From positions 1,922,001 to 1,986,000 of the forward strand of contig NZ_CP034692.1 in NCBI RefSeq assembly GCF_004114375.1: a DNA stretch of 64,000 nucleotides. The letters are read 5' to 3'. Positions 1 to 64,000 of this stretch are shown here, in pieces. Origin of the DNA: Halorubrum sp. BOL3-1 (lineage in GTDB: Archaea > Halobacteriota > Halobacteria > Halobacteriales > Haloferacaceae). Position numbers and translations under genes: made by a program. Numbering within the stretch: the stretch's first letter is position 1; each line of letters begins with the position of its first letter. The notes under the pieces were generated by a model. The model ran no database searches. It was not told where the DNA came from and was given only the letters and a program-made list of their open reading frames with translations.

Positions 1-515
1 TCGGTCTCCGCGTACTCGGCGTACGCCTCCCGCAGCGGCTCCCCGTAGATCGTGTCTTCGAGGATCTCGGTCACGCCGTCGATCGAGTCCGCTTCCAGCA
101 GCCGGCGGATCCGGCGGTCGTCGAACTCGCCGGCGCGGATCAGGTCGACCTCGACGGCCGACTGGTCCGCGTCGGTGTAGACGCCGCGGATAACCGTCTT
201 CACGTTCCACGCGTCGAACTTCCGGAGGTACCGGGCGATCAGGTCGTACAGCGACCCCTCGCTCCAGTCGAGGATGGCGTCGAACTGCTCCGCGAGGTTC
301 CGGTTCAACGCGTACTCGATCAGGTCGACGCCGCCGTGGCGGCTCCCCAGGGCGTTGATCTCCGCGCCGTAGCTCGACTCCTCCATGAACCGGGCGATCT
401 CGGCCGGACCCATGCGGGTGAGCTTGCGGTACTCCTCGTCTCCGAAGAGACCGCCGCGGCGGGCACGAACCCGCGCGACGACGTACTCGGGGTTCGAGCT
501 GCCGGCGGCGCTCAT
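1..515 (-). CDS. atpC: A-type ATP synthase subunit C, partial (C-terminus off window)
   Basis: Subunit C (V-type d/AC39-like) couples the rotor to the membrane ring of the A-type ATP synthase. The visible N-terminal 171 codons begin MSAAGSSNPEYVVARVRAR and contain the family-typical 'YGAEINALGSRHGGVDLIEYALNRN' style region (tyrosine, basic and acidic positions of a helical d-subunit). The start codon ATG at 515 overlaps the stop of atpE by 4 nt (ATGA), which indicates translational coupling. The left window edge cuts the gene, so its C-terminus and the expected following genes (F, A, B, D) are not seen. Confidence 0.9.
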   Translation of the reverse strand, partial: MSAAGSSNPEYVVARVRARRGGLFGDEEYRKLTRMGPAEIARFMEESSYGAEINALGSRHGGVDLIEYALNRNLAEQFDAILDWSEGSLYDLIARYLRKFDAWNVKTVIRGVYTDADQSAVEVDLIRAGEFDDRRIRRLLEADSIDGVTEILEDTIYGEPLREAYAEYAET

Positions 516-1087
516 TGGTCGAACAGCCGCTCCGAGGTGTTCTTCAACTCGTCGTCCCAGACGGACGCTAAGATCGAGTCGAACGTGTTGTTCACGCGAA
601 CGCGGGAGGTGTCGCTCTCGGCGACGACGCCGCCGAGGCAGTCGACCTCGCCGTCGACCTCGGCGTTGCGGTCCGCGACGAGGTCTTCGAGCAGCTCGAC
701 GTCCTCGGCGCGGGTGTAGACGGCGACGTCCTCGTCGTCGAACTCCGCGAGGCTCGCGTCGAGCAGAGCCACGGTGAGCTCGCGGCGGTCGTCGCCGTCG
801 AGGCCCTCGATGGCGGCCTCGACCTCGTCGTGAACGTCCTCCAAGACGTCGCGACGGGCGCCGAGCCGCTCCTGTTTGGCCTCGAGCTTCGCCGAGGAGA
901 GCGTCTGTTCGCGCTCCTGGTCGATCTGGTCGTCGACCTCGGCGAGCCGCTCTTCGCGGATGCGCTCCGCGTCGGTCTCCGCCTCGGCGACGATCTCGTC
1001 GGCCTCCGCCTCGGCCGCCTCGCGTATCTCCTCCGCACGCGCGCGGGCCTCATCTTCGACATCCTCAACGACAGTGTCCAGACTCAT
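512..1087 (-). CDS. atpE: A-type ATP synthase subunit E
   Basis: Peripheral stalk subunit of the A-type ATP synthase. The 191-aa product has a long charged N-terminal helix rich in Glu, Ala and Arg (about residues 5-85, MSLDTVVEDVEDEARARAEE onwards), which pairs with subunit H in the stalk, and a globular C-terminal half that contacts the catalytic head. Length and architecture match the family. It lies 18 bp after atpK and overlaps atpC by 4 nt, so it belongs to the same operon. Confidence 0.95.
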   Translation of the reverse strand: MSLDTVVEDVEDEARARAEEIREAAEAEADEIVAEAETDAERIREERLAEVDDQIDQEREQTLSSAKLEAKQERLGARRDVLEDVHDEVEAAIEGLDGDDRRELTVALLDASLAEFDDEDVAVYTRAEDVELLEDLVADRNAEVDGEVDCLGGVVAESDTSRVRVNNTFDSILASVWDDELKNTSERLFDQ

Positions 1088-1105
1088 AGTATGAAAGACG
1101 CGTTA

Positions 1106-1354
1106 TCAGACGATGAACACGACAACCAGCGCGAGGATGACGAGCGTTTCGGGCAGCACCGTCAGGATGAGACCGTTAACGAAGAGGTCCTCGTCCTCGG
1201 CCATCGCCCCGACGGCAGCGGCGCCGATTCCGCCTTCCGCATAGCCGGCACCGAGTGCCGCGAGACCGACCGCCAGCGCGGCAGCGGCCGGGGCGTTGTT
1301 GAGTGCTCCTCCCGTCGTCAGTACAGCGTCTGCGAATGTAGTGGGTTCAAGCAT
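1106..1354 (-). CDS. atpK: A-type ATP synthase subunit K (rotor ring proteolipid)
   Basis: Membrane rotor subunit that carries the coupling ion. The 82-aa protein has two hydrophobic hairpin helices (about residues 20-45 and 58-82) and a Gly/Ala-rich first helix. The second helix contains a buried acidic residue in the 'LPETLVILALVV' segment, the expected ion-binding glutamate. Its length equals a single c-type hairpin. A 209-bp gap separates it from atpI and contains a TATA-like element, so it may have extra transcription suited to the higher copy number of ring subunits. Confidence 0.95.
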   Translation of the reverse strand: MLEPTTFADAVLTTGGALNNAPAAAALAVGLAALGAGYAEGGIGAAAVGAMAEDEDLFVNGLILTVLPETLVILALVVVFIV

Positions 1355-1410
1355 TGGTAGTGGTGTGTAGTGCTCGTTTCCGAACGAATTGATATTCGAC
1401 CTACCACAGT

Positions 1411-1420
1411 CATAAAGGTT
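1411..1420 (-). promoter_or_regulatory. Candidate internal promoter upstream of atpK
   Basis: On the minus strand the sequence AACCTTTATG lies about 60 bp upstream of the atpK start, inside the only large gap of the operon (1355-1563). The position would give a leader of roughly 30 nt. It is a TATA-like match only; the rest of the gap shows nothing recognisable. Confidence 0.35.
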
Positions 1421-1563
1421 CTCAAAACGTCCGACAGCGGATCGCTACGACGGTATTAAACACGTGGAAGCGGGACCCGCGGCGTGCCGTCGAGACGGTG
1501 AGACGACGCTCGTCGAGCGCGGCGAAACGGACGGTCAAAAACGGACCTCGAGGGTCGGAGCCG

Positions 1564-3795
1564 CTACTGTTCGTCGGTGTACTGCCGGTCGTATCCGAAC
1601 GGCAGGTACGAGTCGCCGCCGCCCTCGTAGAACTTCCCGAAGAACTCCACGTACTCGAGACGAACCCCCTGAATGCCGGCGGCCGTGATGCCGAGCAAGA
1701 GCACGACGACGTGACCGATCACCGCGACCACGATGGCCGCGACGAGGCCGAGAACGCCGATGAGACCGATAGCGCCCGGGTCGAAGGCGGTCGACATGCC
1801 GGCGAAGACCAGTTCCTCGCTGCCGGTCTCTCGGACGTGAGCGAGGTGGTCGGCGGTGAAGATGAAGTGGAAGCTCCCCTCGCCGCCCTCGTCGATGTAC
1901 GCGCCGAACGCGAGCAGATTGACGGCCAGCGCCATCCCGCCCTTCGCGAGCAGCACCGCCATGATCCGGGCGTACGAGACGACGTTGACGATGGGCTCGA
2001 GCACTTCCGCAAGTTCCACCGGTTCACCGATGGCGATCAGCGCGACGCCAGCGACGGCGCCGACGATGCCGGCGATGCCGACGACGGCCGGGAACCCGGA
2101 GAACGAAAGCGCGCCGAGCGTGATCACCGAGACGGAGTCGAAGAGGAAGTCCGGCTTGACCTGCAGGACGTGCCGGCTGAAGATCCAGATCCACACGCCG
2201 TTGAGAATCAGCAGCCACGAGCCGGACTCGTACACCGCGTGTTTGAGGTCGTGAACCTGGAAGTTCTTCACGAACGAGAGGACGTAGCCAGTGTTCAGGT
2301 GAACGAGCCCGAAGACGACGCTGAGCACCAGCCACGTGAGCGCCCACTCGGTGTCGGCCGGGGACAGCCCCTTCCCGACCTCCCAGTGAAGGCCGAAGAG
2401 CTGGTACGCGTGGTAGCCGAAGACGTCGATCCCGTAGTAGATGCCGAACAGCACGGTGAACAGCCCGGCCCAGATCGCGACCGCACCCATCTCGCGGAGC
2501 GCGCCGTCGTAGTTGGCGTAGAGGTAGTAACCGATAGCGGCGTACAGCACGCCGTATCCGACGTCCCCAATCATGAACCCGAACATCAGCGGGAACGTGA
2601 GGAACACGAGCAGCGTCGGGTCGAACTCCGAGTACTTCGGCTGCCCGAAGGCCTGCACGAGCAGCTCGAACGGGCCGGCCGCGCTCCCGTTGTCTTGGAC
2701 GACCGGCGGGTCGTCGGACCCGTGTGCCGCGTGACCGCCGTCGGTCGCGACCGCCTCTTCCGTCTCCGCGCTCGCGGGGTCGCTCCCGTCGTCGACCGAC
2801 GCCGACTCCGCGCCGCCGGTCCCGCCGTCGACCGGTTCGGCGTGGTGGTCGCCGTCGGGAGTGAACGAGGCGCGTTCGAGCTCCTCGACCTCAACGTGGT
2901 CGCCCACCGCGTCGACGACCGCCGCCTCGAAGTCGGGGTAGCTCTCGGTCGGCACCCATCCCTCGGCGACGAAGGCGTTCTCCGTCGTCGCGAACGAGAG
3001 CGGCGCCTCCTTCTTTTCGGCCTCGACGGTGAGCTGCTCTTCGGCGCGTAGCAGGAAGCCGGCCGCCTCCCCTTTCACCGATTCCAGCTCGTTCTCGACG
3101 TCGTCGAGCTCGTCGCGGAGGTCGGCCCGCTCGGCTTCGAGCTCCGCGACGTACTCCTTCGGGCCCGCGTCCGCGTCCGGCACGTCGAGCAGCGCGATGT
3201 CGACGCCGACGAGCGCGTCCTGAACGGCGCCCTCCGCGTCGGCGTCGGTCGGCTTCGCGACGACCGCGAGCACGTCGCCGCCGACGAAGACGTCGAAGGC
3301 GCCTATCGTCTCGGCGTCTTCGAGCGCCGTCTCGACGAGACCGGGCCTGGCCTCGCCGACGACGACCTCGACCGAGTCGTAGCCGCGCAGGTACTCCAAG
3401 TCGATGCCCAGCTCCGCGAACGGCTCCATCCGGTCGATCTCTTCCTGCCGGTCGCGGATCGCGTCCCGGAGATCGTCGCGCTCGTCGTTGAGGTCGTTGA
3501 CCCGCCCGCGGACCCGGCCAAGCTCCGCGACCAACTCGTCGTCGTCCAGCGACCGAGCGACCTCAGCGTCGTCCGCGTCGACATCGAGGATGCTCTCAAG
3601 TGACCGGACCGTCACGAGCCGCTCGTTAACGGTCTCGGCGCCGTCGAGGGACGTCCCGGGTTCGAACCCCTCGTACCGCTCGTCGTAGTCGGTGACGTGC
3701 AGGGAGTGGTGGGCGTACGCCGCCTCGATGACGTCGTCGATGACGCGCTTCGAGCCCGTCACCGACACCCGGCTCATCCGCTCAGGCCTGAGCAT
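1564..3795 (-). CDS. atpI: A-type ATP synthase subunit I (a-subunit)
   Basis: Stator membrane subunit that forms the proton path against the K ring. The product is about 743 aa. The N-terminal cytoplasmic half is charged and partly coiled coil. There is a low-complexity, Ser/Asp/Glu-rich linker near the middle. About seven or eight membrane helices fill the C-terminal half, including the arginine-bearing region around 'EPIVNVVSYARIMAVLLAKG'. The reading frame is open far upstream, but the protein begins at ATG 3795 (MLRPERMSRVSVTGSK). This overlaps the atpH stop by 14 nt; a second Met at 3777 is the alternative start. Confidence 0.95.
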   Translation of the reverse strand: MLRPERMSRVSVTGSKRVIDDVIEAAYAHHSLHVTDYDERYEGFEPGTSLDGAETVNERLVTVRSLESILDVDADDAEVARSLDDDELVAELGRVRGRVNDLNDERDDLRDAIRDRQEEIDRMEPFAELGIDLEYLRGYDSVEVVVGEARPGLVETALEDAETIGAFDVFVGGDVLAVVAKPTDADAEGAVQDALVGVDIALLDVPDADAGPKEYVAELEAERADLRDELDDVENELESVKGEAAGFLLRAEEQLTVEAEKKEAPLSFATTENAFVAEGWVPTESYPDFEAAVVDAVGDHVEVEELERASFTPDGDHHAEPVDGGTGGAESASVDDGSDPASAETEEAVATDGGHAAHGSDDPPVVQDNGSAAGPFELLVQAFGQPKYSEFDPTLLVFLTFPLMFGFMIGDVGYGVLYAAIGYYLYANYDGALREMGAVAIWAGLFTVLFGIYYGIDVFGYHAYQLFGLHWEVGKGLSPADTEWALTWLVLSVVFGLVHLNTGYVLSFVKNFQVHDLKHAVYESGSWLLILNGVWIWIFSRHVLQVKPDFLFDSVSVITLGALSFSGFPAVVGIAGIVGAVAGVALIAIGEPVELAEVLEPIVNVVSYARIMAVLLAKGGMALAVNLLAFGAYIDEGGEGSFHFIFTADHLAHVRETGSEELVFAGMSTAFDPGAIGLIGVLGLVAAIVVAVIGHVVVLLLGITAAGIQGVRLEYVEFFGKFYEGGGDSYLPFGYDRQYTDEQ

Positions 3796-4138
3796 CCACC
3801 GCCTCCTCGGCCTGATCGTGGACCGCTGCCTCAAACCGTTCGACGGCGTAGTCGACGGCCGATTCCAGCCGGTCGCGGGCCTCGCGTTCGAGCTCGTCGC
3901 GGTCGGAACGCCCCGATTCGAGGATCTCCTCGCGCCGCTCGTCGATCTCCTCGCGGGCCGTTTCGAGCCGCTCTTGGGCCTCGGACTCCGCCTCCTCCTC
4001 GGCCTCAACGCGGATCTCGTCCGCGCGCTCTCGAGCCTCAGCGAGGCGCTCTTCGGCGTCCGATTCCGCGTCAGCGATGATCTCGTCCGCCTCCCGTTCG
4101 GCCTCCTTGATCGAGTTGAGCACCTCTGGTCTCGCCAT
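3782..4138 (-). CDS. atpH: A-type ATP synthase subunit H
   Basis: Small peripheral-stalk subunit that forms a coiled coil with subunit E. The 118-aa product (MARPEVLNSIKEAEREADEI onwards) is almost entirely an Ala/Glu/Arg-rich amphipathic helix, which fits the family. It is the first gene of the minus-strand ATPase operon. Its 3' end overlaps the atpI start, and a TATA box lies about 36 bp upstream. Confidence 0.9.
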   Translation of the reverse strand: MARPEVLNSIKEAEREADEIIADAESDAEERLAEARERADEIRVEAEEEAESEAQERLETAREEIDERREEILESGRSDRDELEREARDRLESAVDYAVERFEAAVHDQAEEAVDAQA

Positions 4139-4170
4139 GCTACTAATCGCCTGAAACTCCGCAAGCGACG

Positions 4171-4176
4171 TATAAG
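4171..4176 (-). promoter_or_regulatory. Promoter TATA box of the ATPase operon
   Basis: The minus strand reads ACACCTTATACGTC, with CTTATA centred about 36 bp from the atpH start. Transcription would begin with a leader of roughly 10 nt. It lies in the 187-bp divergent region shared with the MinD-like gene. Confidence 0.5.
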
Positions 4177-4294
4177 GTGTTTGCGAAAGCCCGCGGGTCT
4201 CGCGCGGATTCCGGACGGATTCCGGGCCGGTTCCGGGCGGGTCACGGATCGAACCCGGCCGGCCGGGATGCCGATCCCGGTCGTCGCCGCCTAC

Positions 4295-4303
4295 ATTTAA
4301 GTA
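4295..4303 (+). promoter_or_regulatory. Promoter TATA box of the MinD-like gene
   Basis: ATTTAAGTA is centred about 28 bp upstream of the ATG at 4326, the spacing expected for a leaderless haloarchaeal transcript. Confidence 0.5.
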
Positions 4304-4325
4304 GCAGTCGCCGGACCGTCACCGT

Positions 4326-5921
4326 ATGGCAACGGTGTATGCGGTCGCGTCGGCGAAAGGTGGGGTCGGAAAGACCACCACGACCGCCGCGCTGGCGACG
4401 ATCCTGGCGGAGTCGGGCGCCGACGTCGTCGCGGTCGACGCCGACCTCGGGATGGCGAACCTCGCGGGCGCCGTCGGGGTGACGCCCGGTGAGACCACCC
4501 TTCACGACGTCCTCGCCGGCGAGGCGGAGCCCGGGGCGGCGGTCCGCGAGGGACCGTCCGGACTCCGGGTCGTTCCGGGGGCGACCGACCTCGACGCGTA
4601 CGCGGCCGCGAACCCGTCGGGACTCCGCCGGGTCGTCGAGGCGTTCGACGACGCCGAGTACGTGTTCGTCGACGCGGGCGCGGGGCTGTCGCACGACTCC
4701 ACGCTCCCGCTCGCGATCGCGGACGAGACGCTGCTCGTCTCGACGCCGGAGCGGAGCGCGCTCGGTGACACCGAGAAGACGCGACAGCTGACCGAACGCC
4801 TCGGCGGGACGGTCGCGGGCGCCGCGATCACCCGCGTGACCGACGACGCCGACGAGGTCGCCACGGCTCTGCTCGACGCCCCCGTCCTCGATCGAATCCC
4901 GGACGACGAGGCCGTGGCTCGGGCCGCGGCGGCGAACCGCCCCCTGCTGGCCGTCGCGCCCGACGCGCCGGCGACGCGGGCGTACCGCGACCTGGCCCGG
5001 GCGCTGACCGGGACGGACATCAGCGGGACGGGACTCGACGGATCCGCGGCCGACGCGGCGGGCGGCGGCGGAGCCGACGACGGCGAGGGAAGCGGGGGTG
5101 AACCGGACGCGACCGAAAGCGAACCGGACGCGACCGAAAGCGAACCGGACGCGACCGAAAGCGAACCGGACGCGACCGAAAGCGAACCGGCTGGCGACGC
5201 CGAGATCGTCGACGACGAGCCGCAAACGGCGGCTGACGACGGCGACGACGCGGAACGGACATCGGAGGGCGAGACCGGAGCGGCGACCCCCGACGACACC
5301 GCTGACCGACCGGCCGAGGACGACGACGAGATCATCGCCGCGGACCCCGACGCGACCGGGGTGGCGGGGCCGAGCGACGGCGACGACATCATCGTCGCGA
5401 GCGAGGGCGAAGCCGGCGGCGGGCCGGCGGACGACGGAGGCGACGCCGACGCAGATGACGACGCCGACGCAGACGACGACGGTGACGCCGACGCGGACGC
5501 CGGAGGCGACGAGGAGGGGACAGACGCCGAAGGCGAGGTCGACGACCGGAGAGATACCGGCGAGGAAGACGTCGAGACCGATCACGACGGCGTGACGGAC
5601 GACGGCGAGCCGGAAACGGCGACCGAAGACGGTGGCGCGGAACCGGACGCCATCCCCGACGCGGACGAGACCGCGAGAGCGGCGGCGGAGCGGACCGAGT
5701 CCGACAGCGACATCGACGACGAACTGGCCGGCAGCATCCCGTTCCGCGACGACGACACCGGGACGATGAGCACCGTGCCATCGGAGGGAGATGCGGACGA
5801 CGGCGACGCCGGCGGCGAGAGCGCGGACGGCGAGACCACCGAGGAGTCGTCCGCGGACGCCGGCGACGGAGGCGATGAAAAAAACGACGGCGGGTTCTTC
5901 AGTCGGCTGCTCGGTCGGTGA
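4326..5921 (+). CDS. MinD/ParA-family ATPase with long acidic C-terminal tail
   Basis: A deviant-Walker P-loop ATPase of the MinD/ParA class, a family that positions cellular structures on membranes or DNA. Residues 1-235 form the ATPase domain: deviant Walker A KGGVGKTTTT (residues 11-20), switch-like 'VDADLGMANL', and Walker B-like 'YVFVDAGAG'. From about residue 240 the protein is low complexity and extremely acidic (Asp/Glu/Ala/Gly), and includes four exact 7-residue repeats (EPDATES). It ends in DGGFFSRLLGR, a short basic amphipathic tip like the membrane-targeting end of bacterial MinD. At 531 aa it is twice the usual length. Haloferax MinD4 is also a MinD protein with a long C-terminal extension, but I cannot establish orthology. 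It is divergent from the ATPase operon. Confidence 0.85.
   Translation: MATVYAVASAKGGVGKTTTTAALATILAESGADVVAVDADLGMANLAGAVGVTPGETTLHDVLAGEAEPGAAVREGPSGLRVVPGATDLDAYAAANPSGLRRVVEAFDDAEYVFVDAGAGLSHDSTLPLAIADETLLVSTPERSALGDTEKTRQLTERLGGTVAGAAITRVTDDADEVATALLDAPVLDRIPDDEAVARAAAANRPLLAVAPDAPATRAYRDLARALTGTDISGTGLDGSAADAAGGGGADDGEGSGGEPDATESEPDATESEPDATESEPDATESEPAGDAEIVDDEPQTAADDGDDAERTSEGETGAATPDDTADRPAEDDDEIIAADPDATGVAGPSDGDDIIVASEGEAGGGPADDGGDADADDDADADDDGDADADAGGDEEGTDAEGEVDDRRDTGEEDVETDHDGVTDDGEPETATEDGGAEPDAIPDADETARAAAERTESDSDIDDELAGSIPFRDDDTGTMSTVPSEGDADDGDAGGESADGETTEESSADAGDGGDEKNDGGFFSRLLGR
5100..5183 (+). repeat. Four exact 21-bp tandem repeats (EPDATES codons)
   Basis: The unit GAACCGGACGCGACCGAAAGC is repeated four times without a mismatch at 5100-5120, 5121-5141, 5142-5162 and 5163-5183. 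A fifth partial copy follows (GAACCG). It is in frame with the MinD-like gene (residues 259-286), so copy number can change without a frameshift. Confidence 0.97.
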
Positions 5922-6008
5922 CGAGGGAAGCGAGGCGAGGAGTGTCCTCCGACAGCGGGGCTGCGGCGAGGCTCTCTGCGATACCGACCGCGCTCCCCGC
6001 GACGCCGA

Positions 6009-6980
6009 TCAGGCCTCGGAGGGTGACCGGGCGCGGTCGCGGATCAGCTCGCGGATCTTCTCGGGGTCGGTGACATCCGCGAGTTCCTCGCAGGAGACGA
6101 GAGCGGTACCGTCGACCGACTCGCGCTTCTCGTCCTCCTCGGTGAAGTACACCGAGCGGGTCTGTGCCACCTCGCCGATGGAGGACATGATCCGGGCGCG
6201 CTTCTCGGCCGCGGCGGTGAACGTCGAGTGGCCGGTGAGCACGCGCGCCGCCGAGCTGTCCTCGTCCTCGGAGACCGCCTTGAACGGGGCTCGAGCGGTC
6301 GGGTGAACCGTGAAGCCGGCGCTCGTGAGCACGTGGAGAACGTGTTCGTCGTCGGGGTCGGCCGCGGGCGCGGACGGGGTCGGCTCCGCGTCGCGGACGC
6401 CGTCCGCGCCCTCCAGGACGTCGACCGGGCTGGAGAACGGCTGGTCGAACAGCTCCTCCAGCCGGATCGCCACCTCGATAGAGGCGTTCATCCCGTCCTC
6501 GTACTTCGAGACGGTGCGGCGGGAGACGCCGAGTTCGGTCGCGAGGCGGCCGAGCGACCAGCCGCGCTCCTCGCGCTCGTCGGCCAGCAGGTCGCCGTCG
6601 AGGCTGACGTACAGCCCGCCGGGGGCCGCGTAGATGAGCGGGGGCATCCCCTCGACGAACAGGTCGTAGGCGGTGTCGGGGTTGATCACCGGCACGCCGT
6701 GTCTGAAGTAGACGACGCCGGGTTTCAACTCCTCGTCGCGGGTACGGACCCCGATCACCATCGGCGTTCCCCTGAGGTACTCGCCGAGCCGACGCATCTC
6801 CGCGCCGGTCTCCGCGTCGAGCGCGTCGACGTTGCCGAGGATCTTCAGGAGCAGGAGGTCCTCGTCGCGCCGGGCCGCCACGTCGAAGCTCTTGGGCCGG
6901 ACCGCACACCGGTCGCTGACGAGGAAGCCCGCGTCCTCCAGCATCGCGGTGACGTTCCCGATGAGCGCAGTCCGGGACAT
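6009..6980 (-). CDS. XRE-type HTH transcriptional regulator (archaeal conserved family)
   Basis: A 323-aa regulator starting [19 protein letters not shown]. It has an N-terminal domain of about 120 aa resembling a restriction-endonuclease-like or regulatory fold of unknown function. A Cro/C1-type helix-turn-helix follows around residues 130-185 ([20 protein letters not shown] then [12 protein letters not shown]). A C-terminal domain of about 110 aa is present. This layout matches a conserved archaeal family annotated as putative HTH-type regulators. The frame stays open far upstream, but that part is antisense to tiaS; the ATG at 6980 lies about 25 bp after an AT-rich TATATA element. It converges with the MinD-like gene. 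Confidence 0.85.
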
Positions 6981-7177
6981 AGCCTGAACAAGCGTCTCGG
7001 CGTATATATGCGTTGTGTCGTTCACCTCCCGACGAAACCACCGCCGGCCTGCGATTTCCCGCGTTCGGGACGGGAAATTATTAGATACTCGATCGGAGCG
7101 GGAGCGACTCGATCGGTGCCGAAGGCGGCCCGACCGCCCTCGAAAGGGGCTTGACCCGCCGCCGCCAACCGCGTCGC

Positions 7178-8560
7178 ATGCCGATCGTCGCCGTCGACGA
7201 CACCGACTCCCGCGAGCGCGGGATGTGTACGACGTACGTGGCGACGCGGATCGCGGAGCGGCTCGCTGACGCGGGCGCCCGAATCCGGCGGCGCCTCCTC
7301 GTCCGCCTGAATCCGGCCGTGAAACACAAGACGCGGGGGAACGCCGCGGTCGCGCTCCACGTCTCCGGCGTCGACGCGGAACGGGCCACGAGCGTCGCCG
7401 TCGAGACGGTCGGGGAGTTCGCCGCGGCGGCGGACCCGCGAACGTCGCCGGGCGTGGTCGTTGCCGACCGCGACGTCGCGGGCGACCCGTTCGATCCGAC
7501 CGGGTCGCCGGTCCCCGACGCGGTCGCCGCGTTCGGCCGGCGCGCGCTCCGCGAGCGGCTCTCCGTCGCGGAAGCGGTCGACACCGCCGAGAGGTGCGGG
7601 TTCCGACACGCCGCGGTCGGCTCGGCGGGCGGCGCCGACGAGACCGAGTCGGTCGCCGGTCGGGGGCGGATCGGCGCGCTGGCCGCGGTCGGCGCGCCGG
7701 CCGCGTTCGACGACTGGACGTTCGAACGGATCTCCTACCGCGAACTCGACCGCTGCGGGACGCGCCGCGACGTCGACGTCGAGAGCGTCTTCGCCGCCGC
7801 CGAGGAGGGGTATCCGACGGTCTGGGACACCGTCGACCGGGAGGCGGGCGCCGCCGTCTGCGTCCCCAACGCCCCCGGACCGATCCTCCACGGGATCCGG
7901 GGCGACGACGCGGCCGCGTGCCGGGCGGTCGCGGCCGGGATCGACGGCGAAGCGGTCGACCGCGCCGCGACGTTCCTGACGAACCAGGGCACCGACGCCC
8001 ACCTCGCACCGGGGCGGATCGGTGACCTCCGCGACGGCGCGGGCTACCGCGTCGCGGGAGCGGTCGCCGGCGCGCCGGAGACGAAACGCGGGGGGCACGT
8101 CCACGTCGCGGTCGCGAGCGACGGCGCCGGCGACGGTTCCGCCGACGGTCGCGAGACCCTCCGCGCCGTCGCGTTCGCGCCCACGGACCGGTTCCGAGAC
8201 CGGGTCCGGGCGCTGCGCCCCGGCGACCGCGTCACCCTCTGTGGCGAACACGAGGTGCGATCGGACGCGGAGGGACCGGAGCACACCCTGAAGCTGGAGA
8301 AGTTGGCCGTGCGCGACCTCGTTCGGACCGCGCCCGCAGTTCCGACCTGTCCCGACTGCGAGCGGTCGATGTCCTCCGCGGGACGGGACCAGGGATACCG
8401 GTGTCGCGACTGCGGGACGAGCGCACCGGGGAAAGTCGAGGCGCCGGTCGAGCGCGACATCGAGACGGGCTGGTACGAGGTGCCGCCGAGCGCGCGGCGC
8501 CACGTCGCGAAACCCCTCGTCCGCGGGGGGTTCGACGCGCCGACGCACCCGGAGCGGTGA
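7178..8560 (+). CDS. tiaS: tRNA(Ile2) 2-agmatinylcytidine synthetase TiaS
   Basis: TiaS attaches agmatine to C34 of the archaeal tRNA-Ile2 anticodon, so that it reads AUA rather than AUG. The 460-aa protein starts [20 protein letters not shown], with the DDTDS motif at residues 7-11 typical of the N-terminal kinase-like domain. An OB-fold region lies around residues 295-370. A C-terminal zinc ribbon has CPDC (about 390) and a second CRDC pair (about 408). The ATG at 7178 was chosen because homology begins there, although the frame is open 27 nt further upstream. Family length is about 420-460 aa. Confidence 0.93.
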
Positions 8561-8636
8561 GGGCGCGGTCGGTCCGGAACGCCCGGAGCCGTGAGCGCCC
8601 GGTGCGATGAAGTGTCCCGGGCGAGAGCGGGCGGAC

Positions 8637-8990
8637 GTGACCGGAATCGTCTTCCACGCGACGGAGCGGCGCGACGCCGTCGTCGAGTTCTACCGCGACC
8701 GGCTGACGGCGACCGTGCGCCTCGAACAGCCGGACTGTACGATCTTGGAGTTCGACGGCTTCCTGTTCGGGTTCTGCGAGCGCGAGGAGACCGACGACTG
8801 CGGGGTCCTCACCTTCGTCTACCCGGACCGGGAAAGGGTCGACTCCGCCCGGGATCGGCTCGGGGACTCGGTCGTAAAGGAACCGCGGGAAAACGAGACG
8901 TACGACATCTACCAGTGCTTCGCGCGGGATCCGGAGGGGCGGACGGTCGAGTGTCAGGCGTTCCTCGACGGCGACGTCGACATCGAGTAG
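8637..8990 (+). CDS. VOC-superfamily (glyoxalase-like) protein
   Basis: A small protein of 117 aa with a beta-alpha-beta-beta-beta pattern of the vicinal oxygen chelate fold: 'GIVFHATERRDAVVEFYRD', then 'CTILEFDGFLFGFCE', and a terminal 'CFARDPEGRTVECQAFL' strand pair. No substrate can be assigned. I prefer the GTG at 8637 (VTGIVFHAT) because the fold starts there. An in-frame ATG at 8607 would add a charged 10-residue extension. Confidence 0.7.
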   Translation: MTGIVFHATERRDAVVEFYRDRLTATVRLEQPDCTILEFDGFLFGFCEREETDDCGVLTFVYPDRERVDSARDRLGDSVVKEPRENETYDIYQCFARDPEGRTVECQAFLDGDVDIE

Positions 8991-9057
8991 GTCGGCGGAA
9001 CGGTGGTCGCCGCGGTCGCGCGGGCGGTCGTCGCTGCCGGCCGGGCGGTCGCCGCGG

Positions 9058-9288
9058 TCACTCGTCGAGGTCGCGGGCGTCGCGCCACGCGGCCGCCCGC
9101 TCCGCTGCCGCCTCGCGGTCGTCGAACCGCTCCCGCTCGTAAGCCGACTCGTCGACCGCCTGCTCCATCACGTCGAGGCGGACGACGAAGCCGCCGGCCG
9201 CGCGCTCGCGCAGCCTGACGGTCGCGTACCTGTCCGATCGCTCCCACTCGGTGACCGTGCCGTCGTCGCGCTCCAGCGACCAGCTCAT
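9058..9288 (-). CDS. Small haloarchaeal protein of unknown function
   Basis: A 76-aa protein beginning MSWSLERDDGTVTEWERSD. It has a predicted N-terminal beta-rich half (alternating hydrophobics 'YATVRLRERAAGGFVVRLDV') and an Ala/Arg-rich C-terminal helix. No membrane segment and no catalytic motif are visible. It lies between a convergent VOC gene and a co-directional zinc-finger microprotein. I do not recognise a function. Confidence 0.65.
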   Translation of the reverse strand: MSWSLERDDGTVTEWERSDRYATVRLRERAAGGFVVRLDVMEQAVDESAYERERFDDREAAAERAAAWRDARDLDE

Positions 9289-9375
9289 ACCCGAGCGGAC
9301 GGGTTCCGCGGCTAAAGCGGTGCGGTTCCGTGTTCGTGGCGCCGCGCCGGACCCGCCCGCACGCCGGTCGACGAG

Positions 9376-9552
9376 TCAGTCGCCCGCGTTCCGCGAGCGG
9401 TCCGCGCTCGACGTTCCCTCGGCCTCCGGCGTGCGAGCGTACCCGCACACCGGACAGACGACGTAGCCGAGCGAGTCGTACGGAACCGACGTCGAAGGGG
9501 CAGTCACGTCGCACTCGGGGCAGTCGAAGGTCGCGGCGTCCTCGGTCGACAT
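9376..9552 (-). CDS. 58-aa zinc-finger microprotein
   Basis: A very short gene. It begins MSTEDAATFDCPECDV and has two cysteine pairs, CPEC at residues 11-14 and CPVC at about 34-37 followed by GYAR. This is the two-knuckle zinc ribbon layout common among haloarchaeal small CPxCG proteins. The C-terminal tail is Ser/Arg rich. The stop codon TGA is at 9376-9378. Such proteins often act in regulation or protein interaction, but the target is unknown. Confidence 0.7.
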   Translation of the reverse strand: MSTEDAATFDCPECDVTAPSTSVPYDSLGYVVCPVCGYARTPEAEGTSSADRSRNAGD

Positions 9553-9617
9553 GCTACCCCGTAGCGGCCGATCACACCTAGTTATGCGCCGCTTGCTGCC
9601 CCGTCAACGCCACCCTA

Positions 9618-9627
9618 CTTATATACC
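9618..9627 (+). promoter_or_regulatory. Promoter TATA box of the M24 peptidase gene
   Basis: CTTATATACC is centred about 24 bp upstream of the GTG at 9646. This supports that GTG as the start of a leaderless message. Confidence 0.6.
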
Positions 9628-9645
9628 GAGACCGAATCCCGACGC

Positions 9646-10845
9646 GTGACCGACGACGCACACGCGGACGGGGCGGCGGCGGGAGACTCGGCCGGACCGC
9701 ACGAGCGACGACGCGAGCGGACCGCGCGGCGGCTCGCCGCGATCGGCGCGGCGGGGGTGGTAGCGTTCCCGAGCCGGAACCTCCAATACCTCACCGGCTT
9801 CGGCGAGGAGCCCGGCGAGCGGCACTTCTTCCTCGTGATTCCGGCCGCGAGCGCCGCGGACCCGGGCCCGGCGCTACTGGTGCCCGCGCTGTACGAGACG
9901 CAGGTGGAGGAGGCGACGAGCGTCGGGGAGGTCCGGACGTGGAGCGACGGCGACGACCCGGTCGAGGCGACGCGCGAACTGCTCGCCGACCGGGGACTCG
10001 ACGCCGGCCGGCTCCTCGTCGACGACACGATGTGGGCGCGGTTCTCGCAGGACCTCCGCGCGGCGGCCCCCGACGCGGAGTGGGGGCTCGCGAGCGAGGC
10101 GCTCGCGGACCTCCGGGTCCGGAAAGACGAGAGCGAACTGGCGGCGCTGCGCGAGGCGGCCGAGGTCGCGGACGCCGTCGTCGGGGACCTCCGCGAGCCG
10201 GGCGCGGACGCGGTCGGCACGACCGAGACCGCGCTCGCCGGCCGGATCGCGGACCGGCTGGCCGAGCGCGGGGGGAGCGGCGTCAGCTTCGAGACGGTCG
10301 TCGCGGCCGGAGAGAACGGTGCGAAGCCGCACCACGGCAGCGGCGACCGCGAGATACGGGCGGGCGAGCCGGTCGTCCTCGACTTCGGAACGCGCGTCGG
10401 CGGCTACCCCTCCGACCAGACGCGGACCCTCGTCTTCGGCGGGGAGCCGCCGGCGGAGTACCGAGAGGTCCACGAGGTCGTGCGCGAGGCGCAGGCGGCC
10501 GGGGTCGACGCGGTCGGACCGGACGTTCCCGCGTCCGCCGTCGACCGCGCCGCGCGCGAAGTTATCGAGGCGGCGGGGTACGGTGACGCCTTCGTTCACC
10601 GGACCGGCCACGGCGTGGGGTTGGACGTCCACGAGGAGCCGTACCTCGTCGCCGGGAACGACCGGCGACTGGAGCCGGGGATGGTGTGCTCGGTCGAGCC
10701 CGGAATCTACCTCGACGGACGCTTCGGCTGTCGGATCGAGGACCTCGTCGTCGTCACCGAGGACGGCTGCGAACGGCTGAACCGGACCGACCGCGGGTGG
10801 GAGACGGGCGTCGAGACCGACGGCTCGTCGCCGAGAGAGACGTGA
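9646..10845 (+). CDS. M24-family Xaa-Pro aminopeptidase/dipeptidase
   Basis: A creatinase-fold metallopeptidase expected to release N-terminal residues next to proline. It is 399 aa, with an N-terminal domain (residues 1-160, including 'VVAFPSRNLQYLTGFGEEPG') and a C-terminal pita-bread catalytic domain. All five metal ligands are visible: Asp in 'VVLDFGTRVGGYPSDQTRT' (two), His in 'HRTGHGVGLDVHEEPY', Glu in 'VCSVEPGIYL', and Glu in 'CRIEDLVVV'. The start is GTG at 9646, supported by the TATA box. A second M24 protein is encoded at 26065-27453. Confidence 0.9.
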   Translation: MTDDAHADGAAAGDSAGPHERRRERTARRLAAIGAAGVVAFPSRNLQYLTGFGEEPGERHFFLVIPAASAADPGPALLVPALYETQVEEATSVGEVRTWSDGDDPVEATRELLADRGLDAGRLLVDDTMWARFSQDLRAAAPDAEWGLASEALADLRVRKDESELAALREAAEVADAVVGDLREPGADAVGTTETALAGRIADRLAERGGSGVSFETVVAAGENGAKPHHGSGDREIRAGEPVVLDFGTRVGGYPSDQTRTLVFGGEPPAEYREVHEVVREAQAAGVDAVGPDVPASAVDRAAREVIEAAGYGDAFVHRTGHGVGLDVHEEPYLVAGNDRRLEPGMVCSVEPGIYLDGRFGCRIEDLVVVTEDGCERLNRTDRGWETGVETDGSSPRET

Positions 10846-10937
10846 GGGAACGCGACCGGAAAGGCGGAGACCGGGGTGCCGGCGCTCGGCACGCGAATAC
10901 GGGAGTCGTGTGCCGTACCCCCAACCGGGGATTACGG

Positions 10938-10962
10938 CCGGATAATATAACAGTATTACCGG
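10938..10962. promoter_or_regulatory. Imperfect AT-rich inverted repeat in intergenic region
   Basis: CCGGATAATA and GTATTACCGG flank TAACA, giving a dyad with a one-base bulge. It sits in the 238-bp gap between the M24 gene and the next plus-strand gene, in an unusually AT-rich island. It could be an operator or promoter element. It is about 120 bp from the next start, so the link is weak. A short CCCC/GGGG hairpin just upstream (10917-10930) could end the M24 message. Confidence 0.3.
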
Positions 10963-11083
10963 ATTATTTCGGGTACATTCTCACAGTCGGACCGGAAGCA
11001 CGACTTCTCTCGGGGACCGCGCGGCCTCGCGGGGCGCGAGCGGCATCGAAACCATTAGTGTCGCCCGAGCGGAACCGCGACGC

Positions 11084-11386
11084 ATGAGCGACACCGATGC
11101 GGACGAGGGGGACGAAGAGGCCGAGGCGGAGCCGGCCGTCGAACTCGGTGAGGGGCCGGACGTGCCCGGCGAGCCGGTCGCTCGCGTCGCGTCGCGGCTC
11201 ACCTGGCCCGCGACGCGAAGCGACGTCCGGGCGCAGGAGGGCGACGCCGAACTCCGGACGCCCGACGGCCTCCGCGGACTCGACGACGTGCTGGCCGAGT
11301 CCGAGGTGCCGCTGTTCGAGAGCCGGAGCGAGTTCGTCCGAGAAGTGGAGGACATCGTCGGTCGCGGTCCCGTCGCGACCGAGTAG
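11084..11386 (+). CDS. Small acidic haloarchaeal protein (possibly DUF5789)
   Basis: A 100-aa protein, MSDTDADEGDEEAEAEPAV at the start, with a disordered acidic N-terminus (residues 1-25). A conserved-looking core follows ('ARVASRLTWPATRSDV', then 'ELRTPDGLRGLDDVL' and 'VREVEDIVGRGPV'). No membrane segment or catalytic motif is seen. The core resembles a haloarchaeal family that I believe is DUF5789, but that name is from memory. Function unknown. Confidence 0.7.
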   Translation: MSDTDADEGDEEAEAEPAVELGEGPDVPGEPVARVASRLTWPATRSDVRAQEGDAELRTPDGLRGLDDVLAESEVPLFESRSEFVREVEDIVGRGPVATE

Positions 11387-11443
11387 GGAGCGCGGTCGGC
11401 GTCCCGCCGCGGGCTTTTTGTTCGACCGGCGCGGAGCCGAGAC

Positions 11444-11896
11444 ATGACGATACCGTTCGACCCGGACGAGCTGGACCCCGAGGAGTACGGCGAAACGAAG
11501 ACGACGCTGTCGACCGACCACGAGTCGGCGATCGAACGCGTCCGCGAGGTGTGTACCGACGCCGGATTCGGCATCCCGGTAGAGTTCTCTCCGTCGGAGA
11601 TGTTGAACGAGAAGGTCGACGCTGATCGCGACCCGTACTACGTCCTCGGCGCCTGTAACCCGAAGATGGCTGACCGCGCCCTCGACGCCACCGAGAAGCG
11701 CATCGGAGGGGTGTTCCCGTGTAACATGATAGTCTGGGAGGAGTCGCCCGGCGAGCAGGTCGTCTACCACGTCTCGATCATGAAGATCGCGCGCCTGCTC
11801 GGACTCCCGGTCGACGACGACGAGATGGACGCGATCATCGACGACACCGGCGAGATGGTCGACGCCGTGTTCGCAGAACTCGACGAAGACGCGTAG
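11444..11896 (+). CDS. DUF302-family protein
   Basis: A 150-aa soluble protein. The central part 'HESAIERVREVCTDAGFGIP' followed by 'YYVLGACNPKMADRALD' and 'GGVFPCNMIVWEES' matches the DUF302 fold. That fold is an alpha-beta sandwich often with a conserved 'GACNP' and 'LPCN'-like cysteine region. Biochemical role unknown; the two conserved cysteines suggest redox or ligand binding. The ATG at 11444 fits the homology start. Confidence 0.85.
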   Translation: MTIPFDPDELDPEEYGETKTTLSTDHESAIERVREVCTDAGFGIPVEFSPSEMLNEKVDADRDPYYVLGACNPKMADRALDATEKRIGGVFPCNMIVWEESPGEQVVYHVSIMKIARLLGLPVDDDEMDAIIDDTGEMVDAVFAELDEDA

Positions 11897-12010
11897 GTCG
11901 CGGTCCGCAAGGACCTGACCGCTTTTTAATTGACATCGAGCAGCGCCACTACCGATCACCCTCGATACGGGCGACCGCGGCGGGCGGGGCGGCTCCGAGG
12001 GAGCGGCCGC

Positions 12011-12172
12011 TCATTCGGTGAAGATCTCCTCGAACGCAGCGCAGTTGTCGCGGGTGCCGGCCCGGATGAGGGTGTCGCCCTCGCGGAGGGTAGTCCCGGC
12101 CCCCGGGCTGTCGAGTACGTCGTCGCCGCGCTGGATGGCGGCGTCCGCGACCGCTCCGAAACGGCGTCCGAC
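12011..12172 (-). pseudogene. Remnant of an RCK_C (TrkA-C) domain
   Basis: About 54 codons in one frame, ending at TGA 12011, read RRFGAVADAAIQRGDDVL and on to 'TTLREGDTLIRAGTRDN' and 'FEEIFTE'. This matches the second half of a TrkA C-terminal domain, the ligand-sensing module of K+ channels and transporters. There is no in-frame ATG, GTG or TTG before the conserved part, and only about 50 bp separate it from the next gene, so the rest of the protein is gone. The remainder of 11897-12224 shows nothing else. Confidence 0.6.
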
Positions 12173-12224
12173 GGGCGTCGGCCGCGAACCAAACGCTAAG
12201 TGGGGCGGGTCCGAGGGGACCTGT

Positions 12225-12569
12225 ATGTGGGGCTCCCGTGGCGGCCGAGACCGGCGGACGGTGGTCTGTATCGCGTGCGGCGACTCGGTGTTGCGGGAGG
12301 ACGCGCGCGAGTACGACAAGGAGGGGGACCGGTGGAACCGACGCGACAAGGAGTTCGAGTACCTCTGTGTCGACTGCGACGACGAGCTGTCCCACCAGCC
12401 CCGCGACGGTCTCGAATCGCTGGTCTGCTCGATCGAGTCGGACGGACTCTCCACCGAGGAGTTCCTCGGCCGCTACGTCGACGCCGTGGCGAGCGACGCC
12501 GACGATCGGACCGGGGCGAGTGGCACGGAGAAACGCTCCGACCGCGACCGCTCCGACCGCGACCGATAA
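12225..12569 (+). CDS. Zinc-finger small protein, haloarchaeal
   Basis: A 114-aa protein starting MWGSRGGRDRRTVVCIACGD. It has two cysteine pairs: CIAC at about residues 15-18 and CVDC at about 49-52, a typical treble-clef or zinc-ribbon spacing. The C-terminal half is helical and acidic and ends in a repetitive basic tail 'RSDRDRSDRDR'. The frame extends upstream of the ATG at 12225, but that part is antisense to the RCK_C remnant. Function unknown; nucleic-acid or protein binding is plausible. Confidence 0.7.
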   Translation: MWGSRGGRDRRTVVCIACGDSVLREDAREYDKEGDRWNRRDKEFEYLCVDCDDELSHQPRDGLESLVCSIESDGLSTEEFLGRYVDAVASDADDRTGASGTEKRSDRDRSDRDR

Positions 12570-12605
12570 TCCTACCCGTTGCGGCTCGGTACCGCGACCG
12601 TACGC

Positions 12606-13469
12606 ATGAACGCCCTCCACCGAGCAGTCCCCGCTTCCACTCCAGTTTCGACCGCGACTGAGGCCGTCGATCCGATTCCGGCCGCCCTCGGCGCCGTCGA
12701 TCCCGTTCCCGCCGCTCTCGGCGCCGTCGCGCTAGTTGTCGGATTCGGGTTCCTCGCGTACGGAGCGGTCGGCGCCCGCGACGCGGTCCGGGTCCTCCGG
12801 ACGACCGCAACGGGTCCGCGCGGACTCGACGGCGCGGAGCGTCGAGTCCGGATCACGGGTCGGGCGGCCGCGGTCGACGACGAGACGCTTCCGTCGCCGT
12901 TCGGCGGCGACCCGTGCCTCTGCGTCGACTACGACGTCTCCGAGCTGCGCAGCCAGGGGAAAGGGCAGTCGTGGGTCACGATCGACGGGGGCGAGGCCGG
13001 GGTTCCCTTCCGCGTCGACGACGGCGGGACCGGCGTCCGTGTCGACCCCGCGGCGGCGGCGTTCTCCCTCGACATCGACGAGAAGATCAAAGTCGACGCC
13101 GCCGACGAGCCGCCGGAACGCGTCCGGGGGTTCGTCGACGCGGTCGACGAGGTCGAGAGCACGGAGACCGGGTACGAGGTCGGTCCGCTCACGATCGGCG
13201 ACGACCCGCGGCGCCGATACCTCCAGCGTGTGCTTCGACCGGGCGACGAGGTGACGGTCGTCGGTGACGCCGCGGCGTTCTCGGACGCGCCCGTCGGCGA
13301 GGTGAAATCGAAGGTCGCGGACGGCTCGCCGTTCGTCGTCTCGGACGCGAGCGCGCGACGGACCGCGCTCCGACTGGTCGGTCGATCGGCGGTTCCGGTC
13401 GTCCTCGGCGCGGTCGCGCTCGCGGTGGCCGGGGTGGCACTGTCGCCCGCCGTCGGAGCGGTTGTCTGA
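12606..13469 (+). CDS. Membrane protein with large soluble loop (possibly GIDE-type domain)
   Basis: A 287-aa protein with hydrophobic segments near residues 35-58 and 262-285 that bracket a soluble beta-rich domain of about 200 aa. The middle contains 'VRITGRAAAVDDETLPSPF', 'CLCVDYDVSE' and 'RVLRPGDEVTVVGDAAAF'. This topology and these motifs recall archaeal members of the GIDE/E3-like membrane family, but no RING domain is present. The N-terminus includes a degenerate internal repeat (AVDPIPAALG, AVDPVPAALG). Function not known. Confidence 0.65.
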   Translation: MNALHRAVPASTPVSTATEAVDPIPAALGAVDPVPAALGAVALVVGFGFLAYGAVGARDAVRVLRTTATGPRGLDGAERRVRITGRAAAVDDETLPSPFGGDPCLCVDYDVSELRSQGKGQSWVTIDGGEAGVPFRVDDGGTGVRVDPAAAAFSLDIDEKIKVDAADEPPERVRGFVDAVDEVESTETGYEVGPLTIGDDPRRRYLQRVLRPGDEVTVVGDAAAFSDAPVGEVKSKVADGSPFVVSDASARRTALRLVGRSAVPVVLGAVALAVAGVALSPAVGAVV

Positions 13470-13535
13470 GTCGGGTGACCGCGGCTCCGCGCCCGGCCGC
13501 CCCGCGGCCCCGCCTCCCCCGCCCGACAGGCCTTT

Positions 13536-13553
13536 CTAACGCACCCGCGTTAG
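13536..13553. promoter_or_regulatory. Perfect 7-bp dyad just before the RNase R start
   Basis: CTAACGC, spacer ACCC, GCGTTAG. The dyad ends 7 bp before the ATG at 13561, where a leaderless transcript would begin. It could be an operator that covers the start site or a short RNA hairpin. Confidence 0.45.
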
Positions 13554-13560
13554 TTGAGGC

Positions 13561-14862
13561 ATGTCAGACGACGAGCCGAAGCAAGGGTCCGCCGAGGACC
13601 AGGGCCCCGTGACGATCACGCCGGGGCTGGCGGACCGACTCGCCGAGAAACGCGAGGAGCTGTTCGAGGAGTTCGAGATCCGCGACGAGTTCCCGAGCGA
13701 GGTGCTCCGCGAGGCCGAGCGACGAACGGAGAACGTCTACGAGGAGATCGGAGACGAGGTCGACGAGCGCGAGGACCTCCGCGATCTGACCACGTGGACC
13801 ACCGACCCGATCGACGCCCAGGACTTCGACGACGCCATCTCGATCCGACGCGAGGAGGACGCCTACCGGCTGTGGGTCCACATCGCCGACGTGACCCACT
13901 ACGTCACCCCCGACACCGCGATGTGGGAGGAGGCGGTCCAGCGCGCCAACACCGTCTACCTGCCCGACTACACGATCCACATGCTCCCGCCGGTGTTGGC
14001 GGAGACCGTCTGCTCGCTCGTTCCCGACGAGGACCGGCTCGCGCACACCGTCGAGATGGAGATCGATCCGGAGACGCTGTCCTTCGAGGACATCGACATC
14101 TACAAGTCCGTCATCAACTCCGACGAGCGGCTCACCTACGCCCAGTGCGAGGACCGACTCGAAGACCCCTCCTTACCCCTCGGCGAGGAGAACCAGCTCG
14201 CGTACGAGCTCGCGGACCGCATGCACGAGCAGCGCAAGGCGGACGGTTCGCTCGTGTTGAACCCCAGCCGCGACCGCGCGCACACCATCATCGAGGAGTC
14301 GATGCTGAAGGCGAACAAGGCGGTGACGCACACCCTGATGTGGGACCGCGGCGTCGAGGCGATGTACCGCGTCCACCCGCAGCCGACCCCCGACCAGTGG
14401 AACGAGGCGTTAAAAGAGATCCAGGAGCTGAACGGCGTCTCCATCCCCGGCGACGCGTGGGGCGACGACCCGCGAAAGGCGGTCAACGCCGCTCTCGAAG
14501 AGTCGCCGGAGCGCCAGCTCAACAAGATCCAGCGCGCCGTGCTGAAGGTGATGCCCCGCGCGAAGTACATGAACGACCCGTTCGGCGGCCACCACGCGCT
14601 CAACTTCGACATCTACGGCCACTTCACCTCGCCCATCCGCCGCCTGTCGGACACGATCAACCACTGGATCGTCCACGAGAACGACGTGCCCGAGAACCTG
14701 ATCGAACTGTGCGACCACGCCAGCGACAAGCAGAAGGACGGCGAGACCGCAGAGCGGCTCTACAAGCAGTTCCTCGAAGAGCAGGGACTCGACCAGCACG
14801 CGGTCAACAACCGCGGGGTCGAGGTCGTCGACGATCCCGAGGAAGCGAAACACACCGCCTGA
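13561..14862 (+). CDS. rnr: Ribonuclease R-like RNB-domain exoribonuclease
   Basis: A 3'-to-5' exoribonuclease of the RNR/RNB class. The 433-aa product is almost only the catalytic RNB domain. It lacks the N-terminal cold-shock and C-terminal S1 domains of bacterial RNase R (about 800 aa), as reported for haloarchaeal RNase R. The catalytic acidic cluster is in DPIDAQDFDDAIS (about residues 81-93). The C-terminal RNB end 'ALNFDIYGHFTSPIRRLSD' supplies the conserved Arg and Asp. Halophilic archaea lack the archaeal exosome, so this enzyme is likely central in RNA decay. Confidence 0.93.
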   Translation: MSDDEPKQGSAEDQGPVTITPGLADRLAEKREELFEEFEIRDEFPSEVLREAERRTENVYEEIGDEVDEREDLRDLTTWTTDPIDAQDFDDAISIRREEDAYRLWVHIADVTHYVTPDTAMWEEAVQRANTVYLPDYTIHMLPPVLAETVCSLVPDEDRLAHTVEMEIDPETLSFEDIDIYKSVINSDERLTYAQCEDRLEDPSLPLGEENQLAYELADRMHEQRKADGSLVLNPSRDRAHTIIEESMLKANKAVTHTLMWDRGVEAMYRVHPQPTPDQWNEALKEIQELNGVSIPGDAWGDDPRKAVNAALEESPERQLNKIQRAVLKVMPRAKYMNDPFGGHHALNFDIYGHFTSPIRRLSDTINHWIVHENDVPENLIELCDHASDKQKDGETAERLYKQFLEEQGLDQHAVNNRGVEVVDDPEEAKHTA

Positions 14863-14899
14863 GCGGGAGATATAGGCGTCTTCGGACGCAACGATCGGT

Positions 14900-15349
14900 A
14901 TGGACGCCCACGAACACGGCGGCGACGCGGACCGAGGCGAAACGGATCCGTTCGAACCGGCCGGCGATCCGGAACGCGACGCCGAGCGCGCGGCGACGGT
15001 CGGCGGCTTCGCCGGCGCGGTCCTCGGCGCTCGCGGCGGCCCCGTCGGCGCCGGAATCGGCGCGTTCCTCGGCGGGTCGACCGGCTACGCGGTAGGATAC
15101 CTGTCGAGCGAACTGGAGCGAGTCGGGGACGACGGAGGCGAAACCGGTCACGACGGCGACGACGGGCAGTCGACCGAACCCGACGACGGGCCGGTGACGA
15201 TCGAGGTCGACTCGGAGGGAGTCGACGACACCGACAACGACGCTGACGACACCGGCCACGACGCCGACGACACCGGCCACGACACCGACGACACCGGCCA
15301 CGACACCGACGACACCGACCACGACACCGACGACACCGCCGACCGGTAG
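14900..15349 (+). CDS. Glycine-zipper protein with acidic His/Asp/Thr repeat tail
   Basis: A 149-aa protein. Residues 32-70 form a Gly/Ala-rich hydrophobic stretch ('VGGFAGAVLGARGGPVGAG') with glycine-zipper spacing, typical of membrane-inserting or oligomerising proteins. From residue 112 on it is a degenerate hexapeptide repeat of DDTGHD type with alternating Asp, Thr and His. No signal peptide precedes the zipper. The His/Asp-rich repeat could bind metal ions, but this is inference. Function unknown. Confidence 0.7.
   Translation: MDAHEHGGDADRGETDPFEPAGDPERDAERAATVGGFAGAVLGARGGPVGAGIGAFLGGSTGYAVGYLSSELERVGDDGGETGHDGDDGQSTEPDDGPVTIEVDSEGVDDTDNDADDTGHDADDTGHDTDDTGHDTDDTDHDTDDTADR
15235..15345 (+). 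repeat. 18-bp degenerate tandem repeats (GACGACACCGGCCACGAC)
   Basis: About six tandem units of 18 bp encode DDTGHD or its variants (DADDTGHD, DTDDTGHD, DTDDTDHD) at the 3' end of the glycine-zipper gene. Most differences are single-base. Confidence 0.85.
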
Positions 15350-15417
15350 CGACCCGGCTGGAGTCCGAGACCTACCGCGGGGCGAACCTTGATTGCCGGT
15401 GGCGCCGACCCGTCGTC

Positions 15418-15800
15418 ATGGTAACTGACCGCATCGTCGACCACGCCCTGTCGGCCGACGGCGACCGCCCGGACCTCTCGGCGCACCTCCTCGACTGGTT
15501 CGCCGTGACGGTCGGCGGCGCGACCCACGCCGACTCCACGCCGGCGATCCTGGAGGGCGTCCGGAGGGTCGCTGGCCCCGAACCGGACCCTGAGCGCGAC
15601 GAGGCCGCGACGCTACTCCCGAGCGGCGAGCGGCTGACGCCGGCGGACGCCGCACTCGCGAACGGCGCACTCGCGCACAGCCTCGACTTCGACGACACCC
15701 ACCTCGCCTCCTCGCTACACCCGGGCGCGCCCGTCATCGCGGCCGCGCTCGCCGCCGCCGAGGCCGAAGGAGCCGACTCGGACCGCTTCCGGAGGGGCGT
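15418..15800 (+). pseudogene. Truncated MmgE/PrpD-family gene (N-terminal part only)
   Basis: The first ~125 codons match the N-terminal half of MmgE/PrpD proteins (2-methylcitrate dehydratase-like): 'ALSADGDRPDLSAHLLDWFA', 'LPSGERLTPADAALANGALA' and the conserved 'HSLDFDDTHLASSLHPGAP'. Family proteins are about 450 aa. Homology stops at about 15800. From there the open frame simply runs through DNA that is antisense to a CoA-transferase gene, so the 494-codon frame is an artefact. The breakpoint suggests a deletion that removed the C-terminal parts of two convergent genes. Confidence 0.75.
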
Positions 15801-17060
15801 CGCCGCCGACCGCCGTCGACGGGAGCGCGACGACGCCGAGCCGGCAGTTCCTGGCGAAGTCGCCGCCGCCGCCGATCCCGTTTACCACGCGCGTCCCGCG
15901 GATGTGCGTCGCGTTCACGTTGCCGTACAGGTTGACTTCGACGGCGCTGTTGACGCCGACGACGCCGAACCGGTCGATCAGTTCCGGCGCGTTCGAGACA
16001 TCCGCCGGTCGGAGGACCACGTCCTCGGCGTAGCGCTCAATGTCGGCGAACAGGCGGTCTTGACCTTCGCTCGACAGCGCCAGCGACGTGGCGCTCGCAC
16101 CCCGGAGGTCGCCCGCGTCGAGCATGTCGAGGAGTCCGTCCTGGACGACCTCGCCGACGTACGCCACGTCGCGGTCGCCGAACTCGACGTCCGCGAGCGC
16201 GCCCATCAGCGCGTTGCCGAGGCTTCCGACGCCGAACTGGAGGTTGACCGCGTCGGAAAGGAGGGGGTTGCGGTCAAGTTCGACCTCCAGGAAGTCGCCG
16301 AGGTTCGCGGCGATGGCCTCGTCGGTCTCGGAGACATCGCGGAATTCGTAGGGGTCGTCAGGGCGGTCCGTCTCGACGACCGCGGCGAGCTTGCCGGGGT
16401 CGAACCGGACCGCCGGCCCGTCGGTCTCGCCGAGCGGGTCGTCCAGCGGGATCGGCGCCCGATTCGGCGGGTCCTCGCGGACGTGAACGTCGTGGACGCG
16501 CGCCAGATCGAGCGGCTGTGCCCGGTTGACCTCGACGACGATCCGGTCGGCCGCGCCCACGTAGGCGGGTGTGTGCCCGATCGAAGTCGACGGGACGAGC
16601 CAGCCGGGACCGACCGCGACCGCCTCGACTATCGCAATCGTCTCTCCCCGCATCCCCGCGCGGAGGCCGCCGAACCGGACCTCGTCGGCGAGCCGCGAGA
16701 TGTGGCGGTCGTGGAACGCGATCCGACCCTCGTTGGCCGCCTCGCGGGAGGTCTCGTTCGGGACGAACGGATACCGGCGCGCCATGTCACCCGACTCGAC
16801 GAGGTGGCGGTCGATCTCGTCGCCGACGCCGCCCCCGAGATCACCGTCAGCTCGCGGTCGGCCTCGGCCGCCGCGATCGCTTCCGGCACCAGTTTCGGAT
16901 AGCCGACGCCGCCGAACCCGGAGACGAGCAGCGTCGCCGTCTCGGGGACGAGCGACGCCGCTTCCTCGGGGGCGGCGAGGGGGAGGTCGCCGCCGAGCCG
17001 CGCGTCCGGCACCGGGTCCGAGAGCGTGGGCGCCGCGGGCCCGGAGGGTGCGGGCGTCAC
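15800..17060 (-). pseudogene. Acetyl-CoA hydrolase/transferase-family gene, frameshifted and 3'-truncated
   Basis: The 5' part starts at ATG 17060 with 'TLLVSGFGGVGYPKLVPEA' and 'RELTVISGA'. The reading frame is then lost near 16828-16835, where one base appears to be missing. The protein continues in another minus frame from 'GVGDEIDRHLVESGDMARRY' through 'VNGIGGGGDFARNCRLGVV' and 'ALPSTAVGGD'. These are hallmarks of the COG0427 acyl-CoA:acetate CoA-transferase/hydrolase family. The last ~80-100 residues are missing because the gene is joined to the prpD fragment. It overlaps the MaoC gene stop by 4 nt, so the two were once an operon. Confidence 0.75.
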
Positions 17061-17659
17061 TCCAGCTCCTCCGGCTGCGTGCCGATCCCCTCGGGCCAGC
17101 CCGTCGGCTGCGCCGCGCTCGGCTCCGCGTGCGACCGCTTGAGTACCATCGGGGTGCGTTCCAAGGAGAGGACGAGCTCGTCGTTCTGGTTGTACGCCCG
17201 CAGCTCCGTGGTGACGATCCCGACGTGGTCGCGCGAGGAGGACTCCCGCTTGTCGAGGACCTCGGACTCCGCGAACAGCGTGTCGCCGTGGAAGACGGGC
17301 GCATGGTGTCGGATATCGTCGTAGCCGAGGTTCGCGGTCGCGTTCGCCGACACGTCGATGACGCTCATCCCGACGGCCAGCGCGATGACGAAGGTGCCGT
17401 CGACGAGGCGCTCGCCGAACTCGGTCTCGGCCGCGTACGCCTCGTTGAAGTGCATCGGGTTGAGGTTCATCGAGAGGTTGGTGAACCAGACGTTGTCCGT
17501 CTCTGTCACCGTCCGTCCGTAGGGGTGTTTGTAGACGTCACCCACCTCGAAGTCCTCGTAGTAGCGCCCCTCCCAGCCGGAGACGAGCCGGCGGTCCGCG
17601 CCGCCGTCGGCTGCTGCCCCGTCACCGTCTGCGTCGTGTGCGTCGGTGTCGCGTGCCAT
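17057..17659 (-). CDS. MaoC-family (hot-dog fold) acyl-CoA dehydratase-like protein
   Basis: A 200-aa hot-dog fold protein. The conserved segment 'FTNLSMNLNPMHFNEAYA' (about residues 60-77) corresponds to the hydratase-2 motif. The position usually occupied by the catalytic Asp appears to be Asn while the His is kept. Further conserved parts are 'GERLVDGTFVIALAVGMSV' and 'HAPVFHGDTLFAESEV'. The N-terminal 25 residues are acidic and disordered. Its partner CoA-transferase gene downstream is broken, so the pathway (probably short-chain acyl-CoA or mesaconyl-type hydration) may be decaying. Substrate not assignable. Confidence 0.8.
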   Translation of the reverse strand: MARDTDAHDADGDGAAADGGADRRLVSGWEGRYYEDFEVGDVYKHPYGRTVTETDNVWFTNLSMNLNPMHFNEAYAAETEFGERLVDGTFVIALAVGMSVIDVSANATANLGYDDIRHHAPVFHGDTLFAESEVLDKRESSSRDHVGIVTTELRAYNQNDELVLSLERTPMVLKRSHAEPSAAQPTGWPEGIGTQPEELE

Positions 17660-17731
17660 ACGCGCACCGACGACGAACGACTAAAAGAGGATTGCGCTCG
17701 CGGCCCCGCCCGCCGGATCGGTTCGCCGCGA

Positions 17732-17860
17732 CTACCCCGAGGCCGTGTACAGCAGCAGGCCGACGGCGACGATCGAGACGAGCAGGATCCACCCGACCGT
17801 GATGGCCCCCATCTGGCGGTGCGTGAGGCTCTGACCCTCAAGGAACTCCGAGAAGCCTAT
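17732..17860 (-). CDS. Small single-span membrane protein, start codon altered or ATA
   Basis: The conserved-looking C-terminus 'MGAITVGWILLVSIVAVGLL' plus LYTASG ends at TAG 17732 and forms one membrane helix. The only in-frame ATG (17812) gives 26 aa. The frame is open to an ATA codon at 17860 (ATA GGC TTC TCG GAG TTC, i.e. xGFSEFLEGQ), giving 42 aa. A strong TATA box lies 25 bp upstream, exactly as for a leaderless start at 17860. I infer an original ATG start that is now ATA, or use of ATA. Function unknown. Confidence 0.45.
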   Translation of the reverse strand: MGFSEFLEGQSLTHRQMGAITVGWILLVSIVAVGLLLYTASG

Positions 17861-17880
17861 GTTCGGCCCGACTTACTCGA

Positions 17881-17890
17881 AATATATAAG
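17881..17890 (-). promoter_or_regulatory. TATA box before the small membrane ORF
   Basis: CTTATATATT on the minus strand, centred about 25 bp from position 17860. The element is nearly symmetric and could also drive a plus-strand transcript, but no plus-strand gene follows. Confidence 0.5.
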
Positions 17891-17961
17891 AGGTCTGGGT
17901 CTACCGACGATCTCAAAATGTGCGGTACCGCGAAGTCTCACCGGTCAATAGAAGTGAGGAG

Positions 17962-17975
17962 GTGGACTCGCGGGG
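17962..17975 (+). repeat. 14-bp copy of the tRNA-Ala 3' end
   Basis: GTGGACTCGCGGGG occurs here and again at 18042-18055, where it forms the 3' end of the tRNA-Ala gene. The two copies are 80 bp apart in the same orientation. Short duplications of a tRNA 3' end are what integrases leave as attachment sites, so this may be a relic. No integrase gene is present nearby. Confidence 0.5.
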
Positions 17976-18004
17976 GTCCCGTGAGCGTCAATGAACGGGA
18001 CCAC
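17976..18004. other. 8-bp stem hairpin between the two tRNA-end copies
   Basis: GGTCCCGT and ACGGGACC flank a 12-nt loop in the segment between the partial tRNA copy and the tRNA gene. On the minus strand it lies about 40 nt past the tRNA 3' end and may act in termination or processing. Confidence 0.35.
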
Positions 18005-18042
18005 GCGAGGGAACGACTGAGCGAACGGAGTGAGCGAGGAAG

Positions 18043-18114
18043 TGGACTCGCGGGGATTTGAACCCCGGGCCTCTTCCTTGCGAAGGAAGCGATCTGCCGC
18101 TGATCTACGAGCCC
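18043..18114 (-). tRNA. tRNA-Ala (anticodon CGC)
   Basis: The minus strand folds into a full cloverleaf of 72 nt with no encoded CCA. The acceptor is GGGCTCG with CGAGTCC (one G-U) and discriminator A. The D stem is GATC/GATC with AGCGGCA loop. The anticodon stem is CTTCC/GGAAG with loop TTCGCAA (anticodon CGC, reading GCG). The variable loop is AGGCC, and the T stem is CGGGG/CCCCG with TTCAAAT loop. No intron is present. Confidence 0.97.
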
Positions 18115-18373
18115 TCAAGACGAAACAATCACCGTTCGTATTTGTACCTTACCTTTCGATGACCCGTGCGAGAGTGGGTCCCACCCGTCGGCCGAACCGG
18201 TTCGGGAAACCACTGGAGACGCCACGAAACCGGCCGACACCGACGGGATTAGGTACGCGGCGAACGAACTGTTTCGTCAGGCCGCTTCCGACCGGTTCCG
18301 CCGACCAAATAACGTTTCTGTGATGCGTTCCATATTCGTTACTCTTTTTGCCGCGGACGACCGAGGGTGAGAT

Positions 18374-19132
18374 ATGTCAGACGTGACGGCGACCGACGCG
18401 GACACCGACGTGGACCCGGCCGCCCTCGCGGCCCTGAAACACGTCGGACTCGTCGGCGGTCTCTCCGAGACGAAGGTGTCGTGTGCGGCGCTGGGCGATC
18501 GGCTCGACGCCTCCACGCAGACCGCCTCTCGACGCCTCCAGACGCTCGAATCCGCGGGCTACGTCGATCGCGACGTGGTCAGCGACGGGCAGTGGGTCCG
18601 GGTGACGGACGCGGGCGAGGCCGCGCTCCGCGGGGAGTACGCCGACTACCGCCGGCTGTTCGAGTCGGACGTCGAACTCACGCTCCGCGGTGCGGTCACC
18701 GGCGGGATGGGCGAGGGACGCCACTACATCACGCTGCCGGGGTACGCCGAGCAGTTCCGCGAGCGGCTCGGCTACGACCCGTTCCCGGGCACGCTCAACG
18801 TGGACCTCACCGAGGAGAGCGTTCGCCGCCGCGGCGAGATGGCCGGCATCGACGCCGTCCCCATCGACGCATGGGAGGGCGAGGACCGTACCTACGGCGG
18901 CGCCACCTGCTACGGGATCACCCTCGTCGCGGGCGACGAGCGCTACGAGGCGGTCCACGCCATCATCCCCGACCGCACCCACCACGACGACGACCAGCTC
19001 GAACTGATCGCGCCGGACCGCCTGCGCGACGCGCTCGACCTCGACGACGGCGACGCGGTCGAAGCCCGCGTCGAGCCGACGAGCCGCGCCGACGAGCCGG
19101 AGTCGACCGCGGTCGAGACGGAGGTCGCCTGA
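18374..19132 (+). CDS. ribK: CTP-dependent riboflavin kinase with HTH domain (RbkR type)
   Basis: Archaeal riboflavin kinase makes FMN using CTP. The 252-aa protein has an N-terminal winged helix-turn-helix (residues 20-90, '[20 protein letters not shown]'). The kinase domain follows (residues 95-225) with '[14 protein letters not shown]', '[12 protein letters not shown]' and '[13 protein letters not shown]'. This fusion matches RbkR, described in archaea as both enzyme and transcriptional regulator of riboflavin genes. It is followed directly by ribB (TGATG overlap), an obvious target. The tail of about 20 residues is acidic and disordered. Confidence 0.93.
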
Positions 19133-19845
19133 TGCGCGCCGACCCGGAGACGGGCGCCGGTGCGGCGGAGTCGACCGAGACCGTCGACGCCGTCGAACGG
19201 GCGCTCGACGCGTTCCGCACCGGCGACCCCGTCTGCGTCCACGACTTCGCGGACCGCGAGGGCGAGACGGACATCGTCTACCCTGCCGAGGCGGTCGACG
19301 AGACTGCGGTCGCGCACATGCGCAACGACGCGGGCGGACTGGTCTGCGTGGCCGTCGACGGCGCGGTCGGCGACGCGTTCGAGTTGCCGTTCCTCGCGGA
19401 CGCGCTCGATCACCCCGCAGTCGACGACGACCCCGACTACGACGACCGGTCCTCCTTCTCGCTGCCGGTGAACCACCGCGAGACGTTCACCGGGATCACG
19501 GACGCGGACCGGGCGAAGACCATCGTCGAGGTCGCGAACGCGGCCGCCCGCGTCCGCGCTGACCCGACCGCCTACGGCCCCGAAAACTTCGCCGCGGAGT
19601 TCCGCGTCCCCGGCCACGTCCACGTCCTGCGCGGCGACTGCGACGGCCTCGCCGGCCGGACCGGCCACACCGAACTCGGCCTCGCGATGGCCGGTGCGAC
19701 CGACCGCGCGCCCGCCGCCGTGGTCTGCGAGATGCTCGACGACGAGACGGGCGACGCGCTCGCGCCCGCGGACGCCGCCGCCTACGCGGACCACCGAGGA
19801 ATTCCCTACGTCGAGGGCGCAGCGCTCGTCGAGGCGTTACGCTGA
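19132..19845 (+). CDS. ribB: 3,4-dihydroxy-2-butanone 4-phosphate synthase
   Basis: Converts ribulose 5-phosphate to 3,4-dihydroxy-2-butanone 4-phosphate and formate for riboflavin synthesis. It is 237 aa. The family motifs are 'DREGETDIVYPAEAV' (residues 38-52), 'MRNDAGGLVCVAV', 'HRETFTGITDADRAKTI', and 'FRVPGHVHVLRGDCDGLAGR' with the conserved His. 'GHTELGLAMAG' follows. The ATG shares one base with the ribK stop, so translation is coupled to ribK. Confidence 0.95.
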   Translation: MRADPETGAGAAESTETVDAVERALDAFRTGDPVCVHDFADREGETDIVYPAEAVDETAVAHMRNDAGGLVCVAVDGAVGDAFELPFLADALDHPAVDDDPDYDDRSSFSLPVNHRETFTGITDADRAKTIVEVANAAARVRADPTAYGPENFAAEFRVPGHVHVLRGDCDGLAGRTGHTELGLAMAGATDRAPAAVVCEMLDDETGDALAPADAAAYADHRGIPYVEGAALVEALR

Positions 19846-20140
19846 GCCCGGCGAACTCCACACCGACGACCCAATTTTCCGCCGCCGAACCGATCCACGA
19901 TCAGTCGATCCGGCGCGACGCGCCGGCTGCCGGAGAATCTCCGATTCTCGCTGGAGTCGGCGGTCCTCCGCTTCGGACCGCCTCGCGGCTGGGGCTTCGG
20001 CGGCCACAGTCGTGACGGGATCAGCGACGTGTAGCCGAGCGGCTGGAGCTTCGTGGCGGTTCTCAGGAGCGGTCGGCACCGCTCCGTCGGAGGGGCCCGG
20101 AGGTCAGTTCGGCGTAGCAGTCCCCCGCCGGTTGTCACAG
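19846..20140. repeat. Non-coding gap with degenerate tandem repeat units
   Basis: The 325-bp gap before ilvE has no gene. It holds degenerate copies of a GGCTGGGGCTTCGGCGG unit near 19950 (CGCTGGAGTCGGCGGTC), 19985-20003 and 20038-20058. Similar DNA occurs at 63283-63353. Two hairpins are visible: GAGAATC/GATTCTC around 19933-19949 and a GGCGGTCC/GGACCGCC stem around 19959-19982. These look like an intergenic repeat family rather than a gene. Confidence 0.55.
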
Positions 20141-20148
20141 TTTTAAGC
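20141..20148 (+). promoter_or_regulatory. Promoter TATA-like box of ilvE
   Basis: TTTTAAGC is centred about 26 bp upstream of the ATG at 20171. Confidence 0.45.
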
Positions 20149-20170
20149 CCGCCGACCGCAACAACCGAGT

Positions 20171-21100
20171 ATGGGATTCGACGAGATGGACGTCGACACG
20201 ATCTGGAAGAACGGGGAGTTCCTCGACTGGGAGGACGCGACGACCCACGTTCTGACCCACGCGCTCCACTACGGGAGCGGCGTGTTCGAGGGCGTCCGCT
20301 GTTACGACACCGAGAAGGGACCGGCGGTGTTCCGCTGGGACGAACACCTCGACCGGCTGTTCGACTCCGCGAAGATGTACGACATGGAGATCGGCCACTC
20401 CCGCGAGGAGATCACCCAGGCCACCCTGGAACTCCTCGACCGACAGGACCTGGAGTCCTGCTACATCCGACCGATCGCCTACTACGGCTACGACACGCTG
20501 GGCGTCTCGCCGAAGGACTGCCCGACCGACCTCGTCCTCGCCGCGTGGCCGTGGGGCGCGTACCTCGGGGAGGAGGCGCTCGAAGACGGCGTCGACGTGA
20601 TGGTCTCCTCGTGGCGGAAACACGCCTCCTCGCAGGTGCCGACGAACGTGAAGACGACCGGCCTGTACGTCAACTCCATGCTCGCGGGCGAGGAGGCCCG
20701 CCGGAACGGCTACGTCGAGGCGGTCGTCCTCAACAAGGAGGGCAACGTCGCGGAGGGTCCCGGCGAGAACATCTTCATGGTCAACGACGGCGAGATCTAC
20801 ACCACCGGCCCGGCGCAGTCGATCCTCGAAGGGATCACCCGCGACACCGTCATCGAACTGGCGAGGGAGCGCGGCTACGAGGTCCACGACGAGGCGATCA
20901 TCTCGCGCGGCCAGCTGTACACCGCGGACGAGCTGTTCTTCACCGGCTCCGCGGCGGAGGTCACACCGATTCGCTCGGTCGACGACACCGAGATCGGCGC
21001 GGGCACCCGCGGTCCGGTGACCGAGGAGCTCCAGAGCGCCTTCTTCGAGCTGGTCGAGCGGCGGACCGACGACCACGACGAGTGGTTCAGGTACCTGTAG
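20171..21100 (+). CDS. ilvE: Branched-chain amino acid aminotransferase
   Basis: A fold-type IV PLP enzyme that transaminates Leu, Ile and Val with 2-oxoglutarate. The 309-aa length fits the family. Visible motifs are 'THALHYGSGVFEGVRCYD' (residues 31-48), the substrate loop 'CYIRPIAYYGY', and the PLP-lysine region 'PTNVKTTGLYVNSMLAGEEA'. The C-terminal 'EGPGENIFMV' and 'TADELFFTGSAAEVTPI' are also present. It has its own TATA box and is probably a single gene. Confidence 0.95.
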   Translation: MGFDEMDVDTIWKNGEFLDWEDATTHVLTHALHYGSGVFEGVRCYDTEKGPAVFRWDEHLDRLFDSAKMYDMEIGHSREEITQATLELLDRQDLESCYIRPIAYYGYDTLGVSPKDCPTDLVLAAWPWGAYLGEEALEDGVDVMVSSWRKHASSQVPTNVKTTGLYVNSMLAGEEARRNGYVEAVVLNKEGNVAEGPGENIFMVNDGEIYTTGPAQSILEGITRDTVIELARERGYEVHDEAIISRGQLYTADELFFTGSAAEVTPIRSVDDTEIGAGTRGPVTEELQSAFFELVERRTDDHDEWFRYL

Positions 21101-21185
21101 CTCGCGTCACCGACTCTCACTCGGCCGAGTCACTCGTTCGACGCGGGCATTCTCCGCTTCGAGTCGCTCTCCGTTTCGACCCGCG

Positions 21186-21896
21186 TCACTCCCCGGAACT
21201 GCTTCCGTCGGTCGCGGCCCCGTCCCCGCCGCCGGGCGTCCCGTCGGTCCGGACGTGTCCGTAGCCGTCGGGGGTCCCGGTGCCGTCGCCCGCCGATTCC
21301 TCTTCCTCGACCGGCACCTGATGGGCCGACTCCGCGAAGCCGGCGGAGAGGACCCGCGTCATCCCCTCCTCGACGGTCTCGCCGGTCTCCTCGATCTTCT
21401 CCGGCTCGACCTCGATGACGAAACCGGTGGTGATGTTCGGCGCGGTCGGCATGAACAAGACGATCTTCCCGTCGCGGGTCTTCTTCCCCGTCCGGAAGGC
21501 GGTCATCCGGATCCCGGGCCACGTCTCGAGGTACACCGGGCTCTGAAGCTCGTCGGTGCCGGAGATGGCCGTCTCGATGGCGAGCTTCGACGCGTTGTAC
21601 ACCACCCGGAGCGCCGGGATCCGATTGATCGCGTCGTCCACCGCCGCCTCCGCCAACCGACCGAGCGTGGTCCGCATGAAGTACCCGACCGCGAGCACGA
21701 CGGTGGCGAACACCGCGAACGCGATGATAACCCGGGATACAGGCTCTAAGGGACCCGGTATAACGGTTGGTTGGAGGTCCGCGATGAGCGGGATCGACTC
21801 GATGTACCGGTAGATCCAGCGGAGCACGAGCAGTAGAACGAGGAGCGGCGCCAGCACGATGAGACCGCTGGCGAAGTCGCGTTTCCACGTGGACAT
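21186..21896 (-). CDS. DUF502-family membrane protein
   Basis: A 236-aa protein with two N-terminal membrane helices (about residues 8-30 and 55-78). A soluble region of about 110 aa follows, with 'IPALRVVYNASKLAIETA' and 'IVLFMPTAPNITTGFVIEV', typical of DUF502. The last ~45 residues are low complexity (Gly, Asp, Thr, Glu). A TATA-like CTTAAG element lies about 34 bp upstream. Function of the family is not established. Confidence 0.88.
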   Translation of the reverse strand: MSTWKRDFASGLIVLAPLLVLLLVLRWIYRYIESIPLIADLQPTVIPGPLEPVSRVIIAFAVFATVVLAVGYFMRTTLGRLAEAAVDDAINRIPALRVVYNASKLAIETAISGTDELQSPVYLETWPGIRMTAFRTGKKTRDGKIVLFMPTAPNITTGFVIEVEPEKIEETGETVEEGMTRVLSAGFAESAHQVPVEEEESAGDGTGTPDGYGHVRTDGTPGGGDGAATDGSSSGE

Positions 21897-21995
21897 CTAT
21901 CGCGTTGGTATGCGTGGGCGACCCTTAAGAGGGCTTTCACGCGGCGACGACGCCGAGAGGGAGCCTTCGACGACGACACGAGGGAGATCCCGCAG

Positions 21996-22835
21996 CTACT
22001 GCCCCAGGACCGCCCGCACCGCGAACGTCAGGTTCTCCTTGCGCTCGCGGACGCGCCGGTAGAAGTACGAGAGCCACCTGTCGCCGTACGGCGCGTACTG
22101 GAACACGTCGACCCCCTGTGCGGTGAGGTCGCGCTGCGCGTCCCCGCGGACGCCCATCAGCATCTGGACCTCGTAGTCGGCGCCGTGCTCGCGCGCGAGC
22201 CGGTCCGCGAGCGAGATCATCTCGGGGTCGTGGCTGCCGACCGCGACCCCGCGGTCGCGACGCTCGAAGAGGAGGCGGAGGTCGTCGCGGTACGCCTCGT
22301 CGACGTCCGCCTTGTCGGTGTAGGCGATCGACGACGGCTCGTCGTACGCGCCCTTCACCAGCCGGATCTTGCCGGGGACATCGACGAGTCGGTCGAGGTC
22401 GTCGGCGGTGCGTCTGAGGTTCGACTGGATGCACTGCCCGACGCTCCACGGGTAGTCGGCGGCGATGGACTCGAAGGCGTCGAGCGTGGCGTCGGTGGTG
22501 TCTGCGTCCTCCATGTCACACCAGACGAACGCGCCGAGTTCGTCGGCGCGCGCGACGATATCGCGGTAGTGCTCCTCGAACAGGTCCGTCGAGACGTCCA
22601 TCCCGATCTGGGACGGCTTCACCGAGACGCAGGCGTCGAGACCGCTGGCGGCGATGTCGTCGAGCAGCCGGCGGTACGCGTCGGCGTCCGCCTCGGCGTC
22701 CGCGGGGTCTTCGTGGTGTTCTCCGAGCAGGTTCAGGATGACCGCGATGCCGTCCTCGTTCGCGGCGCGGGCGTGATCGAGGGCCGCCGGAACGCTCTCG
22801 CCGGCGACGAACTGTCGGGCGATCGGGGGGATCAT
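21996..22835 (-). CDS. Proline dehydrogenase (monofunctional)
   Basis: FAD enzyme that oxidises proline to pyrroline-5-carboxylate. The 279-aa length matches the monofunctional archaeal/Gram-positive type. Motifs include '[14 protein letters not shown]' (beta-strand 2 region), '[20 protein letters not shown]', '[18 protein letters not shown]', '[14 protein letters not shown]' and the C-terminal '[10 protein letters not shown]' arginine helix that contacts substrate carboxylate. It is divergent from carS. A TATA-like AGTAAAG lies about 27 bp upstream. Confidence 0.92.
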
Positions 22836-22939
22836 GTCGTGGATTCCGAACGGCGCAAACTTTACTGTTACCGACCCGGCGCGGGTGACCGCAACGTCGC
22901 GTCCTCGGTCGCGGGCGACAGCCGGCGTCGGATCCGAGG

Positions 22940-22949
22940 TTTATAAAAT
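22940..22949 (+). promoter_or_regulatory. Promoter TATA box of carS
   Basis: TTTATAAAAT is centred about 27 bp upstream of the ATG at 22972, giving a leaderless arrangement and supporting that start over upstream in-frame codons. Confidence 0.6.
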
Positions 22950-22971
22950 CTCGGGCGCCGCCCGTAGGGAC

Positions 22972-23514
22972 ATGATCGGTGCGCTCGTCGCGACCGCGTT
23001 CTGGGCGATGCTCCCGGCGTACGTTCCGAACAACGCCGCGGTGTTGGCCGGCGGTGGCCGCCCCATCGACGGCGGCCGCGAGTGGCGCGGCGCGCGACTG
23101 CTCGGGGACGGTAAGACGTGGCGCGGGACGGCGGTCGGCACCCTGGTCGGCGTCCTCCTCGCGCTCGGACTCAACGCGCTCGTCGACCCCGCGAGCGCCG
23201 CGCTCGGCGTCGATCTCCCGACGTTCGATCCCCCCGCGGCGGTCGCCCTCGCGCTCGGGGCGATGTGCGGCGACATCGGCGCCTCCTTCCTCAAGCGACG
23301 GTCGGGGCGCGAACGCGGCGCCGCGTTCCCCGGCCTGGACCAGCTCGACTTCGTCGTCGGCGCGCTGGGACTCGCCTTCGTCGTCGACATCGACTGGGCG
23401 GTCGCCGTCTTCACGCCCGGCGTCCTCGCGGTCGTCTTAGCGATGACGCCTGTCCTCCACGTCGTCACGAACGTCGCGGCCTACGCGCTCGGACTGAAGG
23501 ACGAGCCGTGGTGA
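22972..23514 (+). CDS. carS: CDP-archaeol synthase
   Basis: Membrane enzyme that activates 2,3-di-O-geranylgeranylglyceryl phosphate with CTP during archaeal phospholipid synthesis. The 180-aa protein has about five hydrophobic segments. It carries the family motifs '[20 protein letters not shown]' with TWRGT (residues 24-48) and '[20 protein letters not shown]' (about 98-117), which supply metal- and nucleotide-binding residues. The start at 22972 is supported by the TATA box. GGGP synthase, which acts two steps earlier, is at 28565-29272. Confidence 0.93.
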
Positions 23515-23527
23515 GCCGGGAGGGACT

Positions 23528-23566
23528 CCCGCTTGAAGCGGGTAACTCGTAGTTAAGTTTTGTTTC
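23528..23566 (+). terminator. Hairpin plus T-rich tract after carS
   Basis: CCCGCTTGAAGCGGG forms a compact hairpin and is followed within about 15 nt by T-rich DNA (AGTTTTGTTT). It could end the carS message. The hairpin also resembles subterminal hairpins of IS200/IS605-type elements, but no transposase trace accompanies it. Confidence 0.45.
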
Positions 23567-23667
23567 AATACAATATCACCCAAAAAAACTGATCGTACAG
23601 TCGCGTGATTTCCAGATGCGAGAACGACAGAAAGGCATATATGCTCGTGTGGCATATAGTGGCACGC

Positions 23668-23850
23668 ATGTCTAGTAGTGCACCCAGCTCGGACGACGAC
23701 GTGTTCGACGAGTTCCTGTCCGACAACGGCCACGAGACGGAGATCGTAGGCTGGGAGCGATCCTATAACAAGCTCCAGTGTCCCGAGTGCGGTGCGCTCC
23801 ACGAGGAGGGAACGGCGCGGTGTTCGGTCTGCGACTGGCGGCCGAACTGA
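23668..23850 (+). CDS. 60-aa zinc-finger protein (HVO_0416-like)
   Basis: A small protein starting MSSSAPSSDDDVFDEFLSDN. The acidic N-terminus is followed by 'SYNKLQCPECGALHEEG' and 'CSVCDWRPN', giving two CxxC knuckles spaced about 15 residues apart. It closely recalls the haloarchaeal HVO_0416 family of small zinc-finger proteins (assignment from memory). The frame is open upstream to 23605, but the ATG at 23668 fits the domain. A TATATG/CATATA-rich region lies 25-35 bp upstream. Confidence 0.75.
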   Translation: MSSSAPSSDDDVFDEFLSDNGHETEIVGWERSYNKLQCPECGALHEEGTARCSVCDWRPN

Positions 23851-23932
23851 CGGGCGCGAGGCGCGCCCGCGACGTTTTCTTTCCGTCAGACCCCCCGGTA
23901 GTATTATGAGGAATTACTCGATAGTAGAGAAC

Positions 23933-24091
23933 ATGCCGACCTGTCAGAACTGCGGCTCGTTCGTCACGACCGATTACGTGCGAGTGTTCACGCCGAACGA
24001 GGTCGATCGGCCCCGCGTCTGTCCGGCCTGCGAGGACTTAGTCCGCGACGGCGCCGACGTCCGCGAAGCACGCGCGACTCGGAGTACCTGA
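23933..24091 (+). CDS. 52-aa zinc-finger protein (DUF7563-like)
   Basis: Begins MPTCQNCGSFVTTDYVRVFT and continues to 'RVCPACEDLVRDGADVREAR'. The CQNC and CPAC pairs form a two-knuckle zinc ribbon, and the sequence matches a widespread haloarchaeal family that I recall as DUF7563. A TATTATGA element is centred about 29 bp upstream, favouring this ATG over the in-frame one at 23906. Role unknown. Confidence 0.75.
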   Translation: MPTCQNCGSFVTTDYVRVFTPNEVDRPRVCPACEDLVRDGADVREARATRST

Positions 24092-24190
24092 GGCTAGTCA
24101 CAAGATGACACACGGAGAGTCCGGTCACGCGACGACACGCCGATCCGCCGCGGTCGGACCGAGGCGCGTATCGACGACCGGCGAGCCACG

Positions 24191-24199
24191 GCGTTTAAG
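24191..24199 (+). promoter_or_regulatory. Promoter TATA-like box of the UvrD-like helicase
   Basis: GCGTTTAAG is centred about 28 bp upstream of the ATG at 24224, fitting leaderless transcription. Confidence 0.45.
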
Positions 24200-24223
24200 G
24201 AGAACCGGAATCTGGACGTAACA

Positions 24224-26068
24224 ATGACCGATACCACGGCGACGCGGCTGTTCGGGGGGCCGGGAAGCGGGAAGACGACCGCGCTCTTGGACCGCGTCGA
24301 GGGGATACTGGAGACCGGGGACGCCGACGTCCGCGACGTGCTCGTCGTCTCGTACACGCGCGCGGCCGCCGCCGAGATCCGCGAGCGACTCGCGGAGCGG
24401 CTCGACATCTCGCCGCGCAGCCTCCAAGGGAACGTGAGCACGATGCACGCGAAGGCGTACGAGCTGCTCGACCTCTCGCGGGGCGACGTAGTCGGAGAAG
24501 ACGACAAGGAGGCGTTCTGTGAGGACTACGGCATCGATTTCGAGGACCAGCACGGCGGCGCCGGCCGCCGGACCGCGCGGTCGACGACCATCGGCAACAA
24601 GATCATCGCCACCTCGCAGTGGCTCCAGCGCACCGAGCGCGACGTGGCCGACTGGTACGACGTCCCCTTCCAGTGGAACGTTGAGGAGATCCGACTCCCG
24701 CCCGAGGAGGACCCGAACGCCCAAGAGGGCAACAAGTACACCCCGACGTGGCCCTCCGACGACGAGCGGATCGACATCCCGGAGACGGTCCGTGCGTGGC
24801 GCGCGTACAAGGGCGAAAACGGTCTCGTCGGCTTCGCGGACATGCTCGAACGGGTCGCGCAGCGCTCGCTCGTCCCGAGCGTCGACTACCTGGTCATCGA
24901 CGAGTTCCAGGATATCACCACCCTCCAGTACAACGTCTTCGAGGAGTGGCAACCGCACATGCGGAAGGTGCTCATCGCCGGCGACGACGACCAGGTCGTC
25001 TACGCGTGGCAGGGCGCCGACCCCGACCTCCTCTTAGACACCGACGTCGACGAGGACGTCGTCTTACCGAACTCCTACCGGCTCCCCTCGGAGATCCTCA
25101 ACGTCGTCAACGCCGAGATCCGCCACATCGACAAGCGCCAGGAGAAGGACCTCCACCCGCGCAAGGAGGGCGGCACCGTCGAGGCGATCGAGTCGCCCTC
25201 GATGCTCGAACTCGTCCGGAACGTCCGGTACACCGTCGAGGACGACGAGGGCGACGTGATGTGTCTGTTCCGGGCGCGCTACCAGATGTTCGACTTCATC
25301 GACGAGTTCATCGACCGCGGGATCCCCTTCTCGATGCTCACCGACGGGCGAATGTGGACCGACCGGGTCCAAGACTACGTCAGCGCCGTCGAGAAGGCCG
25401 AGTCCGGCGACCCCGTGAACGGGTTGGAGGCCCGGCGGTTGGCCGACATGCTCCAAGAGTCGGCGTTCGGGACCCACGACCGCGAGGAGTTCTACGACTT
25501 CCTCGACGACCGCGAGGAGGCGGCCGACGCCGACGACGTCTCCCTGATCGACGTCTCGGCCGACACGCTCGACGAGTACATCCCCTTCATGCCGGACACC
25601 GACAGCGCCGACGACATGGTCCGGAAAGTGACGAGCTTCCAGCGGAAGTCGATGGGCGCGTACTTCGAGGGCGACTATCGGGGGATGGACCCGAGCCGCG
25701 TCCGCGTCGGCACCATCCACTCCGCGAAGGGCCGCGAGGCCGACCACGTGTTCGTCGCGACGGACCTCACGGAGAAGGTGGTCGAGCAGATGGCCGCCTC
25801 CGTCGACGACCCGACCGACGTCGACGGCGTCGAGGAGTTCACCAAGTCGACCAGCCCCGTCCCCCTGCTCACCGACAACGAGCGCCGCGTCTTCTACGTC
25901 GGGATGTCCCGCGCCCGCGAGCGACTCGTGATCATGGAGAGCCTGATCGGCGGCGCGCCGACGCTCCCGATAAGCGTCCTGCTGTTCGACGAGATCCGCG
26001 AGGGGCCGGCCCAAGAGCTCGTCGAGGAGGTCCAAGCGGAGCTGGCGGTGCCCGAGCCCGAGCCGTGA
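24224..26068 (+). CDS. UvrD/Rep-type superfamily 1 DNA helicase
   Basis: ATP-dependent 3'-to-5' DNA helicase of the UvrD/PcrA class. The 614-aa protein shows Walker A 'LFGGPGSGKTTALLDRVE' (residues 9-26), motif Ia 'VVSYTRAAAAEIRERL', Walker B 'YLVIDEFQDITTLQYN', motif III 'IAGDDDQVVYAWQGADPDL', motif IV near 'VLPNSYRLPSEIL', motif V 'VGTIHSAKGREADHVFVATD' and motif VI 'RRVFYVGMSRARERLVI'. It is shorter than bacterial UvrD (about 720 aa). The next gene starts inside its stop codon, so the two are cotranscribed. Confidence 0.93.
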   Translation: MTDTTATRLFGGPGSGKTTALLDRVEGILETGDADVRDVLVVSYTRAAAAEIRERLAERLDISPRSLQGNVSTMHAKAYELLDLSRGDVVGEDDKEAFCEDYGIDFEDQHGGAGRRTARSTTIGNKIIATSQWLQRTERDVADWYDVPFQWNVEEIRLPPEEDPNAQEGNKYTPTWPSDDERIDIPETVRAWRAYKGENGLVGFADMLERVAQRSLVPSVDYLVIDEFQDITTLQYNVFEEWQPHMRKVLIAGDDDQVVYAWQGADPDLLLDTDVDEDVVLPNSYRLPSEILNVVNAEIRHIDKRQEKDLHPRKEGGTVEAIESPSMLELVRNVRYTVEDDEGDVMCLFRARYQMFDFIDEFIDRGIPFSMLTDGRMWTDRVQDYVSAVEKAESGDPVNGLEARRLADMLQESAFGTHDREEFYDFLDDREEAADADDVSLIDVSADTLDEYIPFMPDTDSADDMVRKVTSFQRKSMGAYFEGDYRGMDPSRVRVGTIHSAKGREADHVFVATDLTEKVVEQMAASVDDPTDVDGVEEFTKSTSPVPLLTDNERRVFYVGMSRARERLVIMESLIGGAPTLPISVLLFDEIREGPAQELVEEVQAELAVPEPEP

Positions 26069-27453
26069 GCGGAGACGACGCGGAGTCGGACGACTCCGCG
26101 GCCCCGGACGACCGTGCTTGCCCGGACGCAGTCGGGGATTTCCGCCCGCTCCGGACCGACCTCCGCCCCGTCGCGGAGGCGGTCCGCGCGGCCGACGCGG
26201 ACGCGTTCGTCGCGGTCGGTGATCGCTTCGACGACGATCTGCGCTACCTCACGCGGTTTTCGGGACCGGACCGACCGTCCGCGCTGGTCGTGGTGCCGAG
26301 CGACGACGGGGCGACCGACCGCACCGGGCGAGCCGTCCTCTGTGCGCCCGCGCTGTTCCGCGAGCAGGCGGAGCGGGAGTTCGTCGAGAGCGCGCGCGAC
26401 GCGGACGCGCCGGGCGGCGGCGGCACGGGGTTCCACGACGGGGTCGTCCGTGAGGTCCGAACCGAGAACGTCGGCGGTCACGCCGGCGAGCGCGCGGCCG
26501 CGGTCGTGAGCGGCCTCGTCGGTAGCGAGGAGGGCGAAATCGGAGAAGGTAGAGAGGAGAAGGAGGCAGGAGACGCCGACTACACCGTTCTCACCCCCGC
26601 ATCGGTCCCGCACGACGCCGCGGTGTACCTCGAACGCGCGGGCAACGAACTGGCGTCGACGGACGCGGTCGCGGCCGCCAGAGCGCGCAAGACGCCGAGA
26701 GAGGTCGACCGGATCCGACGCGTCCGGCGCGCCGCGGTCGCCGGTATCGCCCGGGCCGAGACGGTACTCGCGGAGAGTGCGGTCGTCGACGAGGCGGGAG
26801 ACTCGCGGCGCTCGCCGCTCCGCTGGGGAGGCAAACCGCTGACGACGGAGCGGCTGCGCCGCGAGGTGAACGCCGTCCTCGCCGCTCGGGGCGTCCGCGA
26901 CGCCGGCAACACGGTGATCGGCGCCGGCCCGTCCGCGGCGGACCTCCACTACGTCGGGGACGGCCCGGTCCGCCCCGGCGAGACGGTGTTGCTCGACGTT
27001 TCGCCGCGCGGCCCGGACGGGTACTACGGCGACGCGACCCGGACGTTCGTCGTCGACGGCGACGGCGGCTGGGCGCGCCGGGCGTCCGTCGCGGTCGAGG
27101 CCGCCCGCGAGGCCGCGCTCAACGAGGTCGAGCCGGGCGTTCCGGCCAAGACCGTCCACGGCGAGGCGGCGGCGGAGCTGGCGGCGTACGGCTTCGACCC
27201 GAACGCCGGCGAGGGGGAGGCAGGGTTCACCCACGGCACCGGCCACGGCGTCGGCGTGAGCCTCCACGAGTCGCCGTCGCTGTCGGGCGCGGGCGAACTC
27301 CGACCGGGCCACGTCGTGACGATCGAACCCGGCGTGTACGACCCCGAGGTCGGCGGCGTCAGGCTGGAGGACGCGGTCGTCGTCACGGAGGAAGGGTACG
27401 AGATATTGGCGGCGTATCCGCTCGGGATCGTGCCCGAGAGCGAGTCGGTCTGA
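26065..27453 (+). CDS. M24-family metallopeptidase (Xaa-Pro peptidase-like)
   Basis: A 462-aa creatinase-fold protein starting at GTG 26065, whose GTGA overlaps the helicase stop. It has an acidic N-terminal leader, an N-terminal domain (residues 30-190) interrupted by a low-complexity Glu/Gly insert near 155-170, and a catalytic domain. Metal ligands are present: 'VLLDVSPRGPDGYYGDATRT' (two Asp), 'THGTGHGVGVSLHESP' (His), 'IEPGVYDPEVGGVRLEDAVV' (two Glu). It is only distantly similar to the M24 protein at 9646-10845, so it is not a recent duplicate. Confidence 0.88.
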   Translation: MSGDDAESDDSAAPDDRACPDAVGDFRPLRTDLRPVAEAVRAADADAFVAVGDRFDDDLRYLTRFSGPDRPSALVVVPSDDGATDRTGRAVLCAPALFREQAEREFVESARDADAPGGGGTGFHDGVVREVRTENVGGHAGERAAAVVSGLVGSEEGEIGEGREEKEAGDADYTVLTPASVPHDAAVYLERAGNELASTDAVAAARARKTPREVDRIRRVRRAAVAGIARAETVLAESAVVDEAGDSRRSPLRWGGKPLTTERLRREVNAVLAARGVRDAGNTVIGAGPSAADLHYVGDGPVRPGETVLLDVSPRGPDGYYGDATRTFVVDGDGGWARRASVAVEAAREAALNEVEPGVPAKTVHGEAAAELAAYGFDPNAGEGEAGFTHGTGHGVGVSLHESPSLSGAGELRPGHVVTIEPGVYDPEVGGVRLEDAVVVTEEGYEILAAYPLGIVPESESV

Positions 27454-27462
27454 GAGAGAGAG

Positions 27463-27741
27463 TCACCGCTCTGCGTCCTCGATCCGGTCGGACTGCTCGC
27501 CCTCGCTGGGCGGGTCGGACCGGAGCTGTCGCGGCAGCAGGCTAGAGAGGAGTTCGCGGGCGATCCGGGCGGGATCGAGGAAGTACTGCGGGAGGACGAC
27601 CATCGCGGCCGCGACGACGAGGAGACCGACCCCGAGCGCGACCTCGCCCGCCAGCAGGCGGATGACAGCGTAGTTCGCGAGCGGGAGCGCGAAGACGAGC
27701 GACGCCGCCAGTCCGATCATGTCCATCACTCCGAGTCGCAT
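27463..27741 (-). CDS. Small two-span membrane protein (DUF7533-like)
   Basis: A 92-aa protein, MRLGVMDMIGLAASLVFALP at the N-terminus. It has hydrophobic helices at residues 7-30 and 34-52 and a charged cytoplasmic tail ending in Glu/Asp/Arg. It resembles a haloarchaeal family remembered as DUF7533. It converges with the M24 gene (9-bp gap). Function unknown. Confidence 0.75.
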   Translation of the reverse strand: MRLGVMDMIGLAASLVFALPLANYAVIRLLAGEVALGVGLLVVAAAMVVLPQYFLDPARIARELLSSLLPRQLRSDPPSEGEQSDRIEDAER

Positions 27742-27871
27742 CGGGCCTCCGTTGATCCCCGGGGGTCAAAAGGAACGCGGCGGAGCGGCGGCGCCGTGTC
27801 GGTGCGGACCGAGTTTCCGCGGCGACGCCCGGACCCAGAACCGATATCCGTCGCCCGCCCCCAGTACCGGT

Positions 27872-28531
27872 ATGTTCACCGGCATCGTCGAGGGGACCGG
27901 CACGGTCCGCGCGCGGACCGAGACCGACGACGGCCTCCGCCTACGGGTCGAGGTCGACGGCGTCGAGGGGTTCGACGACCTCGGCCACGGCCAGTCGATA
28001 AGCGTGAGCGGCGTCTGCCTGACCGTGGAGGAGTACGGGGTCGACGAGGGCGGCGGCGCGGTCGACGACGACCCGGTCGGCGACGGGGGGTCCGGCTGGT
28101 TCGAGGTGTTCCTCGCGAGCGAGACGGTCGCGAAGACGTACCTCGGCGAGGTGCGCGAGGGCGACGCGGTCAACGTCGAGCGCGCGATGCCCGCCGACGG
28201 GCGGTTCGACGGCCACGTCGTCCAAGGCCACGTCGACACCGTGGCCGAGGTGGCCGGTATCGAGCGCGTGGGCGAGGACTGGCGGTTCGCCTTCTCGGTC
28301 CCGGAGGGGCACACCGACTACCTCGTCGACAAGGGCTCCGTGACGCTCGACGGGATCTCGCTGACGGTCGCGGAGAAGGGGGACTGCGAGTTCGACGTCG
28401 CGGTCATCCCGACGACCTACGACCTGACGACCCTCTCCGAGAAGTCGGTCGGGGACCCGGTTCACCTCGAAGTGGACGTGATCGCGAAGTACGTCGAGAA
28501 CATGCTGGACGGGTACGCGGGAGCGGACTGA
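27872..28531 (+). CDS. Riboflavin synthase (lumazine-binding type)
   Basis: Dismutates two 6,7-dimethyl-8-ribityllumazine molecules to riboflavin. The 219-aa protein shows the two tandem lumazine-binding barrels. The first has 'MFTGIVEGTGTV' and 'SISVSGVCLTVEEYG'. The second has 'GHVVQGHVDTVAEV' and 'KGSVTLDGISLTVAEKGD'. The bacterial-type enzyme is typical of haloarchaea, unlike the RibC of methanogens. An acidic insert (about residues 55-72) follows the first motif. The gene stands alone, apart from ribK-ribB. Confidence 0.93.
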   Translation: MFTGIVEGTGTVRARTETDDGLRLRVEVDGVEGFDDLGHGQSISVSGVCLTVEEYGVDEGGGAVDDDPVGDGGSGWFEVFLASETVAKTYLGEVREGDAVNVERAMPADGRFDGHVVQGHVDTVAEVAGIERVGEDWRFAFSVPEGHTDYLVDKGSVTLDGISLTVAEKGDCEFDVAVIPTTYDLTTLSEKSVGDPVHLEVDVIAKYVENMLDGYAGAD

Positions 28532-28564
28532 GAGGGGACGAACCGCTTCGCCCGACTGAACGCG

Positions 28565-29272
28565 TCAGTCGCCGTGCGCGTCCTTCGCACCCTTCACCGT
28601 CTCGCGGACGGCGTCGACGCCCTCGTCGTGGAGGAGGTCACCGACGACGATCACGTCGCTGTGGGCGGCCATCTCGTTGGCGGACTCGTAGTCGTGGATG
28701 CCGCCGCCGTAAAAGAGGGTGGCGTCGTCGAGCGCGTCGTGGGCGGCCGCGACCTTCTCGGCGTCACCGAACGTGCCGGAGTACTCGACGTAGACGATCT
28801 CTTGGCCGAACATCCGTTCCGCGACCTTCGCGTACGCCCCGACGTCGTCCGCGGCGAGGTCGCAGTTCGCGTCGGTCAGCTCCGCGACCGCGGCGTCCGG
28901 GTTGAGGACGATGTACGCCTCGGTGTGGGTCCGACTCCAGTCGAGGTCGTCGATGCGGACCCACTCCTTGTGGGCGCCGGTGATCCAGAAGGGACCGCCC
29001 GCGTTGAAGACGGTCGGGATCAGGTAGCCGTCGAGCGCCGGCGAGTCGATCACGACGCCGGGGTTCGACGGCTCTTGGTACAGCGGTACGTCGAACTCCG
29101 CGGCGGCGTCGACGACGCGGGTCATCTTCTCCGCGGTGACGTCGAGGGTCCCGCCGATCTCGATCGCGTCCGTCCCGGTCCGGCAGACGTCCTCGAAGGT
29201 CTCGCCCGACCGGAGGTCCTTGTCGGGATCGACCTTCAGCACGTGGTCCCAGTCGTCCCACGGATCGGTCAT
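28565..29272 (-). CDS. Phosphoglycerol geranylgeranyltransferase (GGGP synthase)
   Basis: Forms the first ether bond of archaeal membrane lipids by joining sn-glycerol 1-phosphate to geranylgeranyl diphosphate. The 235-aa TIM-barrel protein starts at ATG 29272 ([20 protein letters not shown]). Conserved parts include '[13 protein letters not shown]', '[12 protein letters not shown]', '[14 protein letters not shown]' and the phosphate-binding '[13 protein letters not shown]' with '[13 protein letters not shown]'. The frame is open upstream, but that extension is not family sequence. Confidence 0.93.
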
Positions 29273-29324
29273 CGGACGAGAGTCGGCCGGGCGAGAACAA
29301 AAAGGTGCGGAACCTGTCCCGTTC

Positions 29325-30404
29325 TCAGAGCAGGTCGTCGATCTCGTCGTTCTCGAACGCGGCTGCCGGGTCGGGCTTCTCCTCGCGCTCGTCACGGACC
29401 GCCTGCCGGGCGCGTTCCAGGAACGACTCGACGCGCTGTGACCGCTCGACGCCCGCGAGGAGGACCAAAGCCGCGATCCGGTCGGAGTCGAGCGGGAAGT
29501 CGCCGCCGCGGACCTGCATCGACCCCGTCTCCTCTTGGAGCCACTTGCGGGCCTTCTCCGCGCCCTTCCGCGAGATCCGGTCCGGGTCGCCGGCGACCGC
29601 GACGAGCGCGGCGTCCGCGTCGGTGGCGGTCGGGAGCGACAGGCCGGTCATCACCGCGCTGCGGACCGCGCTCGTCACGGTGGTGACGTTCTCCTCCGGG
29701 TCCTCGGCCGCGGGCGCCGACGAGAACCCGACCGCGGCCATCCCGCCCGCGCGGAGGGTGTTTATCACCTCGCTGGTGTCGACGACGGACTCCGCGACCC
29801 CCTCGACGGCCTCGCCGGCGGCCAGGAGGAGACCGATCCGCTTCGCCATCGAGGCGTTGATCGCCTCGTAGCCGCCCTCCATGGACTCCCCGGCGGAGCG
29901 CCACGCGTCGTTGTCGAGCAGGACCGTCGCGTCCGCCTCGCGGACCAGGGTCTTGAGCGACCGGCCGGCGTTCACCTGATACATCGTCCCCTCGTCGCGA
30001 CCCGGGAGGATCCCGATCGCGTAGACGGGAACGTCGTACACCCGGTTCAGCTCCCGGACGAGGACCGGCGCGCCGCCCGAGCCGGTCCCGCCGCCGAGAC
30101 CGGCGACGACGAACACCGCCTCGGCCTCCGCCGTGACCTTAGGTGCGAGCGCGTCGAGCACCTCGACGGTGTCCTCGTCCATCACCTCCGCGCCGAGTTC
30201 GTTGTCGCCGCCGACGCCGTGACCGCTGACGCGCGACTGTCCGACGAGGACCGTTTCGAGGGGGAGGGGGTCGAGGTCGGCGGCGGCGGTGTTGACCGCG
30301 AGCGCGTCGAGGACCGCGCCGTAGCCGGCGTCGGCGTCGAACTCCGCGATAGCGGTCGTGAGCTTACCGCCCGCCTGTCCGACGCCGAGGAGGACTGTTT
30401 TCAT
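29325..30404 (-). CDS. cetZ: CetZ-family tubulin-like protein
   Basis: FtsZ/tubulin superfamily GTPase of the haloarchaeal CetZ group, members of which control cell shape and motility. The 359-aa protein starts [19 protein letters not shown]. It shows the tubulin signature '[20 protein letters not shown]' (GGGTGSG, T4 loop), '[20 protein letters not shown]' and 'LLDNDAWR'. It ends in an acidic tail with a short hydrophobic tip (NDEIDDLL). It is shorter than CetZ1 of Haloferax (about 395 aa). It is divergent, with a 74-bp gap, from the pilus-like cluster. Confidence 0.9.
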
Positions 30405-30447
30405 GCCCAGACGTACCGGGCCGTCCGACAATATTGTTTCCCCGAGG

Positions 30448-30458
30448 TTTATATACCG
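30448..30458 (+). promoter_or_regulatory. Promoter TATA box of the coiled-coil gene
   Basis: TTTATATACCG is centred 26 bp upstream of the ATG at 30479. About 20 bp to the left, ACAATATTGT (30429-30438) sits 30 bp upstream of the CetZ start and may be its TATA element, so the two divergent promoters lie side by side. Confidence 0.6.
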
Positions 30459-30478
30459 AAACCGGACCACCCGGTCGC

Positions 30479-31114
30479 ATGACTGACCGCGCAGACGCGA
30501 CCGGACCGGCGGCCTCGGGGGGAGAGCCCGTCTCGACGACGGCGACCGAATCGGACGGGTCGAACGATCGGATCGAGTCCCGGCTCCGCGCCGTCGAGCG
30601 GGCGGTGACCGGAACCGACGCGCGTCCGGCGGACATCGCCGGCGACGCGGAGGCGACGGCCGAACGCGAGCGGCTCGAATCGCGGCTCGACGACCTCGAA
30701 GACCGCGTCGCGGAGCTGGAAGCGGCGACGCAGGCGGTCCGCGGGTACGCCGGGGCCGTCAGGGCCGTCAACCGCGAGGTCGAGCGCCGTGCCGACCTCG
30801 CGCTGGCGCGGGCGACGGCGGCGGAGCGGGAGACAGACGGTGGCGAGGGAGACGACGCCGCGGTGAGTCCCGACGATGCCGGGGCGGACTCCCCGTCCCG
30901 ACGGCGAGACGCGACGCCGGCCGTCGACGTCGACGGCGCCGTGCCCTCGGAGAGCGCGCTCGACGCCGCGCTCCCGGACGACCGGCCGGCGTCCGGGCCG
31001 CGGGCCGGCGGCGACCACGGAGATACTGGCGGCGACGGCGGCGATGGCAGCAATGGCGGCGACGGCGGCGCGTGGGCGGGAGACGCGCTAGACCGCCTCC
31101 GAGAGTCGCTGTGA
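30479..31114 (+). CDS. Coiled-coil protein, first gene of pilus-like cluster (DUF7310-like)
   Basis: A 211-aa protein. Residues 35-60 and 75-115 are Glu/Arg/Leu-rich with heptads ('ERERLESRLDDLEDRVAELE'), predicting a coiled coil. Residues 130-200 are low complexity with a Gly/Asp run. No membrane helix is visible. It resembles a haloarchaeal family I recall as DUF7310 that begins similar clusters. It may be a cytoplasmic scaffold for the machine encoded downstream; this is inference. Confidence 0.75.
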   Translation: MTDRADATGPAASGGEPVSTTATESDGSNDRIESRLRAVERAVTGTDARPADIAGDAEATAERERLESRLDDLEDRVAELEAATQAVRGYAGAVRAVNREVERRADLALARATAAERETDGGEGDDAAVSPDDAGADSPSRRRDATPAVDVDGAVPSESALDAALPDDRPASGPRAGGDHGDTGGDGGDGSNGGDGGAWAGDALDRLRESL

Positions 31115-31121
31115 CCGAAGC

Positions 31122-31586
31122 GTGATCCGGGTGGTGCTCACCGTCCTCGTGGCGGTCGCGCTGCTGACGGCGTCGATGCCGGCGATCGAGACGGCCAGAA
31201 CCGCGACGACGACGGAGCGACTCGGTGCCGAGGCCGATCGGCTGGAACGCGCGGTGGGCGGGGTCGTTGCCGGATCGGCACCGGTGAGCGACCCCGCGAC
31301 CGCGGCGCGGACCACCGTCCTCGTCCGCGCGCCGACGGGGTTCGCCGCGGCCGAACTCGACCGCGTCGCGCTCGTCGAGCCGTCGGACCGACCCGACGGC
31401 GTCGCGCTCGCGTATCGGATCGACGGCCCGCCGGAGCGTTCGTTCCGAATCGGGACGGGTCCCGCGGAGACGGCCGTCGACCTCGTCGACGCGCCGATCG
31501 AACTCCGGCCGGGCGGTGCGAGCCGCGTTCGCGTCCGGTACGTCGACGACGACGGGCCGACACTCCGAATCAGTCGGGTCGGGTAA
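31122..31586 (+). CDS. Membrane-anchored protein with pseudopilin-like N-terminus (DUF7311-like)
   Basis: A 154-aa protein starting with GTG, 7 bp after the previous stop. The N-terminus 'MIRVVLTVLVAVALLTASMP' is a single hydrophobic helix like an uncleaved pilin or TadE-type anchor. The rest is a beta-rich extracellular-type domain ('VALVEPSDRPDGVALAYRI', 'IELRPGGASRVRVRYVDDDG'). No enzymatic motif is present. Likely an accessory subunit of the pilus-like system. Confidence 0.72.
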   Translation: MIRVVLTVLVAVALLTASMPAIETARTATTTERLGAEADRLERAVGGVVAGSAPVSDPATAARTTVLVRAPTGFAAAELDRVALVEPSDRPDGVALAYRIDGPPERSFRIGTGPAETAVDLVDAPIELRPGGASRVRVRYVDDDGPTLRISRVG

Positions 31587-31628
31587 GCGGGTAGGGAAGC
31601 GAAGATCGGACGGCCGAGCGAGCGACCG

Positions 31629-31638
31629 CTTATATACC
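31629..31638 (+). promoter_or_regulatory. Promoter TATA box of the secretion ATPase gene
   Basis: CTTATATACC is centred 26 bp upstream of the ATG at 31659, giving the ATPase and following genes their own leaderless start. Confidence 0.6.
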
Positions 31639-31658
31639 ATACCGCGGCCACGCCCGCC

Positions 31659-33637
31659 ATGAACTTCGATCTCACCGCGCGGATCGCCGGCGACGCGGGC
31701 GGGACGCCGCTGGGGGCGCTCCCGTGGATCGACGGGGGTCCCGACGAGTGTCGGTGCGATCCGACGTTTCGCGAGCCGGTCGGAACCGGCGTCGAGGACC
31801 GAGTAATTCTCGCCGTCGACGCGGACGACTGTCCCGGGCGCGGCGACCTGGCCGCGAGTCCGGCCTGTCTCGCGGCCGTCGTCGGGGCGCTGACCGACCG
31901 CGACGCCGACGTAGTTCGGACTCGGCACCGGGGACGGGAACGGTCCTACGCCGACAGCGCGGCGGAACTCTTGGTCGCGGCGGGACGGTTCCGGGAGCGG
32001 ATCGAGTTCCACGAGGAGCGGCTCGCCGACCGGGTGACTCGCGACCCGCTCGGCGCGGCGAGAGAGGCGAGTGGACGCGCGGGGGCCGCAAAGCGGATCG
32101 CGACCGAGACGGGCCTGCTGGCGGCGGTCGAGGACGTCACGGGAGACGCTGTCGGGGGCGGCGGGGACCGCGACGTTGAGAAGGTGCTTCGAGCGCACGT
32201 CGGTCCGACGGCCGCGACCGCGCGCGTCGCCGCCGAGCCGCCGCCTGGCGCGACGCTGATCGACAGCCGGACGGTGCCGACCGGAGCGACGGTCCGGCTC
32301 TACGAGGGGGACGGTCCCCTCAGGACGTACCACCTCACGCCGCCGACCGTCGACTTAGACGCCGACGCCGTGGCGACGTTGGCCGCCGCGCGGGACCGAC
32401 TGCTCGACGATCCGGCCGGCGGCGACAGAGCGCCGGGGCGAGCGGTGCGAGCGGTCGCGGACGACGACGCGCCGGTCGCGGACCTCACGGAGATCCTGCG
32501 GCGACACACGCACGGCTACGGCGCGTTCGAACACGTCTTCGCCGACGGGAAGGTGAGCGACGCGACGGTGACCGCGCCGGTCGCGGAGAACCCGCTGCGC
32601 GTCGTCCTCGACGGCGAACGGTGCCGGACGAACGTACGCCTCCCACCGGAGGGGCCGCCACCCTCGCGTCGCGGCTCCGGCGGTCGAGCGGTCGCGCCTT
32701 CTCGCGGGCGACGCCGACCCTCGACGCGACGATCGAGTCCGAGACCGGGCGGGTCAGGGTCGCCGCGGCCACGGCGCCGGCCAGCGACGGCCTCTCGTTC
32801 ACCTTCCGGCGCGGCGACCCGGAGGCGTGGACGCTCGCTCGGTTGGTGTCCGTCGACACGCTCACGCCCGCGGCGGCCGGGCTGTTGTCGGTCGGCGTCG
32901 AGCGCGGCGTAACCGGCCTGATCGCCGGCGGGCGGGCGGCCGGAAAGACGACCGCCCTCGGGTCGCTGCTGTGGGAACTCCCCGCGGAGACGCGGGCGAT
33001 CGCGATCGAGGACACGCCGGAACTCCCCGTCGAGGCGCTGGCCGACGCCGGGAGAGACGTCCAGCGGCTCCGGGTCGGAGACGGCGCGGAGCTCGCGCCG
33101 GCGGACGCCGTCCGAACGGCGCTCCGCATGGGCGGCGGGGCGATCAGCGTCGGTGAGGTGCGCGGCGAGGAGGCGCAGGCGCTGTACGAGGCGATGCGGG
33201 TCGGCGCCGCCGGGGAGACGGTGCTCGGAACGATCCACGGCGAAGACCCGGGGGCGGTCGAGGAGCGCGTCGTCACCGACCTCGGCGTCGCCCGCTCGTC
33301 GTTCGCCGCGACCGATCTGATCGCGGTCCTCGACGATCACCGCGTCGAATCTGTCGTCGAGGTCAGCGACCACGACGCCGGCGTGAGCTTCGCTCCGCTG
33401 TTCGAGCGGACCGAGCGGGGACTCGTCGGAACGGGACGGATCGACCGCGGGGAGAGCCGACTGATCGACGTACTTGCGGAGCCGGACGAATCGTACGCGG
33501 CGGTTCGAGAGGCCGTCGACCGTCGGAGCGACCGAATTCGCGAGGCGGTTCGCGCGGGACGGATCGCGCCGAATCGGTACGCCGGAGTCGGCGCGTCCGG
33601 CGGTGCGAGCGTCGGAATCGACGGAGCGAAGGAATGA
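31659..33637 (+). pseudogene. Type II/IV secretion (pilus) ATPase, split by a -1 frameshift
   Basis: Hexameric ATPase that powers pilus assembly or secretion. The 5' frame (from ATG 31659) encodes the N-terminal domain to 'CRTNVRLPPEG'. The family sequence then continues in the next frame from 'GAATLASRLRRSSGRAFSRA'. This frame carries Walker A 'LIAGGRAAGKTTALGSLLWE', Asp box 'AIEDTPELP', Walker B 'AISVGEVRGEEAQALYEAMR' and His box 'GTIHGEDPG'. The switch falls in GGGG at 32651-32654, consistent with loss of one G. An ATG at 32621 could start a separate catalytic piece of 338 aa. It could be a true mutation, recoding or an assembly error; motifs are otherwise intact. Confidence 0.75.
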
Positions 33638-35430
33638 CGGGGGGCCCGTCGGAGACCGCGGACGACTCGACCGCGTCCGAAGAGCTCCGGCGTGCGGTCG
33701 CGTTCCTCGGGTGGGAGGTCTCCGCGGAGCGCGTCGTCGACCTCGGATACCGAGCCGGCGGCGCCATCGGCGTCGTCGTCACGGTCGTCGCGGGGGTCGT
33801 CGCCGGCGCGGTTGCCGCCGCACCGGCGGGACTGGCCGCCGCCGTCGGCGGGGTACACGCGGTCCACCGGGCGCCGGTGTGGCTCGCGTCGCTCCGGCGG
33901 ACGCGTGCGCTCGGCGCGGCGCCGGGACTCGTCGGACGGCTCGTGTTGCGGATGCGGCTCGACCCCTCGACGGAGCGCGCGGTTGGCTTCGCCGCCCGAA
34001 CGGGCGACGGGCCGCTGGCCGCGGCGCTGTCGCGACACGAACGCGGGAGCGCGGACGGGCCGACGAGCGGACTTCAGGCGTTCGCCCGCGAGTGGCGCCC
34101 CTGGTTCCCGGCGATCGACCGCGCCGCGGCGCTCGTCCGAACGGCGGCGACCGCGCCGCCGGAACGCCGCGGGCGGTGTCTGGACCGGGCGCTCGACGCG
34201 ACGCTCTCGGGGACGACGGACCGGCTCGCGTCGTTCGTCGGCGCGGTGCGGGGGCCGGTCTCCGCGCTGTACGCCTTCGGCGTGCTGCTGCCGTTGGCGC
34301 TCATCGCGCTGCTGCCCGCCGGCGCCGCCGCCGGCGTCGCGATCGGTCCCGGAGTCGTCGCCGGCCTGTACCTCGTCGCGCTCCCCGGAGGGTTGGTGGC
34401 CGCGTCGGCGTGGCTGCTCTCGCGTCGACCGGTCGCGTTCCCGCCGCCGCGGATCGGCGGCGATCATCCCGACGTGCCGAATCGGTACGGCCGCGCGCTT
34501 CTCGCCGGCTGCGCCCTCGGCGCCGCGGCGGCCGTCGTCGCCGCGCGAGCCGTCGCGGCGTGGGCGTGGCCGGTCGCCGGGGTCGGCGTCGGGGTCGGTG
34601 TCGCGCTGTTCGTCCTCGCGCGGCCCCGCAGGGCGGTGTTGTCGGACGTCCGCGAGGTCGAGCGAGGTCTCCCGGACGCGATGACCGTGATCGGCGGCGA
34701 CGTGGCCGAGGGCGTCGCCGTCGAGACCGCGGTCGCGAACGCCGGCGAGCGGATCGACGGCGCGACCGGCGACGTGTTCGAGCGCGCCGGACGACGCAGC
34801 GACACGCTGCGGGTCGGCGTCCGCGAGGCGTTCCTCGGGCGGGGCGGACCGGCGGCGACGATCCCGTCGCCCAGGCTCCGCGGTGCGATCGCGCTGCTCT
34901 CGGTCGCCGCGCGGGAGGGCCGCCCCGCCGGCGACGTGCTGTTGGAGCTCGCGGACCAGCTGAAGTCGCTCAGAGAGCTCGAACGCGACGCCCGCCGCCA
35001 GCTGGCGACCGTGACCGGGACGCTCTCGAACACGGCGGCGGTGTTCGCGCCGCTCGTCGGCGGGGCGACCGTCGCGCTCGCGACGGGGATCGACGCCGCC
35101 GACATCGGCAGTCTCGGTGCCGGTGCGGCCGCGGGCGCGGACGCACTCGGCGGCGGCGTGGGCGCGGACGGCGGGATGACGGCGGCCGGAGGCGGTGCGA
35201 CCGGCGGCGAAGCCGGTGCGGCCGACGGCGCGAGAGCGCTGTCGGTACCGGTGCTCGGACGGATCGTGGGAACGTACGTGCTGCTGCTTGCGGCGCTCCT
35301 CACCGGACTGGCGACCGGGTTGGAGCGCGGGTTCGACCGAACGTTGGTGGCCTACCGGATCGGCATCGCGCTGCCGACGGCCACCGCGACGTTCCTCGTC
35401 GCGTTCGCCGGCGCCGGACTCCTGTTCTGA
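33634..35430 (+). CDS. Type II secretion F-family (TadC/PilC-like) membrane platform protein
   Basis: Polytopic inner-membrane platform of type IV pilus-like machines. The 598-aa protein starts 4 nt before the ATPase stop. It has two homologous halves, each with cytoplasmic helical regions and clustered membrane helices (near residues 45-70, 205-255, 285-330, 460-490, 545-598). The second half shows 'EVERGLPDAMTVIGGDVAEG' and 'LLSVAAREGRPAGDVLLELA', typical T2SSF features. A Gly/Ala-rich disordered insert is near residues 490-530. Its intactness beside a frameshifted ATPase is notable. Confidence 0.88.
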   Translation: MTGGPSETADDSTASEELRRAVAFLGWEVSAERVVDLGYRAGGAIGVVVTVVAGVVAGAVAAAPAGLAAAVGGVHAVHRAPVWLASLRRTRALGAAPGLVGRLVLRMRLDPSTERAVGFAARTGDGPLAAALSRHERGSADGPTSGLQAFAREWRPWFPAIDRAAALVRTAATAPPERRGRCLDRALDATLSGTTDRLASFVGAVRGPVSALYAFGVLLPLALIALLPAGAAAGVAIGPGVVAGLYLVALPGGLVAASAWLLSRRPVAFPPPRIGGDHPDVPNRYGRALLAGCALGAAAAVVAARAVAAWAWPVAGVGVGVGVALFVLARPRRAVLSDVREVERGLPDAMTVIGGDVAEGVAVETAVANAGERIDGATGDVFERAGRRSDTLRVGVREAFLGRGGPAATIPSPRLRGAIALLSVAAREGRPAGDVLLELADQLKSLRELERDARRQLATVTGTLSNTAAVFAPLVGGATVALATGIDAADIGSLGAGAAAGADALGGGVGADGGMTAAGGGATGGEAGAADGARALSVPVLGRIVGTYVLLLAALLTGLATGLERGFDRTLVAYRIGIALPTATATFLVAFAGAGLLF

Positions 35431-35484
35431 GGGACCGACGCCGGGAGCGGGACGGCGAGCGGACGCGCCCGCTGCCGGCGATCA

Positions 35485-35494
35485 TTTATATACG
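35485..35494 (+). promoter_or_regulatory. Promoter TATA box of the second pilus-like subcluster
   Basis: TTTATATACG is centred 26 bp upstream of the ATG at 35515. The four following genes overlap or nearly touch, so one transcript probably covers 35515-40330. Confidence 0.6.
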
Positions 35495-35514
35495 GAGCCG
35501 CGGCCAGCCGCCCC

Positions 35515-36009
35515 ATGTTCGAGACGCACCTCGACGCCACGTACGCGTGGCTCGGCCTGGCCGTCGTGAGCGTCGCGACCGCGGGCGTGGCCGCGGCGTT
35601 CCCGGCCTCGCCGCCGCCCGACGCAGACGGCGTCGCGCGCACCGTCGATTCGGTCGCTGACGGGGAGTACCCCGCGACGGCCGAACACGGGATCGCGGCG
35701 GATCGGCTCCGACTCACGGACGACACCGTCTCGCTCGGTGACGAACGAGGGACGGCGCGGGCGGCGCTCGACGCCCCGCGGATCACGCCGGTGATTCGAC
35801 CCGGAGCGGCGGCGAACGCGACGACGGACGCACAGCTTCGGGGCGTGCTCGACGGCGTCCCCCCGGACGCCGCGTTCGACGATCCGGCGGCGTTCGCGGC
35901 GGCGGCCGAACGCGCGAGAGCGACCGACTCGGAGTGGATCCCGGCCCCGGATCGGATCACGGTTCGGCGGGTCCACTACGGAGAGGTCCGCGTCACGCTC
36001 GTCGGGTGA
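35515..36009 (+). CDS. Membrane-anchored protein with N-terminal helix (DUF7283-like)
   Basis: A 164-aa protein, MFETHLDATYAWLGLAVVSV at the N-terminus, with one hydrophobic helix (residues 10-32) followed by an acidic, mostly extracellular-type domain ending 'RVHYGEVRVTLVG'. No catalytic motif is seen. The family name DUF7283 is from memory. By position it is a minor subunit of the pilus-like system. Confidence 0.72.
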   Translation: MFETHLDATYAWLGLAVVSVATAGVAAAFPASPPPDADGVARTVDSVADGEYPATAEHGIAADRLRLTDDTVSLGDERGTARAALDAPRITPVIRPGAAANATTDAQLRGVLDGVPPDAAFDDPAAFAAAAERARATDSEWIPAPDRITVRRVHYGEVRVTLVG

Positions 36010-36015
36010 TCGCGC

Positions 36016-36480
36016 GTGTCACGTGATCTCGCGACATCGAGCGTGCCGGAGGTTCCCGAGAGACCGACCGTCCCGCTCTCCGGCGCCGACCGCGCGGCCG
36101 TCGAACCGACCGCCGCGCTCGTCGCGGTGGTGGTCGTCGGTCTCGCGTTGGGGCTGTACGCCGGCGCGCTCGACGAGGCCTCACCCGACCGGTCCCGGCA
36201 GACCGCGGAAGCGGCGCTCGACCGCGCCGAACGGGCGACCGCCGTCGGCGGCGTCGTCGATCCGAGCCGGATGCGAAGAGTCGAGCAACCGGGGACGGCA
36301 GTCGCGGTCGAACTGGAGGCGAACGGCGAGCGGTGGCTGGCCGCGTCGGGTCCGGACGCTCCGGGACCGCCGGGAGTTCGATCGCCGGGGGCGGTCGCGG
36401 CCGCGGAGCGACGGGTGACGGTCCGGGTGGCGCCCGGGGAGAACATCCGCGGAACGCTCCGGGCGGTGGTGTGGCGGTGA
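36016..36480 (+). CDS. TadE-like membrane protein (DUF7285-like)
   Basis: A 154-aa protein starting at GTG 36016, 6 bp after the previous gene. It has a short cytoplasmic N-terminus ending in 'SGADRAAVEPTAALVAVVVV', a pilin/TadE-like entry into a single helix (about residues 35-56). A soluble part then ends 'VRVAPGENIRGTLRAVVWR'. Its stop overlaps the next GTG start (GTGA). Function inferred only from its place in the cluster. Confidence 0.72.
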   Translation: MSRDLATSSVPEVPERPTVPLSGADRAAVEPTAALVAVVVVGLALGLYAGALDEASPDRSRQTAEAALDRAERATAVGGVVDPSRMRRVEQPGTAVAVELEANGERWLAASGPDAPGPPGVRSPGAVAAAERRVTVRVAPGENIRGTLRAVVWR

Positions 36481-37112
36481 CCAGCACCGTTCTCGACGTG
36501 ACCGTGCTGTTGCTCTGCGTCTCCGCCAGCGTCGTGGCGCTCGGAGCGAGCGATACCGGCGGTCCCGACGGCCCGACGGCGAGCGACGCGGCGGACCGAC
36601 TCGTCACCGAGACCCCGACCGTGACGTACGCCGACGCCGACGCGCCGGACGGAACGCGACGCGTCCACGCGACCCGGGCGGAGCTACTCGCCCTGATCAC
36701 CGAGCGAGACGCGGACGGAGCGTTCGACCGCCGAGCCGCCGAGTCCGTGCGCACGGGTCTCGGTCCGCGGACGCGGGTCGACGTGAGGGTGGAAGCCGAC
36801 GAGGAAGCGGACGGGAGCGCCGCCGGCCCCGCGGAAGGTGGGAGGACGCCACGGCCGGTCGGGATCACCGGCAGCGCGTCGCAGCGAGTCACGGTCACCC
36901 GCGGAGGGGCGTCGACGCAAGCGGTCGACGTGAGAAGACGGCCGGGGAGTACGGCCGAGTCCCGGGAACCGGTCACCGTCGGTCCCGAACCCCCCCGAAA
37001 CGCGAACGTCGCCGTCGCGGTCGTCCGACAGCCCGTCCCGAGTCTGACCGACGACGGGGAGAGCAGTCGAGAGTCGGGTGATGTCGTTCGGATCGTCGTC
37101 CGGAGGTGGTGA
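36477..37112 (+). CDS. Membrane-anchored protein (DUF7284-like)
   Basis: A 211-aa protein translated from GTG 36477, whose GTGA overlaps the upstream stop. It begins VTSTVLDVTVLLLCVSASVV, a hydrophobic helix at residues 5-22 directly at the N-terminus. A soluble domain follows with a low-complexity Glu/Ala/Gly stretch near residue 115. It ends 'ESGDVVRIVVRRW'. No known enzymatic signature is present; it is a putative minor pilin-like subunit. Confidence 0.72.
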   Translation: MTSTVLDVTVLLLCVSASVVALGASDTGGPDGPTASDAADRLVTETPTVTYADADAPDGTRRVHATRAELLALITERDADGAFDRRAAESVRTGLGPRTRVDVRVEADEEADGSAAGPAEGGRTPRPVGITGSASQRVTVTRGGASTQAVDVRRRPGSTAESREPVTVGPEPPRNANVAVAVVRQPVPSLTDDGESSRESGDVVRIVVRRW

Positions 37113-40100
37113 GCGTGGGAGGTGAACACCGAGATCTGTCGAACGGGGAACGGCGGGCGTCGACGTTCGTCGTCGACGAACGGGCGCGGGTTCCCTTCGC
37201 GCTCGTCGGCGTGCTGCTGCTGGTGACGAGTTCGGCGTACGCGGCGGGGCTTGCCGAACAGGGCCTCGTCGGTGAGGACCGCCGGGTCGAACGCGCCGTC
37301 GAGCGCGTCGACGCCGACGCCACTGCCGCGCTCAGGGGCGCGGCCCGAGAGGCCGCCCACGACGCGGCGGCGGAGCCGGTGACGCGCGCGCCGGGCGGAT
37401 CCGGACCGGTGTCCCGAGCGGTCCGCGAGGGGTCGGCCTTCGAGGACGCGTTCCGGGTCCGACTTGCGCTCGCCGGAGCGGAGGCGCTGAGCGCGGTCGA
37501 GAGCGACGTCGGCGGCGTCGAGGCGAGCGCGTCGCTGCCGGCGGTCGAGTCGGCGGAGGACCTCGTCGCCGCGCGGGAGCGGGTCCGGCTCGAACCGGCC
37601 GCGAACGGGACCGCGACGCGGGTGACCTTCGAGGGCGTCGCGACGACCGCGACCCGGGACGGTCGCACCGTCGTGAACCGGACGCGACCGCGCACCGTCA
37701 CGGTCGCCGTGCCGACGCTGGCGGCCCACGAGCGGACCGAGCGGTTCGAGTCGCGCCTCGACCGCGGACCCGTCGAGGGGCCGGGGCTCGGTCGGCAGCT
37801 CACCGCGAGCCTCTACGCGATGGCGTGGGCCCGCGGATACGGCCAGTACGCCGGCGCACCCGTCGAGAACGTCGTGGCGAACCGCCACGTGGAGCTGTCG
37901 ACGAACGCCGGGATCGTCCGCGTCCAGCGGGACGTGTTCGGTACCAGCGACCCCGACGCGCGCGGCGGTCTCGCCCGCGCGACCGCCCGAACGGGCGTCA
38001 CCGATCTGCTGTCGCCGACGGGCGTCCACGAGGCCTCCTGGACGGACGCCGTCCTCGGGGCGCCGACGCCGACGAGGGGGAGCGACGGGGAGGATGCGGC
38101 GTCGAGCGGGGACCACGCCGCGGGCGAAGACGCGGCGTTCGATCCCTCGGCGGACCCGACGAGCGAGACCGCGTCCGTCGAGGTCGGTCAGGCGGCCGAC
38201 CGCGCCGCGACCCGCGTCCACGACGACCTCGCCGGGATCGTGCGGCGGAGCCACCGGGTCGAGGCGACCGCGGAGACCGAGACGACGCGGATCCGAGACG
38301 GGGGGCCCGCGACGCCGGATCGTCCCCTATCGCTGCGCTCCGAACCGTGGCGGCGGGTCGACGGGTCGCGGACGGAGCGAGTCCGCGTCGCGGGCGGGAG
38401 CGATCTCAGGTCGGGAACCGACGGGGAGACGGTGTCGGCCGGCGAATCGGTGTCGTTCGGCGGCGCGACCCGAGAGGTCGTCGTCGAGCGCGCCGCGACG
38501 GCGACGTGGGAGCGACGGGTCGTCCAGCGGGGACCGAACGGGACGGTTCAGAACGTGAGCGTCGACCGCACCGTGACGCGCGACGAGGCGATAGACCGGT
38601 ACCGGATCCGTGTTTCGGTGACCGGAACGTACGCGCCGCGGGACGGCGCGCCCGACAGACCGACGGCGACGTTCGGCGCCGCGGACGGCCGCGACATCGA
38701 CGGGCCGGATCTGGCCGGTACCCCGGCGGCCGCGAGGGCGGAGCTGAGCGTCGAGACGGACCGCGACGTTGACCGACTCGCGCGCGACGCCGTAGAGAGT
38801 GGTGACGAGACGCGGTCGACGGTCGTGTACGGAGACCGGTCGGAGGCGGACCTCGACCGGATCGCGACCGACGTCTCGTCGCTGTCGGAACGCGTTCGCA
38901 ACCTGGAGACCGAGACGTCGATGACCGACGCCGCGGCCGGCGAGTCGGCACCGTACCGGGACCTCGCCGCGACCGTGCGCGAGCGGCGCGACGCGCTCCG
39001 CGACGCCCCGACGAGGTACGACGGCGCGGTCGACCGCGGGCGAGTCGCCGCACGCACCGCGTACCTCGACGCCGTGATCGAGGAGTTAGAGGCGGCCGCC
39101 GAGGACAGGGAAACGGCGACTGACGGCGTATTGGACCGGGTGAACGACGTGTTCGGCGGACCGCCGGTCGGAGAGGTGATCGCCAGCCAGGAGGCCGCCC
39201 GCGATCCCGGGACCTACGCCGTCGGCGGCGGCGGACCGGGCGGCGAGGTCACGTTCGCTCCGGAGGGGTCGCCCGGGTACCTCCCGCGGACGGCGGTCGA
39301 CGGCGAGCGCGTCGAGGGCGTCGACGGCACGACGACGCGACCGCTCGCGACCCGAAACGTGAACTACGTCACGCTCCCGTACAGCGACGTTTCCGGCGGT
39401 ATCGCCGACCGGATCCTCGGCACCGACGACACGGTCCGGATCGGCGTCGCCGGGCGCTCGCTCCTCGCCGCCGACGGGGCGCTCGCGGCGGCCGACGACG
39501 ACGACCTGCGCGCCGATCGGCGCGCGCTCGCCGGGCGGATCGACGACTCGTTGCGGCGCGTCGACGAGGCGCTGGCGGAGCGGCTCGCCGCCCGGACCGA
39601 TCTGTCGCGCGAACAGCGGCGGGTCGCGTTGGAGAACATCGCGGCCGAATACGACTCGCTCGGGGACAGGGCAGTCGCGGTCGGTGAAGGCGAGTACCCG
39701 GACCGCGTCGCGAGCGAGGCGGCCCGAGTCGGATCGCTGTCGGGGGCCGAGCGGATCGGACTCGCGGCGCACCTCCGCGTCGAGACGCGGACGGCTGCGG
39801 GACGCGACGCGGTTCGGATCCCCGCCCGATTCGTCGACGCGACCACGACCGCCGCTCGGACGATCCGCCGAGACGAGGTCGAGTCGGCGGTCGAGGGCCG
39901 CGCGGAAGAGGCGGTCGCGTCGATACCGCACGAGCGGGTTCCGAAGCCCGTTCGGAGCGTCGGAGCGGGAGTGCCGGTCGCGCCCGTTCCGGGGTACTGG
40001 GTGGCGACAGTCAACGCGTGGCACGTTCAGGTTCGGGGGGAGTATCCGCGGTTCGCGCTTCGGGCGAACGTCGGAACACCCGATCGGCCGTTCGAGTACG

Positions 40101-40330
40101 TCCGGTCGCCCGGGAAGGTCCGCGTCGACGTGAACGGTGAGTCGGTCGCGCTCGGCGCCACGGGACCGGTAGCGTTCGAGACGCGGACGGTCGTCGTCGT
40201 GGCCGTCCCCGCCGGACCGCCGGGCGTCGGCGACGTCGACGGGACGCGCGAGGAGACGTCCGGCGGCTGGCCGTGTCCGGGACCGATGACCGCGTCGTCA
40301 GCGGCGGCAGACGAGTGTGCGAGGACCTGA
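37109..40330 (+). CDS. Very large membrane-anchored surface protein (DUF7286-like)
   Basis: A protein of about 1,073 aa starting at GTG 37109 (overlap GTGA; an adjacent GTG at 37106 is the alternative). The N-terminus 'ERARVPFALVGVLLLVTSSA' is a single anchor (residues 24-46) of TadG or pseudopilin style. The long ectodomain contains a coiled-coil stretch around residues 575-670 and many Thr/Val beta segments. A hydrophobic 'TRTVVVVAVPAGPPG' comes near the C-terminus. At this size it is the dominant surface component of the cluster. Function unknown; adhesin or assembly scaffold are possibilities. Confidence 0.78.
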   Translation: MSVGGEHRDLSNGERRASTFVVDERARVPFALVGVLLLVTSSAYAAGLAEQGLVGEDRRVERAVERVDADATAALRGAAREAAHDAAAEPVTRAPGGSGPVSRAVREGSAFEDAFRVRLALAGAEALSAVESDVGGVEASASLPAVESAEDLVAARERVRLEPAANGTATRVTFEGVATTATRDGRTVVNRTRPRTVTVAVPTLAAHERTERFESRLDRGPVEGPGLGRQLTASLYAMAWARGYGQYAGAPVENVVANRHVELSTNAGIVRVQRDVFGTSDPDARGGLARATARTGVTDLLSPTGVHEASWTDAVLGAPTPTRGSDGEDAASSGDHAAGEDAAFDPSADPTSETASVEVGQAADRAATRVHDDLAGIVRRSHRVEATAETETTRIRDGGPATPDRPLSLRSEPWRRVDGSRTERVRVAGGSDLRSGTDGETVSAGESVSFGGATREVVVERAATATWERRVVQRGPNGTVQNVSVDRTVTRDEAIDRYRIRVSVTGTYAPRDGAPDRPTATFGAADGRDIDGPDLAGTPAAARAELSVETDRDVDRLARDAVESGDETRSTVVYGDRSEADLDRIATDVSSLSERVRNLETETSMTDAAAGESAPYRDLAATVRERRDALRDAPTRYDGAVDRGRVAARTAYLDAVIEELEAAAEDRETATDGVLDRVNDVFGGPPVGEVIASQEAARDPGTYAVGGGGPGGEVTFAPEGSPGYLPRTAVDGERVEGVDGTTTRPLATRNVNYVTLPYSDVSGGIADRILGTDDTVRIGVAGRSLLAADGALAAADDDDLRADRRALAGRIDDSLRRVDEALAERLAARTDLSREQRRVALENIAAEYDSLGDRAVAVGEGEYPDRVASEAARVGSLSGAERIGLAAHLRVETRTAAGRDAVRIPARFVDATTTAARTIRRDEVESAVEGRAEEAVASIPHERVPKPVRSVGAGVPVAPVPGYWVATVNAWHVQVRGEYPRFALRANVGTPDRPFEYVRSPGKVRVDVNGESVALGATGPVAFETRTVVVVAVPAGPPGVGDVDGTREETSGGWPCPGPMTASSAAADECART

Positions 40331-40425
40331 AGCGTCGGGAGCGGGTCGGACGGTAAAGGGGAGACCGGAACGGCCGGAACGCGTCCGACCGCAGCCGTTT
40401 TGAGACGCGGCGACCGAGTGGAGGT

Positions 40426-40875
40426 ATGTTTCACGAGGTCGTCGACGGCGGGTCCGAGTTCGCTGCCGTCGACGACGAGCCGGCGGCGGCGGATATTCTC
40501 GCCGCCTTCGAGGCGATGGTGACGGAGGCGGCGACGAGCGCGGGGGTCGACCGACTCGTCGGTGAGACCGGACTGACCGAGGCGGACGCGACCGCCGCCC
40601 GCGACGGCGAGGTCGACGGGATCGCGGTCGCGGACGCCGCCGGCGTCCTCGCGGCGGCCGACCCGGACCGCGACGCCGACGCGATGGTCGCGGAGGTTCG
40701 CGACCACCTGTTGATGGGGATGGCGACCGCCGTCCTCGACGTCGACTCGATCGCCGCGAAGATCGACGCCGACCTTACCGGCCAAGAGGTCCAGCAGGCG
40801 TTGGAGGGACGAACGACGATGACGCTCGGACAGCTCGCGGAGGTACTCGCGGTCATCGAGCGCCGGAAGCGATGA
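40426..40875 (+). CDS. Conserved haloarchaeal protein (DUF5791-like)
   Basis: A 149-aa acidic helical protein, MFHEVVDGGSEFAAVDDEPA at the start. Its C-terminal half has the conserved-looking segment 'DHLLMGMATAVLDVDSIAAK' and 'DLTGQEVQQALEGRTTMTLG'. The central 'GVDRLVGETGLTEADATAAR' resembles an HTH-like helical pair. I recall the family as DUF5791. Its stop overlaps the next start (ATGA). Function unknown. Confidence 0.75.
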   Translation: MFHEVVDGGSEFAAVDDEPAAADILAAFEAMVTEAATSAGVDRLVGETGLTEADATAARDGEVDGIAVADAAGVLAAADPDRDADAMVAEVRDHLLMGMATAVLDVDSIAAKIDADLTGQEVQQALEGRTTMTLGQLAEVLAVIERRKR

Positions 40876-41774
40876 GAGTCGTCGTCGTCGGCTGCGGCTA
40901 CGTCGGGATCGCGCTGGCTGAGCAGCTCGACGCCCGCGGCCACGCGGTGACCGGCGTCCGGCGGTCCGACGCCGGACTCGACGCCGTCGCGGCCGCCGGA
41001 TCTGACGTCGAGGCCGTCCGCGCGGACGCGACCGAGCCGGAGTCGCTCACGGCGCTCCCGGACGCGGACGCGGTCGTCTTCGCGGCCAGTTCCGGCGGTC
41101 GCGGCGCCGACGCGGCGCGGGAGGTGTACGTCGACGGGTTGGCGAACGTCGTCGACGAGTACGGCTCGCGAGCGTCCCTGCCGGACCGACTGGTGTACAC
41201 CTCCTCGACCGGCGTGTACGGCGATCACGACGGCGGGTGGGTCGACGAGGAGACGCCGGTCGGACCCACCACGGGGAAGACCCGCGTCCTCGCAGAGGCC
41301 GAACGGATCGCGACGGAGCGAGCGGCCGACGCGGGGATCGACGGGACCGTCGTTCGGTTCGCGGGGCTGTACGGCCCGGATCGGTACCGCCTGACGCGAT
41401 ACGTGGAGGGACCGGTGACCGCCGGGTATCTGAACATGGTCCACCGCGACGACGCGGCGGGGTCGATCCGACACCTGTTGGAGACGGACCGCGCGCGAGA
41501 CCGAGTCGTCCTGGTCGTCGACGACGAACCGGTCGACAAACACGCGTTCGCCGAGTGGCTCGCGGACGCATGCGGCGTGCCGCGTCCGGAGAAACTGTCG
41601 AAAGACGAGCGGATCGCGGCCGGTGACCTCTCTGCGGCCGGGGAGCGCCGGATCCGAACGAGCAAACGGTGTTCGAACGCGCTGCTCCGCGGCCTCGGCT
41701 ACGAGTTCGTCCACCCGACGTTTCGGTCCGGGTACCGGGACGCCGTGCGCGCGTATCGGGCCGCGACCGAGTAG
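40872..41774 (+). CDS. NAD(P)-dependent epimerase/dehydratase-family protein
   Basis: An extended-SDR protein of 300 aa. The Rossmann start is 'MRVVVVGCGYVGIALAEQLD' (GxGxxG-like GCGYVG). A 'YTSSTGVYGDHDGGWVDEE' motif follows near residue 95, and the 'NMVHRDDAAGSIRHLLE' motif marks YeeZ/SDR5-type members. The catalytic Tyr-xxx-Lys is not clearly placed: the region reads 'PVGPTTGKTRVLAEAE', with Thr where Tyr is usual. It may therefore not act as a classical epimerase. Coupled to the DUF5791-like gene. Confidence 0.82.
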   Translation: MRVVVVGCGYVGIALAEQLDARGHAVTGVRRSDAGLDAVAAAGSDVEAVRADATEPESLTALPDADAVVFAASSGGRGADAAREVYVDGLANVVDEYGSRASLPDRLVYTSSTGVYGDHDGGWVDEETPVGPTTGKTRVLAEAERIATERAADAGIDGTVVRFAGLYGPDRYRLTRYVEGPVTAGYLNMVHRDDAAGSIRHLLETDRARDRVVLVVDDEPVDKHAFAEWLADACGVPRPEKLSKDERIAAGDLSAAGERRIRTSKRCSNALLRGLGYEFVHPTFRSGYRDAVRAYRAATE

Positions 41775-41896
41775 CGCGGCGTAGCGGGACAGATCCCGAA
41801 GCGATACGAGACCGCCCGCCCGGGGCGATTCCGTCGTCTTCGGTCGGTCGGAATAGCAACGAAGCTTCATGTGTCGGGAGCGAGTGGCCACAACGC

Positions 41897-43072
41897 ATGC
41901 GAGCGATGAGCGCGGCCGACGACCGATTCTCGCAGGCGCGAGCCGTGGTCCGGGAGAACCCGGAGATCGCCGTTGGCGTGGCGCTCGTCGCCCTGATCGC
42001 CGTCGCGGTTGTCTTCGTCGTCCTCCGCGCCCGGCGGACGCCGGGCGTCAGGTTCCGACAGCTGTTGGCCGAAAAAGAGGAGATCGCTGTGCTGATGCAC
42101 CCGAACCCGGACCCCGACGCGATGTCGGCGGCCGTCGGAGTGGCCTCCCTCGCCGGCCAGGTTGACGTCGACTCGACCGTCCAGTACCCCGGCCAGATTC
42201 GCCACCAGGAGAACCGCGCGTTCCAGACCGTTCTCGACCTCGAACTGGAGCCGATAGGACACGTGAGCGACCTCGCGGCGGAGTCGGTCGTCTTAGTCGA
42301 TCACAACGAGCCTCGGGGATTCGCCGGCGCCGACGGCGTGTTGCCGATGGCGGTCGTCGACCATCACCCGGGCGACGGCGCGGGCGACTCGTTCACCGAC
42401 GTGCGGACCGACTACGGCGCGACCGCCTCGGTCGTCGCGGAGTACTTTCGGGACAACGACGCGGTCCCCGTCCCGCCCGACAAGCACGCGAGCGAGACGC
42501 CGAGCGATCTGACGCTCGCGACCGACACCGCGACGGGGCTGCTGTACGGGATCCTGGCGGACACGAAACACCTCACCGTTGGGGCCAGCGAACCCGACTT
42601 CGCGGCGGCCGCGTACCTCTACCCCGGCGTTGACCAGGATCGGCTCGACCGGATCGCGAACCCCGCGGTCGACGCGGAGGTACTGGAGGTGAAAGCCCGA
42701 GCGATCGCGGGACGGCGCGTCGAGGGGTCGTTCGGAGTCGCCGACGTCGGCGGCGTGAACAACGTCGACGCGATCCCACAGGCCGCGGACGAGCTGATCC
42801 AGCTGGAGGGGGTCACCGCGGTCGTGGTGATCGGCGAGCGGGACGGGACCGTTCACCTCTCGGGACGCTCGCGAGACGACAGGGTCCACATGGGCAACGC
42901 GATCGGGGCGGTGTTAGACGACACCAACAACGGGAACGGCGGCGGCCACTCTCGGATGGGCGGCGGAACAATCGAGCCGGAGATCGACCCCACGGGCGAA
43001 ACGGAGTCGACGACCGTCGACCGCGACGCGCTCGCCGACGGACTGTTCCGGGCGATGGCCGGCGACGTGTAA
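41897..43072 (+). CDS. Membrane-anchored DHH-family phosphoesterase
   Basis: A 391-aa protein starting at ATG 41897. One membrane helix (residues 22-44, 'VGVALVALIAVAVVFVVL') is followed by a cytoplasmic DHH-DHHA1 module. DHH motifs are 'VLMHPNPDPDAMSAAVGVAS', 'VVLVDHNEP' and 'AVVDHHPGDG'. The DHHA1 end has 'MGNAIGAVLDDTNNGNGGGH' and SRMGGGTI. A single N-terminal anchor plus DHH-DHHA1 resembles GdpP-like cyclic di-nucleotide phosphodiesterases. RecJ-like or NrnA-like nucleases are alternatives; the substrate is not determined. Confidence 0.88.
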   Translation: MRAMSAADDRFSQARAVVRENPEIAVGVALVALIAVAVVFVVLRARRTPGVRFRQLLAEKEEIAVLMHPNPDPDAMSAAVGVASLAGQVDVDSTVQYPGQIRHQENRAFQTVLDLELEPIGHVSDLAAESVVLVDHNEPRGFAGADGVLPMAVVDHHPGDGAGDSFTDVRTDYGATASVVAEYFRDNDAVPVPPDKHASETPSDLTLATDTATGLLYGILADTKHLTVGASEPDFAAAAYLYPGVDQDRLDRIANPAVDAEVLEVKARAIAGRRVEGSFGVADVGGVNNVDAIPQAADELIQLEGVTAVVVIGERDGTVHLSGRSRDDRVHMGNAIGAVLDDTNNGNGGGHSRMGGGTIEPEIDPTGETESTTVDRDALADGLFRAMAGDV

Positions 43073-43160
43073 GCCGGACGCCGGCGACGCGTGAACCGAC
43101 CGACGACGTGTCACGGAGCCGCCGAGCGGAGACTCGACGCGTCCGTGACGGGCGTGAGCG

Positions 43161-43168
43161 GATTTAAG
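43161..43168 (+). promoter_or_regulatory. TATA-like box before the 43-aa membrane protein
   Basis: GATTTAAG is centred about 27 bp upstream of the ATG at 43192. Confidence 0.45.
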
Positions 43169-43191
43169 TCTCTGGCTACGGAGGGTTTGTC

Positions 43192-43323
43192 ATGGAAATG
43201 GTTGACGCGGTCGACGACGGCTGGCTGGCGCTCGTCGGGGTGGGAGCCGGCTACGCGCTCGCGGTCGGCCTGGTGTTCCTCCTGTTTTTCATCGCGCCGT
43301 ATCTCGCGGTCGCGGCGCTGTAG
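43192..43323 (+). CDS. 43-aa single-span membrane protein
   Basis: A small ORF, MEMVDAVDDGWLALVGVGAG at the start, continuing as a strongly hydrophobic helix to 'FIAPYLAVAAL' and a TAG at 43321. It has its own TATA box at leaderless spacing. The acidic start and a single helix recall small haloarchaeal membrane proteins. It ends 80 bp before the convergent PAN gene. Function unknown. Confidence 0.6.
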   Translation: MEMVDAVDDGWLALVGVGAGYALAVGLVFLLFFIAPYLAVAAL

Positions 43324-43403
43324 CGGGTTCGTCGCGACCGCGAACTGGCGGAGAAAACGAGCGAATCGACGGCGGTATCGCCGTCAGAGGGCGCCGAGAC
43401 CGA

Positions 43404-44621
43404 TCAGGCGAACGCCAGCGAGTCGTCGGCACTCGTCTCGTCGTCCTGCTGAAGCTTCTCGTGGGCTTCAAGGAAGTCGTCGAGCGTGACCTCGGTGCGG
43501 TCGTCGCGGATGGCGAACATCCCGGCTTCCGTACACATCGCCTTGATGTCGGCCCCGGACGCGTCGGGAGTCAGCTCGGCCAGTTCCGTGAAGTCGACCC
43601 CGTCGGCGAGGTTCATGTTGCGCGTATGGATCCGGAAGATGATCTCGCGGCCCTCGGTCTCCGGTTTCGGCACCTCGATGAGCCGGTCGAAGCGGCCGGG
43701 GCGGAGGATGGCGGGGTCAAGCATGTCGAAGCGGTTAGTCGCCGCGATGATCCGGACCTCGCCGCGCTCGTCGAAGCCGTCCATCTCCGAGAGGAGTTGC
43801 ATCATCGTCCGCTGGACCTCGGCGTCGCCCGAGGTCTTCGAGTCGGTCCGCTTCGAGGCGATCGCGTCGATCTCGTCGATGAAGAGGACGGCGGGCTGAT
43901 TCTCGCGGGCGACTTCGAACAGGTCGCGGACGAGCTTCGCACCCTCACCGATGAACTTGTGGACCAGCTCCGAGCCGGCCATCTTGATGAACGTGGCGTC
44001 CGTCTCGTTGGCGACGGCCTTCGCCAGCATCGTTTTGCCGGTCCCCGGCGGACCGTACAGCAGCACGCCGCTCGGGGGCTGGATGCCCACGTCCTCGAAC
44101 ATGTCGGGGTGTTCGAGGGGCATCTCGACGGTCTCGCGGACCTCCTGCATCTGGTCTTCGAGGCCGCCGATGTCGGCGTAGGTGACGTCCGGGGAGTGTT
44201 CGACCTGCATCACGCGGGCGCGGACATCGGTCTCCTTCTCTAACTTCTTGACGACGGACAGCGAGTTGTTGACCGCGACGCGGTCGTCCGGGTCGAGCGC
44301 CTCGCGCAGCTCGTCTGTGATCTCGGTGAGCGCCTCTTGGTTGTTCCCGTGTTGTTTGATCACGGCTCCGTCGGGCGTTATCTCTTGGACCGTTGCCACG
44401 AACAGCGGAGACTGCTTCAGCTTCTTGTTCTCGTGGGTGAGCCGTTCGAGCTTCTGTTGGTACTTGTTGTTCTCCGCGTTTGCGTCGAGGAGCTTGTCGC
44501 GCATCTCCTCGTTCTGTGACTCCAGCACGTCGAGCCGCTCCTGTAAGGAGTCGATCTTCTCCTGTTTCGACGCCGAGCCCTCGTCGTAGGGCATGTCGAC
44601 GTTATCGACCGTATCACTCAT
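43404..44621 (-). CDS. pan: Proteasome-activating nucleotidase (PAN)
   Basis: AAA+ unfoldase that feeds substrates to the archaeal 20S proteasome. The 405-aa protein has an N-terminal coiled coil (residues 15-75), an OB domain ('PLFVATVQEITPDGAVIKQH') and an AAA domain. The latter shows Walker A 'GVLLYGPPGTGKTMLAKAVA', Walker B 'AVLFIDEIDAIASKR', sensor 'RIIAATNRFDMLDPAILRPG' and arginine fingers 'RPGRFDR'. The C-terminus is SLAFA, so the usual HbYX docking motif has Phe in place of Tyr. Haloarchaea usually carry two PAN genes; only one is in this window. Confidence 0.95.
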   Translation of the reverse strand: MSDTVDNVDMPYDEGSASKQEKIDSLQERLDVLESQNEEMRDKLLDANAENNKYQQKLERLTHENKKLKQSPLFVATVQEITPDGAVIKQHGNNQEALTEITDELREALDPDDRVAVNNSLSVVKKLEKETDVRARVMQVEHSPDVTYADIGGLEDQMQEVRETVEMPLEHPDMFEDVGIQPPSGVLLYGPPGTGKTMLAKAVANETDATFIKMAGSELVHKFIGEGAKLVRDLFEVARENQPAVLFIDEIDAIASKRTDSKTSGDAEVQRTMMQLLSEMDGFDERGEVRIIAATNRFDMLDPAILRPGRFDRLIEVPKPETEGREIIFRIHTRNMNLADGVDFTELAELTPDASGADIKAMCTEAGMFAIRDDRTEVTLDDFLEAHEKLQQDDETSADDSLAFA

Positions 44622-44642
44622 TGTGTTTATTAAGTCGTCTCG

Positions 44643-44652
44643 CGGATAAGAG
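44643..44652 (-). promoter_or_regulatory. TATA-like box of PAN
   Basis: The minus strand reads CCTCTTATCC, centred about 26 bp upstream of the PAN start at 44621, the spacing of a leaderless transcript. Confidence 0.45.
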
Positions 44653-44777
44653 GCTTCGGGTGGGGGAACGACACCGCCCGTTTCGGCGGCGTCGACGCCG
44701 GACAGCGCCGGAGCGCGTCGCCGGCAGTCCGCAGTATTCCGCCGCGAGTAATGTTTTACGGTAATTAAAATGGATAG

Positions 44778-44792
44778 TAAATATTATTATAC
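44778..44792 (+). promoter_or_regulatory. AT-rich promoter element of the HTH regulator
   Basis: TAAATATTATTATAC lies in the most AT-rich part of the PAN/HTH intergenic region. It is centred about 32 bp upstream of the ATG at 44817 and only about 17 bp before the ATG at 44802, favouring the former as start. Confidence 0.45.
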
Positions 44793-44816
44793 AGCATCCC
44801 AATGGTTGAGACACGC

Positions 44817-45080
44817 ATGAGCACGACCGATACCGTCACCGCCGACGACGGGACCGCGGACCGCTGGGCGGACGTTCGCGATCTCCCCCCGAGCGCGAAG
44901 TTAGTCGCGAAGGTGCTGGACTACAACGACACGCTGACGCAGAGCGAACTGGCAGAGGAGACGCTGCTCCCGCCCCGAACCGTTCGGTACGCGCTGTCGC
45001 GACTCGAAGAGGAGGACGTCGTCGACTCTCGGTTCTCGTTCACCGACGCGCGCAAGCGGCTGTACTCGTTGGGTATCTGA
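44817..45080 (+). CDS. Small winged-HTH transcriptional regulator
   Basis: An 87-aa protein (MSTTDTVTADDGTADRWADV). Residues 30-85 form a winged helix with 'KLVAKVLDYNDTLTQSELAE' and recognition helix 'LPPRTVRYALSRLEEEDVVD', then a beta wing 'RFSFTDARKRLYSL'. It resembles MarR/TrmB-like DNA-binding domains without an effector domain. It is divergent from PAN with a 195-bp region between. Target unknown. Confidence 0.8.
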   Translation: MSTTDTVTADDGTADRWADVRDLPPSAKLVAKVLDYNDTLTQSELAEETLLPPRTVRYALSRLEEEDVVDSRFSFTDARKRLYSLGI

Positions 45081-45131
45081 GCGCCGATCGGCTGCGCGAC
45101 GGTTTATCACCGATGCCGCGCCAGTCGCCCC

Positions 45132-45494
45132 GTGGTCTCGACTACCGCCGTCAAGCGCGCGCTGGCCGCCCTCGCGACGCGCACCGACACCGCGAGGCGT
45201 CCGTACGTCGCCGTGATCGACGAGGCGGACGCCGCGCGAACCGATCTGCGGCGCGCTGCCGGGTTCGTCGACGCCGTCGGTCTCGACCGGCTCGCGGACG
45301 CGGTCGACGCCGCGGACCGCGCGGGAGACCAGGCCGCGGCCGAGCGGGGTCGGGAGGCGCTCGACGCGTACCGAGCGTTCCGGCGGGCCGCCGCGGACGG
45401 GAACGGGGACGGAGCGGTCACCGCCGGCCGCGACCACTTCCGCTCCGGCCCCGGAATCCATAAGCCGGACACCGGCCAAGAAGCGGACAGATGA
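45132..45494 (+). CDS. Hypothetical protein upstream of mre11
   Basis: A 120-aa helical protein from GTG 45132 ([20 protein letters not shown]), Ala/Arg/Asp-rich with no catalytic motif. Its stop overlaps the mre11 start by 4 nt, so it is translated with mre11-rad50 and could be linked to DNA repair. The C-terminus '[16 protein letters not shown]' looks disordered. I do not recognise a family. Confidence 0.65.
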
Positions 45495-46786
45495 CACGGG
45501 TGATCCACACCGGCGACACCCACATCGGGTACGCGCAGTACCACTCGCCGGTCAGGCGCCAGGACTTCCTCGACGCGTTCGGGACCGTAGTCGACGACGC
45601 GGTCGACGACGGGGTCGACGCCGTCGTCCACGCCGGCGACCTCTTCCACGACCGCCGCCCCGAGCTCCGCGACCTGATGGGGACCATCTCCGTCCTCCGC
45701 CGGCTCGACGACGCCGGGGTCCCCTTTCTCGCGGTCGTCGGCAACCACGAGTCGACCCGTGGCGGGCAGTGGCTCGACCTGTTCGAGCGCCTCGGACTCG
45801 CCACCCGGCTCGGGAGCGAGCCGGTCGTCGCGGGCGACACCGCGTTCTACGGACTCGACCACGTCCCCGTCTCGCGGCGCGACGGCCTCGACTACGCGTT
45901 CGCGGACCACGACGTCGCGCACGCCGCGCTCGTCGCGCACGGTCTCTTCGAGCCGTTCGGCTACGCCGACTGGGACACCGAGACCGTACTGACCGAGAGC
46001 GACGTCGAGTTCGACGCCATGCTGCTCGGCGACAACCACACTCCCGACACCGCCGAGGTCGCGGACACGTGGGTCACGTATCCGGGGTCGACCGAGCGAG
46101 CGAGCGCGAGCGAGCGCGACGGGCGGGGCTACAACCTCGTCGTCTTCGACGCGGACGCGGCGGGCGACGACGCGGTCGATATCCGGCGCCGCGTGCTCGA
46201 CACGCGTCCGTTCGTCTTCGTCGAGGTCGAACTCCGAGCGGGCGAGGGCGAGTCCCGAGTCCGCGAGCGCGTGCGGGAGTACGACCTCGCGGAGGCGGTC
46301 GTCCACGTCGAGATCGCCGGCGAGGGCGACCCGGTGACGCCGGCGGCGGTCGAGGAGTTCGCGACCGACGCGGGCGCCCTCGTCGCGCGCGTCGCGGACC
46401 GGCGCGAGGTCGAGTCCGACGGCGAGGTGGACGTGAGCTTCGCAGACCCCGAGGACGCCGTCCGCGACCGGCTCGACGAGATGCCGCTCTCGACCGTCGC
46501 GCGCGACGTGGAGGGCGCGGTCCGCTCGGACACAGTTACCGACGCCAACGTCCGCGAGACGGTGAAACGCAGGGTCGAGGAGCGGCTCGACGAGGAGGAG
46601 GATCTCGGCGCGTTCGACCCGGTCGATTCGGGTCCGGAGGCCGTCGACGCCGAGGGCGACGGCGACAACGGAGGCAGAGACGAGGGCGACGCGGACGAGT
46701 CGGCCGCCGAGTCAGACCGGGAGGGACCCGCGGACGACGAGCCGGCGTCGACCGACGGGCAGGTCTCCATGGAGGACTACCTGTGA
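45491..46786 (+). CDS. mre11: DNA double-strand break repair nuclease Mre11
   Basis: Manganese-dependent nuclease of the Mre11-Rad50 complex. The 431-aa protein shows phosphoesterase motifs '[16 protein letters not shown]' (residues 5-20), '[12 protein letters not shown]', '[12 protein letters not shown]', 'LVAHGLF' and '[15 protein letters not shown]' (a GDNHT variant of the usual GHxH region). A capping domain follows and a Rad50-binding region that ends in an acidic disordered tail. The final GTGA overlaps the rad50 start. Confidence 0.95.
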
Positions 46787-49470
46787 AGTTCGACCGCGTC
46801 CGCCTCGCGAATTTCAAGCCGTACGGCGACGCCGACCTGCGGCTGACCGAGGGCGTCACGGTCATCCACGGGCTCAACGGCAGCGGGAAGTCCTCGCTGC
46901 TGGAGGCCTGCTTCTTCGCGCTGTACGGGTCGACGGCGCTCGACGGCACCCTCGAAGACATCATCACGAACGGCGAGGAGGAGACGGAGGTCGAACTGTG
47001 GTTCACCCACGACGGCGCCTCCTACCGCGTCGAGCGACGACTCAAGTCCTACGACGGCCGGATCGACCACCAGTGTACGCTCGAATCGACCGACGGGAGC
47101 GACGTGACTCGCGACGGGGCGCGGGCGGTCCGCGAGTTCGTCACGGAGCTGCTGCGGATGGACGCCGAGGCGTTCGTCAACTGCGCGTACGTCCGGCAGG
47201 GGGAGGTGAACAAGCTCATCAACGCCACCCCGCGCGAGCGACAGGACACGATCGACGACCTGCTCCAGCTCGGGAAGCTAGAGGAGTACCGCGAGCGTGC
47301 CGGCGACGCCCGGCTCGGCGTCGAGGACGTGCTCGGCGCAAAGCGGGCCGTTCTCGAGGAGAAGGAGCGACAGATCCGAGAGAAGGAGGACCGGGACCTC
47401 CACGAGCGGCTCAACGGGCTGGAGGCCGAGCTGGCGGAGCTGGACGAGCAGGTCGAGAACTACGAGGCCCAGCGCGCGAGGGCCGAGACGACCCGCGACG
47501 AGGCGGCAGAGACGCTGGCGGCGTACGAGGAGAGGCGCGAGGCCCTCGACGAGGTCGAAGCCGAAGTCGAGGATCTGGAGACCGAGATCCGCGGGGCGGA
47601 ACGGGAGCGCGACGAACTCCGGTCGAAGGCTCGGGAGGCGCGCGAGCGGATCGAGGAGCTTCGTGACGAAATCGATGGCCGACTCGCCAACGCCGGCCTC
47701 GACGCCGCCACAGCGGACGCCGTCGCCGAGCGCCGCGAGGAGCTCGACGAGCGCGAGGACGACCTCCAAGAGGAGCTGAGCGACGTCCGCGTCGAGGCCG
47801 AGGGGTTCCGCAAGCAGGCGGAGAACCTCTCGGAGAAGGCGGACGACCTCGCAGAGCGCGCCGAAGAGGCCGACGACCGCGCCGACGGGCTGGAGGCAGC
47901 GGCCGACGACGCAGCGGCCGAGGCCGACGAGCGCGAGGCGTCGCTCGCCGACTTGGAGTCGGAGGCTGACGACCTCCGCGAGCGGTTCGCCGACGCCGAG
48001 GTCGACCGCGGCGAGGCCGCCACTCGGCGCGACGGGCTCCGCGAGGAGCGCGGCCAGGTCCGCGAGCGGATCGCGGAGCTGGAGGCGGAGCTGAAGAACG
48101 CCCGGGAACGCGTCGCTGAGGCCGAAGAGCTGCTTGACGCCGGCAAGTGTCCGGAGTGCGGCCAGCCGGTCGGGGACTCCCCGCACGCGAACCGGATCGA
48201 TGAGGACCGCGAGCGGGTCGACGAGCTTGAAGCCGACCTCGACGACGCCCGCGAGCGCGAGGGTGACCTCAGAGACCGGATCGACGCGATCGACCCGCTG
48301 GTCGAGGCCGGGGAGCGGCTCGCGGAGATCGACGACGCGGCCGAGATACTTGAAGAGCGGGCCGCGGAGAAACGCGAGGAGACCGAGGCCGGGCGCGACG
48401 AGGCGGAAGCGAAGCGCGAGGAGGCGGAGCGGCTCCGGGAGGAGGCGGCGGAGACCCGAGAGGTCGCCGAAGCGAAACGCGAGGAGGCGGTCAACGCCGG
48501 CGAGCGCGTCGCGGAGCTGGAGGACGCCCTCGACGGGGTGGAGACCGCACGCGAGCGCGTCGACGCCGTGGCGGAGCGGCTTGAGGCGACCGAGGAGTCG
48601 GAGGACCGGACCGAGCGGCTCCGCGAGAAGCGGGAGAACGTCGCGGATCTCAACGACGAGCGCCGGGAGCGGCTCGCCGACAAGCGGGAGCGCCGCGACG
48701 AGCTCCGCGAGGCGGTCGACGAGGACGCCGTCGAGACGGCCCGCGAGGAGAAGCGAAAGGCCGAGGAGTACGTCGAGAAGGTCACCGAAGAGCTTGATCG
48801 GCTTGCCGACCAACGCGACGAACTCGTCGGGAGTATCCAGAGCACTCGCACCAAGATTGAGTCGCTAGAGGGTCTCCGCGAGGAGCGCGACGAGCTGGCC
48901 GAGACGGTCGACGCACTCGAAGCGCTTCACGACGAGACGAGCGAGCTGGAGGCGATGTACGGCGACCTCCGGGCGGAGCTCCGCCAGCGCAACGTCACCG
49001 AGTTGGAGCGCACGCTGAACGAGACGTTCGAGCTGGTGTACGGCAACGACGCCTACTCGCACATCGAACTCGACGGCGAGTACGTCCTGACCGTCTACCA
49101 GAAGGACGGCGAGTCGCTCGACCCCGAGCAGCTCTCCGGCGGCGAGCGCGCCCTGTTCAACCTCTCGCTACGCTGTGCGATCTACCGGCTGCTCTCGGAG
49201 GGCATCGAGGGCGCGGCGCCGACCCCGCCGCTCATCCTCGACGAACCGACCGTCTTCCTCGACTCCGGCCACGTCTCGCGGCTCGTCCGGCTCGTCGAGG
49301 AGATGCGCGGGTTCGGCGTGGCCCAGATCGTCATCGTGAGCCACGACGACGAGCTGGTGGGCGCGGCCGACGAGCTGGTCACCGTCGAGAAGGACCCGCG
49401 CTCGAACCGCTCGACCGTCCGCCGGGAGGACACGTCGGAGCTCGACGTGGCGTCGCTGGCCGACGACTGA
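46783..49470 (+). CDS. rad50: DNA double-strand break repair ATPase Rad50
   Basis: SMC-like ATPase partner of Mre11. The 895-aa protein starts at GTG 46783 ([20 protein letters not shown]). It has Walker A '[17 protein letters not shown]' (about residues 28-44) and a Q-loop near '[13 protein letters not shown]'. Two long acidic coiled-coil arms follow, with a zinc hook CPECGQP at residues 456-462 between them. The C-terminal ATPase half has signature '[20 protein letters not shown]', Walker B '[11 protein letters not shown]' and '[20 protein letters not shown]'. Confidence 0.95.
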
Positions 49471-49694
49471 CTCGCACCGCCCGACGACGACTGACTCGCG
49501 TCGCTCTTGACGGCTTGTCCACGTCGGCGCGCCGACGAGGCCGCGTCGCGGCCGAGTCGCCCGCGAGGGAGGCGGCGGGCCGGCGCGGCGGCACCCGCGC
49601 CGGCCCGTCCGCCGAGGCTGGGGAGGAGCGAGGCACGCGCTCGGCCGGTCGAAGGAGGGCGCCGCGGCCCGACCCGAAACCGATCGGGAACGCG
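49471..49694. other. Intergenic region with short duplications and repeat-family fragment
   Basis: The 224-bp gap between rad50 and the convergent small-protein operon holds no gene. GACGACTGACTCGC at the rad50 stop (49462-49475) is repeated at 49486-49499. A fragment GCCGAGGCTGGGGAGG near 49612-49627 matches a repeat seen at 63231-63250. The GC-rich palindromic stretch at 49528-49610 could form hairpins. Confidence 0.5.
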
Positions 49695-50201
49695 CTACTC
49701 GCCGTCCAAATCAGGGTCGTCGCCCTCACTCTCGCTGTCACCCTCGCCGTCGCCGCCCCGCAACAGCCCCATCGCCTCGACCGCGACCGCGGTCGCCTCG
49801 TATCCGCGCCGTCCCGCGACCTCAGCCTCGTCGACCAGTCCGGCCGCACGGAACTCGGTCATCGCGCCGTGGAGGTCGGACTCGCACATGTCGGCCGCGT
49901 CGAGGAGATCGACCGCCCCGATCGGTCCCTCGTCGACGACCACGGTGAGCAGTCCGAGCGACCGGTCATCGCGGACCGCGCCGAGCGTCCGACGGACGGG
50001 TTCCGGCACGCCCGACGCGGCGGTCGCCAGCGGCGACTCGCCGTCTACGACCCGGAGGTCGTCGTTGTCGACGTACCGCTCCGCGCCGGTGGTCGGGTCC
50101 CGCACGCGGCTCGACTCGGCTGAGCGTTTCACGAGGAGGTACGTCTCGCCGTCGCCGTCGCGAACCGTCTGCATGGCTGAAAGAGCGCGGCCGTCGGACA
50201 T
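49695..50201 (-). CDS. Haloarchaeal protein with HTH-like C-terminal part (DUF7346-like)
   Basis: A 168-aa protein. The N-terminal 55 residues look like a small beta domain ('GETYLLVKRSAESSRVRDPT', 'VDNDDLRVVDGES'). Residues 75-150 form a winged-helix-like unit with 'LGLLTVVVDEGPIGAVDLLD' and 'CESDLHGAMTEFRAAGLVDE'. The last 20 residues are acidic and repetitive. It overlaps the upstream membrane-protein gene by one base. Likely a regulator or adaptor; function unknown. Confidence 0.7.
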   Translation of the reverse strand: MSDGRALSAMQTVRDGDGETYLLVKRSAESSRVRDPTTGAERYVDNDDLRVVDGESPLATAASGVPEPVRRTLGAVRDDRSLGLLTVVVDEGPIGAVDLLDAADMCESDLHGAMTEFRAAGLVDEAEVAGRRGYEATAVAVEAMGLLRGGDGEGDSESEGDDPDLDGE

Positions 50202-50668
50202 TACGCTTCCGGGGGTGAGTCGGGGTCCGGCTCCGTCTCATCCGTTTCCACGTCCGAATCCGACTCGTCCGTCTCCCGATCGACCCTCGGTCCGTCGGCG
50301 TCGTCTCGCGAGCGCTTCCACGACCGGTGCGTCTGGTAGGTCCGGACGCCCGCGAGGAGTCCGCCGACGAACAGGGCCGTGCCGATCCGCGGCCGGCCCT
50401 CGAAGAACCACACCATGGGACCGAGTGCGACGAGGAGGAGGGCGGCGTTGGCGTAGATGACGGCGACGACGAACGCGCGGAGGGTGTCTTGGTCCACGTC
50501 GCTCGTGGCCCCGAAGTCCTCGCCGTCGTCGAACGTCTTCACGGAGGGCGCCTCGGGGATGTCCGGGGTCATCTCCTGCTCGGCCTCGGAGCTCTCCCCG
50601 AAGGGGACCTCGCCCTCGTCGTCCTCGTCGAGGCTGAACACGCCCGAGGCTACGACGCGCCGGGGCAA
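50201..50668 (-). CDS. Two-span membrane protein with acidic ends (DUF7322-like)
   Basis: A 155-aa protein with acidic N-terminus, two hydrophobic helices (about residues 65-88 and 95-110, 'VVAVIYANAALLLVALGPMV' and 'IGTALFVGGLLAGVRTYQ') and a charged tail. An alternative start is GTG at 50641 (VFSLDEDDEGEV), which removes nine residues and would fit an acidic beginning better. It forms an operon with the gene at 49695. Function unknown. Confidence 0.68.
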   Translation of the reverse strand: MPRRVVASGVFSLDEDDEGEVPFGESSEAEQEMTPDIPEAPSVKTFDDGEDFGATSDVDQDTLRAFVVAVIYANAALLLVALGPMVWFFEGRPRIGTALFVGGLLAGVRTYQTHRSWKRSRDDADGPRVDRETDESDSDVETDETEPDPDSPPEA

Positions 50669-50692
50669 AGGGGTTCCGTCCGGATACGACCG

Positions 50693-50866
50693 TCAGACCG
50701 CGTCGGTGAGCCGAACGGTTCGGCTCGCTTCGACCCACGCGAGAGGATTTGTCGCGTCGAAAATCACCACGTTCCCGTCGTCTTCGTACACCTCCACCTC
50801 GTCGTCGACCGCGTCGGAATCGGCCGGGCGAGACCCCTTGGAGTCGGAACGTGGGTCCGAAGGCAT
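50693..50866 (-). CDS. 57-aa acidic haloarchaeal protein (DUF7331-like)
   Basis: Begins MPSDPRSDSKGSRPADSDAV and continues 'VEVYEDDGNVVIFDATNPLA' to 'WVEASRTVRLTDAV'. The C-terminal half is a compact beta-hairpin with a conserved-looking 'NPLAWVEA' motif that I recall from a haloarchaeal family (DUF7331). I prefer the ATG at 50866 to one at 50890. Function unknown. Confidence 0.7.
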   Translation of the reverse strand: MPSDPRSDSKGSRPADSDAVDDEVEVYEDDGNVVIFDATNPLAWVEASRTVRLTDAV

Positions 50867-50968
50867 AGACCGTGGTAAGTCGTCACACATTAAATGCCTT
50901 TCCGTGGCGGGAGACCTCGCCGGACCCGAAAGCCGAGTTTTTTAGCCGGGTGACGCCGAAGCAGGGGT

Positions 50969-53900
50969 ATGACTCAGTCGGGGCTGTCGGACTTCTCGTC
51001 GACCGGAGCGACGGACGACGGGACGGACGACGGCACGCAAACCGAACGATCTGACCTAGCCGCACAGGAGGCGGCCGTCGTCGCCGGCGGCGGGCGGGGT
51101 CGCGTCAGCGACGTCGTCGACGTCGACGAGGCGAAATTCTCGGACTCGACGGGCACCGTCGAGCTGATAATCACCCAGATCGACTACGCCGTCGAGGGAT
51201 ACGGGAGCGACGAGTACCCCGTCGTCCACGTGTTCGGTCGTCGTCCGGTCGAAGGCGGCGACGACGAGGTCGAACACCTCCGCGTACTGGGCGTCGAACC
51301 GTACTTCTACGTTCCCACGGCCGACCTCGACCGCGACCCCGTCGAGGAGTACGGCGTGGTGATCGGGACCCGCGAGGAGAACTCCGAGGGAGAGCCGTAC
51401 GAGAGCATCCGCGGCGAACCCCTCACCCGGGTCGTCACGCGCACGCCCCGCGATGTGGGGAACATCCGCGACGACTTCGCGACGAGCTTCGAGGCGGACA
51501 TTCTCTTCCCGAACCGCTTTTTGATCGACAACGGGCTCAACGGCGGGATCCGCGTCGAGGAGCGCCGGCTCGACGACGGCGACGGGACGATCCAGGTCCA
51601 CGAGGGACACCTCGAACCCGCCGGGGTCGACGCCGAGATGCGGGTGAACACCTTCGACATCGAGGTCGACGACCGCCGCGGCTTCCCCGAGGACGGTGAA
51701 GAGCCGATCATCTGTCTCACCAGCCACGACTCCTACGACGACGAGTACGTCGTCTGGCTGTTCGACGCGCCCGAGGCCGAGGTCCCGTCGCCGGAGGACC
51801 TCCCTGACTACGAGGGGATCGTCGCGGACGAGGAGATCGACTTCGAGGTCCGGACCTTCGAGGAGGAGGCCGCGATGCTCGACGCGTTCGTCGAGTACCT
51901 CGAAGGGACCGACCCCGACCTCCTGACCGGGTGGAACTTCGAGGACTTCGACATGCCGTACGTCCTCGACCGACTGGAGGTGCTCGACGACGGGAGCCAG
52001 TACGACCTCTCGATCGAGCGGCTCTCCCGCATCGGCGAGGTGTGGCGCTCCGGCTGGGGCGGTCCGGACGTCAAGGGCCGAGTCGTCTTCGACCTGCTGT
52101 ACGCCTACAAGCGCACGATGTTCACGGAGCTGGAGTCGTACCGCCTCGACGCGGTTGGCGAGCGCGAGCTCGGCGTCGGCAAGGAGCGGTACACGGGCGA
52201 TATCGGCGATCTCTGGGAGCAGGACCCCGAGCGGCTCTTGGAGTACAGCATCCGCGACGTGGAGCTGTGCGTCGAGATCGACCGGAAACAGGACGTGATC
52301 GCCTTCTGGGACGAGGTGCGGACGTTCGTCGGCTGTAAGATCGAGGACGCGCCGACGCCGGGCGACACCGTCGACATGTACGTCCTCCACAAGGCGTTCG
52401 GCAAGTTCGCGCTCCCGACGAAGGGCCAGCAGGAGTCAGAGGATTTCGAAGGCGGCGCCGTCTTCGAGCCGATCACGGGGGTCAAGGAGATGGTGACGGT
52501 ACAAGACTTGAAATCGTTGTACCCCATGTGTATGGTGACGATCAACGCCGGCCCGGAGACGAAGGTCGACCCCGCGGAGTACGACGACGAGACGTACGTC
52601 GCGCCCAACGGGACCCACTTCCGGAAGGAGCCGGACGGCATCATGCGCGAGATGGTCGACGAACTCCTCTCCGAGCGCGAGGAGAAGAAGACGCTCCGGA
52701 ACGACCACAACCCCGGCACCGAGCCGTACGAGCAGTACGACCGACAGCAGGGAGCTGTCAAGGTTATTATGAACTGCTTCACGCCGGACACGGAGGTGCT
52801 GACGCCCGCCGGCGTGCGGTCGATCACGGACCTCGACGTCGGCGACGAGGTGTACTCGCTCGATCCGGACACCGAGGAGATGGAAGTCAAGACCGTCGAG
52901 GAGACGCACGCGTACCCCGACTACCGGGGCGAACTCGTCGACATCGAGACCTCGAAGATGGATTTCCGGGTCACGCCGAACCACCGGATGCTGGTCCGGA
53001 AAAACGAGACGAACGGGATCACCGAGGACGGCTACGACTTCGTCGAGGCCGGAAACCTCGACCGCGCGACGAACTACGAGCTCCCGCACGACTGGGACGA
53101 TCCGGTCGGAGAGCGGGTCGACGAGGTGGATCTCACGGAACTGATCGACGGCGAGTACGAGGTGTGGGTCCGACCGAGCGTCCACGGCCACACGTTCACC
53201 GCCGAACTCGGCTGGACGCCGCGCCGCGTGCCGAAGGCGGACGTCGGGCAGACCGGCTACGTCTTCACCGCCGAGGAGTTCGAGGAACACCGCGAGTACG
53301 TCGAGTCGGTGTGCGAGACGAGCTTTGTCCACCGCGAATCCGGGAGAAAGTGGATCCCGCGGACCTACGACGGCGACGACTTCCTCGATCTCTTGGCGTG
53401 GTACGTCACCGAGGGCAACGTGTACACCTCCGAGGAGAAGACGTTCGGAGAGAACCACCGCGGCTCCGCGACGACGGTGAAGATCGCACAGAACGCCATC
53501 GCGGACGGCGGCGGTCACCACGCGAGCATCGGCGACCTGCTGGACAGAATGGGGTTCGACCCCTACGTCGATGAGCGCGCCTACCAGTTCACCTCGAAGC
53601 TTCTCGGAGACCTGCTCCGAGAAATCTGCGGCGGCGACAGTTTCGAGAAACGGATTCCGGACCTCGTGTTCGACGCGAGTCGAACACAGAAACGGCAGTT
53701 CCTGGAGACGCTGATCGACGGCGACGGGGACCGGCAGTCCGGTTCGTGGCGGTACACGACCTCCAGTGATCGACTCCGTGACGACGTACTCCGACTGTGT
53801 GCGCACTTGGGGCTGACGGCGAGCTACAACCGCGACAGCGGGAGCTGGCGGATCTACGTGACGGAAGACGCGAAGAACACGCTGCGGATGCATCGGAGTG

Positions 53901-54979
53901 GAGTGCGGAGCGAGGCAGAAGACGGAGTCTACTGCGTGACGGTCGCAGACAACCACACGCTGCTCGCGGGGCGGAACGGGAAGTTCCAATTCGTCGGTCA
54001 ATCACTATACGGCGTGACGGGATGGGATCGATTCCGTCTTTACGATAAAGAGGGCGCAGCAGCCGTCACGGCGACAGGTCGTGAGGTCATCGACTTCACC
54101 GAGGAGGCCGCGAATGAGATCGATTATGAAGTTGCTTATGGTGACACGGACTCGGTTATGTTATCTTTGTCTGATATGTCGGAAAAAGAAGCAATCGAGA
54201 CCTCCTTCGACATTCAAGAGCACATCAACGAGCGGTACGACGACTTCGCGCGAGACGAACTGAACGCCGACTCGCACCGCTTCCAGATCGAGTTCGAGAA
54301 GCTCTACCGGCGCTTCTTCCAGGCGGGCAAAAAGAAGCGGTACGCCGGTCACATCGTCTGGAAGGAGGGGAAAGACGTCGACGACATCGACATCACCGGC
54401 TTCGAGTACAAGCGCTCGGACATCGCGGGCATCACCAAGGAGGTCCAGCAGAACGTCATCGAAACGATCGTGATGGGCGACGACATCGACGAGGACATGG
54501 AGGAGGTGAAGGCGTACCTCGTGGACGTGATCGCGGAGGTCCTCGACGGCGAGATCGACGTGGAGGAGATCGGGATCCCCGGCGGGATCGGCAAGAAGCT
54601 CGACGCCTACGAGACGCCGACCGCGCAGGTCCGCGGGGCGAAGTACGCCAACCGCATGCTCGGGACCAACTTCGGGAGCGGGTCGAAGCCGAAGCGGCTC
54701 TACATCGAGAAGGTCCACCCCGACTTCTGGGCGCAGATGGAAGACGAAGAGGGACTCGACCCGCAGCGAGACCACCTCTACGGGGAGTTCAAACGCGATC
54801 CGGACGTGATCTGCTTCGAGTACGCGGACCAGGTACCCGAAGAGTTCGAGGTCGACTGGGAGAAGATGCTGGACAAGACGCTGAAAGGGCCGATAGAGCG
54901 CGTGATCGAGGCGCTCGGCATGTCGTGGGAGGAGGTCAAGACCGGTCAAGAGCAGACCGGTCTCGGCTCGTTTATGTGA
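50969..54979 (+). CDS. polB: Family B DNA polymerase, interrupted in frame by an intein
   Basis: Replicative archaeal polymerase with 3'-5' exonuclease. Total precursor is 1,336 codons; the spliced enzyme would be 927 aa. Exonuclease motifs are 'NTFDIEVDDRRG' (DIE at 230-232), 'LTGWNFEDFDMPYVLDR' and 'YSIRDVELC'. Polymerase motifs are 'DLKSLYP' (513-519), 'KVIMN|SLYGVTGW' (split by the intein at N602/C603) and 'YGDTDS' (D1059, D1061). The N-terminal 50 residues are acidic and disordered. The ATG at 50969 follows a T-rich promoter-like stretch. Splicing is essential for a working active site. Confidence 0.95.
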   Translation: MTQSGLSDFSSTGATDDGTDDGTQTERSDLAAQEAAVVAGGGRGRVSDVVDVDEAKFSDSTGTVELIITQIDYAVEGYGSDEYPVVHVFGRRPVEGGDDEVEHLRVLGVEPYFYVPTADLDRDPVEEYGVVIGTREENSEGEPYESIRGEPLTRVVTRTPRDVGNIRDDFATSFEADILFPNRFLIDNGLNGGIRVEERRLDDGDGTIQVHEGHLEPAGVDAEMRVNTFDIEVDDRRGFPEDGEEPIICLTSHDSYDDEYVVWLFDAPEAEVPSPEDLPDYEGIVADEEIDFEVRTFEEEAAMLDAFVEYLEGTDPDLLTGWNFEDFDMPYVLDRLEVLDDGSQYDLSIERLSRIGEVWRSGWGGPDVKGRVVFDLLYAYKRTMFTELESYRLDAVGERELGVGKERYTGDIGDLWEQDPERLLEYSIRDVELCVEIDRKQDVIAFWDEVRTFVGCKIEDAPTPGDTVDMYVLHKAFGKFALPTKGQQESEDFEGGAVFEPITGVKEMVTVQDLKSLYPMCMVTINAGPETKVDPAEYDDETYVAPNGTHFRKEPDGIMREMVDELLSEREEKKTLRNDHNPGTEPYEQYDRQQGAVKVIMNCFTPDTEVLTPAGVRSITDLDVGDEVYSLDPDTEEMEVKTVEETHAYPDYRGELVDIETSKMDFRVTPNHRMLVRKNETNGITEDGYDFVEAGNLDRATNYELPHDWDDPVGERVDEVDLTELIDGEYEVWVRPSVHGHTFTAELGWTPRRVPKADVGQTGYVFTAEEFEEHREYVESVCETSFVHRESGRKWIPRTYDGDDFLDLLAWYVTEGNVYTSEEKTFGENHRGSATTVKIAQNAIADGGGHHASIGDLLDRMGFDPYVDERAYQFTSKLLGDLLREICGGDSFEKRIPDLVFDASRTQKRQFLETLIDGDGDRQSGSWRYTTSSDRLRDDVLRLCAHLGLTASYNRDSGSWRIYVTEDAKNTLRMHRSGVRSEAEDGVYCVTVADNHTLLAGRNGKFQFVGQSLYGVTGWDRFRLYDKEGAAAVTATGREVIDFTEEAANEIDYEVAYGDTDSVMLSLSDMSEKEAIETSFDIQEHINERYDDFARDELNADSHRFQIEFEKLYRRFFQAGKKKRYAGHIVWKEGKDVDDIDITGFEYKRSDIAGITKEVQQNVIETIVMGDDIDEDMEEVKAYLVDVIAEVLDGEIDVEEIGIPGGIGKKLDAYETPTAQVRGAKYANRMLGTNFGSGSKPKRLYIEKVHPDFWAQMEDEEGLDPQRDHLYGEFKRDPDVICFEYADQVPEEFEVDWEKMLDKTLKGPIERVIEALGMSWEEVKTGQEQTGLGSFM
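52775..54001 (+). mobile_element. Intein with LAGLIDADG homing endonuclease in polB
   Basis: 409 codons (residues 603-1011) of intein. Block A is 'CFTPDTEVLTPAGVRSITDL' with Cys1. Block B is 'KMDFRVTPNHRMLVR' (TxxH). DOD endonuclease motifs are 'LLAWYVTEGNVYTSE' and 'FLETLIDGDGDRQSG', both with acidic residues, so nuclease activity is plausible. The splice-end block is 'VYCVTVADNHTLLAGRNGKF' then QFVGQ before Ser. The last residue is Gln, not Asn, and the residue before it is Gly, not His. The +1 residue is Ser. Confidence 0.93.
54002..54220 (+). other. AT-rich, codon-shifted tract in polB after the intein
   Basis: Codons here are unlike the rest of the window: TCA CTA, CGT CTT, GAT AAA, AAT, GAT TAT GAA GTT GCT TAT GGT, TTA TCT TTG TCT GAT, GAA AAA GAA GCA, ATT CAA. 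The tract encodes the polymerase motif YGDTDS and returns to usual GC-rich codons at about 54220. A few such codons (GCT, GTT ATT) also precede the intein at 52751-52774. Confidence 0.85.
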
Positions 54980-55125
54980 CTGTCGACGAGCGGGAGCGAG
55001 GCCTATCGAAAGCAGTTTTCGATCGGTAGAAAATTTCTTGGTTGATTTGCGATTTTTGACGGGCAAATGCGTAACCATTAACCTCCTCAACCCCCACTAT
55101 TAGCGTACGAGGCACGAGAATACAT

Positions 55126-56049
55126 ATGGCTACTCTCGAAATCAACGATCTTCACGCACGAGTGGCAGAAGAGGGCGGCGAACGCATTCTTCTCGGGGTC
55201 GATCTGACCGTCGAGTCCGGTGACATCCACGCGCTGATGGGACCGAACGGGTCCGGAAAGTCGACGCTCGCGAAGGTGATCGCCGGCCATCCGGCCTACG
55301 AGGTCACCGGCGGCGAGATTCTGCTCCACCTCAGCGAGGAGGACGTCGCGGACCTCGACGCCGACCTCGACGACGGGGACTACCACTGGGAGCTCTTGGA
55401 TCTGGAACCGAACGAGCGCGCGGCGCTCGGCATCTTCCTCGGCTTCCAGTACCCCGCGGAGATCGAGGGCGTCACCATGACGAACTTCCTCCGGCAGGCG
55501 CTCAACGCGAAGGCGGACGAGCGCGAGGAGCTGTTCGAAGACGAGGACGAAGCGGAAGCAGAGGCCGACGACGAGGACGACGAGGGGTACGAGACCTCGC
55601 CCATGGAGGGCGCCGCCGACGAGGGTGAGATCGGCGTCGCGGAGTTCCAGGAGATCCTCTCCGAGAAGATGGAGCTGCTCGACATGGACCAGAAGTTCAT
55701 GGAGCGGTACCTCAACGCCGGCTTCTCCGGCGGCGAAAAGAAGCAGAACGAGGTACTCCAGGCCGCAATGCTCGAGCCGAGCCTCGCCGTGCTCGACGAG
55801 ATCGATTCCGGGCTGGACATCGACCGCCTAGAAGACGTCTCGAAGGGGATCAACGCGCTCCGCGACGAGCAGGGCACGGGTATCCTCCAGATCACACACT
55901 ACCAGCGCGTCCTCGATTACGTCGAGCCGGACCACGTCCACGTAATGTTAGACGGCGAGGTCGTCAAGAGCGGCGGCGCGGATCTCGCGGAGAAGCTCGA
56001 AGACGAGGGGTACGACTGGGTCCGCGAGGAAGCCTTCGAGGCGGCGTAA
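55126..56049 (+). CDS. sufC: Fe-S cluster assembly ATPase SufC
   Basis: ABC-type ATPase of the SufBCD scaffold. The 307-aa protein shows Walker A 'LMGPNGSGKSTLAKVIAGHP' (about residues 39-58), Q-loop near 'GIFLGFQYPAEIEGV', signature 'FSGGEKKQNEVLQ', Walker B 'LAVLDEIDSGLDID' and H-loop 'ILQITHYQRVLDYV'. A strongly acidic insert at about residues 135-165 is a halophilic addition over bacterial SufC (about 250 aa). It is the first gene of sufC-B-D. A TATA-like CTATTAG lies about 27 bp upstream. Confidence 0.96.
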   Translation: MATLEINDLHARVAEEGGERILLGVDLTVESGDIHALMGPNGSGKSTLAKVIAGHPAYEVTGGEILLHLSEEDVADLDADLDDGDYHWELLDLEPNERAALGIFLGFQYPAEIEGVTMTNFLRQALNAKADEREELFEDEDEAEAEADDEDDEGYETSPMEGAADEGEIGVAEFQEILSEKMELLDMDQKFMERYLNAGFSGGEKKQNEVLQAAMLEPSLAVLDEIDSGLDIDRLEDVSKGINALRDEQGTGILQITHYQRVLDYVEPDHVHVMLDGEVVKSGGADLAEKLEDEGYDWVREEAFEAA

Positions 56050-56101
56050 CCGAATGCGGGCACGCGACACACCTAAACACGGAAAACCGTAACAATACAA
56101 C

Positions 56102-57532
56102 ATGAGTTCACAACAGGACGACCTACAAGAGACGGACACCGAGGCTCGCTTCGAGTTCAAGAAGAAGGAGAAGTCCGCCTTCCAGACCGAGAAGGGCCTC
56201 ACAGAGGAGACGGTCCGCGTCATCTCAGAGGACAAAGACGAACCGGAGTGGATGTTGGAGCGCCGCCTGCGCGCGCTCGAACAGTTCCAAGAGATGCCGA
56301 TGCCGACCGACTGGCCCGGCCAGCCGGATCTGTCGGAGATCGACATCGACGAGATCGTTCCCTACATCCGCCCCGACATCGAGGCGCGCGGCGGCGCGGA
56401 CAGCTGGGAGGACCTCCCCGAAGAGATCCAAGACACCTTCGACAAGCTGGGCATTCCGGAGGCCGAAAAGAACGCGCTCTCGGGCGTCGGCGCCCAGTAC
56501 GAGTCCGAGATCGTCTACCAGAACATGCAAGAGCGGTGGGAAGATAAGGGCGTGATCTTCTGTGACATGGACAAGGCCGTCCGTGACCACGAGGAGATCG
56601 TCCGCGAGCACTTCATGACGAAGTGCGTCCCCCCGAGCGACAACAAGTTCGCGGCGCTTCACGGTGCGATCTGGTCCGGCGGCTCGTTCGTCTACGTCCC
56701 GGAGGACACCACGGTGGAGATGCCGATTCAGGCGTACTTCCGGATGAATAGCGAGGGGATGGGCCAGTTCGAGCACACGCTCATCATCGCCGAGGAGAGC
56801 TCCGAGGTCCACTACATCGAGGGCTGCTCCGCCCCGAAGTACTCGGCCTTTAACCTCCACTCGGGCGGCGTCGAAGTGTTCGTGGGCGAAGACGCCCACG
56901 TTCAGTACTCGACCGTTCAAAACTGGTCGAAGAACACGTACAACCTGAACACGAAACGCGCTATCGCGGAGAAGGGCGGGCGCATGGAGTGGATCTCCGG
57001 CTCGATGGGGTCGAAGGCGACGATGCTGTACCCGTCGACGATCCTGAAGGGCCGCGGCGCCTCCGACAACCACATCACCATCGCGATGGCCGGCGAGGGC
57101 CAGGACATCGACACGGGCGCGAAGGTCTACCACAACGCGCCCGAGACCAAGTCGACCGTCGAGTCGAAGTCGATCGCGAAGGGCGGCGGCCGCACGAACT
57201 ACCGCGGACTTATTCACATCGCGGACGGCGCCGAGGACTCCTCGACCGCCGTAGAGTGCGACGCGCTGATGTTCGACAACGAGTCGACCTCGGACACGAT
57301 GCCGTACATGGAGATCAACGAGTCGAAGGTCGACGTCGCCCACGAGGCGACCGTCGGGAAGATCGGTGACGAGGACATCTTCTACCTCCAGTCGCGCGGA
57401 CTGGACGACGACGACGCGAAACAGATGATCGTCTCGGGGTTCATCGAGCCGATCACGGAGGAACTGCCGATCGAGTACGCCGTCGAACTGAACCGACTCG
57501 TCGAACTGGAGATGGAGGGTTCGCTCGGATAA
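56102..57532 (+). CDS. sufB: Fe-S cluster assembly scaffold SufB
   Basis: Core scaffold subunit of the SufBCD complex. The 476-aa length is typical. The N-terminal helical part ('RRLRALEQFQEMPMPTDWPG') is followed by a right-handed beta-helix core: 'YVPEDTTVEMPIQAYFRMNS', 'IEGCSAPKYSAFNLHSGGVE', 'GRTNYRGLIHIADGAEDSST' with a conserved cysteine in 'AVECDALMFD'. The C-terminal helix ends 'ELNRLVELEMEGSLG'. It lies 52 bp after sufC. Confidence 0.96.
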   Translation: MSSQQDDLQETDTEARFEFKKKEKSAFQTEKGLTEETVRVISEDKDEPEWMLERRLRALEQFQEMPMPTDWPGQPDLSEIDIDEIVPYIRPDIEARGGADSWEDLPEEIQDTFDKLGIPEAEKNALSGVGAQYESEIVYQNMQERWEDKGVIFCDMDKAVRDHEEIVREHFMTKCVPPSDNKFAALHGAIWSGGSFVYVPEDTTVEMPIQAYFRMNSEGMGQFEHTLIIAEESSEVHYIEGCSAPKYSAFNLHSGGVEVFVGEDAHVQYSTVQNWSKNTYNLNTKRAIAEKGGRMEWISGSMGSKATMLYPSTILKGRGASDNHITIAMAGEGQDIDTGAKVYHNAPETKSTVESKSIAKGGGRTNYRGLIHIADGAEDSSTAVECDALMFDNESTSDTMPYMEINESKVDVAHEATVGKIGDEDIFYLQSRGLDDDDAKQMIVSGFIEPITEELPIEYAVELNRLVELEMEGSLG

Positions 57533-57533
57533 C

Positions 57534-58766
57534 ATGAGCGCGCAAGCAATCGAGAGCCTCTCGGAAGACACGGTACGACGCATCGCCGACGAACGCGACG
57601 AGCCCGAGTGGCTCTTGGAGACTCGTCTGAACGCGCTCGCCGCGCTGGAGACGGCCGATCTGCCGGACGTCATCCAGACGCCCGGGCGGCGCTGGACCGA
57701 CCTGGAGTCGCTGGACTTCGAGTCGCTGGTCGATCCGCTGAATCAGTCGGACGCGACGGAGCGGAGCGCGGGCGACGACGAGGCCGTCGTCCTCCCGTTC
57801 ACCGAGGCGCTCGACGAGTACGGCGACGTCATCGAGGCGAACTTCGGCTCCGTCCTCGACCCCGAACGCAACTACCTCACGGCGCTTTCGGTCGCGCTTT
57901 TTACCACCGGCACCTTCGTCTACGTCCCCGAGGGCGTCGACGTCGAGGACGTGACGGTACGCGCGGAGATGAACTCCCGCTCGCTGTTCAGCCAGACGCT
58001 CGTCGTCGCCGAGGAGTCGTCGTCGGTGACGATCCTCGAATCGATCGAGTCCGGAGATAGCGAGGCCGCCGCCTCGGGAACGGTCGGGGACGACCGCTAC
58101 TTCTCGAACCTCGTCGAGGTCGCCGCGGGCGAGAACGCGAACGTCCAGTTCGGATCGCTCCAGAACCTCGATCGGGACACCTACACCTACTCGCTGAAGC
58201 GCGGCGTGACCGACACGTACGCGACGATCGACTGGATCGAGAGCAACTTCGGATCGAAGCTCACCCGCTCGGACATCGAGACGGAGCTGAACGGCGACGG
58301 CTCCGAGACCCAGATCGTCGGGACGTTCTTCGGCACCGACGACCAGCACTTCGACGTCAACGCCCGGGTGTGGCACAACGCCGAGCAGACGACGGCCGAC
58401 CTGGTCACGCGCGGCGTGCTCGACGACGTCGCTCGGTCGGTCTACGAGGGGCTTCAGAACGTCGGCGACGACGCGTGGAACACCTCCAGCTACCAGCGCG
58501 AGAACACGCTGATGCTGTCGGACGACGCCGAGGCGGACGCGTCGCCGAAGCTTATCATCCACAACCACGACACCGAGGCCTCTCACTCCGCGACGGTCGG
58601 CCAAGTCGACGCCGAGGACCTGTTCTACTTAGAGAGCCGGACGATCGGCCCGGAGACGGCCCGGAACATGCTCGTCGAGGGCTTTTTCGTGCCCGTCTTC
58701 GAGGAGATAGCGGTCGACGAGTTCCGCGACGACGTCGAGGAACTCGTCGTGGAACGCCTCCGGTAG
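57534..58766 (+). CDS. sufD: Fe-S cluster assembly protein SufD
   Basis: Paralogue of SufB that completes the SufBC2D complex. The 410-aa protein starts one base after the sufB stop. The N-terminus 'VRRIADERDEPEWLLETRLN' matches the SufB N-terminal helix, showing common descent. The beta-helix includes 'FVYVPEGVDVEDVTVRAEMN' and 'VNARVWHNAEQTTADLVTRG'. A 'VGQVDAEDLFYLESRTIGPE' region ends the core. A T-run (CGGTTTTTTC) follows the stop and may terminate the operon. Confidence 0.95.
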   Translation: MSAQAIESLSEDTVRRIADERDEPEWLLETRLNALAALETADLPDVIQTPGRRWTDLESLDFESLVDPLNQSDATERSAGDDEAVVLPFTEALDEYGDVIEANFGSVLDPERNYLTALSVALFTTGTFVYVPEGVDVEDVTVRAEMNSRSLFSQTLVVAEESSSVTILESIESGDSEAAASGTVGDDRYFSNLVEVAAGENANVQFGSLQNLDRDTYTYSLKRGVTDTYATIDWIESNFGSKLTRSDIETELNGDGSETQIVGTFFGTDDQHFDVNARVWHNAEQTTADLVTRGVLDDVARSVYEGLQNVGDDAWNTSSYQRENTLMLSDDAEADASPKLIIHNHDTEASHSATVGQVDAEDLFYLESRTIGPETARNMLVEGFFVPVFEEIAVDEFRDDVEELVVERLR

Positions 58767-58790
58767 GTCGTCGGCCCCGTTCGGTCCGGA

Positions 58791-58800
58791 TTCGGTTTTT
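58791..58800 (+). terminator. T-run terminator after sufD
   Basis: CGGTTTTTTC lies 25-35 nt past the sufD stop, an archaeal-type oligo-T terminator separating the suf operon from the next promoter. Confidence 0.5.
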
Positions 58801-58830
58801 TCAAGCGTCCGCGACCCGCGAGGGGAACCG

Positions 58831-58837
58831 CTTAATA
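58831..58837 (+). promoter_or_regulatory. Promoter TATA box of the leader ORF and ferritin-like gene
   Basis: CTTAATA is centred about 27 bp upstream of an ATG at 58861, which would be the transcript's first codon. Confidence 0.5.
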
Positions 58838-58846
58838 CCGGCGACG

Positions 58847-58890
58847 CCCGAGACGGAGGTATGCGAACCCGCGTGTCGTACCGTCTCGGG
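58847..58890. promoter_or_regulatory. 10-bp inverted repeat around the transcription start
   Basis: CCCGAGACGG (58847-58856) and CCGTCTCGGG (58881-58890) are a perfect 10-bp inverted repeat with a 24-nt spacer. It encloses the predicted start site and the ATG at 58861. It could be an operator for the DtxR-type regulator encoded downstream or an RNA hairpin. Confidence 0.5.
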
Positions 58891-58902
58891 TGGTCGCGGT
58901 GA
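58861..58902 (+). CDS. 13-aa leader ORF overlapping the ferritin-like gene start
   Basis: ATG CGA ACC CGC ... CGG TGA encodes MRTRVSYRLGWSR. It begins at the spacing of a leaderless start (TATA centred 27 bp upstream). Its stop TGA shares bases with the GTG at 58899 (GTGA), so translation of the next gene would be coupled. The right arm of the inverted repeat lies inside it. It may be only a chance ORF. Confidence 0.4.
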   Translation: MRTRVSYRLGWSR

Positions 58903-59384
58903 GCGTGAGCCAACGGGTCGCCTCCGACGACCAGCTCGCGCGACTGCTCCAGATCGGAATCGTGCTCGAAGAGGTCGTCGAAGCGCGAACGCATCGCCAC
59001 TACCAACAGCTTGACGCCGAACTCGACGCGGAGGTGGAGGCGTTGCTCGCGGACGCGGCCGATGAGTCGGCCGACCACCGCGAGCGGTTAGAGACCCTCA
59101 TCGAGGGGCTCGAAGTCGAGAGCGTCCCGTTCAACGAGATCGAGTCGCTGGTCGACGCCCGCTACGGGCGGACGCGACCGGAGGACTTCGACGGCGTGTT
59201 GTACGACCAGCTGTGTAACGAGGAGACGGCCTACAAGTTCTACGACGACCTCATCGAGGCGATCGAAGGTTCCGACGCGGCGTTTTCGATCGACCGCGAG
59301 GAGCTGCTCGCGGCCCTGACGGCGATCCGCGACGAGGAGGCCGAGGGAGTACACGAGGTCACGGAGGTCATGGAACGACGATGA
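58899..59384 (+). CDS. Ferritin-like/rubrerythrin-fold protein
   Basis: A 161-aa helical protein from GTG 58899 (VSVSQRVASDDQLARLLQIG); upstream GTG at 58890 is the alternative. It has the four-helix pattern with Glu and His pairs: 'EEVVEARTHRHYQQLD' and 'DESADHRERLETLIEGLE', then 'CNEETAYKFYDDLIEAIE'. These suit a carboxylate di-iron site of the ferritin/rubrerythrin superfamily. No rubredoxin domain is seen. It sits between sufBCD and a DtxR-type regulator, which suggests a role in iron handling or oxidative stress. Confidence 0.78.
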   Translation: MSVSQRVASDDQLARLLQIGIVLEEVVEARTHRHYQQLDAELDAEVEALLADAADESADHRERLETLIEGLEVESVPFNEIESLVDARYGRTRPEDFDGVLYDQLCNEETAYKFYDDLIEAIEGSDAAFSIDREELLAALTAIRDEEAEGVHEVTEVMERR

Positions 59385-59431
59385 ACCGGGCAGACGAGTC
59401 GTCGACGAGCGTCGACGGAGGACAGCCGTGA
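59381..59431 (+). CDS. 16-aa linker ORF between ferritin-like gene and regulator
   Basis: ATGAACCGGGCAGACGAGTC onwards encodes MNRADESSTSVDGGQP. It begins in the stop of the preceding gene (ATGA) and its own stop overlaps the regulator's GTG start (GTGA). It thus bridges the 43-bp gap with continuous translation. It contains the GGAGG Shine-Dalgarno-like site (59415-59419) of the regulator. It may be fortuitous. Confidence 0.35.
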   Translation: MNRADESSTSVDGGQP

Positions 59432-59871
59432 ACACCGCAGATCAGTACCTCAAGACGATATACGTCGTACAGGACACCGAAGACGGTCCCGCGTCGACCG
59501 GGTCGATAGCCGACGCGCTCGGCGTCAGCCCGGCCAGCGCCAACGAGATGATCGGCAAGCTCGAAGGGCGCGGGCTCGCGGAACACGAGAAGTACAAGGG
59601 TGTCGAACTCACCGACGACGGTATCGTCCGGGCCAGAGACGCCCTCCAGACCTACTGTATCATCGAGCGGTTCCTCGCGAACGTCCTCGCGGTCGAGGAC
59701 TTCCAGGCGGAGGCCCGCGAGCTGGAGGCCGTCATCGACGACACGGTCGCGGAGCGGCTCGACACGATCATCGACCGTCAGCCGGAGTGTCCGGACTGCT
59801 TCGACCCCGAGTCGGACGCCTGCGCGTGTCTGGATATCACGCCGGAACCGGTCGAACCCGAACAGCAGTAG
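59428..59871 (+). CDS. DtxR/MntR-family metal-dependent regulator (SirR/Idr type)
   Basis: Iron- or manganese-responsive repressor. The 147-aa protein starts MNTADQYLKTIYVVQ. The winged helix (residues 5-65) includes 'IADALGVSPASANEMIGKLE' and 'YKGVELTDDGIVRA'. The dimerisation and metal domain includes 'YCIIERFLANVLAVEDFQAE' and a cysteine-rich end 'CPDCFDPESDACACLD'. Length matches haloarchaeal SirR/Idr proteins. Its position after sufBCD and a ferritin-like gene suggests it controls this iron region, possibly through the inverted repeat at 58847-58890. The GTG start has a GGAGG motif 9 nt upstream. Confidence 0.9.
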   Translation: MNTADQYLKTIYVVQDTEDGPASTGSIADALGVSPASANEMIGKLEGRGLAEHEKYKGVELTDDGIVRARDALQTYCIIERFLANVLAVEDFQAEARELEAVIDDTVAERLDTIIDRQPECPDCFDPESDACACLDITPEPVEPEQQ

Positions 59872-59897
59872 AAACGAGAGAGCGCTTTGTTCCGTAC

Positions 59898-61148
59898 TCA
59901 GACGCCCGTCGAGTAGCGCAGGATACCGGCGATACCGCCGAACGCGTCGAGCAGCTGTTCGCCCTTTTCGAAGTCCGTGGAGATGAACTTCGTGTCCGTC
60001 CCGCGCTGTTCCGCGATGGCCATCAGGTGTTCGATGACATCCTCGCGCTCGTCGACGTCGGCCGCCTCGCCGCACTCCGCACACTCGTGGTCGGGGGTCG
60101 AGTGCCGCGAGTCGATTACCTCGTACTCCTCGTGGCCGTTGGGGCACTCGTAGACGACGACGTCGGAGCGGAGGTCCTCGGAGATGAGCAGCCGGTCGAC
60201 CGATCCCATGATCAGGTTCCGGCGGGTCGGTTCGAACCCGTAAGTCGCCTCCTCGCCGGTGTTGAGCTTCTCGAAGAACTCCTCCATGTTGCGTTTGTCC
60301 TCGACGATCTCCTGATCGGCGAGCACCTCGCTGGCGTTGTCGACGAGGTCCTTCAGTCCGGACTCGTCGGTGTAGGCCACGTCGAACTTGCCGAGCACCT
60401 TGTCCTGTAGCTCGTGGTGGAGGTAGTCGCCGTCGAGGAACTCGTCTTTCGTCGGCGACGGCCCGCCGACGAGGATGCCGTCGAGCTCGTGTCGCTTGTC
60501 GACGAAGAGGTCGTCACCCATTCCGGCGACCTCCTGATAGAAGTTGTCGATGGCTTCCAAGCGCAGTCGGGCGAACCGCTGTGCGGACTGTCCCCCTTTC
60601 CGCTGTTTGCCGGGGACGAGCGAGGAGGCGGACTTGACCGGCTCGACGCGCTTGCCCTTCAGCCAGCCGACGTTGGCCTCGCGTCGGTCGAGGACGATGA
60701 GCCCGAACAGCCCGGAGTCCTCCAGCATATGTTCGAGCGGCTCGGTGAGGAACGCGGAGTCGCAGTGGTACCGGAACGACTCCACCGGCTGCGGCGGCGA
60801 CTCCAGCGTCCGGGTGACCATGTCGGTCTGTCCGCCGCCGGCGTTGATAGCGCCCGAGAAGATCACGATCCCGTTCTCCGGCGGGTAGGTGTCGTAGTAG
60901 CGCAGTCGGTCCTTGATCGACGTCAGCGCGTCCTGGACGGCGGTCCGCGTCTGCTTGGATTTGATGTTCGACGCCTCGCTGTGCTCTTGAGTGACGTGGG
61001 CCACCACGTCGGAGACCTGTTTGTCGTCGGGGATGTAGATGGTGACGAGCTGGGTGCCGGAGCCCTCGAAGTCTTTGAGTTCCTCGATGACCTTACGGAA
61101 CTCGTACTTCCGGCGGTCCGCGTTCGCCTCTTGTGCGTCGCTACTCAT
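59898..61148 (-). CDS. prf1: Peptide chain release factor aRF1
   Basis: Archaeal class-1 release factor recognising all three stop codons. The 416-aa length fits. Domain 1 contains the NIKS codon-recognition motif in 'EASNIKSKQTRTAVQDAL' (about residues 60-77). Domain 2 has the catalytic GGQ in 'GKQRKGGQSAQRFARLRLEA' (about 182). Domain 3 ends with a minidomain having a zinc-like 'CPNGHEEYEVIDSRH' and 'CAEC'. The gene is convergent with the DtxR-type gene (26-bp gap). Confidence 0.96.
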   Translation of the reverse strand: MSSDAQEANADRRKYEFRKVIEELKDFEGSGTQLVTIYIPDDKQVSDVVAHVTQEHSEASNIKSKQTRTAVQDALTSIKDRLRYYDTYPPENGIVIFSGAINAGGGQTDMVTRTLESPPQPVESFRYHCDSAFLTEPLEHMLEDSGLFGLIVLDRREANVGWLKGKRVEPVKSASSLVPGKQRKGGQSAQRFARLRLEAIDNFYQEVAGMGDDLFVDKRHELDGILVGGPSPTKDEFLDGDYLHHELQDKVLGKFDVAYTDESGLKDLVDNASEVLADQEIVEDKRNMEEFFEKLNTGEEATYGFEPTRRNLIMGSVDRLLISEDLRSDVVVYECPNGHEEYEVIDSRHSTPDHECAECGEAADVDEREDVIEHLMAIAEQRGTDTKFISTDFEKGEQLLDAFGGIAGILRYSTGV

Positions 61149-61280
61149 TGGTTTGAATACGGTCGCGTGCGTGTAAGTAAGCTTTGACCTGTCGATACGG
61201 CCGGAAATATCGGTCTCGGCCGCGTCCGACGACGGTCCGCTCGGAGCGCGGCGACAGGCGCTCGCGTCTCTCGGTCCGGC

Positions 61281-63062
61281 CTACATCGACTCCGGCGCCT
61301 CGACGCCCAGCACGTCGAGCGCGTTCGCCATCGTGTGTTTCGCGGCCGCGACGACAGCGAGCCGGGCGTCGCGCAGGTCGTCGGTCTCGGCGGTCACGAC
61401 CGGGCACTCGCGGTAGAAGGCGTTGTACGCGTCCGCGAACTCGCGCGTGAACGTCGCAATCGTGTGCGGCTCCAGGTCGTCCGCGGCGGCCTCGATCGCC
61501 GCGGGGAACCGCGCGACCTCGCGGAGGAGGTCGCGGGCCGCGGCGGTTTCGAGGGCGCTCGCGTCCACGTCGAGGGCGTCTCCCGGTTCGGGGACGTCGA
61601 CCCCCTGCTCGGCCGCCTCGTCGAGGATTCCGGCGCAGCGCGCGTGGACGTACTGGACGAACGGGGCGGACTGCGCCTCGAAGTCGAGCGCGTCCTCCCA
61701 CTCGAAGGTGATCGCCTTCGCGGGCTGTTTCGAGACGATGTCGTACCGGACCGCGCCGATCCCGACCTGGTGGGCGATGCGCTCGACATCTTCCTCGGTA
61801 AGGTCGTCGCCGCGGATGCGGTCGTTCATCCGGCTTTCGACCGCCTCGCGGGCGCGGTCGATCGCCTCGTCGAGGAGGTCGTCGAGCATCACGCCGGTCC
61901 CTTTCCGGGTGGACATCTTCCCGTCGGGGAGGTTGACGTACGAGTAGATGACGTGGCCGAGGGGGTCGGTGTCGTTACCGAGGAGTTCGAGCGTCGCGCC
62001 GAGCTGGTCGGCCTGGAGCTTGTGGTCCTCGCCGAGGACGGTGACGGCGCGGTCGTAGTTCTCGAACTTCCACTCGTGGTGCGCCAGGTCGCGGGTCGTG
62101 TAGAGACCCGTGCCGTCCGAGCGCAGGAAGACGAGGTTCTTGTCGATCCCCCACTCGTCGAGTTCCAGCTGCCAGGCGTCCTCCTCGTAGACGGCCTGGT
62201 CGGTCTCCTTGAGCCGGGCGGCGACGTCGTCGGTCGACCCGTCGCGCATGAACCGGGTCTCCTTGACGAACTCGTCGAACTCCGCCGGGAGTCGGGCGAG
62301 ACAGTCTTTCATACCGCCGAGGACGGTGTCGACGACCTCCCCGACGCGCTCGTAGGTGTCCTCGTCGCCGGCCTCCAGTCCCTGGAGGATCGACTGGATC
62401 TCGGATTCGGCCGCCTCGACGGCCGCCTCGTCGGCCTCCTCTAAGAACGCGTTCCCCTTCCGGTAGTAGCGCACGAGGTCGTACTCGACGCGGTCACGGG
62501 CGGGGTCGTTCTCTAGGTCCGACTCGTCGAACCGCTCGTAGGCCCACGTGAACACCGCCATCTGCCGGCCGGCGTCGTTGACGTAGTAGTGGCGGTCGAC
62601 GTCGTAGCCGGCGTACTCCAGGAGGTTCGCGACCGCGTCACCGACGATGGGGTTGCGCGCGCGGCCGACGTGGACCGGGCCGGTCGGGTTCGCGCTGGTG
62701 TGCTCGACGACGACCGAGGTATCGCGGTCCGGGAGCACGCCGTAGTCGGCGTCGGGGGCGGCCGCGTCGAGGGTGTCCGCGAGGTAGCGCTCGTTCGCGT
62801 GGAAGTTGACGTACGGGCCGGCTGTGTCGACCGATTCGACGTAGTCGGTCCCGCTCACGTCGACCGCGTCGGCAACCGTTTCCGCGACGTTCGGCGGCGC
62901 GTCACCGACCTCGCCCGCGAGCCGGAAGGCGACGCTGGAGGCGAGCGTCGCGTCCATGTCGTCGGGCGGGCGTTCGATGCCGAGGTCGTCGGTCGGGAGG
63001 TTGAGCGAGGCGAGCGCGTCCGCGAGCGCCGGCTCGACCTCCGACCGGAACTGCCTGAACAT
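61281..63062 (-). CDS. argS: Arginyl-tRNA synthetase
   Basis: Class I aminoacyl-tRNA synthetase. The 593-aa protein has the ArgRS-specific N-terminal Add-1 domain (residues 1-105). The HIGH-like motif is '[20 protein letters not shown]' (about 120-139). The KMSK motif is '[17 protein letters not shown]' (about residue 386). The C-terminal DALR anticodon-binding domain starts near '[18 protein letters not shown]'. ATG 63062 gives the homology start ([13 protein letters not shown]). No introns or frameshifts are seen. Confidence 0.95.
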
Positions 63063-63424
63063 ACCGTCCGTTCGACGGGCGGGTTAAAAGGCCCTTCCGA
63101 AGCGCCTCGGTGTGGAACGACGGGGCGATACTGGACCGACCGATCCGCGGCGGCGCGTGCCTCCGAGCGTGCCGCCGAAGGCGGCCGCGAGGAGCGCGCG
63201 CGAGGGAGTCGGCGGCGACCAACGGGAGCCGTCGACGAGGCTGGGGAGGTGTGAGGTGCGAGGCTGTGCGGGGCGGGACTCTCGGCTGGGGCTTCGGCGG
63301 TCGTGTCCTCGGAAGGAGTCGCATCGTAGCAAGCGGCTGGGACTTCAGTGGTCTCGATCATGGAGTCGATTTCGACAAAAACAGCCTCGAGAAAAACAGC
63401 CACATACAGCCAAGAAACAGCGTC
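63063..63424. repeat. 362-bp non-coding gap with repeat-family DNA
   Basis: No convincing gene lies here. It contains GACGAGGCTGGGGAGG (63231-63246, like 49612-49627) and the paired units TCGGCTGGGGCTTCGGCGG (63282-63300) and AGCGGCTGGGACTTCAGTGG (63332-63351). These match the DNA at 19985-20058. The last 60 bp before the epimerase stop is AT-rich and A-rich. Confidence 0.55.
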
Positions 63425-64000
63425 TCAGTCGACGATCTCGTCGATCAGTTCGCGCGCGCTCCGCCGGACCGCCTCGTCGCTCTCGGTCGACGGCTCCCAG
63501 CCGAGGTCGGCGAGCTTCTCGATCGACAGCCGCATCTTCGGCACGTCGCCGGTCCACCCGCGGTCGCCGCCGGTGTAGCTGTACTCGGGGTCGACGCCCA
63601 GCTCCTCGCTGACGATGTCCGCGATCCGCGTCACCGAGGTGGTCGTCCGCGTCCCGAGGTTGTGCGTGTTCAGGTCGTCGTCCGCGGTCTCGACGACGTG
63701 CTGGATGGCGTCGACGCACTCGGAGACGTGCATGTACGACTTCTCCTGCCGGCCGTCACCGAGGACCTCCAGTTCCGTCGGGTCGGCGTCGAGCTTCTCG
63801 ATGAACTCGGGGATCACGTTCCCGCGCTGGCGCGGGCCGACGATGTTCGCGAAGCGGAACACCCACGACTGGATCCCGTACGAGTGCGCGAACGTCGAGA
63901 TCAGCGCCTCGTCCGCGAGCTTCGCGGAGCCGTACACGGAGATCGGTTCCATCGGCGCGTAGTCCTCGGGCGTCGGCCGCGACGCCTCGCCGTAGACGGT
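63425..64000 (-). CDS. NAD-dependent sugar epimerase/dehydratase, partial (N-terminus off window)
   Basis: The C-terminal 191 residues of an extended-SDR enzyme of nucleotide-sugar metabolism. It shows the catalytic Tyr-xxx-Lys in 'MEPISVYGSAKLADEALIS', the family segment 'FRFANIVGPRQRGNVIPEFI' and 'SYMHVSECVDAIQHVVETA'. A typical 'WTGDVPKMRLSIEKLADLGW' follows near the end. The closest types are UDP-glucose 4-epimerase-like or GDP/UDP-sugar epimerases of surface glycan pathways. The Rossmann N-terminus is cut by the window edge, so substrate class stays open. Confidence 0.88.
   Translation of the reverse strand, partial: TVYGEASRPTPEDYAPMEPISVYGSAKLADEALISTFAHSYGIQSWVFRFANIVGPRQRGNVIPEFIEKLDADPTELEVLGDGRQEKSYMHVSECVDAIQHVVETADDDLNTHNLGTRTTTSVTRIADIVSEELGVDPEYSYTGGDRGWTGDVPKMRLSIEKLADLGWEPSTESDEAVRRSARELIDEIVD

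Follow-up and report, generated by a model that had tools for sequence, protein, structure and literature searches.

Judged by its phylogenetic placement and gene order, the protein encoded close to the start of the window (the whole 64,000-nucleotide stretch of Halorubrum sp. BOL3-1 DNA that was analyzed) is the Halorubrum ortholog of Haloferax MinD4 (HVO_0322) itself and not merely an analog of it. MinD4 is an extensively studied ATPase by which haloarchaea position their swimming apparatus. We consider it probable that the ortholog described here is a membrane-cycling ATPase that works through a conserved C-terminal tip, and that its tail serves as a length-tolerant tether carrying docking motifs. 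The first-pass annotation had likened the protein to Haloferax MinD4 on account of a long extension; the extension is indeed common to both, but clade and gene order replace the analogy by orthology.

The gene and its ATPase domain

The gene and the features of its N-terminal part are as follows.

4326..5921, + strand: minD4 ortholog, 531 amino acids (open reading frame, TIGR01969 match, tree, and gene neighborhood)
4326..5021, + strand: MinD/ParA ATPase domain, residues 1 to 232 (TIGR01969 and Pfam, AlphaFold2 [AF2], and fold matches to PDB entries 1ion, 1g3q, and 1hyq)
4353..4376, + strand: deviant Walker A motif AKGGVGKT, residues 10 to 17, with K11 and K16 (55-sequence alignment)

The coordinates, strand, length, and terminal residues (DGGFFSRLLGR) of this reading frame were exactly as first annotated. 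A frameshift or other artifact as the source of the C-terminal end was ruled out, since the same end is kept in relatives. Residues 5 to 231 match the archaeal MinD model TIGR01969 (minD_arch) with an E value of 1.3e-59 and 201.4 bits, narrowly missing the cutoff of 201.75, and the bacterial MinD model gives 86.1 bits, far below its cutoff of 212.9. In an alignment of 55 sequences, the signature lysine of the deviant Walker A motif, K11, is invariant and K16 is conserved in at least 90%, as in ParA/MinD ATPases. AF2 run on a 55-sequence alignment predicted the ATPase fold confidently up to approximately residue 232 and superseded an earlier run on 13 sequences, in which the ATPase was modeled poorly (mean pLDDT of 49). 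The ATPase domain had initially been said to end by about residue 240; the domain is present, but TIGR01969 (residues 5 to 231) and AF2 (approximately residue 232) place its boundary nearer residue 230. A Foldseek search with the AF2 model returned three archaeal MinD structures at the top (1ion, 1g3q, and 1hyq), and the closest solved chains by sequence are likewise the MinD proteins of Archaeoglobus and Pyrococcus. These closest solved folds have no long tail, since their chains comprise 237 to 263 residues.

Orthology with MinD4

In a tree of 110 ATPase domains, in which three other Haloferax species stood in for H. volcanii, all 47 rows of the family, including the window protein and the Haloferax sequences, formed one branch with an SH-aLRT support of 91. 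Rows outside the family possibly include a few paralogs, and locus L210 falls outside the clade. Two further groups of MinD-type paralogs, present in Halorubrum, Haloferax, and other haloarchaea, were also placed outside the clade, and their members are without the tip motif. A single match of at least 187 bits, with the next match down at 171 bits, was obtained in 70 of the 79 family genomes, a few of which may be doubled under different handles (L021 and L140 share an identical protein end). The best 12 matches in named genomes belonged to 11 Halorubrum genomes and one metagenome-assembled genome of the Halobacteriales.

The link to the published gene tag was made through gene order. In Haloferax sp. 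Q22, genes named by sequence likeness follow each other as atpB, a gene for a 658-amino-acid protein, atpD, a gene for a 127-amino-acid protein, aRF1, minD, and argS. Because atpB is HVO_0317 in a table of PMC3828320, counting along the Q22 order, used here in place of the H. volcanii sequence, assigns HVO_0322 to the Haloferax gene of the family, and HVO_0322 is the tag given to MinD4 in passages of PMC11621097 and PMC11588486. The window protein thus resembles H. volcanii MinD4 in that it shares a clade with the proteins of three Haloferax species, an ancestral gene neighborhood, and a long C-terminal tail; in the window protein, 302 residues follow the aligned domain. It differs in that the Halorubrum gene now lies beside atpH and in the sequence and length of the tail; the tip reads GFFSRLLGR in the window and GFFSRFLG or GFLSRFLG in the three Haloferax species.

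Relocation of the gene in Halorubrum

Three genes in the window bear on the history of the locus.

3782..4138, - strand: atpH, divergent neighbor found solely in Halorubrum and its close genera (identified by gene order and a weak Pfam match)
59898..61148, - strand: aRF1, the usual upstream neighbor of minD4 in other haloarchaea (gene order comparison)
61281..63062, - strand: argS, the usual downstream neighbor of minD4, which here adjoins aRF1 (gene order comparison)

Both argS and aRF1 flank the gene in 62 of 107 loci, some of which are cut by contig ends, and atpD is also near in 45 of these 62. Halorubrum departs from this arrangement: in the window, as at all 13 of the other Halorubrum-group loci, atpH lies divergent to the gene on one side and an HTH gene lies downstream. 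The latter (HTH_3; 6009-6980, - strand) is convergent with minD4 and is 91 to 96% identical over the match in the 13 other loci, and its Haloferax relative is located about 15 kb away from minD4. The position between argS and aRF1 is only supporting evidence, and a gene that has moved is still an ortholog. The aRF1-argS pair (59898-63062) lies in the same window, 55 kb from the present minD4 site, and as the two genes are side by side, the usual minD4 site is empty. An intermediate state was found in a related genus (locus L122, genus g14), where argS is on one flank and atpH on the other; this arrangement is compatible with an inversion as the first step of the relocation.

Two further genes of the window were recorded in passing. 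A family B DNA polymerase of 1,336 amino acids (50969-54979) contains an intein-like segment with Hint, LAGLIDADG, and intein-splicing Pfam matches, and a protein encoded at 12579-13469 matches the GIDE E3 ubiquitin ligase family with an E value of 8e-7.

An acidic tail with conserved islands

The region between the ATPase domain and the tip contains the following features.

5022..5888, + strand: acidic tail of low model confidence, probably disordered, residues 233 to 521 (composition and AF2 pLDDT)
5100..5190, + strand: 21-bp tandem repeat in 4.3 perfect copies, encoding EPDATES repeats (repeat search)
5322..5405, + strand: tail island, residues 333 to 360, DEIIAADPDATG..DGDDIIVASE (DEDIIVADPDA..DGDDIIVASE) (Halorubrum-group alignment)
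5646..5675, + strand: tail island, residues ~441 to 450, DAIPDADETA, well conserved only in some members of the genus (alignment; diverged in the L016-L019 group)
5709..5786, + strand: tail island, residues 462 to 487, DIDDELAGSIPFRDDDTGTMSTVPSE, with the core [AS][IV]PF (Halorubrum-group alignment)

A tail of about 290 residues, acidic and mostly unstructured, had been described from the sequence, and both its composition (38% D+E, 2.8% K+R, and 6.7% FILMVWY in residues 236 to 520) and the AF2 pLDDT, mostly below 50, agree with this description. Its characterization as a flexible polyanion survives in part: the tail is acidic and of low model confidence, but it is not plain or featureless, as it contains short conserved islands, among which DDELAGSIPFRDD stands out. 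The Halorubrum-group sequences share at least three islands that rise above the variable background, including SDAIPDADETAR (confined to some members of the genus) and DIDDELAGSIPFRDDDTGTMNTVLSE, and in the island at residues 333 to 360, 12 of the 28 gap-free columns are invariant in 13 sequences. The motif [ASVID][IV]PF is present in 39 of 73 tails, distributed over 12 of 27 genus labels (two of which, Hfx and g28, possibly denote one genus), compared with a mean of 0.30 in composition-preserving shuffles, and is missing from the other 34. Cores of the IPF type were also seen in other families (AIPFSDRE and AVPFQDE), and comparison by eye revealed no clear relation between the IPF motif and the presence of CheW. 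None of the 12 further sequences in the Halorubrum alignment shows the EPDATES repeat; tail length changes partly through tandem repeats of this kind.

Tails rich in acidic residues are a frequent feature of haloarchaeal proteins. One competing explanation is that the tail provides halophilic solubility and has no specific role, leaving the ATPase, and possibly the tip, as the only parts that count. The abundance of D and E, the low complexity, the tandem repeats, and a family linker length of 32 to 490 residues are what such a tail would show; the islands kept across the 13 Halorubrum-group sequences and the excess of [ASVID][IV]PF over shuffles argue against it. Furthermore, passages of PMC11621097 report that truncation of the extended C-terminal tail of MinD4 impairs motility, although such a deletion might also take away the tip. 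We therefore doubt that the tail acts in solubility only.

A conserved C-terminal tip

5889..5918, + strand: tip GGFFSRLLGR, residues 522 to 531, putative membrane-targeting sequence (conservation and AF2 helix)

The first-pass annotation had proposed to check whether the tip is conserved among orthologs and the tail is not. This is the pattern found: of 73 distinct family orthologs, 72 end in G[FLI][FLIV][SGRK][RKW][FLI][FL] plus at most four additional residues, while the linker before it ranges from 32 to 490 residues, and the sole exception ends in a close variant, GSFFGRLFRSS. The 73 orthologs consist of the window protein, those of 12 loci (L009-L020), those fetched from 57 family genomes (out of 70 that have an ortholog, one of the remaining 13 being the window's own genome and 12 having been left out), and three Haloferax proteins. 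These loci yielded 1,167 distinct gene calls, in which the pattern gave 66 matches, all to MinD orthologs and none to other proteins (61 flagged automatically as MinD and 5 that represent the same MinD open reading frames called from an upstream start). The 13 Halorubrum-group sequences agree at nine of the 10 tip positions, and since synonymous codons vary at six of these nine, with two or more codons each, selection seems a better explanation of the conservation than recent common descent. At the DNA level, a tip pattern searched in four genomes showed no enrichment over a reversed control; among the 30 matches with loci (of 42 listed), a C-terminal position and an acidic tail came together in three MinD4 orthologs alone, and the other C-terminal matches ended 84- and 321-codon frames without an acidic tail (two cases) or 21-codon frames (two cases).

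Several observations suggest that the tip is a putative membrane anchor. (i) It resembles the end of Escherichia coli MinD, EEKKGFLKRLFGG, as had been claimed for bacterial MinD ends in general; passages of PMC6803595 place the amphipathic membrane-targeting sequence of E. coli MinD there. (ii) Both AF2 runs modeled the tip as helical, with low to middling confidence (residues 524 to 530, with a pLDDT locally up to 63, in the 55-sequence run). (iii) The bacterial helix directly follows the ATPase domain, as initially stated, and in 27 of 28 bacterial relatives the last 12 residues, at that place, include four or more of FILMVW. The helical-wheel check proposed initially has no power here, judged by the hydrophobic moment: tips compared with their own shuffles reached a median percentile of 0.58, and the true anchor of E. 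coli reached 0.27. The likeness to E. coli MinD comprises fold, deviant Walker A motif, and terminal tip, whereas the stretch that follows the aligned domain measures 22 residues in E. coli (17 to 64 in the 28 bacterial relatives) and 302 in the window protein. It measures 26 to 27 residues in three rows of families f9 and f11 and 41 to 53 in f4.

Outside the family, 30 of 40 proteins, sampled as one stretch each from 40 of the 72 genomes with a match, keep at least four FILMVW residues in the last 12, a count that is unspecific when used alone, since 5 of 16 paralog ends also reach four. In one haloarchaeal family, f7, the tip has been lost and is thus dispensable, because the f7 match, which falls in the same region of the tree, ends in a different conserved sequence, VSSAITEAESD; all six f7 proteins fetched (L186, L187, L189, L190, L192, and L195) end in this way instead of in the tip, with SSAITEAE common to all.

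FlhG/FleN proteins, MinD-like ATPases that govern the number and position of flagella, position motility machinery and are not known to carry a long acidic tail. They are similar to the window protein in fold and, according to passages of PMC6803595, in possessing a C-terminal anchor, and they differ in that their solved chains have 284 to 307 residues and their partners are those of the bacterial flagellum. The same passages describe the anchor of the FlhG monomer as sitting in a hydrophobic groove, which would suit a tip that is a protein-binding peptide and docks on a polar landmark, an array protein, or a groove of the ATPase. Its extreme conservation and the glycine ahead of the motif would also suit a docking peptide. 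We regard this alternative as unlikely, given the resemblance to the established E. coli MinD anchor and the free interchange of F, L, and I at each hydrophobic position, as membrane insertion would predict. Among the passages returned by our literature search, none presents the MinD4 tip as an anchor; the search stopped short of Nussbaum et al. (2020), which possibly contains such a description.

Co-occurrence with CheW and archaellin

According to passages of PMC11621097 and PMC11588486, MinD4 of H. volcanii oscillates and forms polar caps, and ArlD and CheW mislocate in its absence. In our data, CheW was found in 54 of the 70 family genomes with an ortholog and in 0 of the 9 without (Fisher P = 1e-5; P = 8e-4 for genomes at least 90% complete), but there are fewer independent events than these P values suggest, because the nine ortholog absences fall in four genera; CheW absences also cluster in few genera, and some genomes are incomplete. 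Archaellin was detected in 61 of the 70 genomes with an ortholog versus 4 of the 9 without. Sixteen genomes have an ortholog and no CheW, and all 14 proteins fetched from these keep the tip, which persists also in genomes without an archaellin match. Motility is therefore not the whole story, and MinD4 may have cargo other than the components of chemotaxis and the archaellum. A bacterial-type Min division-site system, which a MinD-family ATPase with a MinD-like tip might suggest, is highly improbable, as MinE and MinC, the partners of E. coli MinD, were each found in 0 of 30 genomes searched (E. coli was found in the control), and passages of PMC11588486 and PMC11621097 report unaffected FtsZ positioning in H. 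volcanii without all four minD genes.

A proposed tethered positioning ATPase

We propose that this ParA/MinD-type ATPase most likely goes on and off the membrane by means of its C-terminal tip, which would form a short membrane-inserting helix like the anchors of bacterial MinD and FlhG. ATP-driven dimerization would bring two weak tips together, and the long acidic tail would be a flexible tether from the ATPase to the anchor that tolerates changes in length, so that the ATPase could act away from the membrane while still attached. The motifs [AS][IV]PF and DDIIVA probably dock a partner or cargo. Among the cargo of the ATPase are the chemotaxis and archaellum machineries. Simple ATP-gated membrane binding fits poorly with the literature, because oscillation of MinD4 is reported in passages of PMC11621097 to be independent of Walker A or B; the Walker motifs are needed there for cap formation. 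A more specific version, offered tentatively and with greater doubt, is that the ATPase and the membrane tip are fixed, the disordered line between them is free in length, and the IPF and IIVA motifs recruit a partner that replaces MinE or a polar landmark. Holding the tip at the end of a 300-residue tether would make membrane contact partly independent of the ATPase cycle, which could account for Walker-independent oscillation.

Both MinD4 and the overall role of its tail are already known; the tail motifs are new, and the tip is well supported and testable. The comparison presented here divides the tail into a tip, conserved islands, and a variable spacer, three testable pieces that truncation of the whole tail lumps together, and it points to residues that are worth changing in the MinD4 tail.

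Follow-up and report, generated by a model that had tools for sequence, protein, structure and literature searches.

A cetZ2-linked gene cluster of Halorubrum predicted to encode a subclade 4F type IV filament machine

Among the archaeal type IV pili (T4P), Makarova, Koonin and Albers (2016) described subclade 4F, in which the assembly ATPase has a cysteine-rich N-domain, the pilins were predicted from context and similarity, and the dedicated main pilin was proposed to be arCOG02981, usually a stand-alone gene (PMC4858521). In Haloferax volcanii the pilB2/C2 regulon adjoins cetZ2, and Brown and Duggin (2023) described these pilus genes as possibly mobile and as absent beside cetZ2 in the Natrialbales (PMC9856176). 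Deletion of cetZ2 in H. volcanii altered cell length in early biofilm, in an experiment whose reach did not extend to a pilus link (PMC10606840). Archaeal prepilins follow a rule in which position -1 is G, A or S and position -2 is charged, both ahead of a hydrophobic segment, and the H. volcanii pilins PilA4-6 carry RAVS (PMC4371748). In the archaellum, ArlF and ArlG are filament-protein paralogues that serve as the stator (PMC9087265).

We analyzed a cluster in a 64,000-nucleotide stretch of the Halorubrum sp. BOL3-1 genome (contig NZ_CP034692.1, positions 1,922,001-1,986,000), hereafter the window. An initial annotation had described it as a pilus-like machine, possibly a distinct surface secretion or adhesion system rather than a typical T4P. 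We find that the locus is an already catalogued haloarchaeal T4P, the subclade 4F or pilB2/C2 system beside cetZ2. Its features are as follows.

30479-40330, + strand: pilus gene cluster of about 10 kb, read rightward from the divergent cetZ
29325..30404, - strand: cetZ2, cytoskeletal GTPase of the tubulin/FtsZ superfamily (PF21011 CetZ_C, 211 bits)
30405..30478, no strand: divergent promoter region of 74 bp (sequence and promoter scan)
30428-30437: palindrome ACAATATTGT inside the 74-bp cetZ2/DUF7310 intergenic region
30448-30455: TATA-like TTTATATA, 31 nt 5' of the DUF7310 ATG (promoter scan)
30479..31114, + strand: DUF7310 coiled-coil protein, cytoplasmic, no TM helix (PF23991, 96 bits)
31122..31586, + strand: DUF7311, single N-terminal TM helix (PF23993, 123 bits)
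31629..31636, + strand: TATA-like CTTATATA, 30 nt 5' of the ATPase ATG (promoter scan)
31659..32650, + strand: PilB2-type assembly ATPase, N-terminal part, read in frame up to the frameshift
32650..32654, + strand: single-G deletion splitting the ATPase gene (GGGG here, GGGGG or GGGAG in relatives)
32621..33637, + strand: PilB2-type ATPase, C-terminal catalytic part (PF00437 T2SSE, 61 bits)
33634..35430, + strand: PilC2/TadC-like polytopic platform, multi-TM, with a weak T2SSF domain in the window copy
35485..35492, + strand: TATA-like TTTATATA, 30 nt 5' of the DUF7283 ATG
35515..36009, + strand: DUF7283, single N-terminal TM helix (PF23954, 168 bits)
36016..36480, + strand: DUF7285, prepilin-like subunit with a class III site (PF23956, 97 bits)
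36474..37112, + strand: DUF7284, pilin-like subunit (PF23955, 33 bits)
37106..40330, + strand: DUF7286, prepilin-like subunit of 1074 aa with a class III site (PF23957, 1078 bits)
40426..41774, + strand: downstream neighbours, a DUF5791 protein and an NAD-dependent epimerase

The cluster coordinates and the inventory of parts stood up well. The coiled-coil protein matches the DUF7310 profile and the platform is a T2SSF-like multi-TM protein of the expected TadC/PilC type, scoring 15.7 bits in the window, below the cut-off, and 30.1 bits, above it, in the orthologue L072. Five proteins (DUF7311, DUF7283, DUF7285, DUF7284 and DUF7286) indeed have one hydrophobic N-terminal helix each, with helix starts at residues 4, 11, 34, 6 and 31, and DUF7286 is the one of more than 1,000 aa. 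These five had been called uncharacterised; all belong to named Pfam families, and their function is predicted only.

Two of the subunits in the window carry a class III prepilin site, where the initial annotation had seen no obvious one. In DUF7286 of the window the site is R26-A27|R28, before VPFALVGVLLLV, and across 41 loci it reads R-[A/G]|R-[V/I]-P-F-A, with R at -2 in all 41 and A (32 loci) or G (9) at -1. DUF7285 has R26-A27|A28 in the window; at -2 it has R or K in 40 of the 41 loci and at -1 A (30) or G (11), and many relatives read R-G|Q-[T/V]-E-P, often R-G|Q-T-E-P. The earlier statement that no prepilin with a standard signal is present is therefore mistaken, since at least two window subunits have class III sites and a third has one outside the window's family. 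Both motifs agree with the prepilin rule cited above (PMC4371748). An A24 prepilin peptidase gene lies elsewhere in the genome (PF01478, 39 bits, at L095), as do nine Pilin_N genes; no main pilin was found within the locus.

The locus and its genome contain parts expected of an archaeal T4P: a PilB/VirB11-type ATPase with PF00437 above its cut-off and with Walker A, Walker B and His box (its frame broken here), an adjoining PilC/TadC/ArlJ-type platform gene, class III prepilins, with the exceptions of DUF7311 and DUF7283 in haloarchaea, and a prepilin peptidase in the genome. The five single-helix proteins match known, if predicted, T4P components. Because subunits carry class III sites and the locus is catalogued as an archaeal T4P, the reading as something distinct from a typical T4P fails, and what survives of the earlier interpretation is the pilus-like machine with its conserved order and cetZ linkage.

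We consider it probable, at roughly 0.82, that the cluster encodes a subclade 4F type IV filament assembly machine, the cetZ2-linked pilB2/C2 system, working as follows. A hexameric PilB-type ATPase would power the PilC/TadC platform, and the A24 peptidase (PibD) encoded elsewhere would trim DUF7285 and DUF7286, as well as DUF7284 in most families. The trimmed subunits would then be drawn from the membrane, driven by ATP, into a filament or short pseudopilus, for which the very large DUF7286 is the best candidate for a tip or substrate-contacting (effector) subunit. Leaderless DUF7311, DUF7283 and, in the window's family, DUF7284 are most likely subunits that need no processing or static envelope-spanning parts like ArlF/ArlG. 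Cytoplasmic DUF7310, and perhaps CetZ2, may position or regulate the machine, and the main pilin, if needed, may come from one of the nine Pilin_N genes. Gene content, order, co-conservation, motifs, the lineage pattern of leader loss and the presence of the peptidase were observed; processing, assembly, the tip role of DUF7286 and the role of CetZ2 are inferred. Counted against this reading is that no pilus or phenotype for the locus is reported in the literature cited here. Other points against a T4P machine are the missing pilin fold match, the two of five subunits that lack a class III site in haloarchaea, the lack of an in-locus main pilin and the frameshifted ATPase.

The absence of a main pilin from the locus, the great size of DUF7286 and the many unlike single-copy subunits in place of repeated small pilins would also suit a distinct secretion machine, in which a pseudopilus that stays short, like that of type II secretion, exports or displays dedicated cargo, DUF7286 is the cargo or piston tip, and a long surface filament is never made. 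The published T4P classification with its proposed stand-alone main pilin (PMC4858521) argues against such a machine, as do the nine Pilin_N genes found outside the locus, and we regard it as possible but clearly short of even odds. Class III sites are compatible with both a pilus and a secretion machine.

All eight pilus-locus genes were found in 40/40 relatives fetched, and the full gene order is held in 71 of 80 named genomes, a set that partly overlaps the 40 relatives; in several of the nine named genomes without the full order, the locus is cut by contig ends. DUF7286 occurs in 224 and DUF7283 in 218 of 292 haloarchaeal genomes (both in 217, DUF7286 alone in 7, DUF7283 alone in 1, neither in 67), a co-occurrence with a Fisher p of ~1e-56 when phylogeny is ignored. 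In several of the seven genomes with DUF7286 alone, DUF7286 is a fragment. The genes are thus co-conserved, and the linkage to cetZ also holds: a divergent cetZ lies upstream of the pilus genes in 34/40 relatives, while in 6/40 no cetZ adjoins the pilus genes. In the window the two start codons (cetZ at 30404, DUF7310 at 30479) flank exactly the 74 bp first described. The best solved relative of the window's CetZ is PDB 4b45 at 505 bits, compared with 316 bits for 4b46; we take these to be CetZ2 and CetZ1 of H. volcanii, respectively.

TATA-like boxes stand about 30 nt before the starts of DUF7310, the ATPase and DUF7283, and three leaderless transcription units are therefore more likely than one operon. 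Of the 18 loci in which a box was found before DUF7283, the window included, 17 share its spacing, and the box upstream of the ATPase, CTTATATA, is a possible internal promoter.

The class III site of DUF7284 differs between lineages. Outside the window's family, 13/13 loci from seven other families read R-[A/G]|x-S-x-x-x-D, and within it no site was found in any of 28 loci, where the N-terminus is M-T-S-T-V-L-D or near. Among named genomes the site is present in Halostella, Halosimplex, Halorussus and one Haladaptatus and missing in those of Haloferax, Halogeometricum, Halogranum and Halorubrum. Two Haloferax DUF7284 proteins (L155 and L156) are without it, so DUF7284 would be expected to stay uncut in H. 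volcanii. The DUF7284 leader is thus gone in the window's family and seems to have been lost during evolution, and on the sampled families the sequences place this as a single, clean loss. In the haloarchaeal loci that were inspected, DUF7311 and DUF7283 both lacked a class III site.

Counterparts of DUF7311, DUF7285, DUF7284 and DUF7286 were recovered by profile comparison in four methanogen loci (P 95.6-99.9), DUF7311 matching with hhalign P=95.6 and E=1.3e-8; for DUF7283 the correspondence is one of position only (hhalign P=2.2). The stretches fetched at these four loci showed no ATPase gene next to the subunits. Several methanogen counterparts have leader-like sites, among them those of DUF7311 (e.g. 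DEKG|ADFL and NERA|ADAL), and in some of these sites -2 is uncharged (S, G, Q or N). Because of these sites, it is more likely that haloarchaea lost the leader than that methanogens gained it. DUF7311 is predicted to be a leaderless pilin-like or anchor subunit.

Given this pattern, we tentatively suggest, at less than even odds, a type IV filament in which subunits have dispensed more than once with the leader cut by prepilin peptidase. In the window's family, translation of DUF7284 would begin near the former cleavage site, leaving its mature end to be set by the choice of start and perhaps methionine removal, and DUF7311 would have lost its leader in all sampled haloarchaea; such subunits would have become static parts or would assemble with no need of PibD. 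A search for leaderless pilins in open-access literature found none, which is weak evidence. If real, leader loss would mean that pilin-type subunits can escape the very processing by which they are usually defined. It would also bear on the origin of static parts such as ArlF/ArlG.

To our knowledge, ArlF and ArlG do not have class III sites. The lack of a site in DUF7311 and DUF7283, together with the precedent of ArlF/ArlG as a stator (PMC9087265), would fit a machine anchored in the envelope in which these two proteins are static columns from membrane to S-layer and not filament subunits. We think this unlikely: neither protein showed a sequence or fold match to ArlF/ArlG in this analysis, and the locus yielded no gene resembling ArlH or ArlX/CDE.

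Of the five ectodomains, those of DUF7285 and DUF7286 were modelled, and neither matched a solved pilin or other fold. The predicted DUF7285 model (pLDDT 82) consists of the TM helix, a further helix and four strands, a plausible helix-plus-sheet arrangement, and that of DUF7286 (pLDDT 75) is mixed. Neither had a significant match in the PDB (DUF7285, Foldseek best E 0.65 and VIA best Z 6.7; DUF7286, 0.51 and 4.9, both Z scores in the uninformative range). For these predicted models, a missing fold match does not show a new fold.

The ATPase seen in the initial annotation is confirmed and is of the T2SSE type; it is not a single open gene in the window, where a lost G, missed in that annotation, splits it over two frames. 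The N-terminal part has the motif CxC-x24-C-x11-C (residues 31, 33, 58 and 70), and its four cysteines are kept in 111-114 of 115 ATPase sequences, a conservation that suggests disulfides or metal binding. Nothing is missing from the catalytic half, which has Walker A GGRAAGKT, Walker B ISVGEVRGEEA and the His box TIHG. Compared with relatives, one G is missing at ~32650-32654, and where the window aligns with relative G206 no other isolated coding indel was found. Of 116 other loci that have both ATPase parts, 115 keep them in one frame, the exception being L132.

Either a genuine lesion or an isolated sequencing error could account for the missing G. With its ATPase reading frame interrupted, the machine may be impaired in this genome, and the locus could be a decaying pseudogene locus in this strain in which the frameshift ends function, an outcome we rate as a serious contender, if somewhat below even odds. 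The isolated one-base loss in a gene otherwise kept in frame points that way, as does the incomplete DUF7286 of several other genomes (e.g. G012, G056 and G067), which suggests recurrent decay, and a second pilB of this genome interrupted by ~3.7 kb of other DNA. However, every other gene of the locus is intact, the catalytic ORF retains all motifs and its own GTG start, and a single-base difference within a run of G may stem from sequencing. The G run at the junction also raised the idea of programmed ribosomal frameshifting yielding two ATPase forms, which we rejected as highly improbable because the frame is continuous in the other loci and the shift is thus not conserved.

Compared with known systems, the locus resembles the archaellum in its T4P-type ATPase and platform (the ArlI/ArlJ motor) and in candidate static parts, single-TM exported paralogues of the filament protein (the ArlF/ArlG stator). 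It differs in that no archaellin, ArlH or ArlX/CDE genes were identified at the locus, and the archaellum ATPase model NF058587 (NCBIfam) scored 78.6 bits against a cut-off of 550. As in the bacterial Tad pilus, the ATPase matches a TadA-family model, the platform is TadC-like, and the E-P after the DUF7285 cleavage site recalls TadE. Unlike in that system, no TadB, TadZ, RcpA or Flp genes were identified, and the TadA equivalog TIGR03819 scored 90.1 bits against a cut-off of 373.

The closest likeness is to subclade 4F, judged by gene content and published descriptions. The locus shares with it the Cys-containing ATPase N-domain, TadC, several pilins, the FtsZ-family neighbour and the cytoplasmic coiled-coil protein that only the halobacterial version has; DUF7310 fits arCOG07564, matched by description only. 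The lineage pattern of leader presence and loss comes from the present analysis, as do the four-Cys conservation, the three TATA boxes and the one-base ATPase deletion. Five Pfam families of unknown function thereby become testable T4P subunits with exact predicted cleavage sites. With the H. volcanii pilB2/C2 regulon the locus has in common cetZ2, pilB2, pilC2, predicted pilins and a downstream epimerase and small regulator-like gene; our DUF5791 and epimerase genes fit the cetZ2 flank arCOG04674 and arCOG03095, again by description only. Brown and Duggin (2023) report the cetZ2-pilus linkage as absent in Natrialbales, and here the 6/40 relatives noted above are without an adjacent cetZ. Through the cetZ2 link, a connection between cytoskeleton and pilus becomes testable in H. 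volcanii.

The pilB2 ATPase gene of the cetZ2-linked pilus locus is split in BOL3-1 (genome G000) by the loss of one G at window positions 32650-32654, which may be a lesion or an assembly error. Outside the window, we also observed a split T2SSE ATPase match at G000:C3:1858494-1862687 (loci L083 and L085). Here ~3.7 kb separates query 81-195 from query 211-257. The first reading frame breaks off suddenly within sequence that looks foreign. The arrangement resembles insertion of a mobile element into a second pilB.

The cetZ2/DUF7310 divergent promoter contains a palindrome:

30428-30437, perfect palindrome ACAATATTGT

This is possibly a cetZ2 TATA element or a regulator site.

DUF7286, the prepilin-like subunit, is interrupted by an in-frame TAG stop in genome G100 (L017/L065) and present as fragments only in G012, G056 and G067, a pattern which suggests recurrent decay. 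DUF7286-like proteins of ~980-1380 aa were also found in methanogen loci L180-L185 (genomes G299, G308, G511, G345, G488 and G408). Four more pilin-like genes lie nearby in L180-L183, with no ATPase gene detected near them in the retrieved stretch of each locus. In L180-L185, the DUF7286-like gene adjoins that of a ~180-230 aa secreted protein, frequently with a C-terminal TM helix.
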